64,000 bases of DNA from Myxococcales bacterium. Its GTDB lineage: Bacteria; Myxococcota_A; UBA9160; UBA4427. This document shows, piece by piece, positions 1-64,000 of this stretch (position 1 is its first letter; each line of letters starts with the position of its first letter). The position numbers and the translations under genes were made by a program. The stretch lies in assembly GCA_014240165.1 (NCBI GenBank), contig JAAZXM010000004.1:1-64000 (forward strand), read 5' to 3'. Under the pieces are notes generated by a model that was not told the DNA's origin, did not search any database, and saw only the letters and a list, made by a program, of their open reading frames with translations.

Positions 1-576
1 ACCCTTGAGACCCTGGTCTCCCTCTTTACCCTTGTCGCCGCGGTGTCCCTTATCACCGCGTTCACCTTGGATGCCCTGATCGCCCTTGAGCCCCTGGATT
101 CCCTGGTCGCCCTCATCACCCTTATCGCCGCGGTGTCCCTTATCGCCGCGTTCGCCCTGGGGTCCGGTTTCTCCGCGTTCCCCTTCTTTACCTTCGGCTC
201 CGCGGCGTCCCGTCAATCCCTGGGGACCGCGAAGTCCTTGCAGGCCTCGCTGGCCTATGGGCCCGGATAGTCCGCGCTCGCCCTGATCGCCCTTGATCAG
301 CTGGTGGTTGCCCACCAGGGTCTGGATATACGCATCCAATTCGTTTTTCAGTTCTGCGTTTCGAGCCTGCTCTAAGCGTCCGCGAATATCCGCCGCGTCA
401 ACAGGCGAGCTGATCGCGAAAAAAGTGCAGCCAAGGGTCACCGCAAGCGTCGGCAGGATCGCTCTGCGAACGCGGGTCAAAAATTTTGGAACGGATTGAG
501 TGCACCCTGCGGCCGATTGACGGCAGTTGGCGCTTAGGTTCGCACTCTCCGTGGACTGGAATGATTTCTTCGACAT
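1..576 (-). CDS. Secreted collagen-like (Gly-X-Y) repeat protein, C-terminus beyond window edge
   Basis: Not in the ORF track (open at edge). Hand translation of the minus strand from ATG at 576: MSKKSFQSTESANLSANCRQSAAGCTQSVPKFLTRVRRAILPTLAVTLGCTFFAISSPVDAADIRGRLEQARNAELKNELDAYIQTLVGNHQLIKGDQGERGLSGPIGQRGLQGLRGPQG... then uninterrupted G-X-Y triplets to base 1; signal-peptide-like hydrophobic segment. Confidence 0.9.
   Translation of the reverse strand, partial: MSKKSFQSTESANLSANCRQSAAGCTQSVPKFLTRVRRAILPTLAVTLGCTFFAISSPVDAADIRGRLEQARNAELKNELDAYIQTLVGNHQLIKGDQGERGLSGPIGQRGLQGLRGPQGLTGRRGAEGKEGERGETGPQGERGDKGHRGDKGDEGDQGIQGLKGDQGIQGERGDKGHRGDKGKEGDQGLKG
31..156 (-). repeat. Internal repeat of collagen-like gene, about 90-nt spacing (30 aa)
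   Basis: cttgtcgccgcggtgtcccttatcaccgcgttc at 31 recurs nearly identically as cttatcgccgcggtgtcccttatcgccgcgttc at 121. Confidence 0.8.
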
Positions 577-1411
577 CTCAGCGACCCTCTAGCGTTGAAC
601 ATCCGGCTTGACCCCTCATCCCAGGATCCAGACACTCGAAGCGGCTCCCGATCGATCAGCCAACTCATTCCCGCCCATCAATAATGACAACGACAACTAC
701 GGGTTTGGTCGGTTTTCGAGTTTCTGGCAGTTCCTTGCACACGCGTAATGACACTTCATTTCAATGAAGTGGGAACACCTTAACCATCAGGTGTGAAGAA
801 GTTTTGAACTCGTGAATCAATGGGTATTTCTCTCCACAGGATGTAAAAGCTCGTAGTCGCGGACTTCAGACGGTTCACTCCACAACTGCCATCCGCCTAC
901 CTCGCCCTTACCGAGTCTCTGCCTCGAAGAAATTTCTTCTTCTTTGCAAAACTTTTCCTTTTGTGGTGCCTTGAGCCGTTGGCCCATCAACCAACTCGCG
1001 ACCTTCAAAACTTTGTCTCTTGGCATTGGGATAGAGTCGAACTTTGCCGTCGACCCTTCTTCGAAATGCCGACGAAATTCCGCCCACCCCAATTTCAGTG
1101 ACGCTGATAAAGCACGTTGAGCCGCTGGCCGAGCGGGTCTGCGGAGACCTCGGCGCTGGAGCCGAATTTCTCAATGGCCCAGGCGGTCAAGCCGCCGAGG
1201 GGGAGACTTCAGGGGGCGCCGGCTTCGCGGTCAATTTCTGACTTCAGGCCAGCCCTGCACGGGGCAGGACCAATTTCCCCTGGGGGAAATTGGGACTCAT
1301 TGACCGATGGGCAATTCAAGACAGGGAAAAGTTCTTCCGATCTCAGTAAGATACGACGATTCTCGGTGTGGGCTCCAGAGCGAGCCCCCGTGATCGTATC
1401 GGAGAAGATTT

Positions 1412-2647
1412 TTGGCTCAGGCGCTTCCTGCGATCTCGACTGCCCCGGTCGTCCCGGCTTCGAAGTGGACCTTGCACTATGCCGCCGGAGTCTTCTGGCT
1501 CGTCTATTTCCTGACGAATAGTTCCGTTTGGATCAACGACCTGGCCCCTTTTCCCAGTTATTACCCGCTTATTGGCACCTATCTTCTCTATCTCGCCCTC
1601 ACAAGCCCGGTGCAGGTTTTCGAATTCATCACCAAGCCAATCACATGGCTCTGGGCCCTCACAGCGCTCGTGCCCTTGGCGCTCTTCTACTTCGGCTCTT
1701 CCCACAATTCTTATGCCTGGGGTTCGGCCACGATCCGAGTGACCTACTTCTCGGTTTTGGCGGGTACAGGTGTGCTTCTTTTGCACCCCGATGGGTTCAG
1801 AATTCTGAAGACCGCCGCGAAAATTTCTCTTGCCTTCGCGGTGGTGACCATTCTTCTCGACCTCGTTGTGTACAACCCCTACAACTCGGCGGAGGGAGGG
1901 GGACGAACGGCGGGCTTTTATGGCGATGCCAATTTGGCGGCCGCCGCGATCGGAACCTTGCTTCTTCTGAGTGTCGACTTCAGCCGGCAGAACCTGAAGA
2001 GCATGTTGATCGTCGGAATATCCCTGCTCGCAATTATCTCCACCCAGAGTCGCTCGGGAATCATTTTCGCTTTCCTACTTTCAGCGGCCTACATCTTCCT
2101 GCCGAGAGGTAGAGATACCTTCTCCGGCGGGACCCGAACGACACTCGCGGTGAGTGGGTTATTTCTGCTGATAATTACCGTGGTCATCGCCGGTCAAATC
2201 TTGGATATCGACAGCTCACAAGCGTGGCGGATTCGCTCACTGCTGACCCTGGACATCAGCGATATCTCTTCGCAGGGGCGCATTTACTCTGCAGAGGATG
2301 CATTGGATGGTTTTCTATCGGCCTTCTGGACCGGCCTGGGATTGGGCGCGTTACCCGCGTATGCATATAGTCCTCATAACGCCTATCTGGCGGTTGCGTT
2401 GGAGTATGGGGTCGGAGGCTTGGTTCTCTACTTCGTCGTGATCATTCACGCGCTATCGAAAGTTTTTCGTTTCGGGATCAGGCGCGCCCTGACCAATCTT
2501 CTTCTGACGTTCCAATTCGCCTATTACAGCCTTTTCTCACACACCGTACAGACCAACACGATCTTTGCCGTGTTCTTCGCAGCAGTCATCGTGAATGCGA
2601 CAATCAGTGAACCGGAAGAAAACAGCAGCGAAACCCGAGTCGTATGA
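1412..2647 (+). CDS. O-antigen ligase / Wzy-like polymerase family membrane protein
   Basis: 411 aa, many TM segments, central STQSRSG motif typical of O-antigen ligase family; first gene of glycan cluster; TTG start in the track is uncertain. Confidence 0.75.
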   Translation: MAQALPAISTAPVVPASKWTLHYAAGVFWLVYFLTNSSVWINDLAPFPSYYPLIGTYLLYLALTSPVQVFEFITKPITWLWALTALVPLALFYFGSSHNSYAWGSATIRVTYFSVLAGTGVLLLHPDGFRILKTAAKISLAFAVVTILLDLVVYNPYNSAEGGGRTAGFYGDANLAAAAIGTLLLLSVDFSRQNLKSMLIVGISLLAIISTQSRSGIIFAFLLSAAYIFLPRGRDTFSGGTRTTLAVSGLFLLIITVVIAGQILDIDSSQAWRIRSLLTLDISDISSQGRIYSAEDALDGFLSAFWTGLGLGALPAYAYSPHNAYLAVALEYGVGGLVLYFVVIIHALSKVFRFGIRRALTNLLLTFQFAYYSLFSHTVQTNTIFAVFFAAVIVNATISEPEENSSETRVV

Positions 2648-2710
2648 ACGTGACCTGTGACCAAAGTCGAAAAACGATTTTCATTGTCTGAAGGATCGGA
2701 ATCATCCAGC

Positions 2711-3841
2711 ATGCGAATCACGTTGGTTTCACCTTCATTCCTACCGGCCACCGGCGGAGCAGAGTTCGTAGTGCACAACTTGGCCCAGGCGTGGGGGCGG
2801 CAGGGTCATGAAGTCCGCGTCCTCAATTGGGTGGGGGGAGAAGCGACTCATGATGAAGCGACCTATACCGTTGCGCGCTTCAGGCTCCTTCGCGGGGCGC
2901 CGAGAGTGGGCTACCACCGCTTCCCATGGGGTCTCTATTCCCGCGGCGATATCGCTCGGCAGCTTCGGGATTTCAAGCCGGATTTCATTTCCGCGCATAT
3001 GGCTTATCCCACCGGTTACTATCTAGATGGTTTGATGCCAAGCTGTCCCCACGTCATCACTTGCCACGGCAGCGACCTCACTGGCTTCGCTTGGGGTTAT
3101 CGGCAGCAATACGATATCGACGAGGTTCTCCGAAGCGCCCTCAATGGGTGCACGGGTGCAATCGCAATCAGCTCAGTTGCGCGCAGGCTGATGGAAGAAC
3201 TCGGCGTCGAGCCAGAGCATATTCATGATATTCCCAACGGAGTAGACCTCGAGCGTTTTCGCAAGCAGGTTGAATTTGATCTTCGGCAGCATTTCGAACT
3301 CGATAGGACAAAGCGGATCATCTTGAGCGTGGGTCGCGAGCATGAGCAGAAGGCGTATGCCACGGGTTTGAGAGCTTTTGCCCGGGTTGCGCAACGGGAT
3401 TCGCGAGCGCATTACCTCCTGATAGGAGGAGGGAATAGCGTTCATTCCGGCCTTTGCGATGAACTGGGAATCCGCGACCGGGTCACGCTTTGTGAGGGAC
3501 TTTTCGGAGACCAATTGGTCGCAGCCTATCAACAGGCCGATATCTTCTTCTCGCCTTCGATCTGGGAGATGATGCCCCTGGTGGTGTTGGAAGCGATGGC
3601 CTCGGGTCGACCCGCCGTGGTGACCAATATCAGTGGCAGCCAGGATCTGGTTGTCCACGAGGAGAATGGCTTGGTGGTCGAGCCGAACGATATCGGGGGG
3701 CTCTCAGATGCATTGCTTCGGTTGCTGGCGGACGAGGCGTTGCAGCGCTCTTTTTCCGAGTCGATGCTCGAGCAGTCCGAGCGATACTCCTGGGAGAGTG
3801 TGAGCAAAAGCTACCTGGCCTTGTCCCAGGGAAATCCATGA
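2711..3841 (+). CDS. Glycosyltransferase family 4
   Basis: MRITLVSPSFLPATGGAEFVVHNLA..., PNGVDLERF, SPSIWEMMPLVVLEAMASGRPAVVTN: GT4 signatures. Start chosen at the internal ATG. Confidence 0.9.
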   Translation: MRITLVSPSFLPATGGAEFVVHNLAQAWGRQGHEVRVLNWVGGEATHDEATYTVARFRLLRGAPRVGYHRFPWGLYSRGDIARQLRDFKPDFISAHMAYPTGYYLDGLMPSCPHVITCHGSDLTGFAWGYRQQYDIDEVLRSALNGCTGAIAISSVARRLMEELGVEPEHIHDIPNGVDLERFRKQVEFDLRQHFELDRTKRIILSVGREHEQKAYATGLRAFARVAQRDSRAHYLLIGGGNSVHSGLCDELGIRDRVTLCEGLFGDQLVAAYQQADIFFSPSIWEMMPLVVLEAMASGRPAVVTNISGSQDLVVHEENGLVVEPNDIGGLSDALLRLLADEALQRSFSESMLEQSERYSWESVSKSYLALSQGNP

Positions 3842-5037
3842 TCTCGCCCCTTCGCATCCTTATGATCTCCCCGCAATTCAATCCATTGACCGGGGGCTAC
3901 GAACGAGCTGCCGAAAGGCTTTCCCGCAGCCTTCTGGCTCGAGGGCATCATGTCGAGGTCGTTGCCGAGCGGAGAGATTCCGTCTGGCCAAAGCGCGAAG
4001 AAATCGAGGGGCTCTCGGTCACCCGGATATGGTGCGTCAATCGGCGTCGCCTTCATGTCGCAACGGCTTTGAGCAGCTTAGTATTTTTTCTTTTTCTGAA
4101 CGGGCGCAAATTCGATGTCTTTCATGTTCATCAAATGGGATGGGCCGCCTCGGTGGTCGTCTTGTGTGGGTGGATATTGAGTCGGCCAGTAGCCCTTAAG
4201 TTGACGAGCACGGAAGACCTGGGAATCAATTCTCTGATCTCCGATACGCTCATGGCCCGCCTTCAGTGCAGGCTTCATAGAAACATCGACCTTTGTCTGG
4301 CGACCAGTGATAGGGCTGCGCGCGAAGCGAGTAGATTCGGAGTTTCTGCCGAGAACATCAAGCGAATCCCGAACTTGCTCGACACCGAACTCTTTCGTCC
4401 GCCGGATCCGGAGAGTCGGGTTGCAGTACGCCGCAAGCTCGGGGTTGGGGAAGAATTCCTGGCCATTGCGGTCAGCCGACTGGATCCTGTCAAACACTAC
4501 GAAATGATGATCGACGCCTGGGAGAAATTCGCCCTGGAAAAAGAGCAAGTGAAGTTGGTCATTGTGGGAGATGGTCCCGTCGAGTCCGAGCTACGCGAAA
4601 GGGCAGCGAAATCAGCCGCGTGTTCCTCGATAAATTTTGCGGGTGCCGTTCAGGATCCGGCACCGTGGTATCAGGCTTCGGATATTTTTCTGCTCTCATC
4701 TCGGCTGGAGGGCCTCTCCAATAGTCTTATGGAGGCGCTCAGCTCGGGCCTTCCCATCATTTCGACTCGAATTTCGGGGAGCGAAGACATCATAGGGGAG
4801 ACCGAAGCAGGCGCTTTGGTGGAAGTGGGCGACTCGGCCGCGATGGCGATGGAACTTGGGCGCTTTCATGAGGACGCAGACCTGAGGCTCGCCTGCGCAT
4901 CCCGCGCCCGGCGATACGCAGAGGATCATTACTCGGCGCCCATCGTGGTGGAGAAAATCGAAGCTGCGTACATGCGCTCGATCGAGAGAAAGAAGACTAC
5001 CTCACGAAACTTGAAACCTTCGGCCGATCAGAAATGA
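3838..5037 (+). CDS. Glycosyltransferase family 4
   Basis: MISPQFNPLTGGYERAAERLS..., IPNLLDTELF, SSRLEGLSNSLMEALSSGLPIISTRISGSEDII; 4-nt overlap with upstream gene. Confidence 0.9.
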   Translation: MISPLRILMISPQFNPLTGGYERAAERLSRSLLARGHHVEVVAERRDSVWPKREEIEGLSVTRIWCVNRRRLHVATALSSLVFFLFLNGRKFDVFHVHQMGWAASVVVLCGWILSRPVALKLTSTEDLGINSLISDTLMARLQCRLHRNIDLCLATSDRAAREASRFGVSAENIKRIPNLLDTELFRPPDPESRVAVRRKLGVGEEFLAIAVSRLDPVKHYEMMIDAWEKFALEKEQVKLVIVGDGPVESELRERAAKSAACSSINFAGAVQDPAPWYQASDIFLLSSRLEGLSNSLMEALSSGLPIISTRISGSEDIIGETEAGALVEVGDSAAMAMELGRFHEDADLRLACASRARRYAEDHYSAPIVVEKIEAAYMRSIERKKTTSRNLKPSADQK

Positions 5038-5807
5038 TTTACATCGTTCTCGGTATGCACAAGTCTGGCACGACTCTGGTTTCCCAGATGTTGCACCGCT
5101 CCGGCATCGATATGGGCGACGGTTTCGAAGATGGAGGGGGCTATGACGATGGCAACCAGTGGGAAAGGCGAGAGGCCTTTCTCATCAATCTCGAACTCTG
5201 CGGGTGCAGTGAGGCCGGGTACTACAGTCTCGACCACTACCGTGAGATTCGGGGAGAGCTTCGAGACGAGCAGATTTCTGAAATGAAGAAAATGATTCGA
5301 AACTGCGAGGAATCAGGTGGCGATTGGGGCTTCAAAGAGCCCCTTACATGTCTGACCTATCCGCTCTGGAAGCGGGTTCTTCCGCCGCATCGGGTCGTAG
5401 GGGTCTACCGAAATCCGATCGAAGTCATGAATCATTATCGCGTGACAAACCGCAGGCCTGCCGAAGCATGGCGAGTCCTGCGTGCCTGGTCGAATTACAA
5501 TCGGGGTATGATGGAGGCGGTGCGGGAAGGTGGTCGCGACTGCTTGATTCTTCGCTACGAAGATCTGATGCGGTCAAATACGGATTTCAGTCGGCTAGAG
5601 GAGTTCATTGGACGCAAGCTCGAGGATGTACGAAATCCGGGGCAATATCGCGCACGCGCCAAGAATCCCCTCTTCGGGCCTGTGGAGCGGCTCATGGGTC
5701 TATCGCCCATTGGCCGCCCTTCGAATCTTTTAGGCGAACTGGAAGCGATGCGCGTGGAGACCTTGAGTTCGCAGATGCTGGATCCGATGCAGGGTCAGGG
5801 CACTTAG
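5034..5807 (+). CDS. Sulfotransferase family protein
   Basis: N-terminal [28 protein letters not shown] (5'-PSB-like loop) and [15 protein letters not shown] (3'-PB-like); overlaps upstream GT. Confidence 0.8.
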
Positions 5808-5871
5808 AGTAAGCTCGCGCACCGCGAATAGGGCCCTTGGGCCCTCTGGCGAAAGGCAGTTGGAGAGAGCG

Positions 5872-6879
5872 ATGAAGATCCTGGTTACGGGTGCGGCAGG
5901 TTTCATCGGGTCCTCGCTCGCCTATCGACTGCTGGAAAGAGGCGATGAGGTCATCGGGGTCGATAACCTGAACGACTATTATGACGTGAGCCTCAAGAGG
6001 TCACGGCTTGCGCGGCTGGAGAATCATCCGAAATTTACAGATCTGCGCTTCGATATTGAAGATGGAGATGCGCTTTCTCGGGCTTTCTCGGAACACCAGC
6101 CCCAGCGTGTGGTGAACCTCGCCGCCCAGGCGGGAGTCCGATATTCGCTTGAAAACCCCCATGCCTATGTCTCTGCCAATCTCGTGGGATTCGTCAATAT
6201 ATTGGAAGCCTGTCGCCACGGCGGTGTAGAGCACCTCGTCTATGCGTCCAGCAGTTCGGTCTACGGTGCCAACACACGCACTCCTTTTTCTGTACACGAC
6301 AACGTCGACCACCCCATCAGTCTCTACGCGGCTTCGAAGAAGTCCAATGAACTCATGGCGCATACCTATAGTCACCTCTTTGAGCTGCCCACTACGGGGC
6401 TGAGATTTTTTACGGTCTATGGCCCCTGGGGTCGGCCAGATATGTCGCTCTTTCTTTTTACCAAGAAGATATTGGCCGGAGAGCCCATCGATGTTTTCAA
6501 CTATGGAAATCACCGAAGGGATTTCACCTACATCGACGATATCGTGGAGGGTGTCATTCGGACCCTCGACAACATCGCAACGGCAGACCCTGATTGGTCG
6601 AGTGATGAACCGGATTCGGCGTCAGGGAGCGCACCCTATCGCCTCTACAATATCGGGAGCAATAACCCGGTGGAACTTCTCCGCTATATAGAACTCATCG
6701 AGGAGCGCCTGGGAATGAAGGCTGAGAAAAATCTTCTTCCGCTCCAGCCAGGCGATGTGCCTGATACCTATGCGAACGTGGATTCACTGATGCGGGATGT
6801 CGGGTACAGGCCGACTACGCCGATCGAAGTGGGGATCACGCGCTTTGTCGACTGGTATCGCGACTACTACGGCGTCTAG
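5872..6879 (+). CDS. NAD-dependent epimerase, UDP-glucuronate 4-epimerase-like
   Basis: [46 protein letters not shown]..., YAASKKSNE catalytic motif; strong resemblance to UDP-GlcA 4-epimerases. Confidence 0.9.
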
Positions 6880-6907
6880 CGATCCGAACGAGCTTTGGAG
6901 AAAACTC

Positions 6908-7576
6908 ATGCAGGAAATTCAACTGATCGAGCCGGCTTTTACGCAACTCAACCCAGTTGAGTTCGCTTTCAACTTATTCCTCTGCATTGTCGCTTCGTTC
7001 ATGCTGCGAAGCGTTTATGTCAAGCGGTCGATTTCTCTGTCAGGGAAATTCCATATAGGAACGGTCATTCCCATTCTGGCCTGCGTAACTTTTCTCGTCA
7101 TCATGGTGGTGAAGTCATCCCTGGCACTCTCCCTGGGGCTCGTGGGCGCCTTGTCGGTCGTTCGCTTCCGCACGCCCATAAAGGAGCCCGAAGAACTTGT
7201 CTATCTCTTCCTGGCCATTGCACTTGGTCTGGGATACGGGGCAGGTCAGTCGGTGGTGACTTCGGTCGTCTTTCTGGTCATCTTGGTTCTTATCATGCTC
7301 TGGCTCTCAAGAACCTCCATCGCAAAGCAGGATGAATACAACCTGATGATCGATTGGACTGATCGCGAAGTGGAAGTCAAAGATCTCTTGAGCGCGATAT
7401 CCGATCATACTGAGCAGGTCGAGATGCAAAAATACAACGTGGGCGAAGCTGGCAGTTCGCTCTTTCTGAAGGTGATGCTTGACGACGTTGAGAAGTTGGA
7501 GGCCATTCTGCGCCAGGTGAGAACGATTGCGCCCGCAAGCAACTGTTCGTTCTACGAGGCTCGGCCGCTGCAGTGA
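6908..7576 (+). CDS. DUF4956 domain membrane protein
   Basis: MQEIQLIEPAFTQLNPVEFAFNLFLCIVAS...SLALSLGLVGALSVVRFRTPIKEPEELVYLFLAIALGLGYGAGQ: DUF4956 pattern; TM helices then soluble tail. Start moved inward from 6797. Confidence 0.8.
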   Translation: MQEIQLIEPAFTQLNPVEFAFNLFLCIVASFMLRSVYVKRSISLSGKFHIGTVIPILACVTFLVIMVVKSSLALSLGLVGALSVVRFRTPIKEPEELVYLFLAIALGLGYGAGQSVVTSVVFLVILVLIMLWLSRTSIAKQDEYNLMIDWTDREVEVKDLLSAISDHTEQVEMQKYNVGEAGSSLFLKVMLDDVEKLEAILRQVRTIAPASNCSFYEARPLQ

Positions 7577-7598
7577 AGGAAGGTGGCGATCTAGAGGC

Positions 7599-10313
7599 AT
7601 GAAGATCAGGAAGGAGAAGGCGGGGTTCGGGCTCATCCTGGGTGCCCTCACGCTCTTGATCGCCGTATTTCTGGCTCTATTGCCGTCGATTCACAGCTCA
7701 ACTCGGCACGATATCGTCAACCTGATCTGGGACGCTCCGTCCAAAATCCTCGATCTGTCAGAAGCCACTCGGCCTGGCCCATTTGGAATCGTGTTGGATT
7801 TTCTCCCGGCGCTTTTGAGCGGGCGCTTTCCCGCGGAAGTCGAAGAACTGCGCTTGGATATCAAGTTCAGGCACTATCGCAAGATTCAAAGCGATCGGGG
7901 CCAGGCGATGGAAGTGGGCATGCTGCGAGAGCCAGTGAGCGTGCCGGCCACTTTGGAATACGGCTCGAAGCGCTACCGGGCCAGGGTAAGGCTGAAGGGT
8001 CGCCTGACCGATCATTGGATGGGCCCGGATCGCTGGAGCCTTCGCGTCCGGCTTCGCGGCGGAAAGACGATAAGGGGGCTGAATCAGTTCTCCCTTCAAC
8101 GCCCTCGTGTCCGTCAGATCCCCTTTGATCAGCTGTTTCAGTTCTGGGGCCGAAAGATGGGCATCATGACTCCCGATTTCGAATTCTTTCGCCTTTATGT
8201 CAACGGAGATTATTGGGGAATCACGCTCGCCGAGGAACATATGTCCAAGCATTTCCTCGAGCGAAATCGGCGAAAAGAAGCCCCGCTCATCAAGCTGAGC
8301 AGCATCGACTACTGGTACTACCAGCACGCGAATTCCAAGCTCCCAGCTGCTCCGAAAGCCTACTACGGTGTCCCCGATATCGGCCTATATGGTGAGAGCG
8401 CGTACCGGGACGACGGGCGCATGCGTTCGCTCTTTGGTTATGGTGCTGAGAGATATAGGAGTTGGCGTCAGGGCGAGTTTCCGCTTGGCAATTTGGTCGA
8501 CATCCCTTCCTTTACAAGAGCATTGCTCCTCGCACTCGCATGGAATCACCAGCATGCGCTTCACGAAGCGAACTCGAGATATTATCTCAACCCCTACACG
8601 CTTCTGCTCGAACCTGTCACCACCGATCAGCCGACTTACACGCCCTTCAATACGAGTCTTCCTTCGGCGAACCCGCCCTTCGTGGAGAGAGGCAGGAATT
8701 TGCCCTTGATCTACCAGCACCTCATTCAAGAGGACGGCTTCTACGATGAGTATGCGAAGGCCATCGAGGAGATGAAAGAATCTCTGCCCACTCTTCGTGA
8801 CGAGCACCAGCGAATATGCGAATCGTTTCCTTTCGATTGCCCAGATCACAACGAGGAACTTCTCGTAAAAAATATCCAATGGTTGGAAGAAAAAGGAAAG
8901 CCATATCTTCGCAAGCTGGCCGAAAATTTGTCGGCGGACTGGAAGGCGCCCAACCTCGAAGTCGAGTTGGGTAATCCAATCCCGCCCGATCCTCGCATTG
9001 AATACCCTGAACATGTCTATGCTGAGTACAGGGAGGGGGGTGTGCTTCGGCTTTACAACCTTCTGAGCCATCCTGTTGAAGTGAGAGATATCCGGGTCGC
9101 TTGCAAGTCGGATGGCGATCGCGGGAAAGAAGAGGGCGATTGCCTGTCGGGGTCGGTGATCGAATCCCCCTTCATCCTGAACACGGGGAAGATCGGCTCG
9201 TTTCCCTACTACCGCGATTTTGAAATTCGCCAGGGTCACGTCAACGATTCGAAGCAACTCTTGATTACTACGGTGTTGGGAGAAGAAAGCCGGGAGATCC
9301 GAGTTCGATTCTCTACGGTGTCTGGCCTCATGAACCCACTCATTGACCGACCCACTCTGGAAGCGTCGGGAGACTTGCCCAATTTCTTGGAACTCGACGG
9401 AGATATGATCCGTATTCTTCCCGGAGTTTGGGTGGTCGATGAACCCTTGATCTTCCCCGCCGATCAGGAAGTTGTTGTCGCTCCTGGAACAGATCTGCGT
9501 TTCGGACCCGAAGCCTACCTTCTCGTCCGGGGAAGATTGCTTGCGGAAGGAACCCCAGACAGGCCCATTATTCTCGGCCCAACCGAAGATAGCTGGCGAG
9601 GCCTATACGTATCCCAGGCCCAAGGCAGGTCCCGTCTGCGCCATGTGATTTTCGAGGATACGAATTTTCTGGAGGATGGCGCTCTGCAACTGACGGGTGC
9701 GGTCAATTTCTTCCGTTCGGACGTTACGATGGAAAGCGTATCCTTTTACGGTTCAAAGGCAGAGGACGCCCTGAATATCATCGAATCCGATTTTGAGCTG
9801 AGAGGTACAGTTTTTCGAGAGGCTCGCTCTGATGCTTTCGACGCTGACTACAGCGACGGAGTCATCCTTAATTCCAAGTTTTTCGATATTGGCGGGGACG
9901 CGCTGGATACCTCGGGTTCAGAGATTTCCGGAGAACATCTTCTCTTCGAAGAGATCGTCGACAAGGCAATTTCAGCGGGTGAGGGGAGCCGCGTGAGAGT
10001 AGATCATGTTGTTGCCCGAGATGTTGGTGCCGCGGTCGTGTCCAAAGACGGGTCCGACCTTTCTGTTCAGCACCTTTCGGTTTTTAATGCGAGGGTTGCG
10101 GCGGGCATGGCCTATCGAAAGAAGAGCATTTACGGCCCGGCGCGCTTGACGATTTCCTCTTCAGAGCTGGGCGATGCGCTCTTCTACAACCAGACAGGAA
10201 GTAATTTGACAGTCAATGGACTGCCGATCACTGAGACCGATTTGGATGTTGACGCCCTCTACAGGGAGGGCCCGATGAAGAAGCTGGGGCGGGAAGATGT
10301 GGTAGCCCGCTGA
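7599..10313 (+). CDS. CotH-like kinase domain protein with C-terminal right-handed beta-helix
   Basis: CotH-like LRVRLRGGKTIRGLNQFSLQRPRVR...FFRLYVNGDYWGITLAEEHMSKHFLERN...; then beta-helix-like LDGDMIRILPGVWVVDEPLIFPADQEVVVAPGTDLRFGPEAYLLVRGRLLAEGTPDRPIIL. Start at ATG 7599. Confidence 0.8.
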   Translation: MKIRKEKAGFGLILGALTLLIAVFLALLPSIHSSTRHDIVNLIWDAPSKILDLSEATRPGPFGIVLDFLPALLSGRFPAEVEELRLDIKFRHYRKIQSDRGQAMEVGMLREPVSVPATLEYGSKRYRARVRLKGRLTDHWMGPDRWSLRVRLRGGKTIRGLNQFSLQRPRVRQIPFDQLFQFWGRKMGIMTPDFEFFRLYVNGDYWGITLAEEHMSKHFLERNRRKEAPLIKLSSIDYWYYQHANSKLPAAPKAYYGVPDIGLYGESAYRDDGRMRSLFGYGAERYRSWRQGEFPLGNLVDIPSFTRALLLALAWNHQHALHEANSRYYLNPYTLLLEPVTTDQPTYTPFNTSLPSANPPFVERGRNLPLIYQHLIQEDGFYDEYAKAIEEMKESLPTLRDEHQRICESFPFDCPDHNEELLVKNIQWLEEKGKPYLRKLAENLSADWKAPNLEVELGNPIPPDPRIEYPEHVYAEYREGGVLRLYNLLSHPVEVRDIRVACKSDGDRGKEEGDCLSGSVIESPFILNTGKIGSFPYYRDFEIRQGHVNDSKQLLITTVLGEESREIRVRFSTVSGLMNPLIDRPTLEASGDLPNFLELDGDMIRILPGVWVVDEPLIFPADQEVVVAPGTDLRFGPEAYLLVRGRLLAEGTPDRPIILGPTEDSWRGLYVSQAQGRSRLRHVIFEDTNFLEDGALQLTGAVNFFRSDVTMESVSFYGSKAEDALNIIESDFELRGTVFREARSDAFDADYSDGVILNSKFFDIGGDALDTSGSEISGEHLLFEEIVDKAISAGEGSRVRVDHVVARDVGAAVVSKDGSDLSVQHLSVFNARVAAGMAYRKKSIYGPARLTISSSELGDALFYNQTGSNLTVNGLPITETDLDVDALYREGPMKKLGREDVVAR

Positions 10314-10984
10314 TGTGGCGATACGAGATAAAGTACGCGGTTCTCGACAGCGATCTCGTCTATTTCGAGAATTGGCTCGAGGGGCAGCCTCATTTCAGGC
10401 GTTCCTACCCGCGGAGAATCGTCAACTCGATCTACTACGATACGCCCGACTTTACTACGGCCATCGATAATATCTCTGGCATAGCCGACCGCGCCAAATA
10501 CCGTTTGCGATGGTATGGCCTCGAGGAAACCCCTGCGTCGCGGTTCGAGATCAAAGTCAAGAAGGGGAGGCTGGGTCGTAAAGTTTCTGCGGATCTTCCG
10601 TTGCGGGCGTCAGAGTTCGAATCAATGACTTCGACAGACCGGGATCGCCTGCTTGTTGAGGAGGAGAGCCTTAGGGGGGAACTGCCTTCGGCGGACCCTC
10701 TCCAGAGCGTTCTCCTGGTGAAGTATACGCGCGACTATTACGAACGCGGCAGGGAGATTCGAGTCACAATCGACCGAGACCTCTCCTTCGGAGATTTGGC
10801 CTCAGGGCTGGCCGACGGAAAGCAGAGGCCAAGTACCCTGGCGATCAACGTGATCGAGTTCAAATTTGCTCCCGATGACAAGGATTTGGCCGCAGAGGTC
10901 ATGTTCGACCTTCCCTTCTACCCCGTTCGGAATTCGAAGTATATGTTGGGCCTGAGCCGCCTCGGCCGAAGCGTCTATATATGA
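10313..10984 (+). CDS. VTC domain (polyphosphate polymerase-like) protein
   Basis: MWRYEIKYAVLD...YPRRIVNSIYYDTPDFTTAIDNISGIADRAKYRLRWYG...RFEIKVKKGRLGRK: VTC-domain pattern; overlaps CotH gene stop. Confidence 0.85.
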   Translation: MWRYEIKYAVLDSDLVYFENWLEGQPHFRRSYPRRIVNSIYYDTPDFTTAIDNISGIADRAKYRLRWYGLEETPASRFEIKVKKGRLGRKVSADLPLRASEFESMTSTDRDRLLVEEESLRGELPSADPLQSVLLVKYTRDYYERGREIRVTIDRDLSFGDLASGLADGKQRPSTLAINVIEFKFAPDDKDLAAEVMFDLPFYPVRNSKYMLGLSRLGRSVYI

Positions 10985-10985
10985 A

Positions 10986-12974
10986 TCAGCCCGGCAATTT
11001 GGGGATCAGGTCGTAGTCCTTGGGATTGCATTTTCGAGTCCATTCCCAGTAGTCCACCAGGAGCCAGGGCGATGTTGTGGTCGCGCTTCCCCGCTCGTTC
11101 TTGTACCAGTTCTCGACCCCGGGATGAGCCCAGACCGTGCGGTTGAACGCGGTATCGAGTTTTTCCGAGAAGACCTCGTGGACATCGCGTCGGCAATCCA
11201 TGGCCGCGTAATCGCTCTCGATCAGAGTGGCCAGGCAGTCCATGACATAGCGGACCTGGCATTCTGAGCTGAAGATGATGCTGCCGGCATGGGCGAGATT
11301 GGTCGCGGGCCCGTAGAGGCAGAACAGGTTGGGAAAATTCGGGACAGTGATTCCCAGGTAGGCCCTGGGTTCGTCGCCCCAGACCTCCTCCAGGGTGCCT
11401 TCGCCCTTGCCCGCAATGCGCATGGGCCACAGAAATTTTCCGGCATGGAAGCCCGTCGCGAAAACGATGACGTCGACTTCCCGCTCGATGCCATCCTCTC
11501 CGACGACGCCGCGGGGCGTGATCCGTTTGGCTGCAGATGCCACCAAGTCGACGTTCTCACGCTGGAGCGTGGTCAGCCAGCTTCCGTTGTCCTGAAGCAT
11601 GCGCTTCCCGAAGGGCGGGTATCGGGGCACGACTTTTTCAAATAACTCATCATCCTCGCCCACCTGGGACCGCATGTACTCGGTAAAAAAGATGCGCGTT
11701 TCCTCGTTCAACGCATTCACCGAGCGTTCGGGGTGCGGCCAATCCGGGTCGATGATCAGGGAAGGCATGAGTCCATCAGAGCCCGGCCAGAAGAGAAGAA
11801 AGCGGTACCAGCGGGAGTAGAAGGGAACGTGTGCGAGCAGCCACTTCTTGCCTTCGCTGACTTGTGCGTGGTAATCCGGGTTCGGAAACATCCAAGCCGG
11901 GGAACGCTGGAATACGTGGAGTTGGCTGGCCACCTTGGCGACTTCGGGCACGAGTTGAAGCGCGCTCGCCCCGGTTCCGATCACCGCCACCCTCTTTCCG
12001 GTCAGGTTGACATCGTGGCGCCACTCTGCGGAATGGAAGGCGTGGCCTTGAAACTCCTCGAGGCCTTCGATGGCGGGGATATTGGGCCGATTGAGTTGAC
12101 CCACGGCGCTCACGATTGCGCTGAACTCGCGAGTTTCCTCAGCGCCGGATCGATCCCGCAGGCAGACGCTCCAATGTCTTTTCGAATCATCCCATCGTGC
12201 CGAAACAACTTCTGTCTCGAAGCGGATTTTTTCGAGAACATCGTATTTCGAGGCACAGCGCTGAAAATAGGCATGGAGTTCGTCTCTTCGCGCGAAGAAC
12301 TCGGACCAGTTGGGGTTGGGTTCGAAGGAATAGCAATAAAAATGGTTGGCGATATCCACTCGCGATCCGGGATATGAATTTTCGAACCACGTGCCACCGA
12401 CTTCCGCGTTCTTTTCGATGACCGAGTATTGGATTCCTGTCTGCTCGAGCCGGATGGCGGCAAGCAGGCCCGACATTCCGGCGCCAATTACGAGAACGTG
12501 AAAATCTTTCGCCTTGGTGGCCGCCTCTTCGTCTTTCCATTCGAAGGCTCGGCTATCGCTTCCCTCGAGATCCATCTCCTCGAGCATCATGGGTACGTAG
12601 GCGTTTGGAACCTCCTCACCCACGGCGAAACGCATCATGGAAAGAACGGTGTCATGCGAAGGCGGTGGCGGAAGCTGGCACCCTCCATCACGAAATCTCT
12701 TTAGAATTTCGAGCGCCTGGGCTCGGACCTCAGCCTTTTCTTCCTCTCCCAGTTGGCCCTGGGTATCGCCCAACGCCGCAGGCTGAGGCCGTGTAGCGCC
12801 GCCGAGGATATCCGTCTCTCCGCTGATGTGGATCATCGACATCAGCAGCGTCGGAATACTGGCACTTTCGAGCGCCTCGGCGATGAAGGCGTCGTCCTCG
12901 GTGATTGGGAGGACACCGTGGGGAGAGCTTGCTTTCAAGACGTCTTTCCTCGTTTGATGTTGGGGTCGGGCCAT
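10986..12974 (-). CDS. Flavin-containing monooxygenase, Baeyer-Villiger type (4-hydroxyacetophenone monooxygenase-like)
   Basis: Two Rossmann motifs (VIGAGMSG, VIGTGASA), BVMO fingerprint FQGHAFHSAEW matching FxGxxxHxxxW; about 150-aa N-terminal extension with ALESASIPTLLMSM as in HAPMO-type enzymes. Confidence 0.85.
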   Translation of the reverse strand: MARPQHQTRKDVLKASSPHGVLPITEDDAFIAEALESASIPTLLMSMIHISGETDILGGATRPQPAALGDTQGQLGEEEKAEVRAQALEILKRFRDGGCQLPPPPSHDTVLSMMRFAVGEEVPNAYVPMMLEEMDLEGSDSRAFEWKDEEAATKAKDFHVLVIGAGMSGLLAAIRLEQTGIQYSVIEKNAEVGGTWFENSYPGSRVDIANHFYCYSFEPNPNWSEFFARRDELHAYFQRCASKYDVLEKIRFETEVVSARWDDSKRHWSVCLRDRSGAEETREFSAIVSAVGQLNRPNIPAIEGLEEFQGHAFHSAEWRHDVNLTGKRVAVIGTGASALQLVPEVAKVASQLHVFQRSPAWMFPNPDYHAQVSEGKKWLLAHVPFYSRWYRFLLFWPGSDGLMPSLIIDPDWPHPERSVNALNEETRIFFTEYMRSQVGEDDELFEKVVPRYPPFGKRMLQDNGSWLTTLQRENVDLVASAAKRITPRGVVGEDGIEREVDVIVFATGFHAGKFLWPMRIAGKGEGTLEEVWGDEPRAYLGITVPNFPNLFCLYGPATNLAHAGSIIFSSECQVRYVMDCLATLIESDYAAMDCRRDVHEVFSEKLDTAFNRTVWAHPGVENWYKNERGSATTTSPWLLVDYWEWTRKCNPKDYDLIPKLPG

Positions 12975-13071
12975 GGATTGAGCGAGAAAACGCTAGCAAT
13001 CGGGGGTCGCGAAGCGAAAGCCGTCTTTGTTGATCTTGAACCTGCGTAGGGTCGAAGTCGATAAATTTTCG

Positions 13072-13845
13072 TTAGCTCAAAGTTGCGACTACGGGTGCGT
13101 GGTCAGAAGCAGTGAGGTCGTTTTTTTTCTTCCGCCACTCGCGATCGACTTCCACCTCGACCAGGCGGTCACGAACACTGGCGCTGGCCAACAAGAAGTC
13201 GATCCGAAGACCATGGCCACGGTGGAAAGAGCCGCCGCGATAATCCCACCAGGAAAAAGCCTGCTCTTCGGGGTATTTATGCCGGAAGAGATCGTGCAGG
13301 CCCCAATCCAGGACAGCCTGAAGGCGGCTCCGTTCGGCGACGGTATGAAAGATTTCTCCTTCGGAGGCATCTCCTTGCCAACTATCGATGGCCGAGGGGC
13401 AGATGTTGAAATCGCCGCAGACGATGGTGTCTGAATCGGTATCGTGTTCCCGGATCAGGTGGGCGGCCAGATCATCGAACCAGGTAATTTTTCGCTCGTA
13501 GTCTGCGTGCTCGAGATTCTTCCCGTTCGGGCAGTAGAGGGTTGTGAAATTCAGCCCCGAAACCCTGGCCGTGATGAGGCGGCTCCCAAAGTCCTCCTGG
13601 CCGGGGAGTCCCCGGGCGAGCACTTCGGCTTTTTCTTTGCTCAGGATCGCTACGCCGTTCCAAGCCTTCTGGCCGTGACAGGCGGTGTGATAGCCGATCT
13701 CCTCGAAGGCCGAGTGGGGAAATTTTTCGTCTTGTAGCTTGAGTTCCTGGAGACCCACGACATCGGGCTGTCGATCGGCCAGCCACGCGAGAACGAAGTC
13801 GAGACGGGCTCGCAAACCATTGATATTCCAGGTGGCAACTTTCAT
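13072..13845 (-). CDS. xth: Exodeoxyribonuclease III
   Basis: MKVATWNINGLRARLDFVLAWLADRQPDVVGLQELKLQDEKFP...GHGLRIDFLLAS...SDHAPVVATL: ExoIII/AP endonuclease family. Confidence 0.92.
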   Translation of the reverse strand: MKVATWNINGLRARLDFVLAWLADRQPDVVGLQELKLQDEKFPHSAFEEIGYHTACHGQKAWNGVAILSKEKAEVLARGLPGQEDFGSRLITARVSGLNFTTLYCPNGKNLEHADYERKITWFDDLAAHLIREHDTDSDTIVCGDFNICPSAIDSWQGDASEGEIFHTVAERSRLQAVLDWGLHDLFRHKYPEEQAFSWWDYRGGSFHRGHGLRIDFLLASASVRDRLVEVEVDREWRKKKNDLTASDHAPVVATLS

Positions 13846-13890
13846 GTTGAGTCTCCGAATGGCCAATCGGCGAGCAGGAAACGCGCTCCC

Positions 13891-14676
13891 CTAAAGTTTG
13901 ATTCCCGCAAAGATGTACCGGTTGAGACTGAAGAAGTAGGCGCCCTCGCGTTCGAGGAGCTTGAACTCCTCTCGCCAGGCCCGGGCTTCTTCTTCGCTGA
14001 TTCCCTGTCTTCCTATTACGAAGCCAGCAATCGCCGCAGAGATTCCGTAGCTGTAGCAATTCTTCTGGAAGCGCGGATTGACCAGGGGGACGACTTCTCG
14101 GAGGTAGACGCGGAAACCGGCTCCCTCGAGAAGCGGGCCAAGCCGGGTGGGGAGATGCGCATCGTGGAGATGCTCGTCCCAGGCATCCATGACGCGTCGC
14201 ATGCGCCCGGGGTCGCGTGTGCTCCAAACCACGCTGTCCCAATCGGTATCGAGAATCTGGATACGACCGCCGGGTTCAAGGACCCGTGCCGCTTCGGCCA
14301 GCGCGCGTTCCATATCCGATACATATTCGTAGACCTGGGTAGAGACGACCGCGTCGAAGCTGGCGTCGGGATAGGGAAGCTCACACGCGTCGGCCAATGA
14401 GAAGTCGGCGTGATCGAATTCACTGCAGCGTTCGCGAGTCATGCTCAGCATGGCGTCGCTCTGGTCGACCCCGCTCAGCTTCCCATCGGCGCCGACGGTT
14501 TCAGCCAGTTCGCGCGCCAGCAGGCCAGGTCCGACTCCGATATCAAGAACACGGTCTCCGGGGCGCAGTCCGAGCAAAGCATGAAAGCGTGCACGCTGGC
14601 CCAGGACATCGGGTGTTTGGTAGGTCTTTTCCAGCATACGCGCGCTGTTCTCGTCGAAATTGATGCCGCCCGACAT
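13891..14676 (-). CDS. Class I SAM-dependent methyltransferase
   Basis: GLRPGDRVLDIGVGPGLLARELAE motif I; ALAEAARVLEPGGRIQILD. Confidence 0.88.
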   Translation of the reverse strand: MSGGINFDENSARMLEKTYQTPDVLGQRARFHALLGLRPGDRVLDIGVGPGLLARELAETVGADGKLSGVDQSDAMLSMTRERCSEFDHADFSLADACELPYPDASFDAVVSTQVYEYVSDMERALAEAARVLEPGGRIQILDTDWDSVVWSTRDPGRMRRVMDAWDEHLHDAHLPTRLGPLLEGAGFRVYLREVVPLVNPRFQKNCYSYGISAAIAGFVIGRQGISEEEARAWREEFKLLEREGAYFFSLNRYIFAGIKL

Positions 14677-14860
14677 GGCTCTCCCTTTCCAAGCTAGAGC
14701 GAGAGAATGTCATTATTTCCCGCAGATTCCAATGGCTTCAGCCCAAGTGAAAAATGATGCCATCAGTACCTCCGAAGGCTCATGGCCATTCAATGTGAGG
14801 ATTGCCCCGGCTCAGGTGATGGAGCCTTTGGCCGAGGCCGACCTGTGGCATCATGCGGCC

Positions 14861-16129
14861 ATGACCGGCGAGATCCCTTCATCCAGCGACCCCTACGCGA
14901 ACCCTGAACTCTTTCGCTTCATGGGCAGCATGGAAGGAGTTCCCGACTTTCTCGACCTCGCGGAAACGCCGGCGGAAAGAGCCGCCCGAGAGGGCTGGCG
15001 GGCTTCGGGTCACGGGTGGCTCGAAGCGGGAGGGAAAATAGCTCCTGGTCTCCTGCTCGCCTTTTTTCTCGCGCTCCTTGGCCGGTGGGCATCGGAGGCA
15101 ATCGGGGCGGGGGCTCTGGGATTGGAGAAGTCACCGATTTCTCCCATCCTGATCGCGATTCTCGCGGGACTCGTCATTCGCAACACGGTGGGCCTGCCCT
15201 CGGTCTATGAATCGGGTCTTCAGCTTTGCCTCAAGAAAGTCCTCCGGATTGGCGTCGCGCTCCTCGGTATTCGCTTGAGCCTCTACGGAGTCGGAGGCAT
15301 CGGCCTCGCAGCTTTGCCCATCATTGTGTCTTGCATCGCTGCCGCCCTGATCATCGTCCGCTGGGTGAGCCGGGCGCTCGCTTTGCCGAGCCGCTTGGGG
15401 ATCCTTGTGGCTGTGGGCACTGCGATTTGCGGAAATACAGCCATCGTAGCCACGGGTCCCGTGATCAAGGCCAGCGAGGATGAAATCGCCTACGCGGTGG
15501 GAACCATCACGGTATTCGGTGTTCTCGCCCTGGTCGTCCACCCCTTCGTTGCCCACGCGATTTTTGGGGGCAATGGTTTCGAAGCGGGCCTCTTTCTCGG
15601 CACTGCGATTCATGACACAGCCCAAGTTGCCGGGGCGGGGTTGCTCTACGCCCAGCAATTCGCTGACCCGGAGGTTCTCGATATTGCCACGGTGACGAAG
15701 CTCGTTCGCAACCTGTTCATGATCATGGTGATTCCATTGATGGCCATGGTGTACCAGCGCGGCGAGACCGATCAGGCAGGTGCTTCGGGAATTCCCCTTC
15801 GAGACCTTGTCCCTGTCTTCGTTCTTGGCTTTATCGCGATGGCGGCTTTCCGAACCGTGGGTGATATGGGCGACGCACCCTTCGGAGGCCTGATCTCGCT
15901 TTCGGCCTGGGATTCCCTGCTCACTGGGGCCTCGAGCCTGTCGGCCTGGTGCCTGACGGTGGCCATGGCCTCGGTGGGGTTGGGGACGCAGCTCTCTCGT
16001 TTGCGTGGGCTCGGCCTGCGCCCCCTGGGAGCGGGCCTGGCCGCGGCCCTGGTGGTGGGTTTGCTCAGTGCGGGCCTGATCCTTGCGTTCGGATCAGACC
16101 TCGAAATGCTCTCCCAAGCGGTCCAGTAG
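14861..16129 (+). CDS. YeiH family putative sulfate exporter
   Basis: Multi-TM protein; LLGIRLSLYGVGGIGLAALPII, AVGTAICGNTAIVATGPVIKA...EIAYAVGTITVFG signatures. Start uncertain (track starts at 14660). Confidence 0.85.
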   Translation: MTGEIPSSSDPYANPELFRFMGSMEGVPDFLDLAETPAERAAREGWRASGHGWLEAGGKIAPGLLLAFFLALLGRWASEAIGAGALGLEKSPISPILIAILAGLVIRNTVGLPSVYESGLQLCLKKVLRIGVALLGIRLSLYGVGGIGLAALPIIVSCIAAALIIVRWVSRALALPSRLGILVAVGTAICGNTAIVATGPVIKASEDEIAYAVGTITVFGVLALVVHPFVAHAIFGGNGFEAGLFLGTAIHDTAQVAGAGLLYAQQFADPEVLDIATVTKLVRNLFMIMVIPLMAMVYQRGETDQAGASGIPLRDLVPVFVLGFIAMAAFRTVGDMGDAPFGGLISLSAWDSLLTGASSLSAWCLTVAMASVGLGTQLSRLRGLGLRPLGAGLAAALVVGLLSAGLILAFGSDLEMLSQAVQ

Positions 16130-16231
16130 AAAAGCGAAGGCGCGCCCAGCGATCGCCAAAGCACGCCCGCACTGGCCGCACTAGAATGAAATCGCCGCCG
16201 GACTTTCGGCGAAGGTTCGTGGAGGAGCGTA

Positions 16232-17410
16232 ATGGCGGGTGCGTTGAATGGCTTTCGAATTATCGATATCACCCAGGTCATTTCGGGGCCCCTGGCCACC
16301 CGAATCCTGGCCGATCAGGGTGCAGATGTAGTCAAGATCGAGCCGCCCCAGGGCGATATCCTTCGGCATATGGGAGGTGTTGCGGGCCTTTCTCCTCCCT
16401 TTACCACCACGAATCGAAGCAAGCGATCCCTTGTCCTCGACCTCAAGGAGGCAGCGGGGCTCGAAACGTTGAAGGCGCTTGTTGCTGACGCTGACGTGTT
16501 CATCCAGAACAGTCGTCCGGGTATCGTCGAACGGATGGGTCTTGGGGAGGATGATCTTCGGGCCATCAACCCGAAGCTGGTCTACGTATCGATCTCGGGC
16601 TTCGGGGAAAGTGGCCCCTACAGCCACAAACGCGTTTACGATCCCCTGATCCAGGGAATGTCGACTCTGACGGATATCCAGGCGGCGCATGGGGATCGGC
16701 CGAAGTTGATTCGGGTGATCGTGCCCGACAAAGTGACGGCCCTGACAGCCGCCCAGAGCATTACTGCTGCGTTGCTCGCCCGGGAACGTACGGGGCAGGG
16801 TCAGCATATCCGGCTCTCGATGCTGGATGCGGTACTGGCCTTTGTTTGGCCCGAGGCGATGGCGTACCACACCTTCGTATCGCCGGATCGGCCGAAGATC
16901 GAACCCGTTCCCCGGCGCGATCTCATCTACGATACTTCCGATGGTTACATCATTGCGTCGACGGTGGCTCATAGGGAATGGCAGGCATTTTGTCGCGCCG
17001 CGGAACGGCCGCAATGGCTCGAGGATCCTCGTTTCCAAAACGCTGCGGGTTTGGTGACTCACGCGAGCGAGCGCCTGGAGATGATGGCCGAGGTCTTGAA
17101 AACCAAGAGCACGGCGCATTGGCTGGAGGTGCTCGACAAGGCGGATGTGCCCTGTGCGCCCGTGCTCACCCGCGACGATGTTCACCTGCATCCCCAGGTT
17201 CAGGAAAACGGCATCATCGTCGAAGAGGAGCACCCCGTGGTGGGGCTCGTTCGCCAGGCGCGCCCGGCGGAGCGGATGGACAAGACGCCCTCGGAAATTT
17301 CGCGTCCCGCCCCCACCCTGGGTCAGCACAGCGATGAAATTCTCTCTGAGTTGGGCCTCTCCGCCGAGCGTATCAGCGAGTTGCGCGATGCAGGGATACT
17401 CGGAGGCTAG
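16232..17410 (+). CDS. CaiB/BaiF family (type III) CoA transferase
   Basis: LNGFRIIDITQVISGPLATRILADQGADVVKIEPPQGDILR... family III CoA-transferase hallmark. Confidence 0.93.
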   Translation: MAGALNGFRIIDITQVISGPLATRILADQGADVVKIEPPQGDILRHMGGVAGLSPPFTTTNRSKRSLVLDLKEAAGLETLKALVADADVFIQNSRPGIVERMGLGEDDLRAINPKLVYVSISGFGESGPYSHKRVYDPLIQGMSTLTDIQAAHGDRPKLIRVIVPDKVTALTAAQSITAALLARERTGQGQHIRLSMLDAVLAFVWPEAMAYHTFVSPDRPKIEPVPRRDLIYDTSDGYIIASTVAHREWQAFCRAAERPQWLEDPRFQNAAGLVTHASERLEMMAEVLKTKSTAHWLEVLDKADVPCAPVLTRDDVHLHPQVQENGIIVEEEHPVVGLVRQARPAERMDKTPSEISRPAPTLGQHSDEILSELGLSAERISELRDAGILGG

Positions 17411-17413
17411 ATC

Positions 17414-18091
17414 GTGGCGGCTGCCATACGTGTCTGGGGGATTGGCACTTCACGTACTCTACGGGCGCATTGGATGCTCGCCGAATTGGGTCTCGATTAC
17501 GAAACTCGCGAGATCATTCCGCGCACCCCGAGCATGGATGATCCGGATTTCTGCGCCCTGAACCAGCGGTCCAAGGTGCCCGTTTTCGAACACGGCGATC
17601 TGGTCATCGGGGAAAGCGGCGCCATCGTCTTTCATCTGGCGGATCGATACAGGGCGCGCTGCGCTCTCGCCCCTCCGCCTGGAAGCGATGAGCGAGCCAG
17701 ATTCGATGACGTTTGCATCTTTACCCTGATGGAATTGGATGCGCCGCTTTACGTCATTCGCCGCCATGGAGGCCTGCCCGAAATTTACGGAGAGTCCCCT
17801 GTCGCCATTCAATCCGCTGGTGAATATTTTCTTCGCCAGGTCGCCGAGATGGATCGTCGGCTCGCGGACGGGCGTCCCTATCTTTTCGGGGAGGATTTTT
17901 CAGCGGCCGACCTGCTCCTGGTGACTTGCCTGGGCTGGGCAAGAATCGTCAACCTGCCTCTTTCGTCGCGCCTCGAAGAATATCTTGCGGGCGTAACAGA
18001 CCGCGCAGGCTATCGCGCAGCGTTCTCGGTCAATTTCACGCCAGAGGCCATGGCGGCGCTTTCTGGGGCGGGCCAGGCGGACGCGGACTAG
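17414..18091 (+). CDS. Glutathione S-transferase family protein
   Basis: RTLRAHWMLAELGLDYETREI...QRSKVPVFEHGDLVIGESGAIVFHLADRY; GTG start; 3 nt after CoA transferase. Confidence 0.85.
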   Translation: MAAAIRVWGIGTSRTLRAHWMLAELGLDYETREIIPRTPSMDDPDFCALNQRSKVPVFEHGDLVIGESGAIVFHLADRYRARCALAPPPGSDERARFDDVCIFTLMELDAPLYVIRRHGGLPEIYGESPVAIQSAGEYFLRQVAEMDRRLADGRPYLFGEDFSAADLLLVTCLGWARIVNLPLSSRLEEYLAGVTDRAGYRAAFSVNFTPEAMAALSGAGQADAD

Positions 18092-18279
18092 CCCAAGAGG
18101 TGTAGCTCGTCGCTGCACATGTGCCGGGTTTCCCCCATCAAGGCCGGCATGGATTGCTTCTCCAGCCGAAGGTGTGTTTGGCACGAGAAAAACTTGGTGG
18201 ATTTTTCTGGAGTCGGTAAGCTGCAGAAGCGTTTTGGGGGAAGTTCAATTTTTTGAGAGGAGAGTGCCGACTCGGCCAT
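18088..18279 (-). CDS. Small Cys/His-containing hypothetical protein (63 aa)
   Basis: ATG preceded on the minus strand by a purine-rich AAAAAGGAAACAGAG (Shine-Dalgarno-like); MAESALSSQKIELPPKRFCSLPTPEKSTKFFSCQTHLRLEKQSMPALMGETRHMCSDELHLLG. Confidence 0.4.
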   Translation of the reverse strand: MAESALSSQKIELPPKRFCSLPTPEKSTKFFSCQTHLRLEKQSMPALMGETRHMCSDELHLLG

Positions 18280-18341
18280 CTCTGTTTCCTTTTTAGGAGT
18301 TGACCCCTGCCCGGTGCTCGATAAAGGAAAAGGAGATCACG

Positions 18342-18725
18342 ATGGCCGCTTTCATGTCTTCCTATAATGCCCAGGCCTATGCGGTACTTCGAATAGTGTC
18401 GGGCCTGCTCTTTGCGCTTCACGGGAGCCAGAAACTCTTGGATTTTCCCGTGGAAGCAAGCGCGGGGATGCCAGGGTTCATTACTTATATCGCCGGGCCC
18501 ATCGAATTGATCGGTGGTCTTCTGATCCTGGTCGGTTTGTTCACGTCATGGGCCGCGTTTCTTTCCAGTGGTCTGATGGCAGCCGCCTATTGGATGGTGC
18601 ACGGCACAAAGGCGCTCTTCCCGATGCAGAACCAGGGCGAACTCGCCGTGCTCTATTGCTTCATCTTTCTCCTGATCTCGGCCCAAGGATCGGGGATCTG
18701 GAGTATCGACGACGCCCGGAAATAG
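18342..18725 (+). CDS. DoxX family membrane protein
   Basis: MAAFMSSYNAQAYAVLRIVSGLLFALHGSQKLLDFP...ITYIAGPIELIGGLLILVGLFTSWAAF. Confidence 0.88.
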   Translation: MAAFMSSYNAQAYAVLRIVSGLLFALHGSQKLLDFPVEASAGMPGFITYIAGPIELIGGLLILVGLFTSWAAFLSSGLMAAAYWMVHGTKALFPMQNQGELAVLYCFIFLLISAQGSGIWSIDDARK

Positions 18726-18752
18726 CGCCGCTTCGGGTTGAATCTCGGCGCA

Positions 18753-18786
18753 GCCGGCAGGCCAGGGCGATCCCGGGCCTGCCGGC
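18753..18786. terminator. Strong hairpin in convergent gap, possible bidirectional terminator
   Basis: GCCGGCAGGCC...GGCCTGCCGGC, 11-bp perfect stem between convergent DoxX and DUF3604 genes; no clear T-tract. Confidence 0.5.
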
Positions 18787-18833
18787 GCGTATTACCGGGG
18801 CTTGATGGGTCTTCTTCCCGGCAAGTTTTAAGG

Positions 18834-21068
18834 TCAGGGTTGCCGCTGGCTGACGAAGATCGGTGATGACCAGGCCCGTTCCTCGGTTTCCGCCAGGCAA
18901 TCTTCATTGTCGGGAAGTGCAGAACACGGGCTGGGTGCGTTGCAAATACCATCGCCCGCCTCAGCGCAGCCCAGGGGATCTGCGCCGATGGCCAGGCTCG
19001 GGGCTTCGATGGCTCTCACGTAGTAGACCGCGTCTCGCTTCGAGCGGGTGAACTCCGGGTCCGTAAAGGCGACTCGGCAGCCCTCGGGGTGACCCGTACA
19101 GGAGAAGACTTGCCAGGGGTCTTCGATCAGCGGTTCGATTGCTTCGTTCGCGTTGTGTTGGGGCCGAATACGCACGACCTCGATTCGACTGATTGGGCGA
19201 CGTTCGTCACCCGGGTTGTAGCATTCGTTTCGGCATAGGTGAGCGAGGCGATCGGGCTGCAGTCCGCTCACCGATTCCGCGGGACACCCGGGCTGCTGCT
19301 CGAACGAGCCCACCGCTCGAACCTGGAAGATGGGTCCCGTATCGAGTTCAACCTCGCCCCCCATGGCGAGTGGTTTGCCGCCGGGCCCATTCAGGAGGTC
19401 GAACCAGAGCAGGATCCGCGGCCCGCTCGTTCCGTAGACCTCTCGCCTCTGAAGGGCATCCCAGATGGCCTGGCGATCCCGGCCCTCGGAATGAACTGCC
19501 GCGAGCCCGCCCGTCAGGAAGAAGGACGCGGCCCGTTCTGTTTCAAAGGTCGAAAAAATTGCGGTGTTGTACTCATTGGGTAGAGGTTCAGAGGAGGCGA
19601 CAGGCGCCCTCTCCGGGCTCGATCCCAGGGGCGTATCGAGAAAATTCGCAAAGCGCGCTTCGGTCAACTCGCTCCGAGCGACTTCTTTGTAGCCCGTGCC
19701 CGGCCTTGCAGAGTGATTGTCGCTGGACGCGATGATGCCGAAGCGAAAATGGTTCTCGTCATTCGATTCCCCTTTGCGTCCAAGGGCAAGAATGTATTGG
19801 GCAGTATTCCGTGGCCTGAGGTTGAATGCGGGCTGAAAGCAATCCCGGCATTGGCCCGCATCTTGCCAGTCGGCGATGGTCGCCCCCGGCACCGTCCAGG
19901 CCCCGGCGTTTCGATCGGCATCCAGGAAGAACTGCCGTGCCTCAGCACTTTTCTCATCGCAGGTCGGCTGGTCGCTTCCCTCTGCCAGGCACCGCGACTC
20001 GATGATTTCACCGGCTCGCCAGCATGAGGGCAGGTAGTTGTTGTTCGGTTCAGGACAGCGCCGGCTTCCGTCTGGAGCGATGGATACTTCCATGAAGGGT
20101 CGATATTCCTCGGAGTTTCCGTGTCCCGAGAACACCTCGATGATCCGCTGCCATTTCGGGTCGTGCTGCTCGGGATCGAGTTGCTTGTCCCAAGACGAGC
20201 CGGGGGGCGTATAAAAACCCCACGCCGTTCCGTGGGGGATCACCAGGGCGGCATGCCCCCAATCATCGAGTTTCTCGAAGAGCTGCTTGGGAGTCGGCGC
20301 CGTTTCGCGGCAGTCGGTGGGAAGTTCGCGGACCGGTACGCCGGTCTCGCAATCACGAAAATTCGCGGTTTCCGCCCCATATTCCACGAGTTCATCCCCG
20401 CCCTCGGCGGTCATCGCCAGGGCGTAGAGCCCCATGAGAAAGGTAGAGGGCGCTACATCGGACACGTCGGGGGAGCCCGGGGGCAACCCGGCACTGATAG
20501 GCCGAGTGGGGATGGAATCATCGTCGAGATCGCGAAGGATCACGTTCTTGTGTCCCCAATGCAGATCAGGAGTCGGTCCGACTTGTGTCCACTCCCAGCC
20601 GAGGTAGGTCACCATGTCGGGCTCCGCGCTCGATGCGCTGATCGCATTGCATTCCCGTATCGAATCGACGGTTTCAGCCCAGCGCCTTGGGCCCAATGTT
20701 ATTGCGTGGTCGTTGACCGACCAGAAATCCAGCGCCGAACAATGCCGGGCATAATCGCACGCATCCGCCACCGGATGCGCCCCTTCACCTCCGGCCATGG
20801 GAAGACTCATTTGGAAGGCATCGAAAGAGAACGTGGTATGGACATGGAGATCGCCGAAGAGGATCTGCTTCTGTGCGGAAACGCCGATCTCTCGCGCCGC
20901 CTCGTCCTGGCGTTGAGCGCGGCGCTCCAGGGTTGCGCGTCCGATGCTGGGGGCCTGAGGAGATTCCGCTTTCGGCGTTTGAACGAAGAATCCGGTGCCT
21001 GCTGCGTAGACAATCGCCAGAAATGATAGAAGGAGGATCGTTCCCCAAAGCGATTTCTTCGAAGCCAC
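18834..21068 (-). CDS. DUF3604 domain-containing protein
   Basis: KQILFGDLHVHTTFSFDAFQMSLPMAGGEGAHPVADACDYARHCSALDFWSVNDHAI...: DUF3604 hallmark; N-terminal TM/signal. Confidence 0.9.
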   Translation of the reverse strand: MASKKSLWGTILLLSFLAIVYAAGTGFFVQTPKAESPQAPSIGRATLERRAQRQDEAAREIGVSAQKQILFGDLHVHTTFSFDAFQMSLPMAGGEGAHPVADACDYARHCSALDFWSVNDHAITLGPRRWAETVDSIRECNAISASSAEPDMVTYLGWEWTQVGPTPDLHWGHKNVILRDLDDDSIPTRPISAGLPPGSPDVSDVAPSTFLMGLYALAMTAEGGDELVEYGAETANFRDCETGVPVRELPTDCRETAPTPKQLFEKLDDWGHAALVIPHGTAWGFYTPPGSSWDKQLDPEQHDPKWQRIIEVFSGHGNSEEYRPFMEVSIAPDGSRRCPEPNNNYLPSCWRAGEIIESRCLAEGSDQPTCDEKSAEARQFFLDADRNAGAWTVPGATIADWQDAGQCRDCFQPAFNLRPRNTAQYILALGRKGESNDENHFRFGIIASSDNHSARPGTGYKEVARSELTEARFANFLDTPLGSSPERAPVASSEPLPNEYNTAIFSTFETERAASFFLTGGLAAVHSEGRDRQAIWDALQRREVYGTSGPRILLWFDLLNGPGGKPLAMGGEVELDTGPIFQVRAVGSFEQQPGCPAESVSGLQPDRLAHLCRNECYNPGDERRPISRIEVVRIRPQHNANEAIEPLIEDPWQVFSCTGHPEGCRVAFTDPEFTRSKRDAVYYVRAIEAPSLAIGADPLGCAEAGDGICNAPSPCSALPDNEDCLAETEERAWSSPIFVSQRQP

Positions 21069-21114
21069 CTACGCTCCAATCATTTTCCGGCCTGGCAAGC
21101 CAGGCCAAGGCGTC

Positions 21115-21927
21115 TCAAAGCTCGGGGTCTTCCAATCCGAGGCGCGTCCGAAGTTCGGGAACGAATCGCAGTATTTCAGGATCGGAGGTCGCATTGAGGT
21201 GCCGATTTTGTTCGAAAAATTCTTCTTCTGTGATGGGTCTTGTCCGCATATTGTTTTGGCGCTGTAGGCATTCGTCCCGAGACTTGGTGTAGTAGTGGTG
21301 GATCCGCATATCACCGACTTCCCCTTCGGTGAGTGTTCGCCCTCTCTTTAGTAGGCGGTAGTTCCAACTGTGGGCGCTGCTCGAATATTTATTGCTGCTC
21401 AAGAACTCGCCCCGTGCCATGTCCTTGTGGTCCGAAACCGCGGATTCACGGAGAGTGTAGGACTCGATGACAAGGCCCTTCGGCTTTTCCATATGGCCCG
21501 AGTGGCCGAAATCGATCCGAGGAATACGCATGCCGCGAGTTCGCGAATTTTCGGCATGGCGATCGATGATCGGACGCAAATGATCGCCTTCGAGAGGTAC
21601 GAGGAACTCGTCGATGTCGATCTTCATGATCCAGTCGAATTGATCGCGGTATGTGCTCGCCGCATGGGCGAAAGCGCGGTGATTCTTGTCCTGAAAGAAG
21701 AGATAGGTCGGTCCGTCGTGCCGAGTGCCATCGAATTGCATCCAGGGATGATGGGTGACCAGGCCCTCCTCGATATAGGGCTTGAGAATCCCCAGGGCTT
21801 CTTCACCACCATCGTTGTCGTAGAGGTAGAAGTGGTCGAAGCCGACCATCCGGTGGTATTCGATCCATTCGCGGAGGTATGGGTTCTCGTGCTTGAAGAT
21901 GGCGGCGATGGTGAGATGGTGCTTCAT
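21115..21927 (-). CDS. Glycosyltransferase family 92 / GT2-like
   Basis: HHLTIAAIFKHENPYLREWIEYHRMVGFDHFYLYDNDGGEEA...DWIMKIDIDEFLVPL. Confidence 0.85.
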   Translation of the reverse strand: MKHHLTIAAIFKHENPYLREWIEYHRMVGFDHFYLYDNDGGEEALGILKPYIEEGLVTHHPWMQFDGTRHDGPTYLFFQDKNHRAFAHAASTYRDQFDWIMKIDIDEFLVPLEGDHLRPIIDRHAENSRTRGMRIPRIDFGHSGHMEKPKGLVIESYTLRESAVSDHKDMARGEFLSSNKYSSSAHSWNYRLLKRGRTLTEGEVGDMRIHHYYTKSRDECLQRQNNMRTRPITEEEFFEQNRHLNATSDPEILRFVPELRTRLGLEDPEL

Positions 21928-23408
21928 GACTCGGGGCTTTCCGAATCTGTATTTGAGTACCCGAGTTCCCCGATGCGACGCTCATGGTCTTCCCGGGTGA
22001 TGGTGTACCGCGAGATCAGGTAGGTACAGACCACCGGAAAAGTGACGCCCAGAATCAAATGAGCCAGGGCGAGTTTCTCCATGGGTCTACGCATCTCTTC
22101 GACTGTGGGGTTGGGGACGTCGAAGCCAAAGGCCGAAAGAACCAGGCCGGTAATCAAGACACCCCCGGCGCTCATCGTTTTCTGCGCGAGGGCGGGTCCG
22201 GCATTGAGCAAGCCTTCGCTTCTGCGCCCGGTTTGGGCTTGGCTCTCCTCTACGACGTCGGCCACCATCGAACCGATCAGGATGAAGCCGCTGACCGAGA
22301 GAAGGACCATGATGCAACTGTGGAGGAGAAGAACCCACCAGATCAAATCGGTTCCGTTTGCTGGAAAGACCGAGTAGGGGGTGATGCCGTCAAGGAGTCT
22401 GAGCGCCACAGGCAATGGCCCGAGCAGGACACTGACCGCAAAGAGTCGCACTGCGAGCCTCTTCTTCTCGCGTCCCGCGGCCAGGATGCTCGTCGCAAAG
22501 CCGCAGGTAATCGCAACGAAGGCCTGGATCACGGGAAAGATCCGGATCTCTGCGGGTATCCATTCCCAGAAGTAGACGTTGTAGTACTGCTCGGTCCCGG
22601 AGTGAAGACCGATAAATAGGGCGAAAACCAAACCCGCCAGGAAAAGCATGAGCCACGAGTAGTTCGAGATCGTTTCGCGGATCTCGCCCATGATCTGCCC
22701 GAAGTCCAATTTCTCGGTTTCTTTTGGAACGTGCAGATTGGGAATTTGACTATGGAGTCCGATAGTGGAGGCGACGCCCGAGAGCAGAACGACAAGCCCT
22801 CCGATCCAGGCCAGGGAGACATAGCCCGAGGGGTTCAGCAAGGCACGCGAGCCGGTATACCCGGCGGTTTCGGGAAAAAGCCAGCCCAGGGCGATTGCAG
22901 AGATACCCGCTCCGCCCAGCCACCCGAAGGCGGTCGAAATGCCCACCATCAGGGTTCGCTGATCGTAGTCTTTGGTGAGTTCCGGCCCGAGAGCACTGCG
23001 CGGAACTTCGTAGAAGGTCATGGACAGTCGAACCGCGATAGCCAGAAAGAGCAGTCGAGTGAACAAGTCCGACTGGCTCGCATCCGGTACGGGCTGGAGG
23101 ATGAGATAGATCGAACCGGCGAAGGGAATCAGGCTCGCGTAGATGAAGGGGTGTCGGCGTCCCCACCGCGTTCGAACTCGATCCGACCATGCGCCCACGA
23201 GCGGGTCGCTGATCGCATCGACGACCAGGGCCAAGGCAAGCGCCAGCCCCGCGAGGTAGGGCGCGAGCCCGAGTACCTGGTTGTAATAGAGCATCAGCCA
23301 GGATCCGAAGACCACGTTCTTCGTACCCACCGCGATGGCCCCAGTCCCGAAGGCGAGCAGTGTCGGCGTGCTCGCGCGGTCGACGCCGACTGTTCCATTT
23401 CGTTCCAT
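21924..23408 (-). CDS. MFS transporter, glycoside-pentoside-hexuronide:cation symporter type
   Basis: 12-TM; YNQVLGLAPYLAGLALALALVVDAISDPLVGAWSDRVRTRWGRRHPFIY typical of GPH/MFS_2 family; overlaps GT92-like start. Confidence 0.88.
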   Translation of the reverse strand: MERNGTVGVDRASTPTLLAFGTGAIAVGTKNVVFGSWLMLYYNQVLGLAPYLAGLALALALVVDAISDPLVGAWSDRVRTRWGRRHPFIYASLIPFAGSIYLILQPVPDASQSDLFTRLLFLAIAVRLSMTFYEVPRSALGPELTKDYDQRTLMVGISTAFGWLGGAGISAIALGWLFPETAGYTGSRALLNPSGYVSLAWIGGLVVLLSGVASTIGLHSQIPNLHVPKETEKLDFGQIMGEIRETISNYSWLMLFLAGLVFALFIGLHSGTEQYYNVYFWEWIPAEIRIFPVIQAFVAITCGFATSILAAGREKKRLAVRLFAVSVLLGPLPVALRLLDGITPYSVFPANGTDLIWWVLLLHSCIMVLLSVSGFILIGSMVADVVEESQAQTGRRSEGLLNAGPALAQKTMSAGGVLITGLVLSAFGFDVPNPTVEEMRRPMEKLALAHLILGVTFPVVCTYLISRYTITREDHERRIGELGYSNTDSESPES

Positions 23409-23891
23409 GGCCCCATGCAGTAGCACAGGAAATCAGCGGGTGGAGGCCAGCAGTCTGGTCGGTTTGATCCCAGACTGGACGCCTCAGGGTCGATCGCCGG
23501 TATTCATTCGGGCCACCCCAAAATCGATTCCAAGCCTGCGCGACACTTGACACGCATCTGAATAGGGCTGGCGAAGGCGCCTTGCTCGGCCCATCACAGC
23601 CCTCTAGAGTGCGTGCAGACTTGCTTCCCCCTTTTCGATCAATCGATCGGTCTGCTTATCTACCGGGAATATTTGCCGGGAAAAGGGATCGCGCCCCCTC
23701 CGAGAAGGCGAAATCCTTTCGATCTGCCCAGGGCTGCCGCGGATCCAGGTGCATGGCGGGCATCCGGGGGTGCATGTCCATGGTTCTGGAACCCATGGCC
23801 TCAGGTAAATATCCTATTGCATCATCTCACCAAGGGTGCTGAGATTTTTCAGGGCAGCCTTACTCATTCACCGAAGAGAGGTGAAAATCCA

Positions 23892-24764
23892 ATGGACGAG
23901 CGATGGAGGAATTTTCTCTCAAGAGATGATGGCCATCGCGTCGGTTTGATTCGATTTCAGGCGGTCAAGAACCCCGATCTCAATCGGGCGTGGGTCGACG
24001 CCAGTCGTCATTGGGTAGAGGACGTGGGCGGCGAGCGGGTCTATGCCGGCGACCTCGACGTTGTCCAAGGACGGGCAGCTTTCAGTTTCGAGCAGTTGCT
24101 GGTGGAGGAGTACCCTTCGCGCCAGGCGGCGGTTGAGGTAATGGATCGATCCAGTTCCGATGTCGAGGTTGGGCTTCGGGACGATTTCGTGATCGCCGCA
24201 CGACCGGAGTCGAGGTTGACCCACAAGTTGGTGGCTTTGGTGGGCAGGGCCATCAAGACCCTCGCCCGTATCGAGGTCGTCGAAGTGCCCCAATTTGAAT
24301 ATCGCCGAGATGCCGCGACGGCTGGTTTGAGTTCAGATGAGGCGCAGATCGACGCTTTTCATCGAACTGATCAGTGGCAGCCCTTTTTCATGATCAATAT
24401 GAATGAGTTCAGTGGGCGTTCGAAAGGTTCTGCCGAGGGCGCGGAGCCAGATGCGCCGCCGCAAAGCGGCCAAAAGGTCTATGAAAAGTACGTCAGGAAT
24501 ACCGCCGTTGAAGTCTACAGGCGCGGAGGCAATTTTTTCTGGATCGCGACCCCGATTGCCGTTCTCAAGGGAGATTCCAATCACCCACTGGCTCGGCAGT
24601 GGTCGCAGTTTGTCCTGGTTTGCTGGCCTTCTCGGATGGCGCTGCGCCACATGCTTATGTCATCGACTTTTGGGCGTGGCGTTCCTCATCGAAACGCTGG
24701 CCTGGCGAGTGCGCTGGCGATTCCTGGGACTCCCTGGCCCGATTATGAGCGCTACGCTCTTTAG
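23892..24764 (+). CDS. Hypothetical protein, possibly tandem DUF1330/ferredoxin-like domains
   Basis: Start at MDERWRNFLSRDDGHRVGLIRFQAVKNP; two halves with similar layout. Family call tentative. Confidence 0.6.
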   Translation: MDERWRNFLSRDDGHRVGLIRFQAVKNPDLNRAWVDASRHWVEDVGGERVYAGDLDVVQGRAAFSFEQLLVEEYPSRQAAVEVMDRSSSDVEVGLRDDFVIAARPESRLTHKLVALVGRAIKTLARIEVVEVPQFEYRRDAATAGLSSDEAQIDAFHRTDQWQPFFMINMNEFSGRSKGSAEGAEPDAPPQSGQKVYEKYVRNTAVEVYRRGGNFFWIATPIAVLKGDSNHPLARQWSQFVLVCWPSRMALRHMLMSSTFGRGVPHRNAGLASALAIPGTPWPDYERYAL

Positions 24765-24784
24765 CCTCAATTCGAGGGGTTGCC

Positions 24785-26767
24785 ATGCCGTTCTCTCAGA
24801 GAGTTCATGGAAAGTCTTCCGCCCCCCGCTGCTTTGCCTCGCGCAGGTGGGCAGCGGGTATATCGGGCAGGGTCGGCTCCCTTCTTTTGATCCTCACCTT
24901 CGTCCTGGGCTGCGAAACCTGGCCAAATTCCTCGGACGTGCCCGTTCTTCAAACAGAGCCGCTTATTGAGGCCGATGCGTCTCCTTGGACAAGTCTCAAT
25001 CCGAGTGATTCGAATGCGGATTTCGACTTCGTTGTCGTCAGCGACCGGACCGGAGGGCATCGAGAAGGTGTCTTCGCGGAGGCGATGAAAAAGGTGAACC
25101 TTGTTCAGCCGGCTTTCGTGATGAGCGTCGGAGACCTTATAGAAGGGTATTCAGACGATAAAGATGAGTTGGTCGGGCAATGGGACGAAATTGCGGAAAT
25201 GGTCTCGCCCTTGCAGATGCCATTCTTCTACGTCGCGGGAAATCACGATATGAGCAACGCGGTGATGTCCCTGCTGTGGAAAGATCGCTTTGGTCCGTCC
25301 TACTACTCCTTTACCTACAAAGACGTTCTCTTCGTCGTTCTCAATAGTGAACTCTTTGGAATGGTGAGCGACCCGCGCCGCCCCGTTCCCGGGCCGGAGA
25401 GCCAGGAAGAGCAGATGCGCTGGCTCGACGATGTCCTCAGCGAGAATTCCAGCCGGCGGTACACCTTCGTCATCATTCATCAACCTCTCTGGGACAACCC
25501 TCGCCTGCACCCCGATTGGAGAAAAGTCGAAGAGTGGCTTGGGAGCCGCCCCTACACGGTCTTTGCGGGCCATTTTCACGCGTATACCAAGCATGTTCGC
25601 CACGACCGCCGGTATATCACCCTGGCGACAACGGGGGGAGGAAGCGGTCTACGCGGGTTGGACCACGGAGAGTTCGATCACTTCATGCTGGTTTCCATGA
25701 GGGAGGGAGGGCCCGTTTTCGCCAACCTGCTTCTGGAGGGGGTGCACGGGGAGGACGTGCGCAGCGCTGAGACCCGCCGCCGTATGGGTCAACTCGAGAG
25801 CGCATTGACGATGGTTTCGGAAGAGCCGGTCGACTCAGAGTTTCGTGAGGGAAATGTGGAATTCGAGGTGAGTAACCCGGGTGTCGAGACGCTCGCAGTC
25901 CAGGCGTCATTCGAGTCGGCGAGGAACCTGGATATTTCGGAAGACGGTCTCGCTGCGAAGATCGCACCTGGAGAAAAGAGGCGGTTCAGCGTCGAATTGC
26001 GCGCCGCGGAAGGAACTCAAGACCTTCGAGATACGGCGATTCCCCTGGCGCGTTGGCGCCTGGAAGGGGTGAAGGAGAACGGGGCGCCACTCGTTGTCGA
26101 AAGGGAAGCGTGGCTGCTTCCGCGAGCCCGCTTTCTTCTGCCCAGGGCGCAAGGCGATATGCGAATCGACGGCCAGCTCGCTGATTGGGACGGGCTTCCC
26201 TTTTCGGCGGAGACGCTCGAGGGCTCGGAGAGTGGGGCAAGCTTTCGCTTTGGTGTCGCGTACGATGACGATTTCCTCTATCTCGCGGCGGACGTGAGCG
26301 ACCCGACGCCCGTGCATGTTTCGGGGCGAATTGCCCGAGAACAGGATGCGCTCCTGCTCAATATCGATGCGCGGCCGGATCCCGAACGTTCCGTTTCAGG
26401 TCAGGACTATTTCTCCGCGATCAAGGCCGGCGTCCTTCGCCAACTTCTCATTGCGTGGTTGACACCCCTGGAGACCCAGGCGGACAGCCTCCTGCTTCGA
26501 ATGCTCGCACCGCTACCCGAGGGAATCCTTCAAGGGTCCGCGATGCGCGAGGGCGGCTACGTGGTGGAGGTCGCCATTCCGGCGGCTTGGCTCGACGAAC
26601 GTCAGGGAAGAGCCTGGGAAGCCGTACGGATCGAATTGAGCGCACAAGACTTCCACGAGCCAGGGGGAGAGCCGGCCACGACTGTCTTTCGACCGGGCCG
26701 TTTCGACCGGGGAGGAGTGCTTCCGATGCCAGGCTCAGGAACATTCGAGCGTCCCCCGGATTCTTGA
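24785..26767 (+). CDS. Metallophosphoesterase lipoprotein with C-terminal CBM9-like domain
   Basis: Lipobox ILTFVLGC; DFDFVVVSDRTGG, GDLIEGY, YVAGNHDMS, FAGHFHAYTKH metallophosphoesterase motifs; DMRIDGQLADWDGLP...DDDFLYLAADVSDPTP CBM9-like. Confidence 0.88.
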   Translation: MPFSQRVHGKSSAPRCFASRRWAAGISGRVGSLLLILTFVLGCETWPNSSDVPVLQTEPLIEADASPWTSLNPSDSNADFDFVVVSDRTGGHREGVFAEAMKKVNLVQPAFVMSVGDLIEGYSDDKDELVGQWDEIAEMVSPLQMPFFYVAGNHDMSNAVMSLLWKDRFGPSYYSFTYKDVLFVVLNSELFGMVSDPRRPVPGPESQEEQMRWLDDVLSENSSRRYTFVIIHQPLWDNPRLHPDWRKVEEWLGSRPYTVFAGHFHAYTKHVRHDRRYITLATTGGGSGLRGLDHGEFDHFMLVSMREGGPVFANLLLEGVHGEDVRSAETRRRMGQLESALTMVSEEPVDSEFREGNVEFEVSNPGVETLAVQASFESARNLDISEDGLAAKIAPGEKRRFSVELRAAEGTQDLRDTAIPLARWRLEGVKENGAPLVVEREAWLLPRARFLLPRAQGDMRIDGQLADWDGLPFSAETLEGSESGASFRFGVAYDDDFLYLAADVSDPTPVHVSGRIAREQDALLLNIDARPDPERSVSGQDYFSAIKAGVLRQLLIAWLTPLETQADSLLLRMLAPLPEGILQGSAMREGGYVVEVAIPAAWLDERQGRAWEAVRIELSAQDFHEPGGEPATTVFRPGRFDRGGVLPMPGSGTFERPPDS

Positions 26768-26921
26768 TGGGCAGCGGGCTACAATCGGATTCGGTTGGGT
26801 TTGCCCCGAGAATGCAGAATAGGGGTAACGAAGGGGTTCATGAAGAGCGGTTTCCATCAGCGAAGCTCGATAACCTCCAGCGTCGAAGCCTTCACGGCAT
26901 CGTCCCGATGAGCTTGGAGAA

Positions 26922-28538
26922 TTGCGTTTGAGCTGGGACATCGCATTCGTTTCGGTTGGCATTGTGCTTTTTATTGCCGCCTTGGCCCAATACAGCCGAG
27001 CTTATCGGGTTTCGCGAACCCAACGTTCGGGCGGCCGCTGGCTCGCCCTGGGTCTGTTCGTTGTTGGCTTTCTTGTCGGTTATTTGCTTTTCATCGGCTA
27101 CCTGTTGGAGTCGCCGAGTTCGAATCCGACCAACAGGCTTGTTTCAATCGTTTTCCTGGGTGGCTCCGCCTTTGTTCTGGTTTGTGGACGTCTATTCAGT
27201 TCTACGACAACGGACTTCGCGGAACTGCTCGAGGAAAACGAAAAGCAACGGGATCAACTCGAACGCCAGGCGGAAGCCCTAAGCATGGCGGTTGACAGGA
27301 AGACGTTGCAGCTCGCCAAAGAAAAAGAGCGCCAAGCACGCGAATCGAGCCGCACAGCCAAGATGAAGAAGGAGCGCCTCGAAGCTCGTCTGGTGGCCAA
27401 GCAAAAGCAGGATGGTTTGGTCACCTTGGTTGGGGGGGTCGCCCACGACTTCAACAACCTCCTGGTTGGCATCCTTGGAAACGCGAGTTTCGCCAGACAG
27501 CTGGGGCCCGCTGAAGCTCAGGATTTTGACGAGGCGCTGGCTGATGTTGAGGTTGCGGCTGATCGTGCGGCCGAGCTGACGCAGCATCTCAACGACTACT
27601 GCGGCAGAGGCCGAACTGCTCTCGATGCGATGGACTTGGGCGCTCTGACCTCAGAAACCCTTTCCCTGATTCGCTCATCCGTCGATGCGAAAATATTGGT
27701 GGTGACCGATTTTCAGGAAGAGCTGCCGCTGGTTTGGGTCGAAATCAGTCGTCTCCAACAGGTCGTCATCAATCTGACGATCAATGGCTGCGAGGCGATC
27801 TTGCCCGCCACGGGCACTCTGTCTTACCGGACCGGGCTCATTGAAGTGACCGAGGCCGATCTGGAGGCCGACTGGATAAACGAGCCCATAGAGCCCGGAC
27901 CCTACGTTTTCCTGGAGGTCAAGGATGACGGCTGCGGGATTTCGAGAGTCGATCAGCTTCAGCTCTTCGATGCCCTCTTTTCGACGAAAGGCATTGGTCG
28001 AGGGCTCGGGCTTGCGGCGGCCCGAAAAGTGGCCCGCAGCCACGGGGGAAGTCTCAGGGTATCGAGTGTCGAAGGAGAGGGAACGGTGGCGACGGTGATT
28101 CTCCCGCCGGTTTCGCGTATCGATGAATCAACGAGTCCTGAAGAAGAGAAGCAGGTCGGGTTGCGTCAGCGCGAGAAGGTTCTGGTCATCGATGACGAAC
28201 TCATTGTGCTGGATATGATTCGTCGTGGGCTCAGCCGGGTGGGGTATGGCGTTGATACGGCGAACAATGAATCCGAGTTGCTCGAGCTGATGCAGGCTCC
28301 GGCAGGAGAGTACACTGCAGCGATTCTGGATATCATGATGCCGGATATCGTCTTCGAGAAAGCGTTCGAAGAATTGCGAGCCCGCTTTCCGGGAATCCGA
28401 ATTGTCGTTTCCAGTGGCTATTCGGATTTCGAGACCGAGGAATTTCTGGACAAAGAAGCTTTGGTCAAAGTCTTGAATAAACCCTATCGGGTTGACCAGC
28501 TCATTGGAGCGTTGGCGGAGATGCAAGCCAAGGCCTGA
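26922..28538 (+). CDS. Hybrid sensor histidine kinase/response regulator
   Basis: GGVAHDFNNLLVGILGNASFAR (H box), VINLTINGCEAI (N box), DDGCGIS, GRGLGLAA, C-terminal receiver VLVIDDELIVLDMIRRGLS...; TTG start. Confidence 0.9.
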   Translation: MRLSWDIAFVSVGIVLFIAALAQYSRAYRVSRTQRSGGRWLALGLFVVGFLVGYLLFIGYLLESPSSNPTNRLVSIVFLGGSAFVLVCGRLFSSTTTDFAELLEENEKQRDQLERQAEALSMAVDRKTLQLAKEKERQARESSRTAKMKKERLEARLVAKQKQDGLVTLVGGVAHDFNNLLVGILGNASFARQLGPAEAQDFDEALADVEVAADRAAELTQHLNDYCGRGRTALDAMDLGALTSETLSLIRSSVDAKILVVTDFQEELPLVWVEISRLQQVVINLTINGCEAILPATGTLSYRTGLIEVTEADLEADWINEPIEPGPYVFLEVKDDGCGISRVDQLQLFDALFSTKGIGRGLGLAAARKVARSHGGSLRVSSVEGEGTVATVILPPVSRIDESTSPEEEKQVGLRQREKVLVIDDELIVLDMIRRGLSRVGYGVDTANNESELLELMQAPAGEYTAAILDIMMPDIVFEKAFEELRARFPGIRIVVSSGYSDFETEEFLDKEALVKVLNKPYRVDQLIGALAEMQAKA

Positions 28539-28549
28539 CGGGCCTTTTT
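28530..28549 (+). terminator. Rho-independent-like terminator overlapping the kinase stop codon
   Basis: AAGGCC-TGACG-GGCCTT followed by TTT; loop contains the TGA stop codon at 28536-28538. Confidence 0.6.
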
Positions 28550-28602
28550 GGGTGGGGCTTCGATAGGCGCCTGCCCGCGCTGAGCCAGGAGTCGCGTTGG
28601 GC

Positions 28603-30180
28603 TCAGGGCTCCCAGTTCTCGGCGCGAACCTTTTCGGCGGCCTCGAGTTCGCGGCGGGTGGCCTCATCTACCAGCACGCCGCGCGCTGCAGTGGCGTCCA
28701 GCAGGGCCTTCGGGAAGGGCAATTCGTTCTTCCATCGAGGCTGGAGGAGCGCTGACGGAACCACTACCTCCGCCCAGTCATGGGGAGCCACCCAACCCGG
28801 ATGGGCAACCAGGGTTCCCCGGGTGCCCGCCATGGGATGCTGGCTCCGCCAGGCACGGATCCGATCGCCCAGCGCTTGCACGATTTCCGGATGCGCAGCA
28901 GCGAGGTTCTTCTCCTCGTTGGGATCCTCGATGATCCGAAAGAGCAGACTTCGCACCGTTGTCTCGGTTTGGCCTTCGTTGACGATTTGCACGAGCTTCC
29001 AGGGAGGGTCGATGAGCGCCAGGTGGATCAATCCCGGCAGCGGGATCTCGGACGCAAAGAAGAGCGGAGGCGCTTCGCCGCCGCTCGCCCCATCGTGCAG
29101 GATGGGCCACAGGTTGCGGCCGTCCATGGGGGCGGCGGTGTTCAACTCGAGGGATGCCGCTGCGGCCACCGTGGGGAATACATCCATCACCGAAGCCTGT
29201 ACGTCCGTGCTCTTCCCCGCCGAAAGTTCGCCGGGAAAGCGAATCACCGCGGGCACGCGAATTCCTCCCTCGAAGGTCTGCCCCTTTTCGCCCCGAAGTG
29301 GTGTGTTACGTCCGCCGAAGCCCCCGAACCCGCCGTTGTCGCTGAAGAAGAAGACCAACGTGTTGTCGTCGAGGCCCTGCTGGTCGAGGGTTTCGAGAAT
29401 TGCCGCGATGGCACGATCCATTTCGTCCACCATGGCGGCATAGATGCGTCGATATCCGTCGGCGGGCAGATGGGCGTAGCGCTCGATGGTTTCCTCAGGG
29501 GCCTGCATCGGGCTATGGGGCGCGGTGAAGGGCACATAGAGTAGAAAGGGCCGCTCGGGGTCGCGCTCACGAATGAACCGGACCGCTTCGCGCTGCTGGA
29601 TATGCGTCAGGTATTGGCCGGGAAGGGAGATGGACTTTCCGTTTTCCTGGAGATCGTGGGCGCCTTCGCGTTCGTGCGTCCAGTAGTCGGTATTCGTATG
29701 CAGGTGTCCGTGGAAATACTCGAAGCCATGCGCGTTGGGAAGTTGGTGCTCCTGGCTATGACCGAGATGCCATTTGCCCACCAATCCCGTCTGGTAGCCG
29801 GCATCTTGGAAAGCCTCGGCCAGGGTATAGGCGTCGGGTGAAAGCCCGGCGTTGTACCAGGGGTGGATTTGGTCGTACGCCAGCCCGAGTTTCAGGGGAT
29901 CCCGGCCGGTCATCAGGGCGGCTCGGGTGGGAGAGCAGATGGGGGCCGAGTAGAAGCGCTCCAGGCGAACCCCCTCCCGGGCGAGGCGATCGATGGCCGG
30001 GGTGGCGATCTCCCCATCGTGATAGCCCACGTCCGCCCAGCCCAGATCGTCGGCAAGCAGGATCACTACATTGGGAGGAGCCGCGAGGGCGCCATTGGCG
30101 AGTAGAGCCAGGACGAGGGAGGCCACGAGGCCGAGGGTCGGCCGCTTCAAGGCACGGCAGAGGATCAAGGGGGCGGGCAT
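28603..30180 (-). CDS. Sulfatase (arylsulfatase family), exported
   Basis: PPNVVILLADDLGWADVGYHDGEIATPAIDRLAREGVRLERFYSAPICSPTRAALMTGR: CxPxR formylglycine motif; signal peptide. Confidence 0.93.
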   Translation of the reverse strand: MPAPLILCRALKRPTLGLVASLVLALLANGALAAPPNVVILLADDLGWADVGYHDGEIATPAIDRLAREGVRLERFYSAPICSPTRAALMTGRDPLKLGLAYDQIHPWYNAGLSPDAYTLAEAFQDAGYQTGLVGKWHLGHSQEHQLPNAHGFEYFHGHLHTNTDYWTHEREGAHDLQENGKSISLPGQYLTHIQQREAVRFIRERDPERPFLLYVPFTAPHSPMQAPEETIERYAHLPADGYRRIYAAMVDEMDRAIAAILETLDQQGLDDNTLVFFFSDNGGFGGFGGRNTPLRGEKGQTFEGGIRVPAVIRFPGELSAGKSTDVQASVMDVFPTVAAAASLELNTAAPMDGRNLWPILHDGASGGEAPPLFFASEIPLPGLIHLALIDPPWKLVQIVNEGQTETTVRSLLFRIIEDPNEEKNLAAAHPEIVQALGDRIRAWRSQHPMAGTRGTLVAHPGWVAPHDWAEVVVPSALLQPRWKNELPFPKALLDATAARGVLVDEATRRELEAAEKVRAENWEP

Positions 30181-30353
30181 TGGGGCCTCCTGGGCCATTC
30201 GAGGAGCCAGTAGGGGTAGCGGGCTTCAGCCCCTGGGTCCAATCCCGCGCTTTGCGTCGCCGACGTGCCAAGAATCATCTAGCCCATGGATTTCGGACTC
30301 GGATAGACTGTCGACTTGGCGTCCCGTGCCGGGCCGCAGCCACAGAGGCTCGC

Positions 30354-31445
30354 ATGATCGACTTCGAATTGGGCGACGAACTCGAACTCGTCCGCCAGAC
30401 CGCCCGGGGCTTTGCCGACGATCACCTGCGCCCGCGTATGCGCGAGCACGAATCCGCGCGGGCGCTCAGCGCCGAGTCCTGCGCGGCCTACGCTGAGATC
30501 GGCTTCGCAACCCTGGAGTGGCCGGAAGATGGGGTGGGGGACGAATTGGGCGCGCTGGCCCGTTGCCTCGTCTTGGAGGAATTGGCTGCTGCGGACCCCG
30601 GCGCGGCCCTGGCGCTCGATCCCCTGGGTCCGGCCCTCTATCCCCTGGCGGAGTTCGGCGGCCGGGAAGCGGTGGAGCGCTTCGCCTCCCCGCTGATCGG
30701 CGGAGACCCGGGCCGGGCCGTCCTGGTTTGGAATGGGCCGGGCACCCGAAGACCCCTGGCCCGAAACCGGGACACGCTTTCGGGGGTGGTGCCCTGGGTG
30801 CCCGCGGATCGCGCGGATCTCCTGGTGGTGCTCGATGACGCGGGCGCGGTGGTGCTCGAGCGGGGCATGGCTTTCGAACCGCTTCGGGGTGCGGGGCTGC
30901 GCAGCGCAGGAGCTTCCGAACTGACCCTGCAGGACGCCCCGGTGGCGGCCGAGTGGCAGGATGCCGAGGCCGCCCGGCGAGCCCTGGCCCGGGCGCGGCT
31001 CTATGCCGCGGGTCTGCTTCTGGGGGTCATGCGCGAGTCGGCGGATTATTCGCGCCTCTACGCCCTGGATCGCGTGGCATTCGGCAAACCCATCGCGCAC
31101 CACCAGGCCCTGGCCTTTCTGATCGCCGACATGGCGATCGCGCTGGAGTCCGCCCGGGTCCTGACCCGCGAGGCCGCCTGGCGGCTCGACGCAGGCCTGG
31201 AGTCGCAGCAGGCCTGTGCCACGGCCTTCCTGGAAGCGGCCGAGGCCGCCCTCTTCGTGACTCCGAATGGCGTTCAAATTCTGGGTGGCCACGGCTTCAT
31301 GCAGGACCACCCGGTGGAAAAATACATGCGCGAGGGACGGGCCCTGGGGCTCTTATTCGGCGGTGTGGACGGTGCCCGGGAAGACGCCGAAGCCGGGCTG
31401 AGAGACGCCGGTGATGAGGGCCTGCTCGCCCTGGGAGCGGCTTGA
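30354..31445 (+). CDS. Acyl-CoA dehydrogenase family protein
   Basis: MIDFELGDELELVRQTARGFADDHLRPRMREHE...GVQILGGHGFMQDHPVEKYMREGRAL. Track ORF starts 516 nt further upstream, but the homology-like N-terminus begins here. Confidence 0.88.
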   Translation: MIDFELGDELELVRQTARGFADDHLRPRMREHESARALSAESCAAYAEIGFATLEWPEDGVGDELGALARCLVLEELAAADPGAALALDPLGPALYPLAEFGGREAVERFASPLIGGDPGRAVLVWNGPGTRRPLARNRDTLSGVVPWVPADRADLLVVLDDAGAVVLERGMAFEPLRGAGLRSAGASELTLQDAPVAAEWQDAEAARRALARARLYAAGLLLGVMRESADYSRLYALDRVAFGKPIAHHQALAFLIADMAIALESARVLTREAAWRLDAGLESQQACATAFLEAAEAALFVTPNGVQILGGHGFMQDHPVEKYMREGRALGLLFGGVDGAREDAEAGLRDAGDEGLLALGAA

Positions 31446-32632
31446 TGGATCTTTCCCTCGATGCGGCGACCCGCAAGCGCCTTGAGACTATTCGCGCCTT
31501 GGGGGCGAGTCAGATCCGCCCCCTCGGCCTGGAGGCCGACCGCCTGGGAAGGCCGACGCCCCCGGACCACGCCTTTTTCGAAGGGCTGGTGAAGGCTGGC
31601 CAGGGGCGTACCCGCTGGACCGGCGAGGCGCCGGAGCCGTCTGGCCGTGCCCCGGCCCAGGGGGTGGGCTCGTCACGAACTGCTCTTTGCCTCGCGGAAG
31701 AGATGGCGTATTGGGACCGCGGCGTCGCGGTCTCCTTTCCCGGCCCGGGACTCGGTGAGCCGCCCCTGATTTCCATGGGGACCGAGGACCAGAAGCGCCG
31801 CTTCCTGGGGCCCTTTATCGAGCCGGATCGCCCGCGGTGGGGTTCGTTTGCCATGACCGAGCCCGGTGCGGGCTCGGACGTCGCGGGCATTCGGGCCAGC
31901 GCGCGCAAGGACGGCGACAGTTGGGTTCTCAACGGAGCCAAATCCTTTGCGGCCAATGCCAGCCGCGCGGATTGGATCGTTGTTTGGGCCACGGTGGATC
32001 CAAGCCTGGGCCGCGAGGGGCACCGCGCCTTCGTGGTGGAGAAGGGGATGCCCGGGCTGGTGGATTTTCAGGTCGAGCGCAAGATGGGCCTCAAGGCATA
32101 CGAGTCGACTTCGTTCAGCCTGGTGGACTGCCGGGTGCCAGCGGAAAACCTGATCGGCGGTGAGGCGCATTATGCCCAGCGCGCGGGCTTCAAGGGTGCC
32201 ATGCGCTCCTTCAACGCGACCCGCCCGCTGGTGGCCGTCATGGCCGTGGGCATCGGACGTGCGGCGCTGGATGCGTCCCTCGACTTTGCCCGGGAGCACG
32301 ATCTGCTGGAAGATCGCCGGGTGCGTGATCGTTTGGAGCGCGTCCGACGAAAAATCCTGAGCGCGCGTTTGCTGTGTTGGCAGGCGGCCTGGCTGGCGGA
32401 TCACGGTCGCCCCAATATTCTTGAAGCCTCCATCTCCAAGGCCATGGCGCCGGCTGCTGCCCTCGAGGCGGCCATCCTGGGGATGGAAATTCTCGGAGAG
32501 GTGGGCGGCCGAGGAGACCACCTGGTCGAAAAACTCTTCCGAGACGTCAAAGCCATGGATATCGTCGAAGGGACCGGCCAGGTGCAGCGCCTGGTGATGG
32601 CTCGTCAGCTGGTGCAGTTGCCGCGGGATTAG
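31442..32632 (+). CDS. Acyl-CoA dehydrogenase family protein
   Basis: WGSFAMTEPGAGSDVAGIRASARKDGDSWVLNGAKSFAANAS; 4-nt overlap with preceding ACAD. Confidence 0.9.
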   Translation: MMDLSLDAATRKRLETIRALGASQIRPLGLEADRLGRPTPPDHAFFEGLVKAGQGRTRWTGEAPEPSGRAPAQGVGSSRTALCLAEEMAYWDRGVAVSFPGPGLGEPPLISMGTEDQKRRFLGPFIEPDRPRWGSFAMTEPGAGSDVAGIRASARKDGDSWVLNGAKSFAANASRADWIVVWATVDPSLGREGHRAFVVEKGMPGLVDFQVERKMGLKAYESTSFSLVDCRVPAENLIGGEAHYAQRAGFKGAMRSFNATRPLVAVMAVGIGRAALDASLDFAREHDLLEDRRVRDRLERVRRKILSARLLCWQAAWLADHGRPNILEASISKAMAPAAALEAAILGMEILGEVGGRGDHLVEKLFRDVKAMDIVEGTGQVQRLVMARQLVQLPRD

Positions 32633-32661
32633 GGTTCCTGGACGGCGCCCGGAAACGATTC

Positions 32662-33483
32662 GTGAAACGAAAAGGAGAACGTGTGGCCGACGATGCGGTG
32701 CTCTACGAAGTGGAAGACAGGATCGCCACCCTGACGCTCAATCGCCCGGACAACCGCAATAGCATGACGCCCGATGTGTTGCAGGGCTTGGCGGAAGGGG
32801 TTGGTCGGGCGCGTTCGGATGCCGAAGTGCGCTGCGTGATCGTCACGGGCCAGGGAAAGAGTTTTTGTGCGGGTGCCGATTTCAAAGCGGGCCCCATCGG
32901 TGGAGGCGGCGAGGCGGATGGCGCTTTCGTTGCGCCCCAGGATCGCCTCTACGGCATGTATTCCCATTTCCTCTCGCTGCTTGAAATCGAGGTTCCGGTG
33001 ATCGCCGCCATGCAGGGCCATGCTATCGGGGGTGGTCTCGGTTTGGCCGTGGTGTGTGATCTCCGCGTCGCCAATGCGGATGCGCGCTACGGGGCCAACT
33101 TCGTTCAGCTCGGCCTGCATCCCGGGATGGCGACGACCTACCTCCTCCCGCGTCTGATGGGGGTTCCCCGGGCGGTGGAACTCCTGCTCACCGGCCGCAT
33201 CGTAAGCGGGGCCGAGGCGGCGGATTGCGGTCTGGCCAATCACGCGGTGGCGGCGGACGATGTCCTTGCCCGGGCGCGGGAAATCGCCGGAGAAATCGCG
33301 AGGGCGGCGCCTTTGGCCGTGCGCTGGACCAAGCAGTCCATCTATCGCGGCCTGGACTGGGATCCCCGGAGCGCGGCGCGCCACGAGGCGCATGTTCAAT
33401 CGCGCACGGCGGAAACCGAGGACTCCCGGGAAGGCATCAAGGCCTTGCTCGAGCGTAGGACGCCGGAGTTCAAGGGCCGCTGA
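32662..33483 (+). CDS. Enoyl-CoA hydratase/isomerase
   Basis: VEDRIATLTLNRPDNRNSMTPDVLQGL...GQGKSFCAGADF...MQGHAIGGGLGLAVVCDLRVANADARYG. Confidence 0.93.
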   Translation: MKRKGERVADDAVLYEVEDRIATLTLNRPDNRNSMTPDVLQGLAEGVGRARSDAEVRCVIVTGQGKSFCAGADFKAGPIGGGGEADGAFVAPQDRLYGMYSHFLSLLEIEVPVIAAMQGHAIGGGLGLAVVCDLRVANADARYGANFVQLGLHPGMATTYLLPRLMGVPRAVELLLTGRIVSGAEAADCGLANHAVAADDVLARAREIAGEIARAAPLAVRWTKQSIYRGLDWDPRSAARHEAHVQSRTAETEDSREGIKALLERRTPEFKGR

Positions 33484-33575
33484 GGAGCGGGGAGCCGATC
33501 CTGGCTTGGCTACGCCCAGGCGAGCCCCAGGCGATTCAAGCGGAAGACCCGGACGGGATTGCGAACGGCGTCTGG

Positions 33576-34607
33576 CTACTCGGCACCCACGCAACTGCCG
33601 CAGGCGCCCTTGTGGTGGAGTTTTTCGGCTTCGTCTCGATCTGCGGGATATTGGTATTGGGGGGTGTCAACGCGGGGAGTCCGAGAATCGTCGCTGGACT
33701 CCTTTCCCTTCGAGCCGCCTCCCGCCATTGCGTTCTGGCGCCAGCTCTCATCCTCGGACCAGCGCTCATCGAGGAAACGGATTGCTCCGGGTTCGTCGAT
33801 CTCCTCGAAACCCGCCAGCGCCTGGCGCATGAGGTTCAGCTGCATCTCCGGCTGGTTCTTCTTGCCCGTGGTGTGGCCCAGGGGAAAGTCCAGGAAAGCG
33901 GCCCGGGGTGGCGCAACCGAGCGGGTGATGGAAAGGGCGCTGGTCATGCACAGGGTGGGAATGCCTGCTTCTTCGAGTTGCCTGGCGATCAGTCCGACCG
34001 ACTGATGACAGACGGGTCAGACCGGCACCAGGAGCGCGATATCCGGGCGTTGGTCGACGATGCGTTCCACCAGGGCAGGGGCCAACTCTTCGCGCACTTT
34101 GCGAGCGGAATAGATCCCGCCCATGAAGGTAAAGGCTTCGGGTGCGAGGGCGCCCAATTCACCCGCTTCGACCAGGGCGCGCAGGGGGTCCAGGGGAAAG
34201 ACCACGTTGGGGTCAGCCCGGGCATCGGTGAGGTCGTAGGCGAAGTGGGTGATCCGCAGGTCATCGCAAGAGGCCGCGGTGTCGATGACCCGAAAGCTGG
34301 CGTCGTCCTTGAAATGAAAGGCGTGCTGGCCGCGTTGGTAGATGCCCCCGGAAGCGGCCAGGGCGAGCTTGGCCTCGCGGAGCGGAACTCGGATTGGTGT
34401 CCAGGGCGGCGTACCCTCGTTTTTCACCCATTCGTAGGGGGGGTATCCCAGGGCGTCGTAGGTCGCCCGGGTCTCGGCGATATAGTCCACCGGCTCGGCG
34501 GCGCTGTCTTCCGTCACGGGCGGGCTCCTCGGGAGGCGCGGTCCAGAGCCGAAACGCCGGCTCGGAACGAAGCTTAACGCACCCCGAATTGCGCGGAGAG
34601 TCTTCAT
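33576..34607 (-). CDS. Probable selenoprotein of the glycine/sarcosine/betaine reductase B (GrdB)-like family; in-frame TGA (34017-34019) read as Sec
   Basis: ORFs 34607-34017 and 33947-33576 lie in the same frame with only the TGA between them. Joined: ...VPLREAKLALAASGGIYQRGQ...LRITHFAYDLTDARADPNVVFPLDPLRALVEAGELGALAPEAFTFMGGIYS...DIALLVPV-U-PVCHQSVGLIARQLEEAGIPTLCMTSALSITRSVAPPRAAFLDFPLGHTTGKKNQPEMQ.... Family-like sequence continues past the TGA. Alternative start GTG at 34517. Confidence 0.85.
33988..34006 (-). promoter_or_regulatory. Putative bacterial SECIS element
   Basis: Minus-strand RNA: UGA-CCCGUCUGUC-AUCAGUC-GGUCG-GACUGAU; perfect 7-bp stem starting 10 nt after UGA, 5-nt loop beginning GG, loop 17 nt after the UGA. 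Confidence 0.8.
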
Positions 34608-34771
34608 ACGCCGCCGCGCCCGCTCTTCTTTGCTCCCTTGGGGGTACTCTGGACTTTGCTTCAGGGCGAGGCTTGCATTGGTCCCACACGCGACTAATTT
34701 TTTGAGCCTTCACCTTTTTTGCGCTCCCGGGCGGCCGTGAGTGCGGAGCGATGTGAAGGCGATTCGTACAC

Positions 34772-34834
34772 TTCATCTCTTCATCACTTCATCTCTTCAT
34801 CTCTTCATCACTTCATCACTTCATCTCTTCATCG
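34772..34834 (+). repeat. Octamer microsatellite (TTCATCWC), 7 full copies plus a partial
   Basis: TTCATCTC TTCATCAC TTCATCTC TTCATCTC TTCATCAC TTCATCAC TTCATCTC TTCATCG, read directly, ending 16 nt before the htpX ATG. Confidence 0.95.
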
Positions 34835-34850
34835 ACAGGGTAATGACATC

Positions 34851-35735
34851 ATGAAACGAGTTCTTCTCTTCATTGCGACGAATCTGGCCATCCTGATCCT
34901 GCTCGGGATCGTGAGCACCTTGCTCGAGGGGTACCTGGCATCCCAAGGCATCGAATTCGAAAGGCTCGGCCTGCTGGTCTTTGCCGGCGTCTTCGGCATG
35001 GGGGGTAGCTTCATTTCCTTGGCGATCTCGAAGTGGATGGCCCTTCGCAGCACCGGGGCCCAGGTCATCGAGTCTCCGTCCAACGATGCAGAGCGTTGGC
35101 TCGTCGAAACCGTTCGTCAGCACGCCAACGCGGCGGGTATCGGCATGCCCCAGGTAGCGGTCTTTCCCTCGGATTCCCCCAATGCTTTTGCCACGGGCGC
35201 GCGCCGTGATGCTGCGCTGGTGGCGGTGAGTACGGGCCTGCTTCAGGGCATGAACAAGGACGAGATCTCCGCGGTACTCGGTCATGAGGTCAGCCATATC
35301 GCGAATGGCGACATGGTGACGCTGACCCTGATCCAGGGCGTGCTCAATACCTTCGTCCTCTTCTTTTCGCGCATCATTGGCGAGTTCATCGACCGCGCGA
35401 TTTTTCGCAACCAGGACGGCCGAGGGATGGGGTATTTCGCAGCCACGATTTTCGCCCAAGTGGTTCTGGGTGCCCTGGCGAGCATCGTGGTGATGTGGTT
35501 CTCGCGTCAGCGTGAATTCCGTGCGGACGCCGGCGGGGCCAGCCTGGCCGGGCGTCAGGGAATGGTGGATGCCTTGCAGAGATTGGGATCGCTTTCCGCG
35601 AGGACCGAGCCCCTGCCCCAGCAGATGGCGGCTTTGGGAATTTCAGGGGGACGCCGCGGTCTGGGGCAACTCTGGGCTTCTCATCCTCCCCTGGAAGAGC
35701 GGATTCGCCGGTTGCAGACGGGCACGTCCCACTGA
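34851..35735 (+). CDS. htpX: M48 family zinc metalloprotease HtpX
   Basis: MKRVLLFIATNLAILILLGIVSTLL...MPQVAVFPSDSPNAFATGA...VLGHEVSHIANGDMVTLTLIQG: HtpX hallmarks. Confidence 0.95.
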   Translation: MKRVLLFIATNLAILILLGIVSTLLEGYLASQGIEFERLGLLVFAGVFGMGGSFISLAISKWMALRSTGAQVIESPSNDAERWLVETVRQHANAAGIGMPQVAVFPSDSPNAFATGARRDAALVAVSTGLLQGMNKDEISAVLGHEVSHIANGDMVTLTLIQGVLNTFVLFFSRIIGEFIDRAIFRNQDGRGMGYFAATIFAQVVLGALASIVVMWFSRQREFRADAGGASLAGRQGMVDALQRLGSLSARTEPLPQQMAALGISGGRRGLGQLWASHPPLEERIRRLQTGTSH

Positions 35736-35765
35736 AAAGCCAGCCGGGGCTGGCGCCGAAAAGGC

Positions 35766-36326
35766 TCAGCCCCTGGCTTCTTTCAGCCTCCGCAGAAGGG
35801 TCTCCGCCTGGCGGGGATGGGTGAGTTCGAGCAAGACAGCCGAGTGTCGGTGGCTCGAGTCACGAAGCGCGCCGAACTCGCGCGTGCGCCGTGCGTGTGT
35901 CGAGATGACCCACCACAGGACCGAGTCGCGAGAGAAGAGCGTTGTCCAGAGTCGTTCGCGATTCCCGGCCCAGAGCACCTCCCGGTGTATGAAGCGGCGG
36001 ATGGTCCGCCGGAGCACCTGGCTAAAGGTTCGGGCGAACGAGTAGTGGAGCCAGATGATTCGGGTCGCTCGGGGCCAGATGAGATCCCGGATCTGCGAGT
36101 AATTTCCGTCCACCACCCAACGATCGCCCCGAACCGCTTCGGCTACGCATTGCCTGAAGTCTTCATCGCTTCGCTCCTGCCAATCGGGCAGGAAATGAAG
36201 TGCGTCGAGTTCGACGTGACGGACGCCCAAGGCCTCGGCAAGGCGCCTCGCCAGGGTGGTCTTGCCGCTTCCGCTCGTCCCAATCACGACGATCCGGGCG
36301 AAGTCTTCGCCTTCGGATTCGCTCAC
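35766..36326 (-). CDS. P-loop NTPase, adenylate kinase-like/topology modulation family
   Basis: IVVIGTSGSGKTTLARRLAEALGVRHVELDALHFLPDW...DRWVVDGNYS. Start placed at GTG 36326 to avoid the MAPEG gene. Confidence 0.8.
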   Translation of the reverse strand: MSESEGEDFARIVVIGTSGSGKTTLARRLAEALGVRHVELDALHFLPDWQERSDEDFRQCVAEAVRGDRWVVDGNYSQIRDLIWPRATRIIWLHYSFARTFSQVLRRTIRRFIHREVLWAGNRERLWTTLFSRDSVLWWVISTHARRTREFGALRDSSHRHSAVLLELTHPRQAETLLRRLKEARG

Positions 36327-36360
36327 TCGGCAGAGCGCAGGACCAAAACTTTTCGCTGCC

Positions 36361-36747
36361 TCAACCCAGCAGGTCCATGACCGCCCCGGCGATGGCTCCA
36401 AGGAGCAGAATCATCTGGGCGAGAAAGCCGATGGCGAAGCCCGTGCTGCGCTTGCTGGGATCGGCCACGTAGCCGCGGGAGTAGATCAGGCGCCCGACGA
36501 TGAAGACAGCGCCCAGCCCGGCAGCCCCGCTCTCGCTCCAGTAGTGGCCGAAGAGCAGAAGCGAGGGGATGAAGATCATCAATTGTTCGAGGGTGTTTTG
36601 CTGAACCCGGAGCCGGCGCTCGAATTCGGGATGGCCCGTTACCGCGGGCGCCTCGACCCCGTGCTTTCCCCGGGCTTGGCCGACCAGTGCGCCGAAGATG
36701 AAATATTCGAGAAGGGCCAGGCCGATGACGAGGTAGATCAGGTCCAT
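36361..36747 (-). CDS. MAPEG family membrane protein
   Basis: GVEAPAVTGHPEFERRLRVQQNTLEQLMIFIPSLLLFGHY: MAPEG signature. Confidence 0.88.
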   Translation of the reverse strand: MDLIYLVIGLALLEYFIFGALVGQARGKHGVEAPAVTGHPEFERRLRVQQNTLEQLMIFIPSLLLFGHYWSESGAAGLGAVFIVGRLIYSRGYVADPSKRSTGFAIGFLAQMILLLGAIAGAVMDLLG

Positions 36748-36833
36748 GAATTTTCTCCCATCTGCGCATATGCGGAAAGTCGCGGTTCCGAGGCGAGGGT
36801 AGCGCAGCGGTCGCGGGTCACGGCAGAGGGCAC

Positions 36834-37577
36834 TCAGAGTGCGCGCACGATGACCCAGAGTGCCGAGATGAAGGACAAGGAAAGAACCACCGGGCGAATC
36901 ATCTTTTCCGAGAGCCGGTTCTGGAGTGGCCCGGCGAGGAAATAACCCGCGAGCATGGCGGGGCTCAGGACCAGCGCCAATTTGAGTTCCGCCCAGCCGA
37001 AGCGCCCCACCGCGTAGAGGGCGGCCAGGGAGAACACCACGCCCAGAACGAAATAGCCGGCGAGGGTTGCACGCAGGCGAGCGGCGCCCTCATGTTGGTA
37101 GAGGAGCGCCATGGGGGGCCCGCCGATGGATGAGATCGTCCCCATCAGCCCTGAAACGAGGCCGGCGGTTGCAGCCGAGATCGAGGTCACACGGAAACGA
37201 AGACCGCGGAGGCTGAGAGCCACCCCGAGCAGGACCAGGAGACCAAAGGCCAGATCGAAGGATTGGGGCGAAGCCGCGGCGAGGAAGAGCGCGGCAAGGG
37301 CTGTGCCCAGGGCTCTTCCCCCAAGAGCCGGCCGGATGCCCGAGTAGTCGATATGTGCGCGGTCACGGTAGGCCACGAGACCCGTGAGAATGATACCCGC
37401 GGCGATCAAGGGGCCGGGTATGAATTCGGGGGCGATCAGCATGAGCGGCGGAGCGGCGATGAGCGCCATGCCGAAACCCGCCGCTCCCTGGAGCGCGGCG
37501 CCCACGGCGACGAGCAGCCATACGAGGATCAGAGTCGCGGGGTCGGCGGGCACGGCGGCGCACTCTAGCGGATTCAT
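36834..37577 (-). CDS. Sulfite exporter TauE/SafE family protein
   Basis: ALQGAAGFGMALIAAPPLMLI...GLVSGLMGTISSIGGPPMALLYQHEGAARLRATL. Confidence 0.88.
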   Translation of the reverse strand: MNPLECAAVPADPATLILVWLLVAVGAALQGAAGFGMALIAAPPLMLIAPEFIPGPLIAAGIILTGLVAYRDRAHIDYSGIRPALGGRALGTALAALFLAAASPQSFDLAFGLLVLLGVALSLRGLRFRVTSISAATAGLVSGLMGTISSIGGPPMALLYQHEGAARLRATLAGYFVLGVVFSLAALYAVGRFGWAELKLALVLSPAMLAGYFLAGPLQNRLSEKMIRPVVLSLSFISALWVIVRAL

Positions 37578-37610
37578 CTCGGGGCGAGTCGCCGGGGGGG
37601 TTCTTTTCTC

Positions 37611-38639
37611 CTAGAGATCGCCTTGGGTTGTCCCCGTTCCCGCCAGCAGGGCTCGCAGAGCGGGATCCGCCGCCTTGGCTTCTCTCAATTTCTGGGTGCC
37701 CCGGGCGACAGTCGGGTGTTCGTGGTTCCAGATGGCCTTCGCGTAGCTCGACCGGGCGAAGAGCCGATCGCGATAGGCGGCGACCCGGGGCCGCAGTTCG
37801 GGACCCAGGAAGACCTCGGCACAATCGGCTTCGCGCATGCGGTCGAAGATGACCACCCAGCTCACGTCGGCAAGGCTGAACATATCGCCGAGAATCCAAG
37901 GCCCGCCGTTTTTCTCGAGTTGCGATTCAAGTGCATCCAGGTGCAGGTGCATATGCCGAATGGCGGATCCGATCGCCTTCGCCGCCGGCTTCATCCCCCC
38001 CAGCCGGCGGAGACCCAAGATTTTCATGGTCAGGAAAATCATCGGCCTCTCTTTCAAACGATGAAAGAGCAAACCGACGAAGATCCGGTGGATTGGGATT
38101 TCAGCAATCATCGCGCTGAATAGAGGAATCGTGATGCCGGGGACACAGTTCCCGGCGCTCACCGACACTTCTGCGATGGGGTCGTCCCCGATCAGGGAAG
38201 CGCGGTCGACCCAGGCCTGCATTTCATCGGCCAGAGCTGCGTCGTCGGGAACCAGCGCTTCGGCGTCAGCCCCGGCGTGGTCCGCGGCGTAGCGAATCTG
38301 TTCGTGGGATTCGTAAATCGGGTGGCCGTGATGCACAAGAACCGGAACCACGCCCTGGGGGTTCACGGCGAGAAAATGCCGCGAAAGATTTTCGTAGGAG
38401 CCGGTTTCGATGAGATCGATGTGATGGCTCGCGTGGTCGATGTCGAGCTCAGCCAGGCAGACGCGGGTCTTCTTCGAGCACAGTGAAAACGAGTTGTGGT
38501 AGAGCTCGAATTCCTTGTCGAAGGGCAGGGTGATCTTCTCCTGGAGACCCGGCGGCACCGAATGGGTTCGTCGGTGGCTGCGCTCCCAGATCCACCAGGC
38601 GATCGATGCGGCGATCAGGAGAAAAATCAATGTGGCCAT
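37611..38639 (-). CDS. Glutathione S-transferase family protein with N-terminal TM
   Basis: FELYHNSFSLCSKKTRVCLAELDIDHASHHIDL...NPQGVVPVLVHHGHPIYESHEQIRYA. Confidence 0.85.
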   Translation of the reverse strand: MATLIFLLIAASIAWWIWERSHRRTHSVPPGLQEKITLPFDKEFELYHNSFSLCSKKTRVCLAELDIDHASHHIDLIETGSYENLSRHFLAVNPQGVVPVLVHHGHPIYESHEQIRYAADHAGADAEALVPDDAALADEMQAWVDRASLIGDDPIAEVSVSAGNCVPGITIPLFSAMIAEIPIHRIFVGLLFHRLKERPMIFLTMKILGLRRLGGMKPAAKAIGSAIRHMHLHLDALESQLEKNGGPWILGDMFSLADVSWVVIFDRMREADCAEVFLGPELRPRVAAYRDRLFARSSYAKAIWNHEHPTVARGTQKLREAKAADPALRALLAGTGTTQGDL

Positions 38640-38759
38640 GCTTCGACTCCTTTGGGATCAAGGAAGGACTTGGGTGCAACCTTTCGACGAGAACAGTAAC
38701 GCTCAGTTGTTTGGGGTCGAGCGCCGCAGGGCGTTTCTTCCGCCCATGGATGTGGAAAC

Positions 38760-41114
38760 TCAAGGCTTCGGGGGGCCGCCTTGGAGCTGCTTTTTCAGTA
38801 CCTCGGGGTCGCTGGTGGGTTTCTTGCAGACCTTGTTTTCGCAGACATACACCGTGCTTCGACCCTTTTGGGCGGTCTTGTAGCGCAATAGCGGGACGCG
38901 ACTCGCATGGGCGTCACGTTCGGCCCCGTCATCCACGACACTGATGACGCGATTGGGCGCGAAGCTTTGCCGGACCACATCGATCAGCGGGTCCGCGTCG
39001 CCATTGGGCCCCTTGATGAGAAGAATCTCCTTGGGCGTATCCAGGGCAAAATCCAATGCCAGCAGGAGTTCGCTGGCATTGGTCGGGCTTTTGCGAATCG
39101 CATCGCCCCGGGAGGACAGGATCTGGAGGCCGCGATTCCGGTAGTTGTCGTCTCCGGTCAGGGAGGCCAGTCGCAGCAAGTTGAGCGCTTCCACCGAATT
39201 GCCCGACGGAATGGCGCCATCGCGGAAGGGTTTTTCACGAACCAGGAGAACCTCGGAGTCGTCGGCGGTTCGGAAATAACCCCCCATGGGATCCGCGTAG
39301 TGGGTGTCGAGTACTCCCTGAAGCGCGATGGCTTCGTCGATCCAGCGGATATCGGGAGACGCTTCGTAGAGATCCAGCAGCCCCGCGATCATGAAGGCGT
39401 AATCGGATAGGAAGGCGGGCCCCGCCGCTTTGCCCTGCAGCCAGATCCTTCGGAGCCGGCCGTCGACTCGCATTTGATCGAGTACGAATGTCGCCGCCGC
39501 GCGTGCGGCTCCAAGGTAGCTTTTCTGGTTCAGCACGAACCCCGCTCGGGCGAAGGCCGAAATCGCCAATCCGTTCCACGCCGCGATGATTTTGTCGTCG
39601 CGCAAAGGAGCCGGTCGCTGGCCGCGAGCGCTGAGCATTTTCATATTCGCCGCTTCGATATTCGCGATCAACTGGGCCCGAGGCATTTCGAGTTCTGCAG
39701 CGAGTTCATCCGGGTTTTTCCAGGTTCTCAAGACGCTGCGCCCGTCGACATCGCCCGCGGTGCTGACCCCGTACCAGAGCCGGAATTGGCTGCCCACGGA
39801 GGGGCCGAGAATCGCGTCGACCTCGTCGGGGGTCCATGTGAAGTAGAAGCCTTCTTCCATTTCTCCGCCCGGGCCCACGCTATCTGCATCTGTCGCCGAG
39901 TAGAAGGCGCCGCTGGGCGCTCCGAGCTCGCTTTGGACGTAGTCCAGAATCGAGCGCGTGATATCCGCGAAACGTTCATTCCCGCTCTGTTGCCAGCCTT
40001 CGAGGTAGGCGTTCGAGAGAAGCGCCTGGTCGTAGAGCATCTTTTCGAAATGGGGAAGAAGCCAGCGCTCGTCGGTGGAGTAGCGGTGAAAGCCACCAGC
40101 AAGTTGATCGTGAATCCCACCGGCAGCCATCGCGTCGAGCGCCCGAGTTGAAATGTCCAGAGCTCGCGGATCGCCGCTGCGGCGGTGCCAGCGCAATAAA
40201 AGGGGGATCGGGAGGCTGGAGGGAAATTTAACCCGCTGGCGTAATCCCCCCCAATCATCGTCGGCCAGGGCCTCGTAGCGCCGAAAGGTGGCTTCGAGAT
40301 CCGCAATCTTGGGCGATGAACTGGAAGTGGTATCGCGCCCGGCGAGTTGGAGCGAGAGTTCTCGGGCAACGGCCTGGGCGTGGGCACGGAAGCGTTCGGG
40401 GTTTTCCGCGTATTGCTCATGGATGCGCTTGAGGATCTGCTTGAACCCAGGGCGACCTCGCTGGTCAGCCGGAGGGAAATAGGTGCCCCCGAAAAACGGG
40501 GTGCGGTCGGGCGTGACCCACACGTTCAGCGGCCATCCGCCGTCGATCCCCATGGCCTGGACTGCGCTCATATAGACCGCATCCACATCGGGCCTCGCTT
40601 CCCGGTCGACCTTGATGGCGACGAAATTCGCGTTCAGGTATTCCGCGGTTTCGGGATCATCGAAGGATTCCTCCTCCATGACATGGCACCAATGGCAGGT
40701 GGAGTACCCGATGCTCACCAGGACAGGGACGCCCCGGCGCCGAGCTGCGGCGAAGGCCTCATCTCCCCATGGATACCAGTTGACCGGGTTGTGGGCGTGC
40801 TGCTGCAGGTAGGGGCTGGCTTCGAGAAGAAGGCGATTGGAGTAGACGGGAGCGCCATCGGATCCGAGATTTCGCGTCCTCGGCTCGTAGTCGGGACCCC
40901 GCGCTTTCAGCGTCTCGGCCAATTTTTTCTGCAGTGCCGCGTCCAAGGGTTCGGCGCCGGGCGGCGATCGAAACGCGGAAGAGGCCTCTTTGCTCTCGGT
41001 GGTGAGCCCAAGCAAGGGGATGCAAGCCAGAAGCAAGGCCAGGCTCTGGCCTAGCCGATGGCTTGCGCTCTGCCCCCAGGGCAGGGGGCATTTATTGGGA
41101 GATTGATCCGCCAT
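38760..41114 (-). CDS. DUF255 thioredoxin-domain protein (YyaL/SPATA20 family)
   Basis: [63 protein letters not shown]. Confidence 0.95.
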
Positions 41115-43920
41115 GTTGCCCGCGCTGGCTGGTGTTGATCCAGAAGAATCCGGAGATTAGCAACAACAGGGCGATGATGGGTGCGAACCAATCCGAGAGG
41201 GGAACCGCGTAGGCCAGCCCAGGATCCGAGATATCGATCGAGTCGATGGATCCCGAGACGACGATGGTGTCTCCGTCTCCGGTCGCCACCACACCCATGC
41301 CGCTCAGAACCGGGTGGGTGGTCACTGCCTCCGCGAATTTGGCGGCGATATCCATTGCGGTTTCGCCGGGCAGGGTAGCGATGGAAACAGATTGACCCTC
41401 CACAATGAGTTGGGCACTTCCGCCCTGGGCGACGCCCTGGAAGAGGTACGACTCCTCGATCCGGCAGGTTCGGGAGCAACCATCCAGGTCGATCAGGTTT
41501 GTATCGTCACACTGTTCACTGGCAGCCAGGTTCCCATCGGCACAGAATTCGGCGCACTCCGCGGGAAGCGTGAAATCCTCGGCGGGCGCGAGCAGGGAAG
41601 GGTCGGTGGAAACACTTGCGCCGTCGCCCAGGCCTCGCTTGGCGAAGCCTCTCCATAGCAGGCAACTGTTGGCACCAGCGGTGGCGTTGTCCTCGGCGGT
41701 CAGGATCGCATCCCGCGCTTCAATGAATGTGGGGTTGCACGGCTGCATCTTCAGGCCGTCAATGACGAGCTGTAGTGCCAGATTGTTGCCTCCCGACCCA
41801 TTGTAGATATCCGGATCGAAACCATTGGCGCCCACCAACTCCCAGAAAACCTCCCAGAGCGTGGCCGCCCAGACTTCGCCCATGCCATGGGGGGCGGGCA
41901 AGGTGGTTATATCCGCCAGGGTGTGGGTGTTGATGGTCATATCCGTGCTGTAGGGCTGAGTTCGGATTCCGCTGCCGGTGGCTTCGGATTGTCCGAGCAC
42001 ATAGGTTCCGACGGGCTTCCTCTCCGCGCCTGTATCTCCTGACTCGGCGTTAAAAAAGAGGGTGAAGAAATCACTCCAACCCTCGCCCATGCCCTCGCTT
42101 TGGGCGTCTACAAGGCAATTGGCGTTGGAAGCCCCGCCCGTCAGGCGAGACGTGACGCCGTGGCCGAATTCATGAATAATGATTCCGGCGTCCAGCGCAC
42201 CATCACGCATGGGCGAGGACGAAACTGACCCGGCCACGGGTGCCGGCGCGGATCGGATGGTTGCGCCATCGCCCTGACCGATGAATAGCGCTGGGATCGT
42301 AATTGAGGGATCCGTGCCTCCCATCGTCAATACCGTATCGTCCAGGTTGTTGGCCACGATGACCGCGGTAGCGCCAGCATTTTGGGCGTTGATCACCTTG
42401 TCGGTAAAATTACAGCTCCCACGATCGATCAGAGCGATATTTCCGTCGATCGCTCCGTCGTTGCTGAGCTCCGTACAACCGTCGGTGGTGCTTGGCCCCA
42501 ATCCATCTGCACTGTCGAGCGCCAACACAATTTCGCCACTGATCGGAGTCGCCGGAGGGGCCGGTCCGAATTGCGCCGAGCCCGCAATATAGAAATCCGC
42601 GATCCCGGCCGGCGCGGTCACCTCGAGCCTGACGGGTGCGGTGAAGAGAAACATTTCCAGCCTTCCGGCGAAGCCGTCGGGGGGCGCGCCGAAACTCGCG
42701 TTGTCGATGGATGCGCCGTCCTGCGCATCGGCAACGACCGGATCCGCGCCAAGGCCGCCTCGGTCGTAGTTGTGAAGTTGGAAATTTCCGCTCGCCTCAT
42801 CAAATCCGTATTGGTAGAAGACATCGTGGGCGATGTTGACCCAATAGTAGAGGTTCGTAATGGACGCGGATTGATAGGTCGAAGGGTCATGGGAGAGATC
42901 CAGGGGAAACTCGAATATCAGGTTCGGCCCACCGACCGGCCGGAAGCCACCGACATCATTTGCGTCCGTGTCCTCCTGGGCATAGACATTATTTCCCCGT
43001 GTGTCGGTGAAATCTGCTCCCGGTATTCCATTGGCGTCGTGCCATCCCAAGGGAGAAGCGATGGGGTCTGCGGTCAGCGTCGGCGGAGAGGTGATGATAT
43101 GGGCACCCTCGTCCGGAGTCAGTACGGGCGGGGGTCCGAAGACTTTATAGGTCTCGTGTGAGATCCAATCCGATTGGGCAAGGATGTCGCCGTTCTCCGC
43201 ATCAACCTGGAGATTCCACCAATGGAGTCCATCGGGCGTGCGGATGACGAGGTCCCAGGCGAGGCGGAGCCCGTCCTCGAAGGGTTGGTAGACGAGTTTG
43301 GCTGGAATGGGATCTCGGGAGACATTCCCTCCAGCCATCGTGATCTGGGTTTGAGGGCCTCGTGGGTTGCCGAGAAATTCGATGTCATCCGGGATCGGAA
43401 GGTCGAGTTGAAAAGAAACTTCGATGAGGGCTTCATCGGCACTCAATACAGGCCTGCGGCGATTCGCCTTGCCGTCCGCCCCGGGGATGAAGTCGCTCCA
43501 GCGACCGAAGACACGCCCCCGGCGATCGACAGCGAGTCCCATATTTGCGCCATTGATCGGAATGCCGTTCACGCGTTGACGAAAATTCAGATGTGTAGTC
43601 TCGGTGTGCCGTGATTCGTGTTCACGACTCTCGATATCGTCGACGTCTTCGAGTTCGAGTCCGAGTTCGTCGCAGTTATTCTCGATATGCTCGCGGGCAA
43701 CATTCGCACGCCGCCCCCATCGGGGTTCGGACGAATCGTCCTCGGAGTCATCCAGGGGTGTGGCGTGGGCGGAGAGGCCTGAAAGAAGAAGCAGCGAAAG
43801 CAGTGCCGGGGCAACGAGAAGGCTTGCCAGCGCTCGCCGAATTTGCGACGTCGAACGGGCGTGTCGATCTCCGCTGTCGCTTCTGGGGCACGCGGGCGGG
43901 CAATGGCGGCCAAGTATCAT
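41092..43920 (-). CDS. M36 (fungalysin) family metallopeptidase with PA insert, Cys-rich repeat and C-terminal TM
   Basis: [14 protein letters not shown] (HExxH), PA-like [57 protein letters not shown]-terminal [28 protein letters not shown]. Start chosen at ATG 43920 before a signal-like segment. Confidence 0.88.
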
Positions 43921-44345
43921 TCTGCTTGGAAAGAACAAGATTGAAATCCTCAGAGCGCCCCAAGAAGGGGAATTGGCGGGTCTTCTGATACTGGCCACCG
44001 GAGCGGAGTTCGCATGCGCCGGCCAATGCGACGCAATGCGTGCGCATGAGTTATCTATCGACCTGCGACAACGAAACAAGAGTTTTCGATGCCGGGATTT
44101 CCACCCTCGATCAGGAAAGGGGCGAGCCAGGGTCGCAAGAATTCCAGTAGCTGAAATCAGACTGCAAATTGGTCGAATTTCCCAGGGTGCTTGCCGGTCG
44201 GCTGCTTTTCGCTTGCCTTCCACGTTGGGGGGGGGAATTGGGTCGGAATTCGGGTCCGCTGGGAGATGGCGGAAGCTCAGGCGGGCTCCCGCTATGCTGC
44301 TTCCCATTGGGGCGAAAGACCGAAGATCCCCGGAGAGCTTTTGGA

Positions 44346-45113
44346 ATGTCCGCGAAGATGATTCGGACGGAAACCCACTCGATTCGGACCACCATCGATG
44401 GCCGTGGCTCGCCCGATTGGGTTTGTCTCCACGGTCTGGCTGACCGCCTCGAGATCTGGGATCACCTGGCTCCGAAGCTGGCCGAGCGCGGCAGGGCGAT
44501 TTGCATGGATCAGCGAGGACACGGTGGATCAGGCGCACCGGCCGGCCCCTACGATAGGAAGGATCTGGCGAAGGACGTTATCGCCGTGCTCGACGCTTTC
44601 GAATCCGAGCGCGCGCTTCTCTTGGGTCACTCCATGGGGGGCGTCGTTTCCATGGTGACCGCATTGGAATATCCCGAGCGCGTGGAAGGCCTCGTCCTGA
44701 TCGGGACCGCGAGCCAATGCAGCGAGAAGGCGGCGTCGTGGTATGGCAAGATCGCAAACTCGGGCGAGCAGGACGGTATCGATGGTTTGCGTCGCACTAT
44801 CTACGGTGCAAAGAGCCGCAAGGAAATCGTTGCCGATGCCCAGGGCATAGCGGCGGTGACGCGCACGCTTGCGAGTCTTCACACCGAACCGCTTACGCCC
44901 CTGCTTTCAGCGATCGATTGCCCCGTCCTGCTGATCGTGGGCAAAGATGACCCCATGGGCCCCAAGGCCTCCTCGATCATCGCCGAGGTGCTGCCCCAAG
45001 CAGACTTGGTCGAAGTCGAAGGGTGCGGCCATTGGGTGCAAAAGGAAGCCCCGGCGCGCGTTCTCGACGCGGTCGATCGTTGGCGCTCGGGTTCTAGTCC
45101 CGGCCCTCGCTAG
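44346..45113 (+). CDS. Alpha/beta hydrolase
   Basis: WVCLHGLADRLEIWDHLAPKLAERGRAICMDQRGHGGS...LLGHSMGGVVSMV. Confidence 0.9.
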   Translation: MSAKMIRTETHSIRTTIDGRGSPDWVCLHGLADRLEIWDHLAPKLAERGRAICMDQRGHGGSGAPAGPYDRKDLAKDVIAVLDAFESERALLLGHSMGGVVSMVTALEYPERVEGLVLIGTASQCSEKAASWYGKIANSGEQDGIDGLRRTIYGAKSRKEIVADAQGIAAVTRTLASLHTEPLTPLLSAIDCPVLLIVGKDDPMGPKASSIIAEVLPQADLVEVEGCGHWVQKEAPARVLDAVDRWRSGSSPGPR

Positions 45114-45124
45114 GCGAGGCCGGC

Positions 45125-47092
45125 TCAGGAAGCCCCAGAGAGTTCGGTCACTGCCTTCAGTAATTCGGCTTTGCGCACGGGTTTTCGCAAAACTCGATCA
45201 ATGAAGGAGATGTCGGGGAATTCGGCCAGGCCGCCTTCGAAACCCGTCAAGAGCAAGATCCGGGTTTCCGGTGCAAGGGATCGAACTTGCTCGGCGAACT
45301 CCACGCCCGAAAGCTCGGGCATTCGAAGATCTGTGATCACGAGGTCGAAGGTTTCGTTTTTTACGATTTCGATCGCTTGAAGGGGGCTGCAGAAGGTTTT
45401 TGGGCTGTAGCCCATGCTTGAGAGCATGGCCGCGTGGGCTTTGATGACCGCCTCGTCGTCATCCACGAGAAGGATTCGCAGATCCGAAGACTGATGCTCA
45501 TCGGGATCAATGGAGTTGGTCAAGGGGGTGGTCAAGACCTTGCGCTTCAGGAGGATCCTGACAGAAGTGCCCGACCCGGGGCTGCTCTTGATTTCGAGTC
45601 TCCCCGAGTGGGAAAGGGCCGTATTGTTCGCCATGGCGAGGCCGAGCCCCGTTCCCTTTTCGGCTTTTGTGGAAAAGAAGGGCTTCAGGCAATCTTGACG
45701 GGTCTCTTCGGACATCCCCGTTCCGTTGTCGGAGACCTCGATGCAGATCAAATCGTCAGCTGTCCGGCTGGAGACGCGAATCTGCCCGCCATCGGGCAAA
45801 GCGTCAACCGCGTTGAAGATGAGGTTGAGCAGGGCCTGCCGCACTTCCGGAGGGTTGCCCACCGTCGTGCCCACGTTGCCAAGTTCGGTCAGGACTTCGA
45901 TGCCTTGCTGGCCTATGCCATCGCGAACCCTCCAGCGAGGCTCTGCCATCGCGACCGCATCTTGGACCATTTCGTCGATCTCAATCACTTCTGAGATCTT
46001 CGAGCTATCGGCGGACCGCGTAAATGCTTGGAGGCGCTCGATGATCCGGGCGGCATCCTCCGCCGCTGTCTTGACGATGGTCAGAAGTTCCAATCGCTCG
46101 GCTTTGTCGAGGTCGGGCTGGTCGAGCAAGATGGAACAGTAAGATGTAATTGGGACGAGGACGTTGTTGAAATCATGCGAAATTCCTCCAACCATCTCGC
46201 CCAGGGCCGTAAGGCGCTCCTTTTGGACCAGGGCCAACTGGGTTTTTCGGAGTTCCTCGACGCTCTTCTCCAACTCAGTATTCGCTGTTTCGAGCGAGAC
46301 CTGGGTTTTCTGGTGCTCGGCAACCTGACCGGCGAGGGCTGCGGTTCTTTCCCGGACCGTTTCCTCCAAAGAGAGAATCAGCCTCCGAACGCGTTCGGAA
46401 ATCAGGCGAAACTCCGTTGGTCCCGAGATCGTTTTATCTGTGGGGACGTCGGAGCCCACCTCGTATTCGACGAGTTCCGCGAGTGAGTCCACGCCCCCCG
46501 CGAGGCGGCGCGACGACCAGAGGACGAGTAGGAAAAGGAATGCCCCGTAGGCGATCAGGCTGGCCCCTTGGGTGGATTCCTGGAGGCTTCTCTGGCGGGC
46601 CAGGTCCGCCGTATCCGTCTCAAAGCGCATCACGGTTCTGTTGATGAGAACGTCGAGTCGCGCGGCCACCCATTCGAGATTCTGCTCCGCGACCTCGACT
46701 TCCTTCTTCGAAGGCCGAGTGCTCGCTTTGGAAATCAGGTTGGACAGGATCTCGCGTGCGCGGTGGAGCCGACCCCTGATCCCGCGAAGGTCCAGGACAT
46801 CATCTTCAACGACTTGAACCTCGTTGAGCGATCGGATGAGGTTGTCGACCTGGGACAGTGCGTCTCCGCCGAGATAAGTGATCTCGCTGAAGACCACCAG
46901 ATCATAGGTGACGAGAAAACGGCCGTAAGAATCGGATATATGTCTGAGCTTCTCGAGGGTGAGCGATTCGCTTCCGATTTTCTGGCTGCGCACCTCAAGG
47001 TCGGTATGCCAGCGGTCGTTGGCGAAGGTGAGCGCGCCGCCGCCGATAGCTACGGAAAAGAGCAGCAGCAGTAAGTGGGCTCTAAGGCTCAT
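45125..47092 (-). CDS. Hybrid sensor histidine kinase/response regulator
   Basis: GGISHDFNNVLVPITSYCSILL; VRQALLNLIFNAVDAL; DNGTGMS; GTGLGLAMA; receiver LRILLVDDDEAVIKAHAAMLSSMGY...DLVITDLRMPELSG. Confidence 0.92.
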   Translation of the reverse strand: MSLRAHLLLLLFSVAIGGGALTFANDRWHTDLEVRSQKIGSESLTLEKLRHISDSYGRFLVTYDLVVFSEITYLGGDALSQVDNLIRSLNEVQVVEDDVLDLRGIRGRLHRAREILSNLISKASTRPSKKEVEVAEQNLEWVAARLDVLINRTVMRFETDTADLARQRSLQESTQGASLIAYGAFLFLLVLWSSRRLAGGVDSLAELVEYEVGSDVPTDKTISGPTEFRLISERVRRLILSLEETVRERTAALAGQVAEHQKTQVSLETANTELEKSVEELRKTQLALVQKERLTALGEMVGGISHDFNNVLVPITSYCSILLDQPDLDKAERLELLTIVKTAAEDAARIIERLQAFTRSADSSKISEVIEIDEMVQDAVAMAEPRWRVRDGIGQQGIEVLTELGNVGTTVGNPPEVRQALLNLIFNAVDALPDGGQIRVSSRTADDLICIEVSDNGTGMSEETRQDCLKPFFSTKAEKGTGLGLAMANNTALSHSGRLEIKSSPGSGTSVRILLKRKVLTTPLTNSIDPDEHQSSDLRILLVDDDEAVIKAHAAMLSSMGYSPKTFCSPLQAIEIVKNETFDLVITDLRMPELSGVEFAEQVRSLAPETRILLLTGFEGGLAEFPDISFIDRVLRKPVRKAELLKAVTELSGAS

Positions 47093-47181
47093 CGGAAACG
47101 TGAACCCCACCGATACGGCTTCGGCCGGGAGCGCGCCCAAGACGTTTGAGAAAGTGGCGAGCTTGGTTGGCGTTCTTCATT

Positions 47182-47802
47182 TCAGGAAGCTTCCGCCGAG
47201 ATTCCCAGGCCCCGGAGCTTGAGTTCCCATACGGTTTCCGTCACGGAGATCGTTTTCAACGCAGATTGGATGACCCGGATAGCGAGATCTTCTGCCCCTG
47301 GCGCAACCTGAAGCAATTCACCGTTGAGATGGGTCCCCTCTTCGTCGAGCATCGCTCGGAGTTCTTCGAAATTCTTTCCACGGATTTGATCCTGAAAAGC
47401 CTTGCTTTCCACCAGTTGGCGAGATGAGTCGCGTGATCTCTGAAAATTCATTTCGATGACGCGTAGTTCGGAATCGAAAGTCCAGGCGATTTCAGTCAGG
47501 CCCCAGCGGCCGCGTTCGGTTCGAACGTGAACGATGCCCAGCAGGGAGTCGTCCGCAGCGAAGGCGGCGTAGAGCGTATGCGTTCCCAATTCGTTTTGGT
47601 GAATCGTGAAGGGGAGTGAGTCGAGAATCGCGTTTCGATCCTGGGGATGAATCTCGCGTACGAAGGACCGGTAATGGTCAAGCTCAGGAAAAGCCGCTTG
47701 AATCGCGCTCACCGGATCCCTCAGCGAACAGTAGGCTTGGCCGATGGCCAGCGAGGGCACGAGGCAGAGAAGCGTGGCGATAAGAATTGAGAATGCTTTC
47801 AT
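47182..47802 (-). CDS. Exported hypothetical protein, weak FMN-binding-domain-like resemblance
   Basis: Signal peptide MKAFSILIATLLCLVPSLAIGQA; GIVHVRTERGRWGLTEIAW...ESKAFQDQIRGKNFEEL. Family tentative. Confidence 0.6.
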   Translation of the reverse strand: MKAFSILIATLLCLVPSLAIGQAYCSLRDPVSAIQAAFPELDHYRSFVREIHPQDRNAILDSLPFTIHQNELGTHTLYAAFAADDSLLGIVHVRTERGRWGLTEIAWTFDSELRVIEMNFQRSRDSSRQLVESKAFQDQIRGKNFEELRAMLDEEGTHLNGELLQVAPGAEDLAIRVIQSALKTISVTETVWELKLRGLGISAEAS

Positions 47803-47820
47803 GGCAGGACTACTTTCCGG

Positions 47821-48900
47821 TCAAAAGAACCGGTATCGAATTTGAGCCCGCACTCGATCGGGCTTTCCGGTGTTGGTGATCTCATGCCTGTAGTCAGCAG
47901 AGAGCCAATAATGGGTGCCCAGCGCGAGTTGGGAGCCCAGCGTGAGGTATGAGAGTTTTTCCCAGGATTGATCTCTATCGGCGACCCCGCGATTCATCAT
48001 TATATTTCCTTGGACGTAGACCAGCAGGGCTTCCATCGGGGAACGCCACGAGACGTCGATGAAGGAGTTGACGATATCCTTCTCATGGGAGTCCCTTCCG
48101 ATGGAGAGCTCCGCCAGTACGTCCAGGGGCCCGCCCAGCCAGCGCCAGTCCACGCCAATTCGTGTTCGCGGAATAATTCTGCCGTTCTTGAGAACCTTTC
48201 CGTGGAGACCGGAGATCCCCATGGCGAGGGGGAGATGGGAAGGCGTGCCGACCCGGCCCGAAATCAGGTACGGGTCATTCTGGCTCTCGTAGTCCATGCC
48301 CGATCCGCGGGTCAACGCGATTTCGTAGTTGAGGTTGGAGAGGACCCCGTTCACGCTGGTCCCCCAATCGACCTTCAGGCCGAGGTTCGCGCCGGTATCG
48401 AATTGTCGAAGCGTTCCCGGCGTTCGCGAGGGAAGGTTGAGCCCATAGGGGATCAGGATATGACCCAGGCGGACGTTCAAGCCCCCTCGGCCACTCAAAT
48501 GATAGTTGAAGAAGAGAAGGCGGGTTCTGAATTTCCAGTCGTTCTTGCCTGGAGGCGGATCGCTGTTGTAGTCCACGTAGAGTTGAACCAGCATGGTGCC
48601 GATATCACGCTTCGATGTGCTCACGACCTTGTGCATATCGAGGCCGAAAAAGTCTTGGTTCGTATACCCAGCGTCTTCTGTTGCGTTGATGCGCCCCGCA
48701 AAATCAACCGCCCAGCGGAGGTTTTCGGTCAAAAACTTCCAGGTTTCCCCGGCCCGAACCTGGCCGAAAGGAAGTTGCAGGTCACCGAACCCGTTATCGA
48801 TCGAATCCTCGGGGCTGGCTTCGATCTCTGAGTCGGTGGCGAGGGCTGGCGACGAGAAGCCGAGTACAAGGCAGAGGAGCGCGGCGAGTACTCTGGGCAT
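47821..48900 (-). CDS. Outer-membrane porin-like beta-barrel protein
   Basis: Signal peptide MPRVLAALLCLVLGFSSPALA, alternating beta pattern, C-terminal ...RVRAQIRYRFF terminal Phe. Confidence 0.7.
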   Translation of the reverse strand: MPRVLAALLCLVLGFSSPALATDSEIEASPEDSIDNGFGDLQLPFGQVRAGETWKFLTENLRWAVDFAGRINATEDAGYTNQDFFGLDMHKVVSTSKRDIGTMLVQLYVDYNSDPPPGKNDWKFRTRLLFFNYHLSGRGGLNVRLGHILIPYGLNLPSRTPGTLRQFDTGANLGLKVDWGTSVNGVLSNLNYEIALTRGSGMDYESQNDPYLISGRVGTPSHLPLAMGISGLHGKVLKNGRIIPRTRIGVDWRWLGGPLDVLAELSIGRDSHEKDIVNSFIDVSWRSPMEALLVYVQGNIMMNRGVADRDQSWEKLSYLTLGSQLALGTHYWLSADYRHEITNTGKPDRVRAQIRYRFF

Positions 48901-49370
48901 GCGGGATGGCTTTCGTGTTGGTTGGAACACGAAAGCTGCCAGGCGATGGGTGCGTATGGGGGATTCGAGGGAGGGCAATGGTTGGGACTTCCCGGGTGCA
49001 ATTTGCTTGCAGGCGATGAAGACAACCCAGTGATTACTTCCTCATTATTCTTTCGTCATGGTATTCACGAAAGTTGAGCCGCGAAGCGTGAGGTAGCGTC
49101 GTTTTCGCCGCCCTGAACGAACCCCGAGACGCGGTGCTGAATGGCGATCGATCAGGGAGAAAATCTGCGGAGCGCCAATGTTGACTGAGCCTAGGCGAGG
49201 CGCGCCCTCGTGACCACAAGGCGTCCTTGTCGGAAAAAAATTCACAGTTTTACTGTTGAGAGCGCGGAGGTGAGCCCACGTTTAGCCTGAGCCTGCGCTC
49301 GCAAATCACCTGATCGGGTGGCGCATTTTTTCGGTAATCCCGCCCAGCAGCCGGGCCCGGGTCGCCCGGC

Positions 49371-50459
49371 TCAGCTGGCCTTCGCGAGACCTTGAAGTTC
49401 CGCCGCTCTCTCTCTGAGAAGCCCGGGGCCACCCAGGAGGCCTCGGGCGACGCCGATGCGCTTGAACCAGAAATGAAGGTTCTGCTCGTCGGTCCAGCCG
49501 ATGCCGCCGTGGACTTGCGTGGAAACGCTGGCGATCTCGTGGCCGATTTCTGAAATGTGGGCCAGGGCGTGGCAAGCCATGAGGGGTGTTTCCGCGGGAA
49601 GGGTGTCGAAGCTATGGGCTCCATACCAGACCAGCGAACGCGCGGGTTCGAGTTCGCTGATCATCTCGGCGCACATATGCTTCACCGCTTGAAAGGAACC
49701 GATCAGCCGTTCGAATTGTTTCCGTTCCTTGGCATAGGCCACCGCCTGCTCGATCATGGCCTCAGCGGCACCGAGGGAGTCGGCCGCGAGAGCCAAGCGG
49801 CCGGCGTCGAGCATCTGGGAGATCGCGCAGCTCGCGTCTGCCAGAACTGCTTCGGGTTGAACCTGGTCCAAAATCAACTCGGATGTGCAGCGCGTGGTAT
49901 CTGTGGTCACGAGCTTCGTCTTCTTGAGACCGCTTGCATCCCCGCGAATGACGGCGATTCGATCGCCATCAATGGGAAAAAGAATCAGGTCCGCGCCGCA
50001 CGCGTCCCATGCCATCATCGCCTTGCCGTTGAGGCGCTCTCCCTCGAAGCTGATTCCCGCTTCTTCGCGCAGGGAGAAGGCTTCCGTAGCGGCGACTCCA
50101 AACGCGATCTCTCCCGTCGCAATACCCGCGAGCCATCCGGCGATTTCCGGATGGTCCAATTGCCGCAGGGCGACGGGGACCATCACGGCGGAGCCGATGA
50201 AAGGGGTGGGGGTAACCGAGTGGCCGAGGGCCTGGGCCACGAGGCAAGCGTCGAGCATGCTGAGTTGGCTTCCTCCCTGGGCTTCGGGTACCAGGATTCC
50301 GGTCACTCCCAATTCGGCAAGGGATTGCCAGATCGTTCGGTCGTTGGGGCAATCCTCACCGCGCAGCTTGCGAACTTCTTCAATGGGGACGCGATCAGCC
50401 AAAAAGCTGCGAATCGTTTCGTCCAGCATCTGCTGGTCTTCCGAGAGTCCAAAATCCAT
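49371..50459 (-). CDS. Acyl-CoA dehydrogenase family protein
   Basis: MDFGLSEDQQMLDETIRSFLADRVPIEEVRKL...VHGGIGWTDEQNLHFWFKR. Confidence 0.92.
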   Translation of the reverse strand: MDFGLSEDQQMLDETIRSFLADRVPIEEVRKLRGEDCPNDRTIWQSLAELGVTGILVPEAQGGSQLSMLDACLVAQALGHSVTPTPFIGSAVMVPVALRQLDHPEIAGWLAGIATGEIAFGVAATEAFSLREEAGISFEGERLNGKAMMAWDACGADLILFPIDGDRIAVIRGDASGLKKTKLVTTDTTRCTSELILDQVQPEAVLADASCAISQMLDAGRLALAADSLGAAEAMIEQAVAYAKERKQFERLIGSFQAVKHMCAEMISELEPARSLVWYGAHSFDTLPAETPLMACHALAHISEIGHEIASVSTQVHGGIGWTDEQNLHFWFKRIGVARGLLGGPGLLRERAAELQGLAKAS

Positions 50460-50511
50460 CTTCGTTCCTTTTTCTGATGCGAGTTCTTTTATTTCGCCGG
50501 GCTATCCGCGT

Positions 50512-51708
50512 CTAACCCTTGGCTGGCTTGGGCTCGCGCGGCAAGCCGAGCCCGCGCTCCGAGATGATATTTTTCTGGATCTGGGCCGTTCCCCCGCCAA
50601 TGATCAGGCCCAGGGAGAAGAACGAATGCGATTGCCAATACCCACGGTCGCGCTCGTATTCGGTGTGGTCATAGAGCGCTCCGAGTTCGCCCATGACATC
50701 GATGGCCAGAGATGAAATATCGAAATTGAGCTGGCAGTTGCGGAGCTTCGTGATCAGGCCCGCAACCCCTGGTGATTCGTCCTTCAAGCTGCATGTCAGC
50801 ATGCGCATGGCATGAAATTTCATCGCCATCGAGCGCGCCTGGAGCTTCATCAGTCGGTCACGAAAAACCGGGTTCGCCATGGCGGAGACGCCGTTGCTCG
50901 TTTCGCGCTCCATCAATCGGATCAGCTTGAGGATGGTGCCCTCGCTGTTGGCGTTGAGGCTATTTCGTTCGTGCTTCAGCGTGGTGTTGGCGATCCGCCA
51001 TCCCTCGCCTCGTTTTCCCACGACATTGGCCTGGGGCACACGCACATCCGTGAAGAAGACCTGGTTGAAGGAATTGTCGCCGAGATCCCCGGACATGGTC
51101 CGCAGGGGCTGCACTTCGATGCCCGGCGTATCCATGGGCAGGAGGATGTAGCTGATCCCTGCATGCTTGGCGGCATCGGGTTCCGTGCGCACGAGGATAA
51201 AGATCATTTCAGATTTATCCGCGGTGCTGGTCCAGATTTTCTGGCCGCTGATCAGGAAATCGTCTCCGTCTTCTCGGGCCGAGGTTTGAAGGCTGGCGAG
51301 GTCGCTGCCCGAACCCGGTTCTGAGTAGCCCTGGCACCACATGATCTCGCTCCGCATGGTGGGCGCGATCCAGCGCTTCTTCTGCTCTTCGGTGCCATGC
51401 TCGAGCAGAGTGGGAACGAGCATCGATGGCCCCTGGCTCGACATCCCTCGGTTCACGGCTGCCCGGTTGAATTCCTCGTCCATGATCACGGTTTCGAGAA
51501 GGTCGGGCTGCGCGCCGTAGCCTCCGTATTCCTTGGGAATCGTCCGCGCCCAATAGCCGTGTTCGATTTGCAAGCCCAACCAGTCCGCGAGCCATTCGCG
51601 GCGGGTGCCGGAGGCCTCTATGGAATCTTCGCCGGGCTTGTTTTTTTCGAGAAATGCCCGGACTTCCTGTCTGAAGTCCTCATAGCGTTCTCCGTATTCG
51701 AGATCCAT
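50512..51708 (-). CDS. Acyl-CoA dehydrogenase family protein
   Basis: MDLEYGERYEDFRQEVRAFLEKN...IMWCQGYSEPGSGSDLASLQTSAREDGDDFLISGQKIWTSTADK. Confidence 0.92.
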   Translation of the reverse strand: MDLEYGERYEDFRQEVRAFLEKNKPGEDSIEASGTRREWLADWLGLQIEHGYWARTIPKEYGGYGAQPDLLETVIMDEEFNRAAVNRGMSSQGPSMLVPTLLEHGTEEQKKRWIAPTMRSEIMWCQGYSEPGSGSDLASLQTSAREDGDDFLISGQKIWTSTADKSEMIFILVRTEPDAAKHAGISYILLPMDTPGIEVQPLRTMSGDLGDNSFNQVFFTDVRVPQANVVGKRGEGWRIANTTLKHERNSLNANSEGTILKLIRLMERETSNGVSAMANPVFRDRLMKLQARSMAMKFHAMRMLTCSLKDESPGVAGLITKLRNCQLNFDISSLAIDVMGELGALYDHTEYERDRGYWQSHSFFSLGLIIGGGTAQIQKNIISERGLGLPREPKPAKG

Positions 51709-51763
51709 CTCTTCCCTTTCGCTTGCTTGATCGTTTCCTCGAGGGGTGTACTTTTCCGCGCTT

Positions 51764-52555
51764 CTAGCCGCGTTCTCCAGGGCCAGGCGGGTCAACGGGG
51801 CCACCCGCGAAACATTGGGCGATCGCCATCCATTGGTTCGCTACATCTCCTCCCACTTCGAGGGATGTATCCGCGATATTGCGTCCCTGGGTCACGACAT
51901 GGCAGAACTCCGCTGCCTCGCCCCGAACATAATCCGTCTCGCTCGGGTCGTTCCATTCCCAGGTCTCGCCCGAGGGCGCGTTCAACCTGATATAGGGTGC
52001 GGGTCCGGGCACTTCGAGTTTCCGGTTGACGAAGGTCCAGCCGAAGGTCCGAATGCCGATGGCAGCGACGTTCTTGATGCGGTCGTTGTATTTCCTCGTG
52101 ACACCCTTGAGGTCGTAGACCTCCTGGCTGTGGGCCCAGGTCTCCATGTAGCGGGCAGTGGTAAACATGCGCACGCCCATATCCGGCCCGAACCAGGGCA
52201 GCCTCCGCTTCGGGTTCGATTCTCCAAGGTCCTTCGCCATGGAACGGCAGGTCTGGATCCAGCGCTCCATCAGTTCTGCGGGTGAGAGTTCCCCGAATTC
52301 CCTGCGGGCGATCAGGGCGTTGGTTTCCCCTTTGGATATGGACTGGATCAGGCTGTCCCGTCGCTCCGCGAAGACTTCTTCGCCCTGCAAGGCTGCTTGG
52401 GAAACGAGATCGAAAAAATGCAGATGGGCGACCACATCCCAGGGCGTCCAATCCATGAAGCCCGTGGGTCGTTGCCATTCGTCGGCTTCGAGGGTCTGGA
52501 GAAAGTCGTGAAACTCTTCGACTTCCGCCATGAGATCAAGGCTTTCCTGCAACAT
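51764..52555 (-). CDS. TIGR03084-like protein (DinB / maleylpyruvate isomerase-like fold)
   Basis: MLQESLDLMAEVEEFHDFLQTLEADEWQRPTGFMDWTPWDVVAHLHFFDLVSQAAL...ARYMETWAHSQEVYDLKG. Confidence 0.75.
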   Translation of the reverse strand: MLQESLDLMAEVEEFHDFLQTLEADEWQRPTGFMDWTPWDVVAHLHFFDLVSQAALQGEEVFAERRDSLIQSISKGETNALIARREFGELSPAELMERWIQTCRSMAKDLGESNPKRRLPWFGPDMGVRMFTTARYMETWAHSQEVYDLKGVTRKYNDRIKNVAAIGIRTFGWTFVNRKLEVPGPAPYIRLNAPSGETWEWNDPSETDYVRGEAAEFCHVVTQGRNIADTSLEVGGDVANQWMAIAQCFAGGPVDPPGPGERG

Positions 52556-52608
52556 CTGAGTTCTTCTCCCTGTCTTCGTATGCGGGCGGCGCTTTGGCGG
52601 CCCGGGCT

Positions 52609-53754
52609 TCAGAAGCCCAATTGCTTGGCGAGGTAATGCATCATGGTTTCGTCCGAACCGCCCCCGATACTGCCCAGGCGAGAGTCCACGAACGAACGCC
52701 CGGCGGGGCTCTCCTTCATGTATCCATAGCCACCGCTCAGTTGGATGCACTCGTCGGAAACGTGTCTTGAAACGCGCGCGCAGAAGAGCTTCGCCATTGA
52801 GATGATTTCGGTTGCGTCTTCACCGTCGACGGCTTTGCGCACGCAGGAGCGGACGAGTTCCCTGGCCGCGGTGATTTGGGTGAGCATTTCGACGAATTTG
52901 AATTGAGAGTTCTGCATCTTGGAAAGGGGTTTGCCAAAGAGCATTCGCTCCTCCGCCCATTTCCGGGTGGCGTCCCAAACGTCCTGGGCGCTGGCTACCG
53001 TGGAGACGCAGGCCACGAGACGTTCATCCTGGAATTGCATCATCTGTTGCTGAAAGCCGCGACCGATATCACCGATGGTATTCAAGACAGGGACGCGTAC
53101 GTCCTCGAAAAAGAGCTGCCCCGTATCCGATCCCCAATTGCCGATCTTGTCCAGGAGTTCGTAGCGGAAGCCGGGGCTATCCGTGGGAACGATGATCTGG
53201 GAGAAGCCCCCGTAGCCGGCGCCCGGATCGGTCACGGCGAGAAGGCAGAGCCAGTCTGCCGTAGCGGCATTGGTGATGTAGATCTTTGAACCGTTGATGA
53301 CCCAATCGTCGCCGTCGCGCACCGCACGGGTTTTGATCCCCGCCACATCCGAGCCCGCATCGGGTTCGGTCACCGCGATGGCGCTGACCACTTCACCCGA
53401 AATCGACGGAACCAGGTATTGCTGCTTGAGTTCATCGCTGCCGAATTGATGAAGCGAGGGCGTCGCCATATCGGTGTGTACGCTGATCCCCATCGTTACA
53501 CCCGCGTTATCGGCTCGGCCCAACTCCTCGAACATGACGGCGGAGTACGACCAGTCGAGGCCCGAGCCTCCCCATTTCGGGTCGTAGCGCAGGCCCAACA
53601 TGCCCAGGTCGCCCATGGTCTTGTAGAGGGTTTTGTCGAAGCGCCCATTGGCGTCGAATTCCCGGGCTCGGGGCCTGAGCTCTTCGTTGACGAATTTTCG
53701 CACCGTCGCACGGAAGAGTTCGTGTTCTTCGGTAGAAAAGATGTCATTGCTCAT
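52609..53754 (-). CDS. Acyl-CoA dehydrogenase
   Basis: SAIAVTEPDAGSDVAGIKTRAVRDGDDWVINGSKIYITNAATADWLCLLAVTD; CIQLSGGYGYMKESPAGRSFVDSRLGSIGGGSDE. Confidence 0.94.
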   Translation of the reverse strand: MSNDIFSTEEHELFRATVRKFVNEELRPRAREFDANGRFDKTLYKTMGDLGMLGLRYDPKWGGSGLDWSYSAVMFEELGRADNAGVTMGISVHTDMATPSLHQFGSDELKQQYLVPSISGEVVSAIAVTEPDAGSDVAGIKTRAVRDGDDWVINGSKIYITNAATADWLCLLAVTDPGAGYGGFSQIIVPTDSPGFRYELLDKIGNWGSDTGQLFFEDVRVPVLNTIGDIGRGFQQQMMQFQDERLVACVSTVASAQDVWDATRKWAEERMLFGKPLSKMQNSQFKFVEMLTQITAARELVRSCVRKAVDGEDATEIISMAKLFCARVSRHVSDECIQLSGGYGYMKESPAGRSFVDSRLGSIGGGSDETMMHYLAKQLGF

Positions 53755-53810
53755 GGGGGGCTCCGGGAATCATTCGATGGCTTGGGGCGGATGGCTTGGG
53801 GTGGGGTGGC

Positions 53811-54857
53811 CTACCACCCCGGGTCGAAGCCCTGGAACTCATTTCCGATTTGGCGGATATCCTGAAGGATTTCCATTCGTTCGGGAAGAGCGGTGGATCG
53901 GTCGAAATCCAGGGTCACCGAGTCTACCAGACCGCCGAAGCGTTCCTTGATGGCCGGGGCGAGGTTCGAATAGGTCGCCACCGCGGCGAAGGTGTGAACG
54001 ACATCGTCGGAGATCTCGGCGGCCATCTCCTTCCAGCGCCCCTGCTTGGACATTTTATGGAGCTTCATGCCGAGATCCTCCCAGCCATGCACCGCAAAGA
54101 CATTGTGATAGCTGCGGGTGGATCCATAGAAGCCCAGGCGGTAGCGAACCCACTCGACCTGCTTGGCCACCGCCTCGTCATCGCGCCCGGTGGCCACGAA
54201 GCCGCCTCCCCAGATCTCGAATTCCGAGCGCTTGCGGCCGCTCTCGGCGAGGCCCTTGTCGAGCATGGGGAGAGCGACGTCTTCGACGTATTTCCGGGTG
54301 GCGAAACCGTGAAGGCGCACACCGTCGCAAAGCGAGCCGGCCAGCTTGATCATGGCTGGGCCCACTGCCGCGATGGTGATGGGAACTCGGGGCAGGCCCG
54401 TGGGTCGCGGGGAGAACTCGGGGGTCATGAGGGTGAAGTTGTAATGCTTGCCCTGGTAGTTCAACTCCTCCCCCGTCTCCCATGTGCGCCAGATGGCGCG
54501 CAGGGATTCCACGTATTCCCGAATACGCGGTACCGGGGCGCTCCAGGGCATGCTGAAGCGGCGCTCGTTGTGCCCCTTGACCTGGGCGCCGAGTCCGAGC
54601 ACGAAGCGTCCCCCGGATTGTTCCTGCAGATCCCACGCGGTATTGGCTACCACCATCGGACTTCGGGGAAAAGCAACCGCGATAGCCGTCGCCAGGCGGA
54701 TTCGCTCGGTGGCCAGGGCGGCAAAACCCAGGGGCATGAAGGGATCGTGGGCGATTTCGGCGGAGAGTACTCCGTCGAAGCCCGACTCTTCGGCAAAGCG
54801 TGCCTTGTCGGCGACCTTGCGCCAATCATCCAGGGGGATCGAGGTTTCGATTCGCAA
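53811..54857 (-). CDS. LLM class F420-dependent oxidoreductase (TIGR03617-like)
   Basis: ESGFDGVLSAEIAHDPFMPLGFAALATERIRLATAIAVAFPRSPMVVANTAWDLQEQSGGRFVLGLGAQVKGHNERRF. Confidence 0.88.
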   Translation of the reverse strand: MRIETSIPLDDWRKVADKARFAEESGFDGVLSAEIAHDPFMPLGFAALATERIRLATAIAVAFPRSPMVVANTAWDLQEQSGGRFVLGLGAQVKGHNERRFSMPWSAPVPRIREYVESLRAIWRTWETGEELNYQGKHYNFTLMTPEFSPRPTGLPRVPITIAAVGPAMIKLAGSLCDGVRLHGFATRKYVEDVALPMLDKGLAESGRKRSEFEIWGGGFVATGRDDEAVAKQVEWVRYRLGFYGSTRSYHNVFAVHGWEDLGMKLHKMSKQGRWKEMAAEISDDVVHTFAAVATYSNLAPAIKERFGGLVDSVTLDFDRSTALPERMEILQDIRQIGNEFQGFDPGW

Positions 54858-54883
54858 TGGGGGGATTCCTTCTATCGGTCTAT

Positions 54884-55780
54884 CTATGGAAGGGGAAGAA
54901 CGGGTGTCGCGTCGAGGTAGCCGAGTTCGAGCAATTCGGCTTGGGGAACCTGCACGCTCAATTCCTTACGAATGGGGGCAATATCCGTGTCGATGGAAAA
55001 ACCCGGGAGCCAGTTGTCGTGGTGGCAAAGGACGAGGCGCCGGGCCCCGAGAAGTTCTGCCTGGCGCGCGATGAATTGGGCCAGGGAGCCCTGGATGGGT
55101 TCGCCATCGATATTTCCCCGCCCGGCGGCGGCCAGGATGGCTACATCTGGAGCCAACCCGTCGATGATACCCGACCAATGTCCCGACGTATCCTGGTAGA
55201 GGATGCGGCCGTCGGGGCAATCGAAAACGTAGATCAGCGCACCGCCGTCGCCCCGATCGCCCTGCTGGGACGCCACAAGATGTTCGATGGAAGGCGGCGG
55301 AATCTGCTGGGTCAGGTATTTGACCAATTCCTCGAAACGCGCGCGCTGTTCCTGCCAGGTCACGCCGAGATCTCCCAGGCAGACCGTATCTGCCGAGTCC
55401 ATCTGGCCATGACTCCAGACGCAGGAATGCTGGCTCGGATAAACCGAGACCCGCACATCGTTCCCCAGGTCGATGGTTTCCCCGCCCGCGACACAAATCA
55501 TCTGTTCCAGGGGAACGCCTGCTTCCTCCATGACCCGGATCGATTCGTAGCTCGCGATGATCTTGGCCCCGGTATTGGCTGCGATTCTCTCGGCGCCGTA
55601 GAGATGATCGAAATGCGAATGGCCCACCACGATCCAATCGCATTCAGCCACATCCTCGGTGCGGACTCCAGGGCCGGCAGCGCCCACCGCCCGGTCTATA
55701 TAGGCGTCGAGGAAAATGTTCAGCCCGGATGTTTGGAGCCGAAACGTGGCGCATCCATACCAGTCGAGGGTCGTTGTCAT
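54884..55780 (-). CDS. MBL fold metallo-hydrolase
   Basis: DWIVVGHSHFDHLYGAERIAANTGAKII: HxHxDH motif. Confidence 0.9.
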   Translation of the reverse strand: MTTTLDWYGCATFRLQTSGLNIFLDAYIDRAVGAAGPGVRTEDVAECDWIVVGHSHFDHLYGAERIAANTGAKIIASYESIRVMEEAGVPLEQMICVAGGETIDLGNDVRVSVYPSQHSCVWSHGQMDSADTVCLGDLGVTWQEQRARFEELVKYLTQQIPPPSIEHLVASQQGDRGDGGALIYVFDCPDGRILYQDTSGHWSGIIDGLAPDVAILAAAGRGNIDGEPIQGSLAQFIARQAELLGARRLVLCHHDNWLPGFSIDTDIAPIRKELSVQVPQAELLELGYLDATPVLPLP

Positions 55781-55801
55781 ACGAGGAGCAACTCCCTTTT
55801 T

Positions 55802-56920
55802 CTAGTCTTCAGCCAGCTCGTCCAGGCGAGCCATCGTGTCTGCGTATTCGCCCACGAGTTCCTCGATCACCGCGCGGACGGATTTCACATGATTCATCGA
55901 GCCCACGATCTGGCCGACAAAATAATTGTCCAAGGCCCGGGCGCCGTCGGATTTATGCGACGATCGGGCGATGCGGGCCCGGGCTTCCCGGACGAGCCTG
56001 GGTTGAAGCGGCATGGGGAGGGGGTCGGGGTTCGACGGATCTTCCCAGGCATCGGTCCATGCGCTGCGAAGTTGGCGCGCGGGCTTTCCTGTCAGGGATC
56101 GGCTGCGCACCGTATCGCTGGACGTGGCGGTGAGAAATTTCTCCTTCACCACCGGATGGGTTTCTGCCTCCTCGGTGGTGAGCCAGACCGAACCCGCCCA
56201 GACCCCCTGCGCCCCCAGGGCGAGGGATGCGGTGAGCTGGCGGCCGTTCCCGATACCCCCCGCGGCAAGCACCGGGATGGGATCGACGGCGTCCACCACT
56301 TCGGGAACCAGCACCATGGTGGAGACCTGCCCCGTATGGCCGCCCGCCTCGTAGCCCTGGGCCACCACGATATCCACCCCGGCTTCGACGTGTCGCCGGG
56401 CGTGTTCCACGGTGCCCGCCAATGCGGCGACTTTTACATTCTTCTCGCGCCCCATTTCGATCATCCACGGTGGCGGCGGCCCCAACGCGCTGGCGATCAG
56501 GCTGATCTTATGGCTGAAGACCAATTCGATGACATCGCGTTGCTGTTCGTACCCCACGGCAAATTCCGGTGCGAGGCCGACGTTTTCGGGCAGGGGCGGA
56601 ACCTCGTGCTGCTCCAGCAGATCATCGAGGAAGCGCTTGTGCTCTTCGGGAATGCGCTCGTCGAGTTGATCGCCGTCGAAGCCTCCGCGATCGCTTCCCG
56701 CGAATTTCGCCGGCAAGAGCAGATCGACTCCGAAGGGCTTGTCGCCGACTTCGTTCTCGATCCATTCGAGTTCCATTTTGAGATTCTTGAGCGAATGCCC
56801 CGCCACGCCCAACACTCCGAGCCCGCCCGCCTTGGAAACTGCCGCTGCAACGTCGCGACAATGGGTGAAGGCAAAGATGGGAAATTCAAGTCCCATATCC
56901 TGGGCGAGTTTCGATCGCAT
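55802..56920 (-). CDS. Nitronate monooxygenase family protein
   Basis: PIFAFTHCRDVAAAVSKAGGLGVLGVAGHSLKNLKMELEWI...GVDIVVAQGYEAGGHTGQVSTMVLVPEVVDAVDPIPVLAAGGIGNG. Confidence 0.92.
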   Translation of the reverse strand: MRSKLAQDMGLEFPIFAFTHCRDVAAAVSKAGGLGVLGVAGHSLKNLKMELEWIENEVGDKPFGVDLLLPAKFAGSDRGGFDGDQLDERIPEEHKRFLDDLLEQHEVPPLPENVGLAPEFAVGYEQQRDVIELVFSHKISLIASALGPPPPWMIEMGREKNVKVAALAGTVEHARRHVEAGVDIVVAQGYEAGGHTGQVSTMVLVPEVVDAVDPIPVLAAGGIGNGRQLTASLALGAQGVWAGSVWLTTEEAETHPVVKEKFLTATSSDTVRSRSLTGKPARQLRSAWTDAWEDPSNPDPLPMPLQPRLVREARARIARSSHKSDGARALDNYFVGQIVGSMNHVKSVRAVIEELVGEYADTMARLDELAED

Positions 56921-56986
56921 GGAGGGAGTTCCTTTTGCATCGCAGCTCCCGGGCAAGGGCTCGGGGGCCGCTCGGTGGGGGTTGGC

Positions 56987-57766
56987 TCAGTGCTCCGTGT
57001 CGTCTTCGGCCCAGGACGCCTTTCTTCGGCCCAGGAAGGCGGCCATGCCCTCTTTGGCCTCATCTCCGGCGAAGAGTTTGGCTGAGAGGCGGGTCGTATA
57101 ATGAAAGGCTTCCTTCTGTTCCATGCCGGGGACCTCGTAGACGAGTCGTTTCGCCAGCCCGACAGCCTGGGGCCCTCCCTTACGGAGATCGGCGAGCACC
57201 TCGCCCACGGCATCGTCGAGTTGCGCAGCGGGAACCGCCCTGTTGATCAAACCCAATTCCGCTGCCCGGCTGGCGGGGAAACGGTTGCCCCGCATGAAGG
57301 CCTCCATGGCTTCCCCGGCCCGCATCTTGGGAAGGCAAACCACCGAGATGATGGCCGGGATCACGCCCAGGCGAACCTCGGTGAAGCCGAATTTCACGTC
57401 TTCATCGGCAATGGAGATATCCAGCGCTGCAGCAAGGCCGTTTCCGCCACCCACCACGTGCCCCGCGATTCGGCCGATGATCGGAGTGGGCGATTGCTGA
57501 ATGGCCTCGAGGAGGTCGTCGAAACCCACCTTGGAATCGCCTTGGGTTTCCACGGCACCCGAGCGCTCTTTCAAATTGGCTCCGGCGCAAAAAGTCGACC
57601 CTTCGTTGGTGATCACCACCGCCCGAATGGAGGGGTCGGAGTTGGCGGCCTCGATGGCGTTCACGAGACCGTGCAAGAGGGCGGATCCCAGAGCGTTGCG
57701 GTTGTCCACGTCCACGAGGGTTGCGGTCATCACGCCACCCTCGGTCGTTACTTTTACGGGTTCCAT
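56987..57766 (-). CDS. Enoyl-CoA hydratase family protein
   Basis: MEPVKVTTEGGVMTATLVDVDNRNALGSALLHGLV...GSTFCAGANLKERSG...GGNGLAAALDISIAD. Start trimmed from 58126. Confidence 0.92.
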   Translation of the reverse strand: MEPVKVTTEGGVMTATLVDVDNRNALGSALLHGLVNAIEAANSDPSIRAVVITNEGSTFCAGANLKERSGAVETQGDSKVGFDDLLEAIQQSPTPIIGRIAGHVVGGGNGLAAALDISIADEDVKFGFTEVRLGVIPAIISVVCLPKMRAGEAMEAFMRGNRFPASRAAELGLINRAVPAAQLDDAVGEVLADLRKGGPQAVGLAKRLVYEVPGMEQKEAFHYTTRLSAKLFAGDEAKEGMAAFLGRRKASWAEDDTEH

Positions 57767-57780
57767 CTGGCTCAGTTCTC

Positions 57781-58599
57781 CTAGCGCCCGCGAAATTGGG
57801 GCGGTCGTTTCTCCATGAAGGCCTTGACGCCCTCGAGAGTGTCCTGGCTTCCGAAGTTCACGGTCTGTGCCCAGGCTTCGGCGTCGAGGGCTTCCGAGAA
57901 ACTCAGCGAGGAGGAATTCAGGAGCATTCGCTTCGTCATCTGCAGGGCCAGGGGCGGGCCCCCAGCGAGGCGGTCGGCCCAATCCTTCACGAAGGGATCC
58001 AGTTCGTCCTCGCTCAATACCCGATTCACGAGACCCAACTCTGCAGCTTCCCGGGCCGAAAGTATATCGCCGAGAAGGGCGAGTTCCTTCGCCTTGTGCA
58101 TACCCACGAGGCGCGGCAGCAGCCACGTGCCGCCGAAATCCACCGACAGGGCGCGGCGGGCGAAGATCTCCGAGAAACGCGCGTTCTCTTCGGCGACGAT
58201 CAGGTCGCAGCCGAGCGCGAGATTCATGCCCGCGCCCACGGCATGCCCCCGAACCTTGGCCAGGGTGGGTTTGGGCAAGGTGTGGAGCGCAAGGGCTGCG
58301 GCGTTGACGTCGTGCATGGAGTTCAGTGGATGTGCCGCGACCTTATCTCCCTCACCGAGGTCGGCGCCTGCACAGAATTCCCCGCCTGCTCCGGTGATCA
58401 CCAGAACCCGATCGCTTTCGGTCTCGCGAATTTCCTGAAAGATCTGCCGCAGGGGTTCCCACATAGAACCCGTGATGGCGTTCTTTACACCGGGTCGGTT
58501 GAGGGTGAGGGTGACAACGCCGTTTTCGGCGCGGGTGACCTGCAGCGCTTCGCCCGGGGTGGACTGGTTTGAGGTCGCTTCGGCATTGGCCTGTGTCAT
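57781..58599 (-). CDS. Enoyl-CoA hydratase family protein
   Basis: AENGVVTLTLNRPGVKNAITGSMWEPLRQIFQ...GAGGEFCAGADLGEG...HAVGAGMNLALGCDLIVAEENARFSEIFARRALSVDFGGTWLLPRLVG. Confidence 0.94.
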   Translation of the reverse strand: MTQANAEATSNQSTPGEALQVTRAENGVVTLTLNRPGVKNAITGSMWEPLRQIFQEIRETESDRVLVITGAGGEFCAGADLGEGDKVAAHPLNSMHDVNAAALALHTLPKPTLAKVRGHAVGAGMNLALGCDLIVAEENARFSEIFARRALSVDFGGTWLLPRLVGMHKAKELALLGDILSAREAAELGLVNRVLSEDELDPFVKDWADRLAGGPPLALQMTKRMLLNSSSLSFSEALDAEAWAQTVNFGSQDTLEGVKAFMEKRPPQFRGR

Positions 58600-58716
58600 G
58601 GGGTCTTTCCTCTGGTAATATCTATAGCATCTGGTTACCATACGCATTACCCAGTCGCAACGCGGCCCCAACGCCGCTTTCGGACCCCACCGAAGTTCAA
58701 ATCGAAGGTAAAAAAG

Positions 58717-60384
58717 ATGCTTCCCTCCCTACTTGCCCCGCCCTTGTCATCGAGCCTCAACCGACGCACGCCCGAGTTCGCCGAGAATCGAGCGTCCATG
58801 CTCGAAAAGCTGGATGTCATCGACGAACTTCTCGAAGAAGCCGAAGCCGGTGGTGGCCCCGCCCACCACGAACGCCTCGCCAAGCGCGGCAAGTTGCCGG
58901 TTCGCGAGCGCATCGCCCTGGCATTGGATCCCGATAGTCCCTTCCTCGAGATCAGTTCCCTGGCCGGGTACAACTCGGACTATGCGGTGGGGGGCGGCGC
59001 GATGCTGGGCATCGGGGTCATTGCCGGGGTGGAGTGCGTAATCTTCGCCAACGACCCCACGGTGCTCGGCGGGGCGATGACGCCCTACATGGCCAAGAAG
59101 TGGATGCGCGCTCTCGAGATCGCCCGGGATAACGGGATCCCCTATGTGAGTTTTGTCGAATCCGCAGGGGCCGACCTCAGGCGGGGTGGCGGCATTGGCG
59201 GCGACGGTGATGGAAAGAAAAAGAAGATTCGCCCCGCCAAGACAGATCATTTCGCGGAGACGGGTCGTTTCTTTTACGAGATGATCGAGCTCTCCAAACT
59301 CGAAATTCCCACGGTTTGCGTGGTATTTGGCTCTTCGACCGCGGGGGGTGCCTACCAGCCCGGCATGTCGGACTACAACATCGTGATCAAGAAGCAGTCG
59401 AAGATCTTTCTGGCAGGGCCTCCCCTGGTGAAGATGGCGACGGGAGAGGAATCGGACGACGAGACATTGGGCGGCGCCCAGATGCATGCAGAGATCTCGG
59501 GCCTGGGCGAGTACCTGGCGGAGGATGAACCCGATGCCCTGCGCCTTTGCCGCGAAGTCGTTTCCCACCTCAATATCCAGAAGGCGGGCCCGCCGCCTGC
59601 ATTGAAGGCCGATGAGCCCGTGCTCGATCCCGAAGAGTTGCTGGGCATTGTGAGCCCGGATCTTCGTCGCCCGGTGGATATCCGCGACGTGATCGGCCGG
59701 ATCGTGGATGGCTCGCGTTTCGAGGAATTCAAGTCGCGCTACGGCACGACCCTGATCTGTGGCTGGTCTTCCATTCAAGGCTACCCGGTCGGAATTTTGG
59801 GCAACAACGGCGTACTGAACCCCGAAGCGGCCGAGAAGGCCGCTCATTTTATTCAGCTCTGCAACCAGATCGACGTGCCGCTTCTTTTCCTGCAGAACGT
59901 GACGGGCTTCGTGGTGGGGCGCGATGTCGAGCATGCGGGGATCATCAAGAAGGGCTCCCAGATGATCAACGCGGTGACGAATTCCACCGTTCCCCACCTT
60001 ACGGTGATCATTGGCAACTCGTATGGGGCTGCGACTTATGCCATGTCGGGCAGGGCCTATAACAACCGGTTCACCTTCATCTGGCCCAGCGCGAAGATCG
60101 CCGTCATGGGCGGAAAGCAGATCGCAGGGGTGATGTCCATGGTGCGCCGGGGTCAGGCCCTGCGGAAGGGTGAGGAATTCGACGAAGAGGCGGATGCCCA
60201 GATTCGCCAGGGAGTCGAAGCGGCCCAGGACGCGGGCTCGGTCGCCCTCGAAGCGAGCGGAGCGATCAGCGATGACGGAATCATCGATCCCCGGGATACC
60301 CGAACCGTCCTGGGGATCTGCCTCTCGGTGGTTCGCAAAAAGCCCATCGAGGGCGCAGACGGATACGGGGTATTTAGACTGTGA
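58717..60384 (+). CDS. Acyl-CoA carboxylase carboxyltransferase (beta) subunit
   Basis: RGKLPVRERIALALDPDSPFLEISSLAGYNS...YNIVIKKQSKIFLAGPPLVKMATGEESDDETLGGAQMHAEISGLGEYLAEDEPDALRL. Confidence 0.95.
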   Translation: MLPSLLAPPLSSSLNRRTPEFAENRASMLEKLDVIDELLEEAEAGGGPAHHERLAKRGKLPVRERIALALDPDSPFLEISSLAGYNSDYAVGGGAMLGIGVIAGVECVIFANDPTVLGGAMTPYMAKKWMRALEIARDNGIPYVSFVESAGADLRRGGGIGGDGDGKKKKIRPAKTDHFAETGRFFYEMIELSKLEIPTVCVVFGSSTAGGAYQPGMSDYNIVIKKQSKIFLAGPPLVKMATGEESDDETLGGAQMHAEISGLGEYLAEDEPDALRLCREVVSHLNIQKAGPPPALKADEPVLDPEELLGIVSPDLRRPVDIRDVIGRIVDGSRFEEFKSRYGTTLICGWSSIQGYPVGILGNNGVLNPEAAEKAAHFIQLCNQIDVPLLFLQNVTGFVVGRDVEHAGIIKKGSQMINAVTNSTVPHLTVIIGNSYGAATYAMSGRAYNNRFTFIWPSAKIAVMGGKQIAGVMSMVRRGQALRKGEEFDEEADAQIRQGVEAAQDAGSVALEASGAISDDGIIDPRDTRTVLGICLSVVRKKPIEGADGYGVFRL

Positions 60385-62309
60385 GCTTCTCTACTCTCCT
60401 GATAGCCAACCGAGGCGAAATTGCGCGGCGCGTGATTCGCGGCGCCCGGGCCATGGGAATTCGCACCGTCGCGGTCTACGTGGATGCGGACGCGGACGCC
60501 CCCTTTGTTGCAGATGCCGACCAGGCTATTCGCTTGCCGGAGTCCTACCTCGACGGCAAGGCGATTCTCGAAGCCGCCCAGGCGACAGGGGCCGAAGCGA
60601 TTCACCCCGGCTACGGCTTTTTGTCAGAGAATGCCGCCTTCGCCGCAGACGTCACCGCGGCGGGGCTTTCCTGGGTGGGCCCTTCCCCAAAAGTGATCGA
60701 GCAGATGGGCGACAAGTTGGCCGCCAAGGCCCTGGCCGAAAAGGCCGAGGTGCCGACGCTTCCCGGGAGCGAGAATCCCAAAGCGGGCGACGAAGTCGGT
60801 TATCCGCTCCTCGTCAAGGCGGCTGCCGGGGGCGGGGGCAAGGGCATGCGGATCGTCGAAGCTCCGGGCGATCTCGAGGAAGCCGTTGCTGCTGCCCGGC
60901 GCGAAGCGGCCAGCGGTTTCGGAGACGACCGGGTCTTTCTCGAGCGCTACGTCGCCCGGGCTCGGCATATCGAAATCCAGATCCTCGGGGATGCCCACGG
61001 TTCAGTGGTTCACCTGGGTGAGCGCGAATGCTCGATCCAGCGCCGTCATCAGAAGATTCTCGAGGAATCTCCGTCTCCCCGGGTCGACCCCGCCCTGCGC
61101 GAAACCATGGGCGAGGCCGCTCTTCGCCTGGCCCAGGTGCTCGGTTATGAGTCTGCGGGCACGGTGGAATTCCTGCTCGATGATGAAACCGGCGAGTATT
61201 TCTTTCTTGAAGTCAACACGCGCCTCCAGGTGGAGCACCCGGTGACCGAGGCGGTGACGGGTATCGATCTTGTGCGCGAGCAGCTTCGCATCGCGGCGGG
61301 AGAGCCACTCGGGTACGACCAGTCCAAGATTCAATTCGAGGGAGCGGCCATCGAGGCCCGTCTCTATGCGGAAGATCCGGGAAACGATTTCCTGCCGGCC
61401 ACCGGGACCCTGATCGCCTTCGAGCCCGCGCCTTCGCCCGAGGTGCGTTGGGATTCGGGGGTGGCGAAGGGGTCGGTGATTGGTGTGGATTTCGACCCCA
61501 TGCTCGCGAAGGTGATCGCTCACGGGCCCACCCGGGAAGAGGCGGCGGGGCGCCTGGCGCTCGCCCTGGAGCGAACTCATCTGGGTGGTGTCATCACGAA
61601 CCGGGATTTCCTGGCGGCGACGCTGCGAAACGCGGAATTCCTCGGCGGTGATACCACGACGGATTTCATCGAGCGGGTGGCGCCGCCGCGGATCCTCGAA
61701 GTCTCCGATGCCGAGGCCGAGCATCTGGCTCAACTGGCGGCTCTCTGGATTCGCGGCGTGAATCATCGATCTGCACGGGTGCTGGGCCAGACGCCTGCGG
61801 GCTGGCGGAATTCCAGGATGCCCGACCAGGAGATCGTTTTTGCTTGGCGCGATGGCGAGTTGAGAGTGTCGTACCGGACCCTTCGCGATGGGCGCATCCT
61901 TTTCTCCGATGGACGGCATGCCCGGATTCATTCCTGGGACGAAGAAGGCCTGGACGCGGAGATCGATGGCCGCCGTCACCACGCCCGGATTTCTCGGGCA
62001 GAGGCCCGACTGGTGGTGCAGGGCACTCGGGGCGATGTCGAGTTCGAAATTCGCCCGCGCTTCAAATTGCCCGGGGCCGAAGAGACCGCCGGGGGGTTCG
62101 TTGCCAAGATGCCGGGCAAGGTGATCGATCTGCGCGTGGAAGCCGGACAGCGAGTTTCTGCGGGGGAGACCCTGGTGGTTCTCGAGGCCATGAAGATGGA
62201 GCACCCCATGAGCGCCAGCGAGGACGGGGTCGTGACCGAAGTGCGAGTGGAAGTTGGAGAGCAGGTGGAGAGCGGAACCCTCCTGCTGGTCTTCGAGCCC
62301 GACGAATAG
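60381..62309 (+). CDS. Acyl-CoA carboxylase biotin carboxylase/BCCP (alpha) subunit
   Basis: TLLIANRGEIARRVIRGARAMGIRTVAVY...HLGERECSIQRRHQKILEESPSP...LVVLEAMKMEHPMSASEDGVV (biotin attachment AMKM). GTG start overlapping beta stop. Confidence 0.96.
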   Translation: MSFSTLLIANRGEIARRVIRGARAMGIRTVAVYVDADADAPFVADADQAIRLPESYLDGKAILEAAQATGAEAIHPGYGFLSENAAFAADVTAAGLSWVGPSPKVIEQMGDKLAAKALAEKAEVPTLPGSENPKAGDEVGYPLLVKAAAGGGGKGMRIVEAPGDLEEAVAAARREAASGFGDDRVFLERYVARARHIEIQILGDAHGSVVHLGERECSIQRRHQKILEESPSPRVDPALRETMGEAALRLAQVLGYESAGTVEFLLDDETGEYFFLEVNTRLQVEHPVTEAVTGIDLVREQLRIAAGEPLGYDQSKIQFEGAAIEARLYAEDPGNDFLPATGTLIAFEPAPSPEVRWDSGVAKGSVIGVDFDPMLAKVIAHGPTREEAAGRLALALERTHLGGVITNRDFLAATLRNAEFLGGDTTTDFIERVAPPRILEVSDAEAEHLAQLAALWIRGVNHRSARVLGQTPAGWRNSRMPDQEIVFAWRDGELRVSYRTLRDGRILFSDGRHARIHSWDEEGLDAEIDGRRHHARISRAEARLVVQGTRGDVEFEIRPRFKLPGAEETAGGFVAKMPGKVIDLRVEAGQRVSAGETLVVLEAMKMEHPMSASEDGVVTEVRVEVGEQVESGTLLLVFEPDE

Positions 62310-62389
62310 GCCGGCGGCCACGCGGCTGCCGAAGAGTGACGACGGCAGGACCAGAAAAAACGATCTGATAAAGAGATTGGAGAGAGAAG

Positions 62390-64000
62390 ATGACGGAACC
62401 GGTTCGAGTCGCGAATTGTTCGGGATTTTTCGGAGATCGCCTATCAGCGGCACGCGAGATGGTCGAAGGGGGCGAGATCGATTTTCTCACCGGGGATTGG
62501 CTGGCCGAACTCACCATGCTGATTCTCTCGCGCACCCAGGCCAAGCGTCCTGGGGGCGGATACGCGCGGACCTTCGTCATGCAGATGGAGCAGGTCATGG
62601 GTACCTGCCTCGATAAGGGCATCAAGGTGGTGACCAATGCGGGCGGCCTCGACCCCGATGGCTGCGCGGATGCCGTGGCCGAAGTTGCGAATAAGCTGGG
62701 CCTGAGCCCGACGGTTGCCTATGTGGCGGGTGATAATCTGATGCCCCAGATGGAGGATCTGCTTGCGGCGGATCAGCTCCGCCATTTCGAGACGGGAGAT
62801 CCCATCAAGGAGGCCTCCTTTCTCACCGCCAACGCCTATCTCGGCTGCTGGGGAATCGTAGAGGCCCTGAATATGGGGGCCGATATCGTAATCACGGGCC
62901 GAACCACCGACGCCGCGGTGGTCTGCGGCCCGGCCGCCTGGCATCACCAATGGAAGCGCGACGATTGGAACCAGCTGGCAGGGGCGGTAGCCGCGGGGCA
63001 TGTCATCGAGTGCGGCACCCAGGCTACCGGGGGGAATTACTCGTTCTTCACCGAGGTTCCGGGCATGGTCCGGACGGGCTTTCCCTGGGCGGATATCGCC
63101 GCCGATGGCTCGTCGGTAATTGGCAAGCATGAGGGCACGGGGGGCGAGGTCTCCATCGGAACCGTGACGTCCCAGCTGCTCTATGAAATCGGCGGTCCCG
63201 AATATCTAGGTCCCGATGTGACGACTCGTTTCGACACCATCGAAGTCGAAGAACTCGAAACCGACCGGGTCCGGATGCACGGCATCAAGGGCGAGCCGCC
63301 GCCGTCGACTCTCAAGGTCTGCATCAACCGCGCAGGGGGGTTCCGCAACGATGTGAGCATCTGCCTTACGGGCCTGGACATCGAGGCCAAGGCGGCACTC
63401 ATCGAGGAGGCGTTCTGGGCATCATCGCCCTATGGGCCCGAAGATTACGCCCAGGCGACCATCCGGCTCATGAGGAACGATCACGAGGATCCCGAAACCA
63501 ACGAGCAGGGCGTCGCGATTCTGAAGATCAGCGTCAAGGATCCCGACCCCGAGAAGGTGGGCCGTTCCTTTTCCAACGGAATCGGCGACCTGGCCCTGGC
63601 CACCATCCCCGGCTTCTTTGGGGTGGGGGGCGGACCGAGCAACGGTCGGCCCTTCGGGGTCTACGAACCCGCTTGCATTCCCTCGAAGACAGTGCCCCAG
63701 AACGTCGTGGTTCTGGGCGGCGAGACCCGGCAGGTTTCCTCGGTCATCCCCGATGCCGATGTCTCGGTTGTCGCTACGCCGGGTCCGGACGCCAGCGTGC
63801 CCACCGGGGCTACGCGACGTGCACCCCTGGGCCTGGTCTTTGGCTCGCGGTCGGGGGATAAGGGGGGCAACGCCAACTTGGGAGTCTTCGCGCGGAGCGA
63901 TGAAGCCTGGGCCTGGTTGGATGGCTTCCTCTCCACGGAGAAGTTCAAGGAATTGCTTCCCGAGACCGCGTCGATGCAGGTGGATCGTCATCCGCTACCC
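62390..64000 (+). CDS. Acyclic terpene utilization AtuA family protein (DUF1446), truncated by window edge
   Basis: Not in ORF track (open). Translation from ATG 62390: MTEPVRVANCSGFFGDRLSAAREMVEGGEIDFLTGDWLAELTMLILSRTQAKRPGGGYARTFVMQMEQVMGTCLDKGIKVVTNAGGLDPDGCADAV...FGSRSGDKGGNANLGVFARSDEAWAWL; no stop before 64000. Confidence 0.92.
   Translation, partial: MTEPVRVANCSGFFGDRLSAAREMVEGGEIDFLTGDWLAELTMLILSRTQAKRPGGGYARTFVMQMEQVMGTCLDKGIKVVTNAGGLDPDGCADAVAEVANKLGLSPTVAYVAGDNLMPQMEDLLAADQLRHFETGDPIKEASFLTANAYLGCWGIVEALNMGADIVITGRTTDAAVVCGPAAWHHQWKRDDWNQLAGAVAAGHVIECGTQATGGNYSFFTEVPGMVRTGFPWADIAADGSSVIGKHEGTGGEVSIGTVTSQLLYEIGGPEYLGPDVTTRFDTIEVEELETDRVRMHGIKGEPPPSTLKVCINRAGGFRNDVSICLTGLDIEAKAALIEEAFWASSPYGPEDYAQATIRLMRNDHEDPETNEQGVAILKISVKDPDPEKVGRSFSNGIGDLALATIPGFFGVGGGPSNGRPFGVYEPACIPSKTVPQNVVVLGGETRQVSSVIPDADVSVVATPGPDASVPTGATRRAPLGLVFGSRSGDKGGNANLGVFARSDEAWAWLDGFLSTEKFKELLPETASMQVDRHPLP

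Follow-up and report, generated by a model that had tools for sequence, protein, structure and literature searches.

Introduction

In the eukaryotic VTC complex, Vtc4 produces polyphosphate on the cytosolic side, and the complex is thought to pass this polymer through a membrane channel (PMC10657179). In Gram-positive bacteria, accessory genes encoding CotH, poly-phosphate polymerase and DUF4956 proteins adjoin pelDEADAFG clusters, for which kinase regulation of glycan synthesis has been proposed (PMC7112168), and a Clostridium perfringens locus carries CotH and VTC genes together (PMC2879425). Bacterial VTC proteins are widespread and DUF4956 is rarely named in the literature that we searched, in which we found no paper giving bacterial VTC proteins a product, none reporting an activity of a bacterial VTC or DUF4956 protein, and none usefully joining CotH, secreted kinases and polyphosphate.

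Here we analyse a DUF4956-CotH-VTC gene trio in the window, a 64,000-nucleotide stretch of the Myxococcales bacterium contig JAAZXM010000004.1. The trio shares with the Gram-positive Pel accessory set the same three families, their contiguity and their position near polysaccharide genes, but differs from it in gene order, in the fusion of a beta-helix to CotH, in a His that replaces an Asp, and in the clade to which its VTC protein belongs. No pel genes are present among the genes annotated between 1412 and 13866 on this contig, which begins at window base 1.

Gene organisation and neighbourhood

All three genes lie on the plus strand and their products exceed the Pfam cut-offs: a 222-aa DUF4956 membrane protein (PF16316; 6908..7576, 62.7 bits versus a curated cut-off of 30.6), a 904-aa CotH-fold/beta-helix protein (7599..10313, 32.5 bits versus 23.8) and a 223-aa VTC domain protein (10313..10984, 75.9 bits versus 23). 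The families and coordinates that the initial annotation assigned to 6908-10984 are therefore correct, as is the tight spacing that it described, with the CotH ATG at 7599 lying 22 bp past the DUF4956 stop and the CotH stop and VTC start overlapping as TGATG. The three genes form one operon, and the genome (4.28 Mb, 94% complete) carries one copy of each family, at this locus. Promoter matches equalled the shuffled expectation and terminator matches exceeded it only slightly. An NCBIfam search returned no named match, just a weak RelA/SpoT C-terminal match to DUF4956; single-sequence PDB searches were uninformative, and family profiles were required. G+C content is 0.53-0.57 over the window's opening 11 kb and somewhat higher in most later sequence, up to 0.63.

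DUF4956 begins 29 bp past a sugar epimerase gene. That gene ends a run of five glycan genes on the plus strand, identified by annotation and Pfam (1412..6879; an O-antigen-ligase-type Wzy_C, two GT4 glycosyltransferases, a sulfotransferase and the epimerase), and the trio closes this glycan operon in the window genome; window base 1 is the first base of the contig, placing genes farther upstream outside view. A role in envelope modification had been suggested from this neighbourhood, a weak inference given that homologues of the GT and epimerase genes are in reach at only 5 of the 27 other trio-type loci (some of these loci being short). Other trio-type loci adjoin PKS, phosphodiesterase and further kinds of genes. 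We rejected the trio as a component of the glycan cluster because glycan genes are not conserved beside it in relatives; it is an autonomous, portable module whose glycan neighbours are peculiar to the window genome. Divergent from the glycan operon, on the minus strand at 1-577, lies a gene truncated by the contig end; it encodes a collagen-like protein that is exported and contains Gly-X-Y repeats (GDKGHRGDKG...).

The VTC-DUF4956 pair

That the three families recur together in diverse bacteria had been stated from general knowledge, and genome-neighbourhood analysis bears this out, in keeping with the Gram-positive precedent (PMC7112168). A search with the VTC protein by itself yielded 43 loci in three phyla (Bacillota, Bacteroidota and one archaeon), and at all 43 a DUF4956 gene adjoins VTC or lies within ~1 kb of it (divergently in L015). 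Across 91 genomes of the window's class, VTC was found in 34, DUF4956 in 35 and both in 33, such that DUF4956 is present in 33 of 34 genomes with VTC versus 2 of the 57 without it (Fisher p=3e-21) and CotH in 24 of 34 versus 9 of 57 (p=2e-7). The VTC-DUF4956 pairing is thus beyond chance, and at many loci the pair stands with no CotH nearby. At L088 (9334-10298) the CotH gene of a trio is split over three frames, through decay or assembly error, with DUF4956 and VTC intact.

The Pfam VTC match (PF09359) covers positions 2-232 of the 235 in the profile, and a family profile of the VTC protein matches yeast Vtc4 across the entire domain (E 5e-23). The basic-tunnel residues, whose absence would have refuted the initial reading, are all in place (R3, K7, K62, R64, R66, E79, K81, K90, R140, R150, D154, E182, K184 and K209). 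Across 37 diverse sequences the basic tunnel and the metal-binding Glu do not vary, and they align with Vtc4. Because of this whole-domain match and these invariant residues, polymerase chemistry is likely for the VTC protein. Like the eukaryotic complex, the system combines a whole VTC domain and its tunnel residues with a membrane partner; unlike it, the window protein lacks an SPX domain and has no membrane segment of its own, and its partner is DUF4956, for which we claim no kinship to Vtc1. Neither PPK1 nor PPK2 was found in the 4.28 Mb, 94%-complete window genome. PPK1 is present in 40 of the 91 genomes of the class and is not associated with VTC, and we rejected the idea that VTC stands in for PPK1, since VTC and PPK1 occur independently of each other across the class, though the window genome lacks both PPK1 and PPK2.

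DUF4956 has about five predicted membrane helices, and its AlphaFold model (mean pLDDT 85.3) comprises five long helices followed by a C-terminal ACT/ferredoxin-like domain with a weak fold match to the MgtC C-domain and to the PII-like SbtB. The family alignment contains an invariant VRFR motif (R86 and R88). Profile comparison with MgtC gave a probability of 90% with one alignment and 55% with another, and the window protein has no Pfam MgtC (PF02308) match; kinship at the profile level is only remote. One DUF4956 protein beside VTC (G039:C75, at L128) matches Pfam MgtC below the threshold (E 9.4e-4), which also indicates remote DUF4956-MgtC kinship. The two families share a multi-helix membrane part and an ACT-like C-terminal domain, while DUF4956 differs from MgtC in its VRFR motif, its VTC partner and its failure to match Pfam MgtC.

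Operon types and export

In the VTC tree, DUF4956-CotH-VTC loci of uniform layout form one clade of 17 rows (support 99/98), and the window sequence lies on a long branch, grouped with Saprospiraceae at weaker support (88/67). A second VTC clade comprises 11 loci (L098, L099, L100, L101, L104, L105, L106, L108, L109, L110 and L112). Their source genomes all belong to the window's class, and two belong to its genus. In all 11, an EmrA/HlyD-like adaptor comes after VTC-DUF4956, joined in 9 by an OEP-type outer-membrane protein (at L110 the contig ends); only two of these nine OEP-type members pass Pfam alone, and the others were assigned by homology to those two. This arrangement, with no ABC or MFS pump, is an apparently undescribed export layout.

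In export systems, adaptors make up the periplasmic part and OEP proteins the outer-membrane part, and VTC-DUF4956 in the second clade therefore most plausibly occupies the place of the inner-membrane exporter. As in HlyD/EmrA-OEP tripartite exporters, an adaptor and OEP are present, here following VTC-DUF4956; unlike in those exporters, no ABC or MFS pump intervenes, and the window operon itself carries neither adaptor nor OEP. By analogy, the second-clade operons imply export of the VTC product, and they provide our main new argument for export.

These operons also bear on whether the VTC protein could instead be a triphosphate-tunnel hydrolase or nucleotide sensor that forms a signalling unit with an MgtC-like DUF4956 and exports no polymer. 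Other tunnel enzymes hydrolyse triphosphates, and the MgtC-like architecture of DUF4956 with its ACT/PII-like domain would suit such a unit. However, the nearest solved relatives of the window protein are Vtc proteins, the VTC profile matches inorganic triphosphatase only weakly, and related operons contain export parts, leaving a signalling role improbable.

The CotH-fold/beta-helix protein

The Pfam CotH (PF08757) match spans just 51 residues of the 904-aa protein; the full kinase-like domain (residues ~81-445, 7839..8933, plus strand) was found with a family profile, which matches B. cereus CotH (5jd9, E 1.5e-26), and by Foldseek, which matches 5jda (E 2.7e-11). Helix 9-27 forms an N-terminal membrane anchor. 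The AlphaFold model (mean pLDDT 79.7, pTM 0.82) shows that the C-terminal ~300 aa, a domain absent from the initial annotation, form a right-handed beta-helix (residues 591-885, 9369..10253, plus strand; pLDDT mostly ≥95), also identified by Foldseek and alignment. It is structurally nearest to glycan-active enzymes (GH87, alginate lyase and AlgG) and carries an invariant ladder of D723, N726, D745, D748, D750, D767, D770, D788, K789, S792, E795, K816, D817 and K841.

Within the catalytic loop (residues 319-343, 8553..8627, plus strand), His319 occupies the position of the B. cereus CotH catalytic-loop Asp (NFDGF), an equivalence that relies on an HMMER alignment to 5jd9 and a MAFFT alignment. 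We take this Asp to be the catalytic D228 of B. subtilis CotH, a residue that no paper in our search named together with CotH. All 18 trio-type relatives that are full-length and intact, including two Saprospiraceae, have His at this position, and the metal-binding residues Asn325 and Asp343 are invariant in the same 18; Glu213 is also invariant in the intact set. The protein thus shares with the Bacillus CotH spore-coat kinase (5jd9, 5jda) its fold and metal-binding Asn and Asp, and differs from it in the His, the membrane anchor and the C-terminal beta-helix. Its description as an exported CotH-like protein kinase stands as to family, fold and N-terminal anchor, but "protein kinase" is only a putative label since the catalytic-loop Asp is an invariant His. 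Of the two losses of key residues named beforehand as refuting, the one in the VTC tunnel is not seen, whereas the one in CotH is, at this Asp.

In a sample of 20 additional CotHs of the class, the canonical Asp is present in 16 and His in 3, and 1 is unclear; we accordingly rejected the notion that His-type CotHs are exclusive to trios. The three His-type proteins (L147, L148 and L149) have no VTC or DUF4956 found on their contigs, and those of L147 and L148 are short (frames of 396 and 448 aa).

The missing Asp weighs against the kinase-regulation model proposed for Pel clusters, in which CotH would be an active kinase that phosphorylates envelope proteins and thereby regulates glycan synthesis, with VTC and DUF4956 as accessories. 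The occurrence of the same families beside pel genes (PMC7112168) and the glycan operon of the window genome are consistent with this model, but glycan genes are not conserved beside the trio and VTC-DUF4956 dispenses with a nearby CotH at many loci, and we regard it as a distant prospect.

Trio-type CotH copies with eroded kinase residues occur in four genomes with paired CotH/beta-helix genes (L078, L082, L086 and L092). The copy that lies between DUF4956 and VTC has an almost complete beta-helix ladder in L078 and L086; in L082 the ladder of that copy is eroded too. In an alternative reading, the CotH domain would be a pseudokinase or serve as a binding platform, the beta-helix would do the work by trimming, epimerising or holding a glycan of the envelope, and VTC-DUF4956 would export polyphosphate as a matrix or cation-binding polymer. 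The uniform His in all 18 intact relatives and the acidic ladder kept by L078 and L086 despite their lost kinase residues would fit such a platform, as would the glycan-active fold neighbours of the beta-helix and its slightly better conservation among trio-type relatives (mean identity 0.33 versus 0.29 for the kinase domain). Asn325, Asp343, Glu213 and His319 are nevertheless invariant in the intact set, unlike the residues of a decaying pseudokinase, and we consider this alternative credible but rather unlikely.

Discussion

We propose, with a probability of about 0.45, that the trio combines a polymerase-exporter of polyphosphate type with a non-canonical phosphotransferase, which it supplies outside the cytoplasm and which modifies the envelope. 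The cytosolic VTC protein would polymerise terminal phosphates taken from ATP, yielding polyphosphate or a closely related chain derived from NTPs, as its conservation with Vtc4 suggests. DUF4956, its partner by co-occurrence, would move the chain across the inner membrane, potentially with its ACT-like cytosolic domain gating passage. Outside, the anchored CotH/beta-helix protein, whose kinase fold retains the metal-binding Asn and Asp and has His for the usual Asp, would use the chain or its phosphate to alter a glycan or protein of the envelope; the beta-helix would serve as a glycan-engaging or second catalytic part. The likely substrate in the window genome would be the polysaccharide of the upstream genes, and must differ in relatives.

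In favour of this polymerase-exporter reading are the pairing of VTC with DUF4956 at 43 of 43 loci and in 33 of 34 genomes, the Vtc4 profile match (E 5e-23) and invariant tunnel residues that point to polymerase chemistry, the precedent of cytosolic synthesis and translocation by Vtc4 and the VTC complex (PMC10657179), and the lack of PPK1 and PPK2 in the window genome. The adaptor (11 of 11) and OEP (9) of the second clade, the uniform trio layout in one VTC clade, and the union of anchor, CotH fold and glycan-enzyme-like beta-helix in one protein are also in its favour. Against it, the missing kinase Asp may mean that no phosphotransfer occurs, and four genomes have trio-type CotHs with eroded kinase residues. 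The literature that we searched contains no activity for bacterial VTC or DUF4956, the latter resembles MgtC, which is no established exporter, and the argument for export is an analogy drawn from relatives in another clade and not from the window operon. A more specific scheme, in which the CotH-fold enzyme draws phosphate from exported polyphosphate via the invariant His319, acting as base or phospho-carrier where kinases have Asp, and hands it to a glycan held by the fused beta-helix, is speculative and we give it little credence; if true, it would define an ATP-independent class of periplasmic kinase.

Within the literature searched, the new features are the beta-helix fused to CotH, the consistent Asp-to-His change, a VTC clade of the trio's own, operons in which an adaptor and an outer-membrane protein accompany VTC-DUF4956, and a remote kinship of DUF4956 with MgtC. 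They turn a vaguely defined trio into a testable hypothesis, a VTC-DUF4956 synthase-exporter core coupled to a His-swapped kinase fold with a beta-helix, which bears on how bacterial envelope material comes to be phosphorylated when the periplasm offers no ATP. If the polymerase-exporter reading is true, the trio would allow cell-surface material to be altered beyond the cytoplasm, in surroundings poor in ATP.
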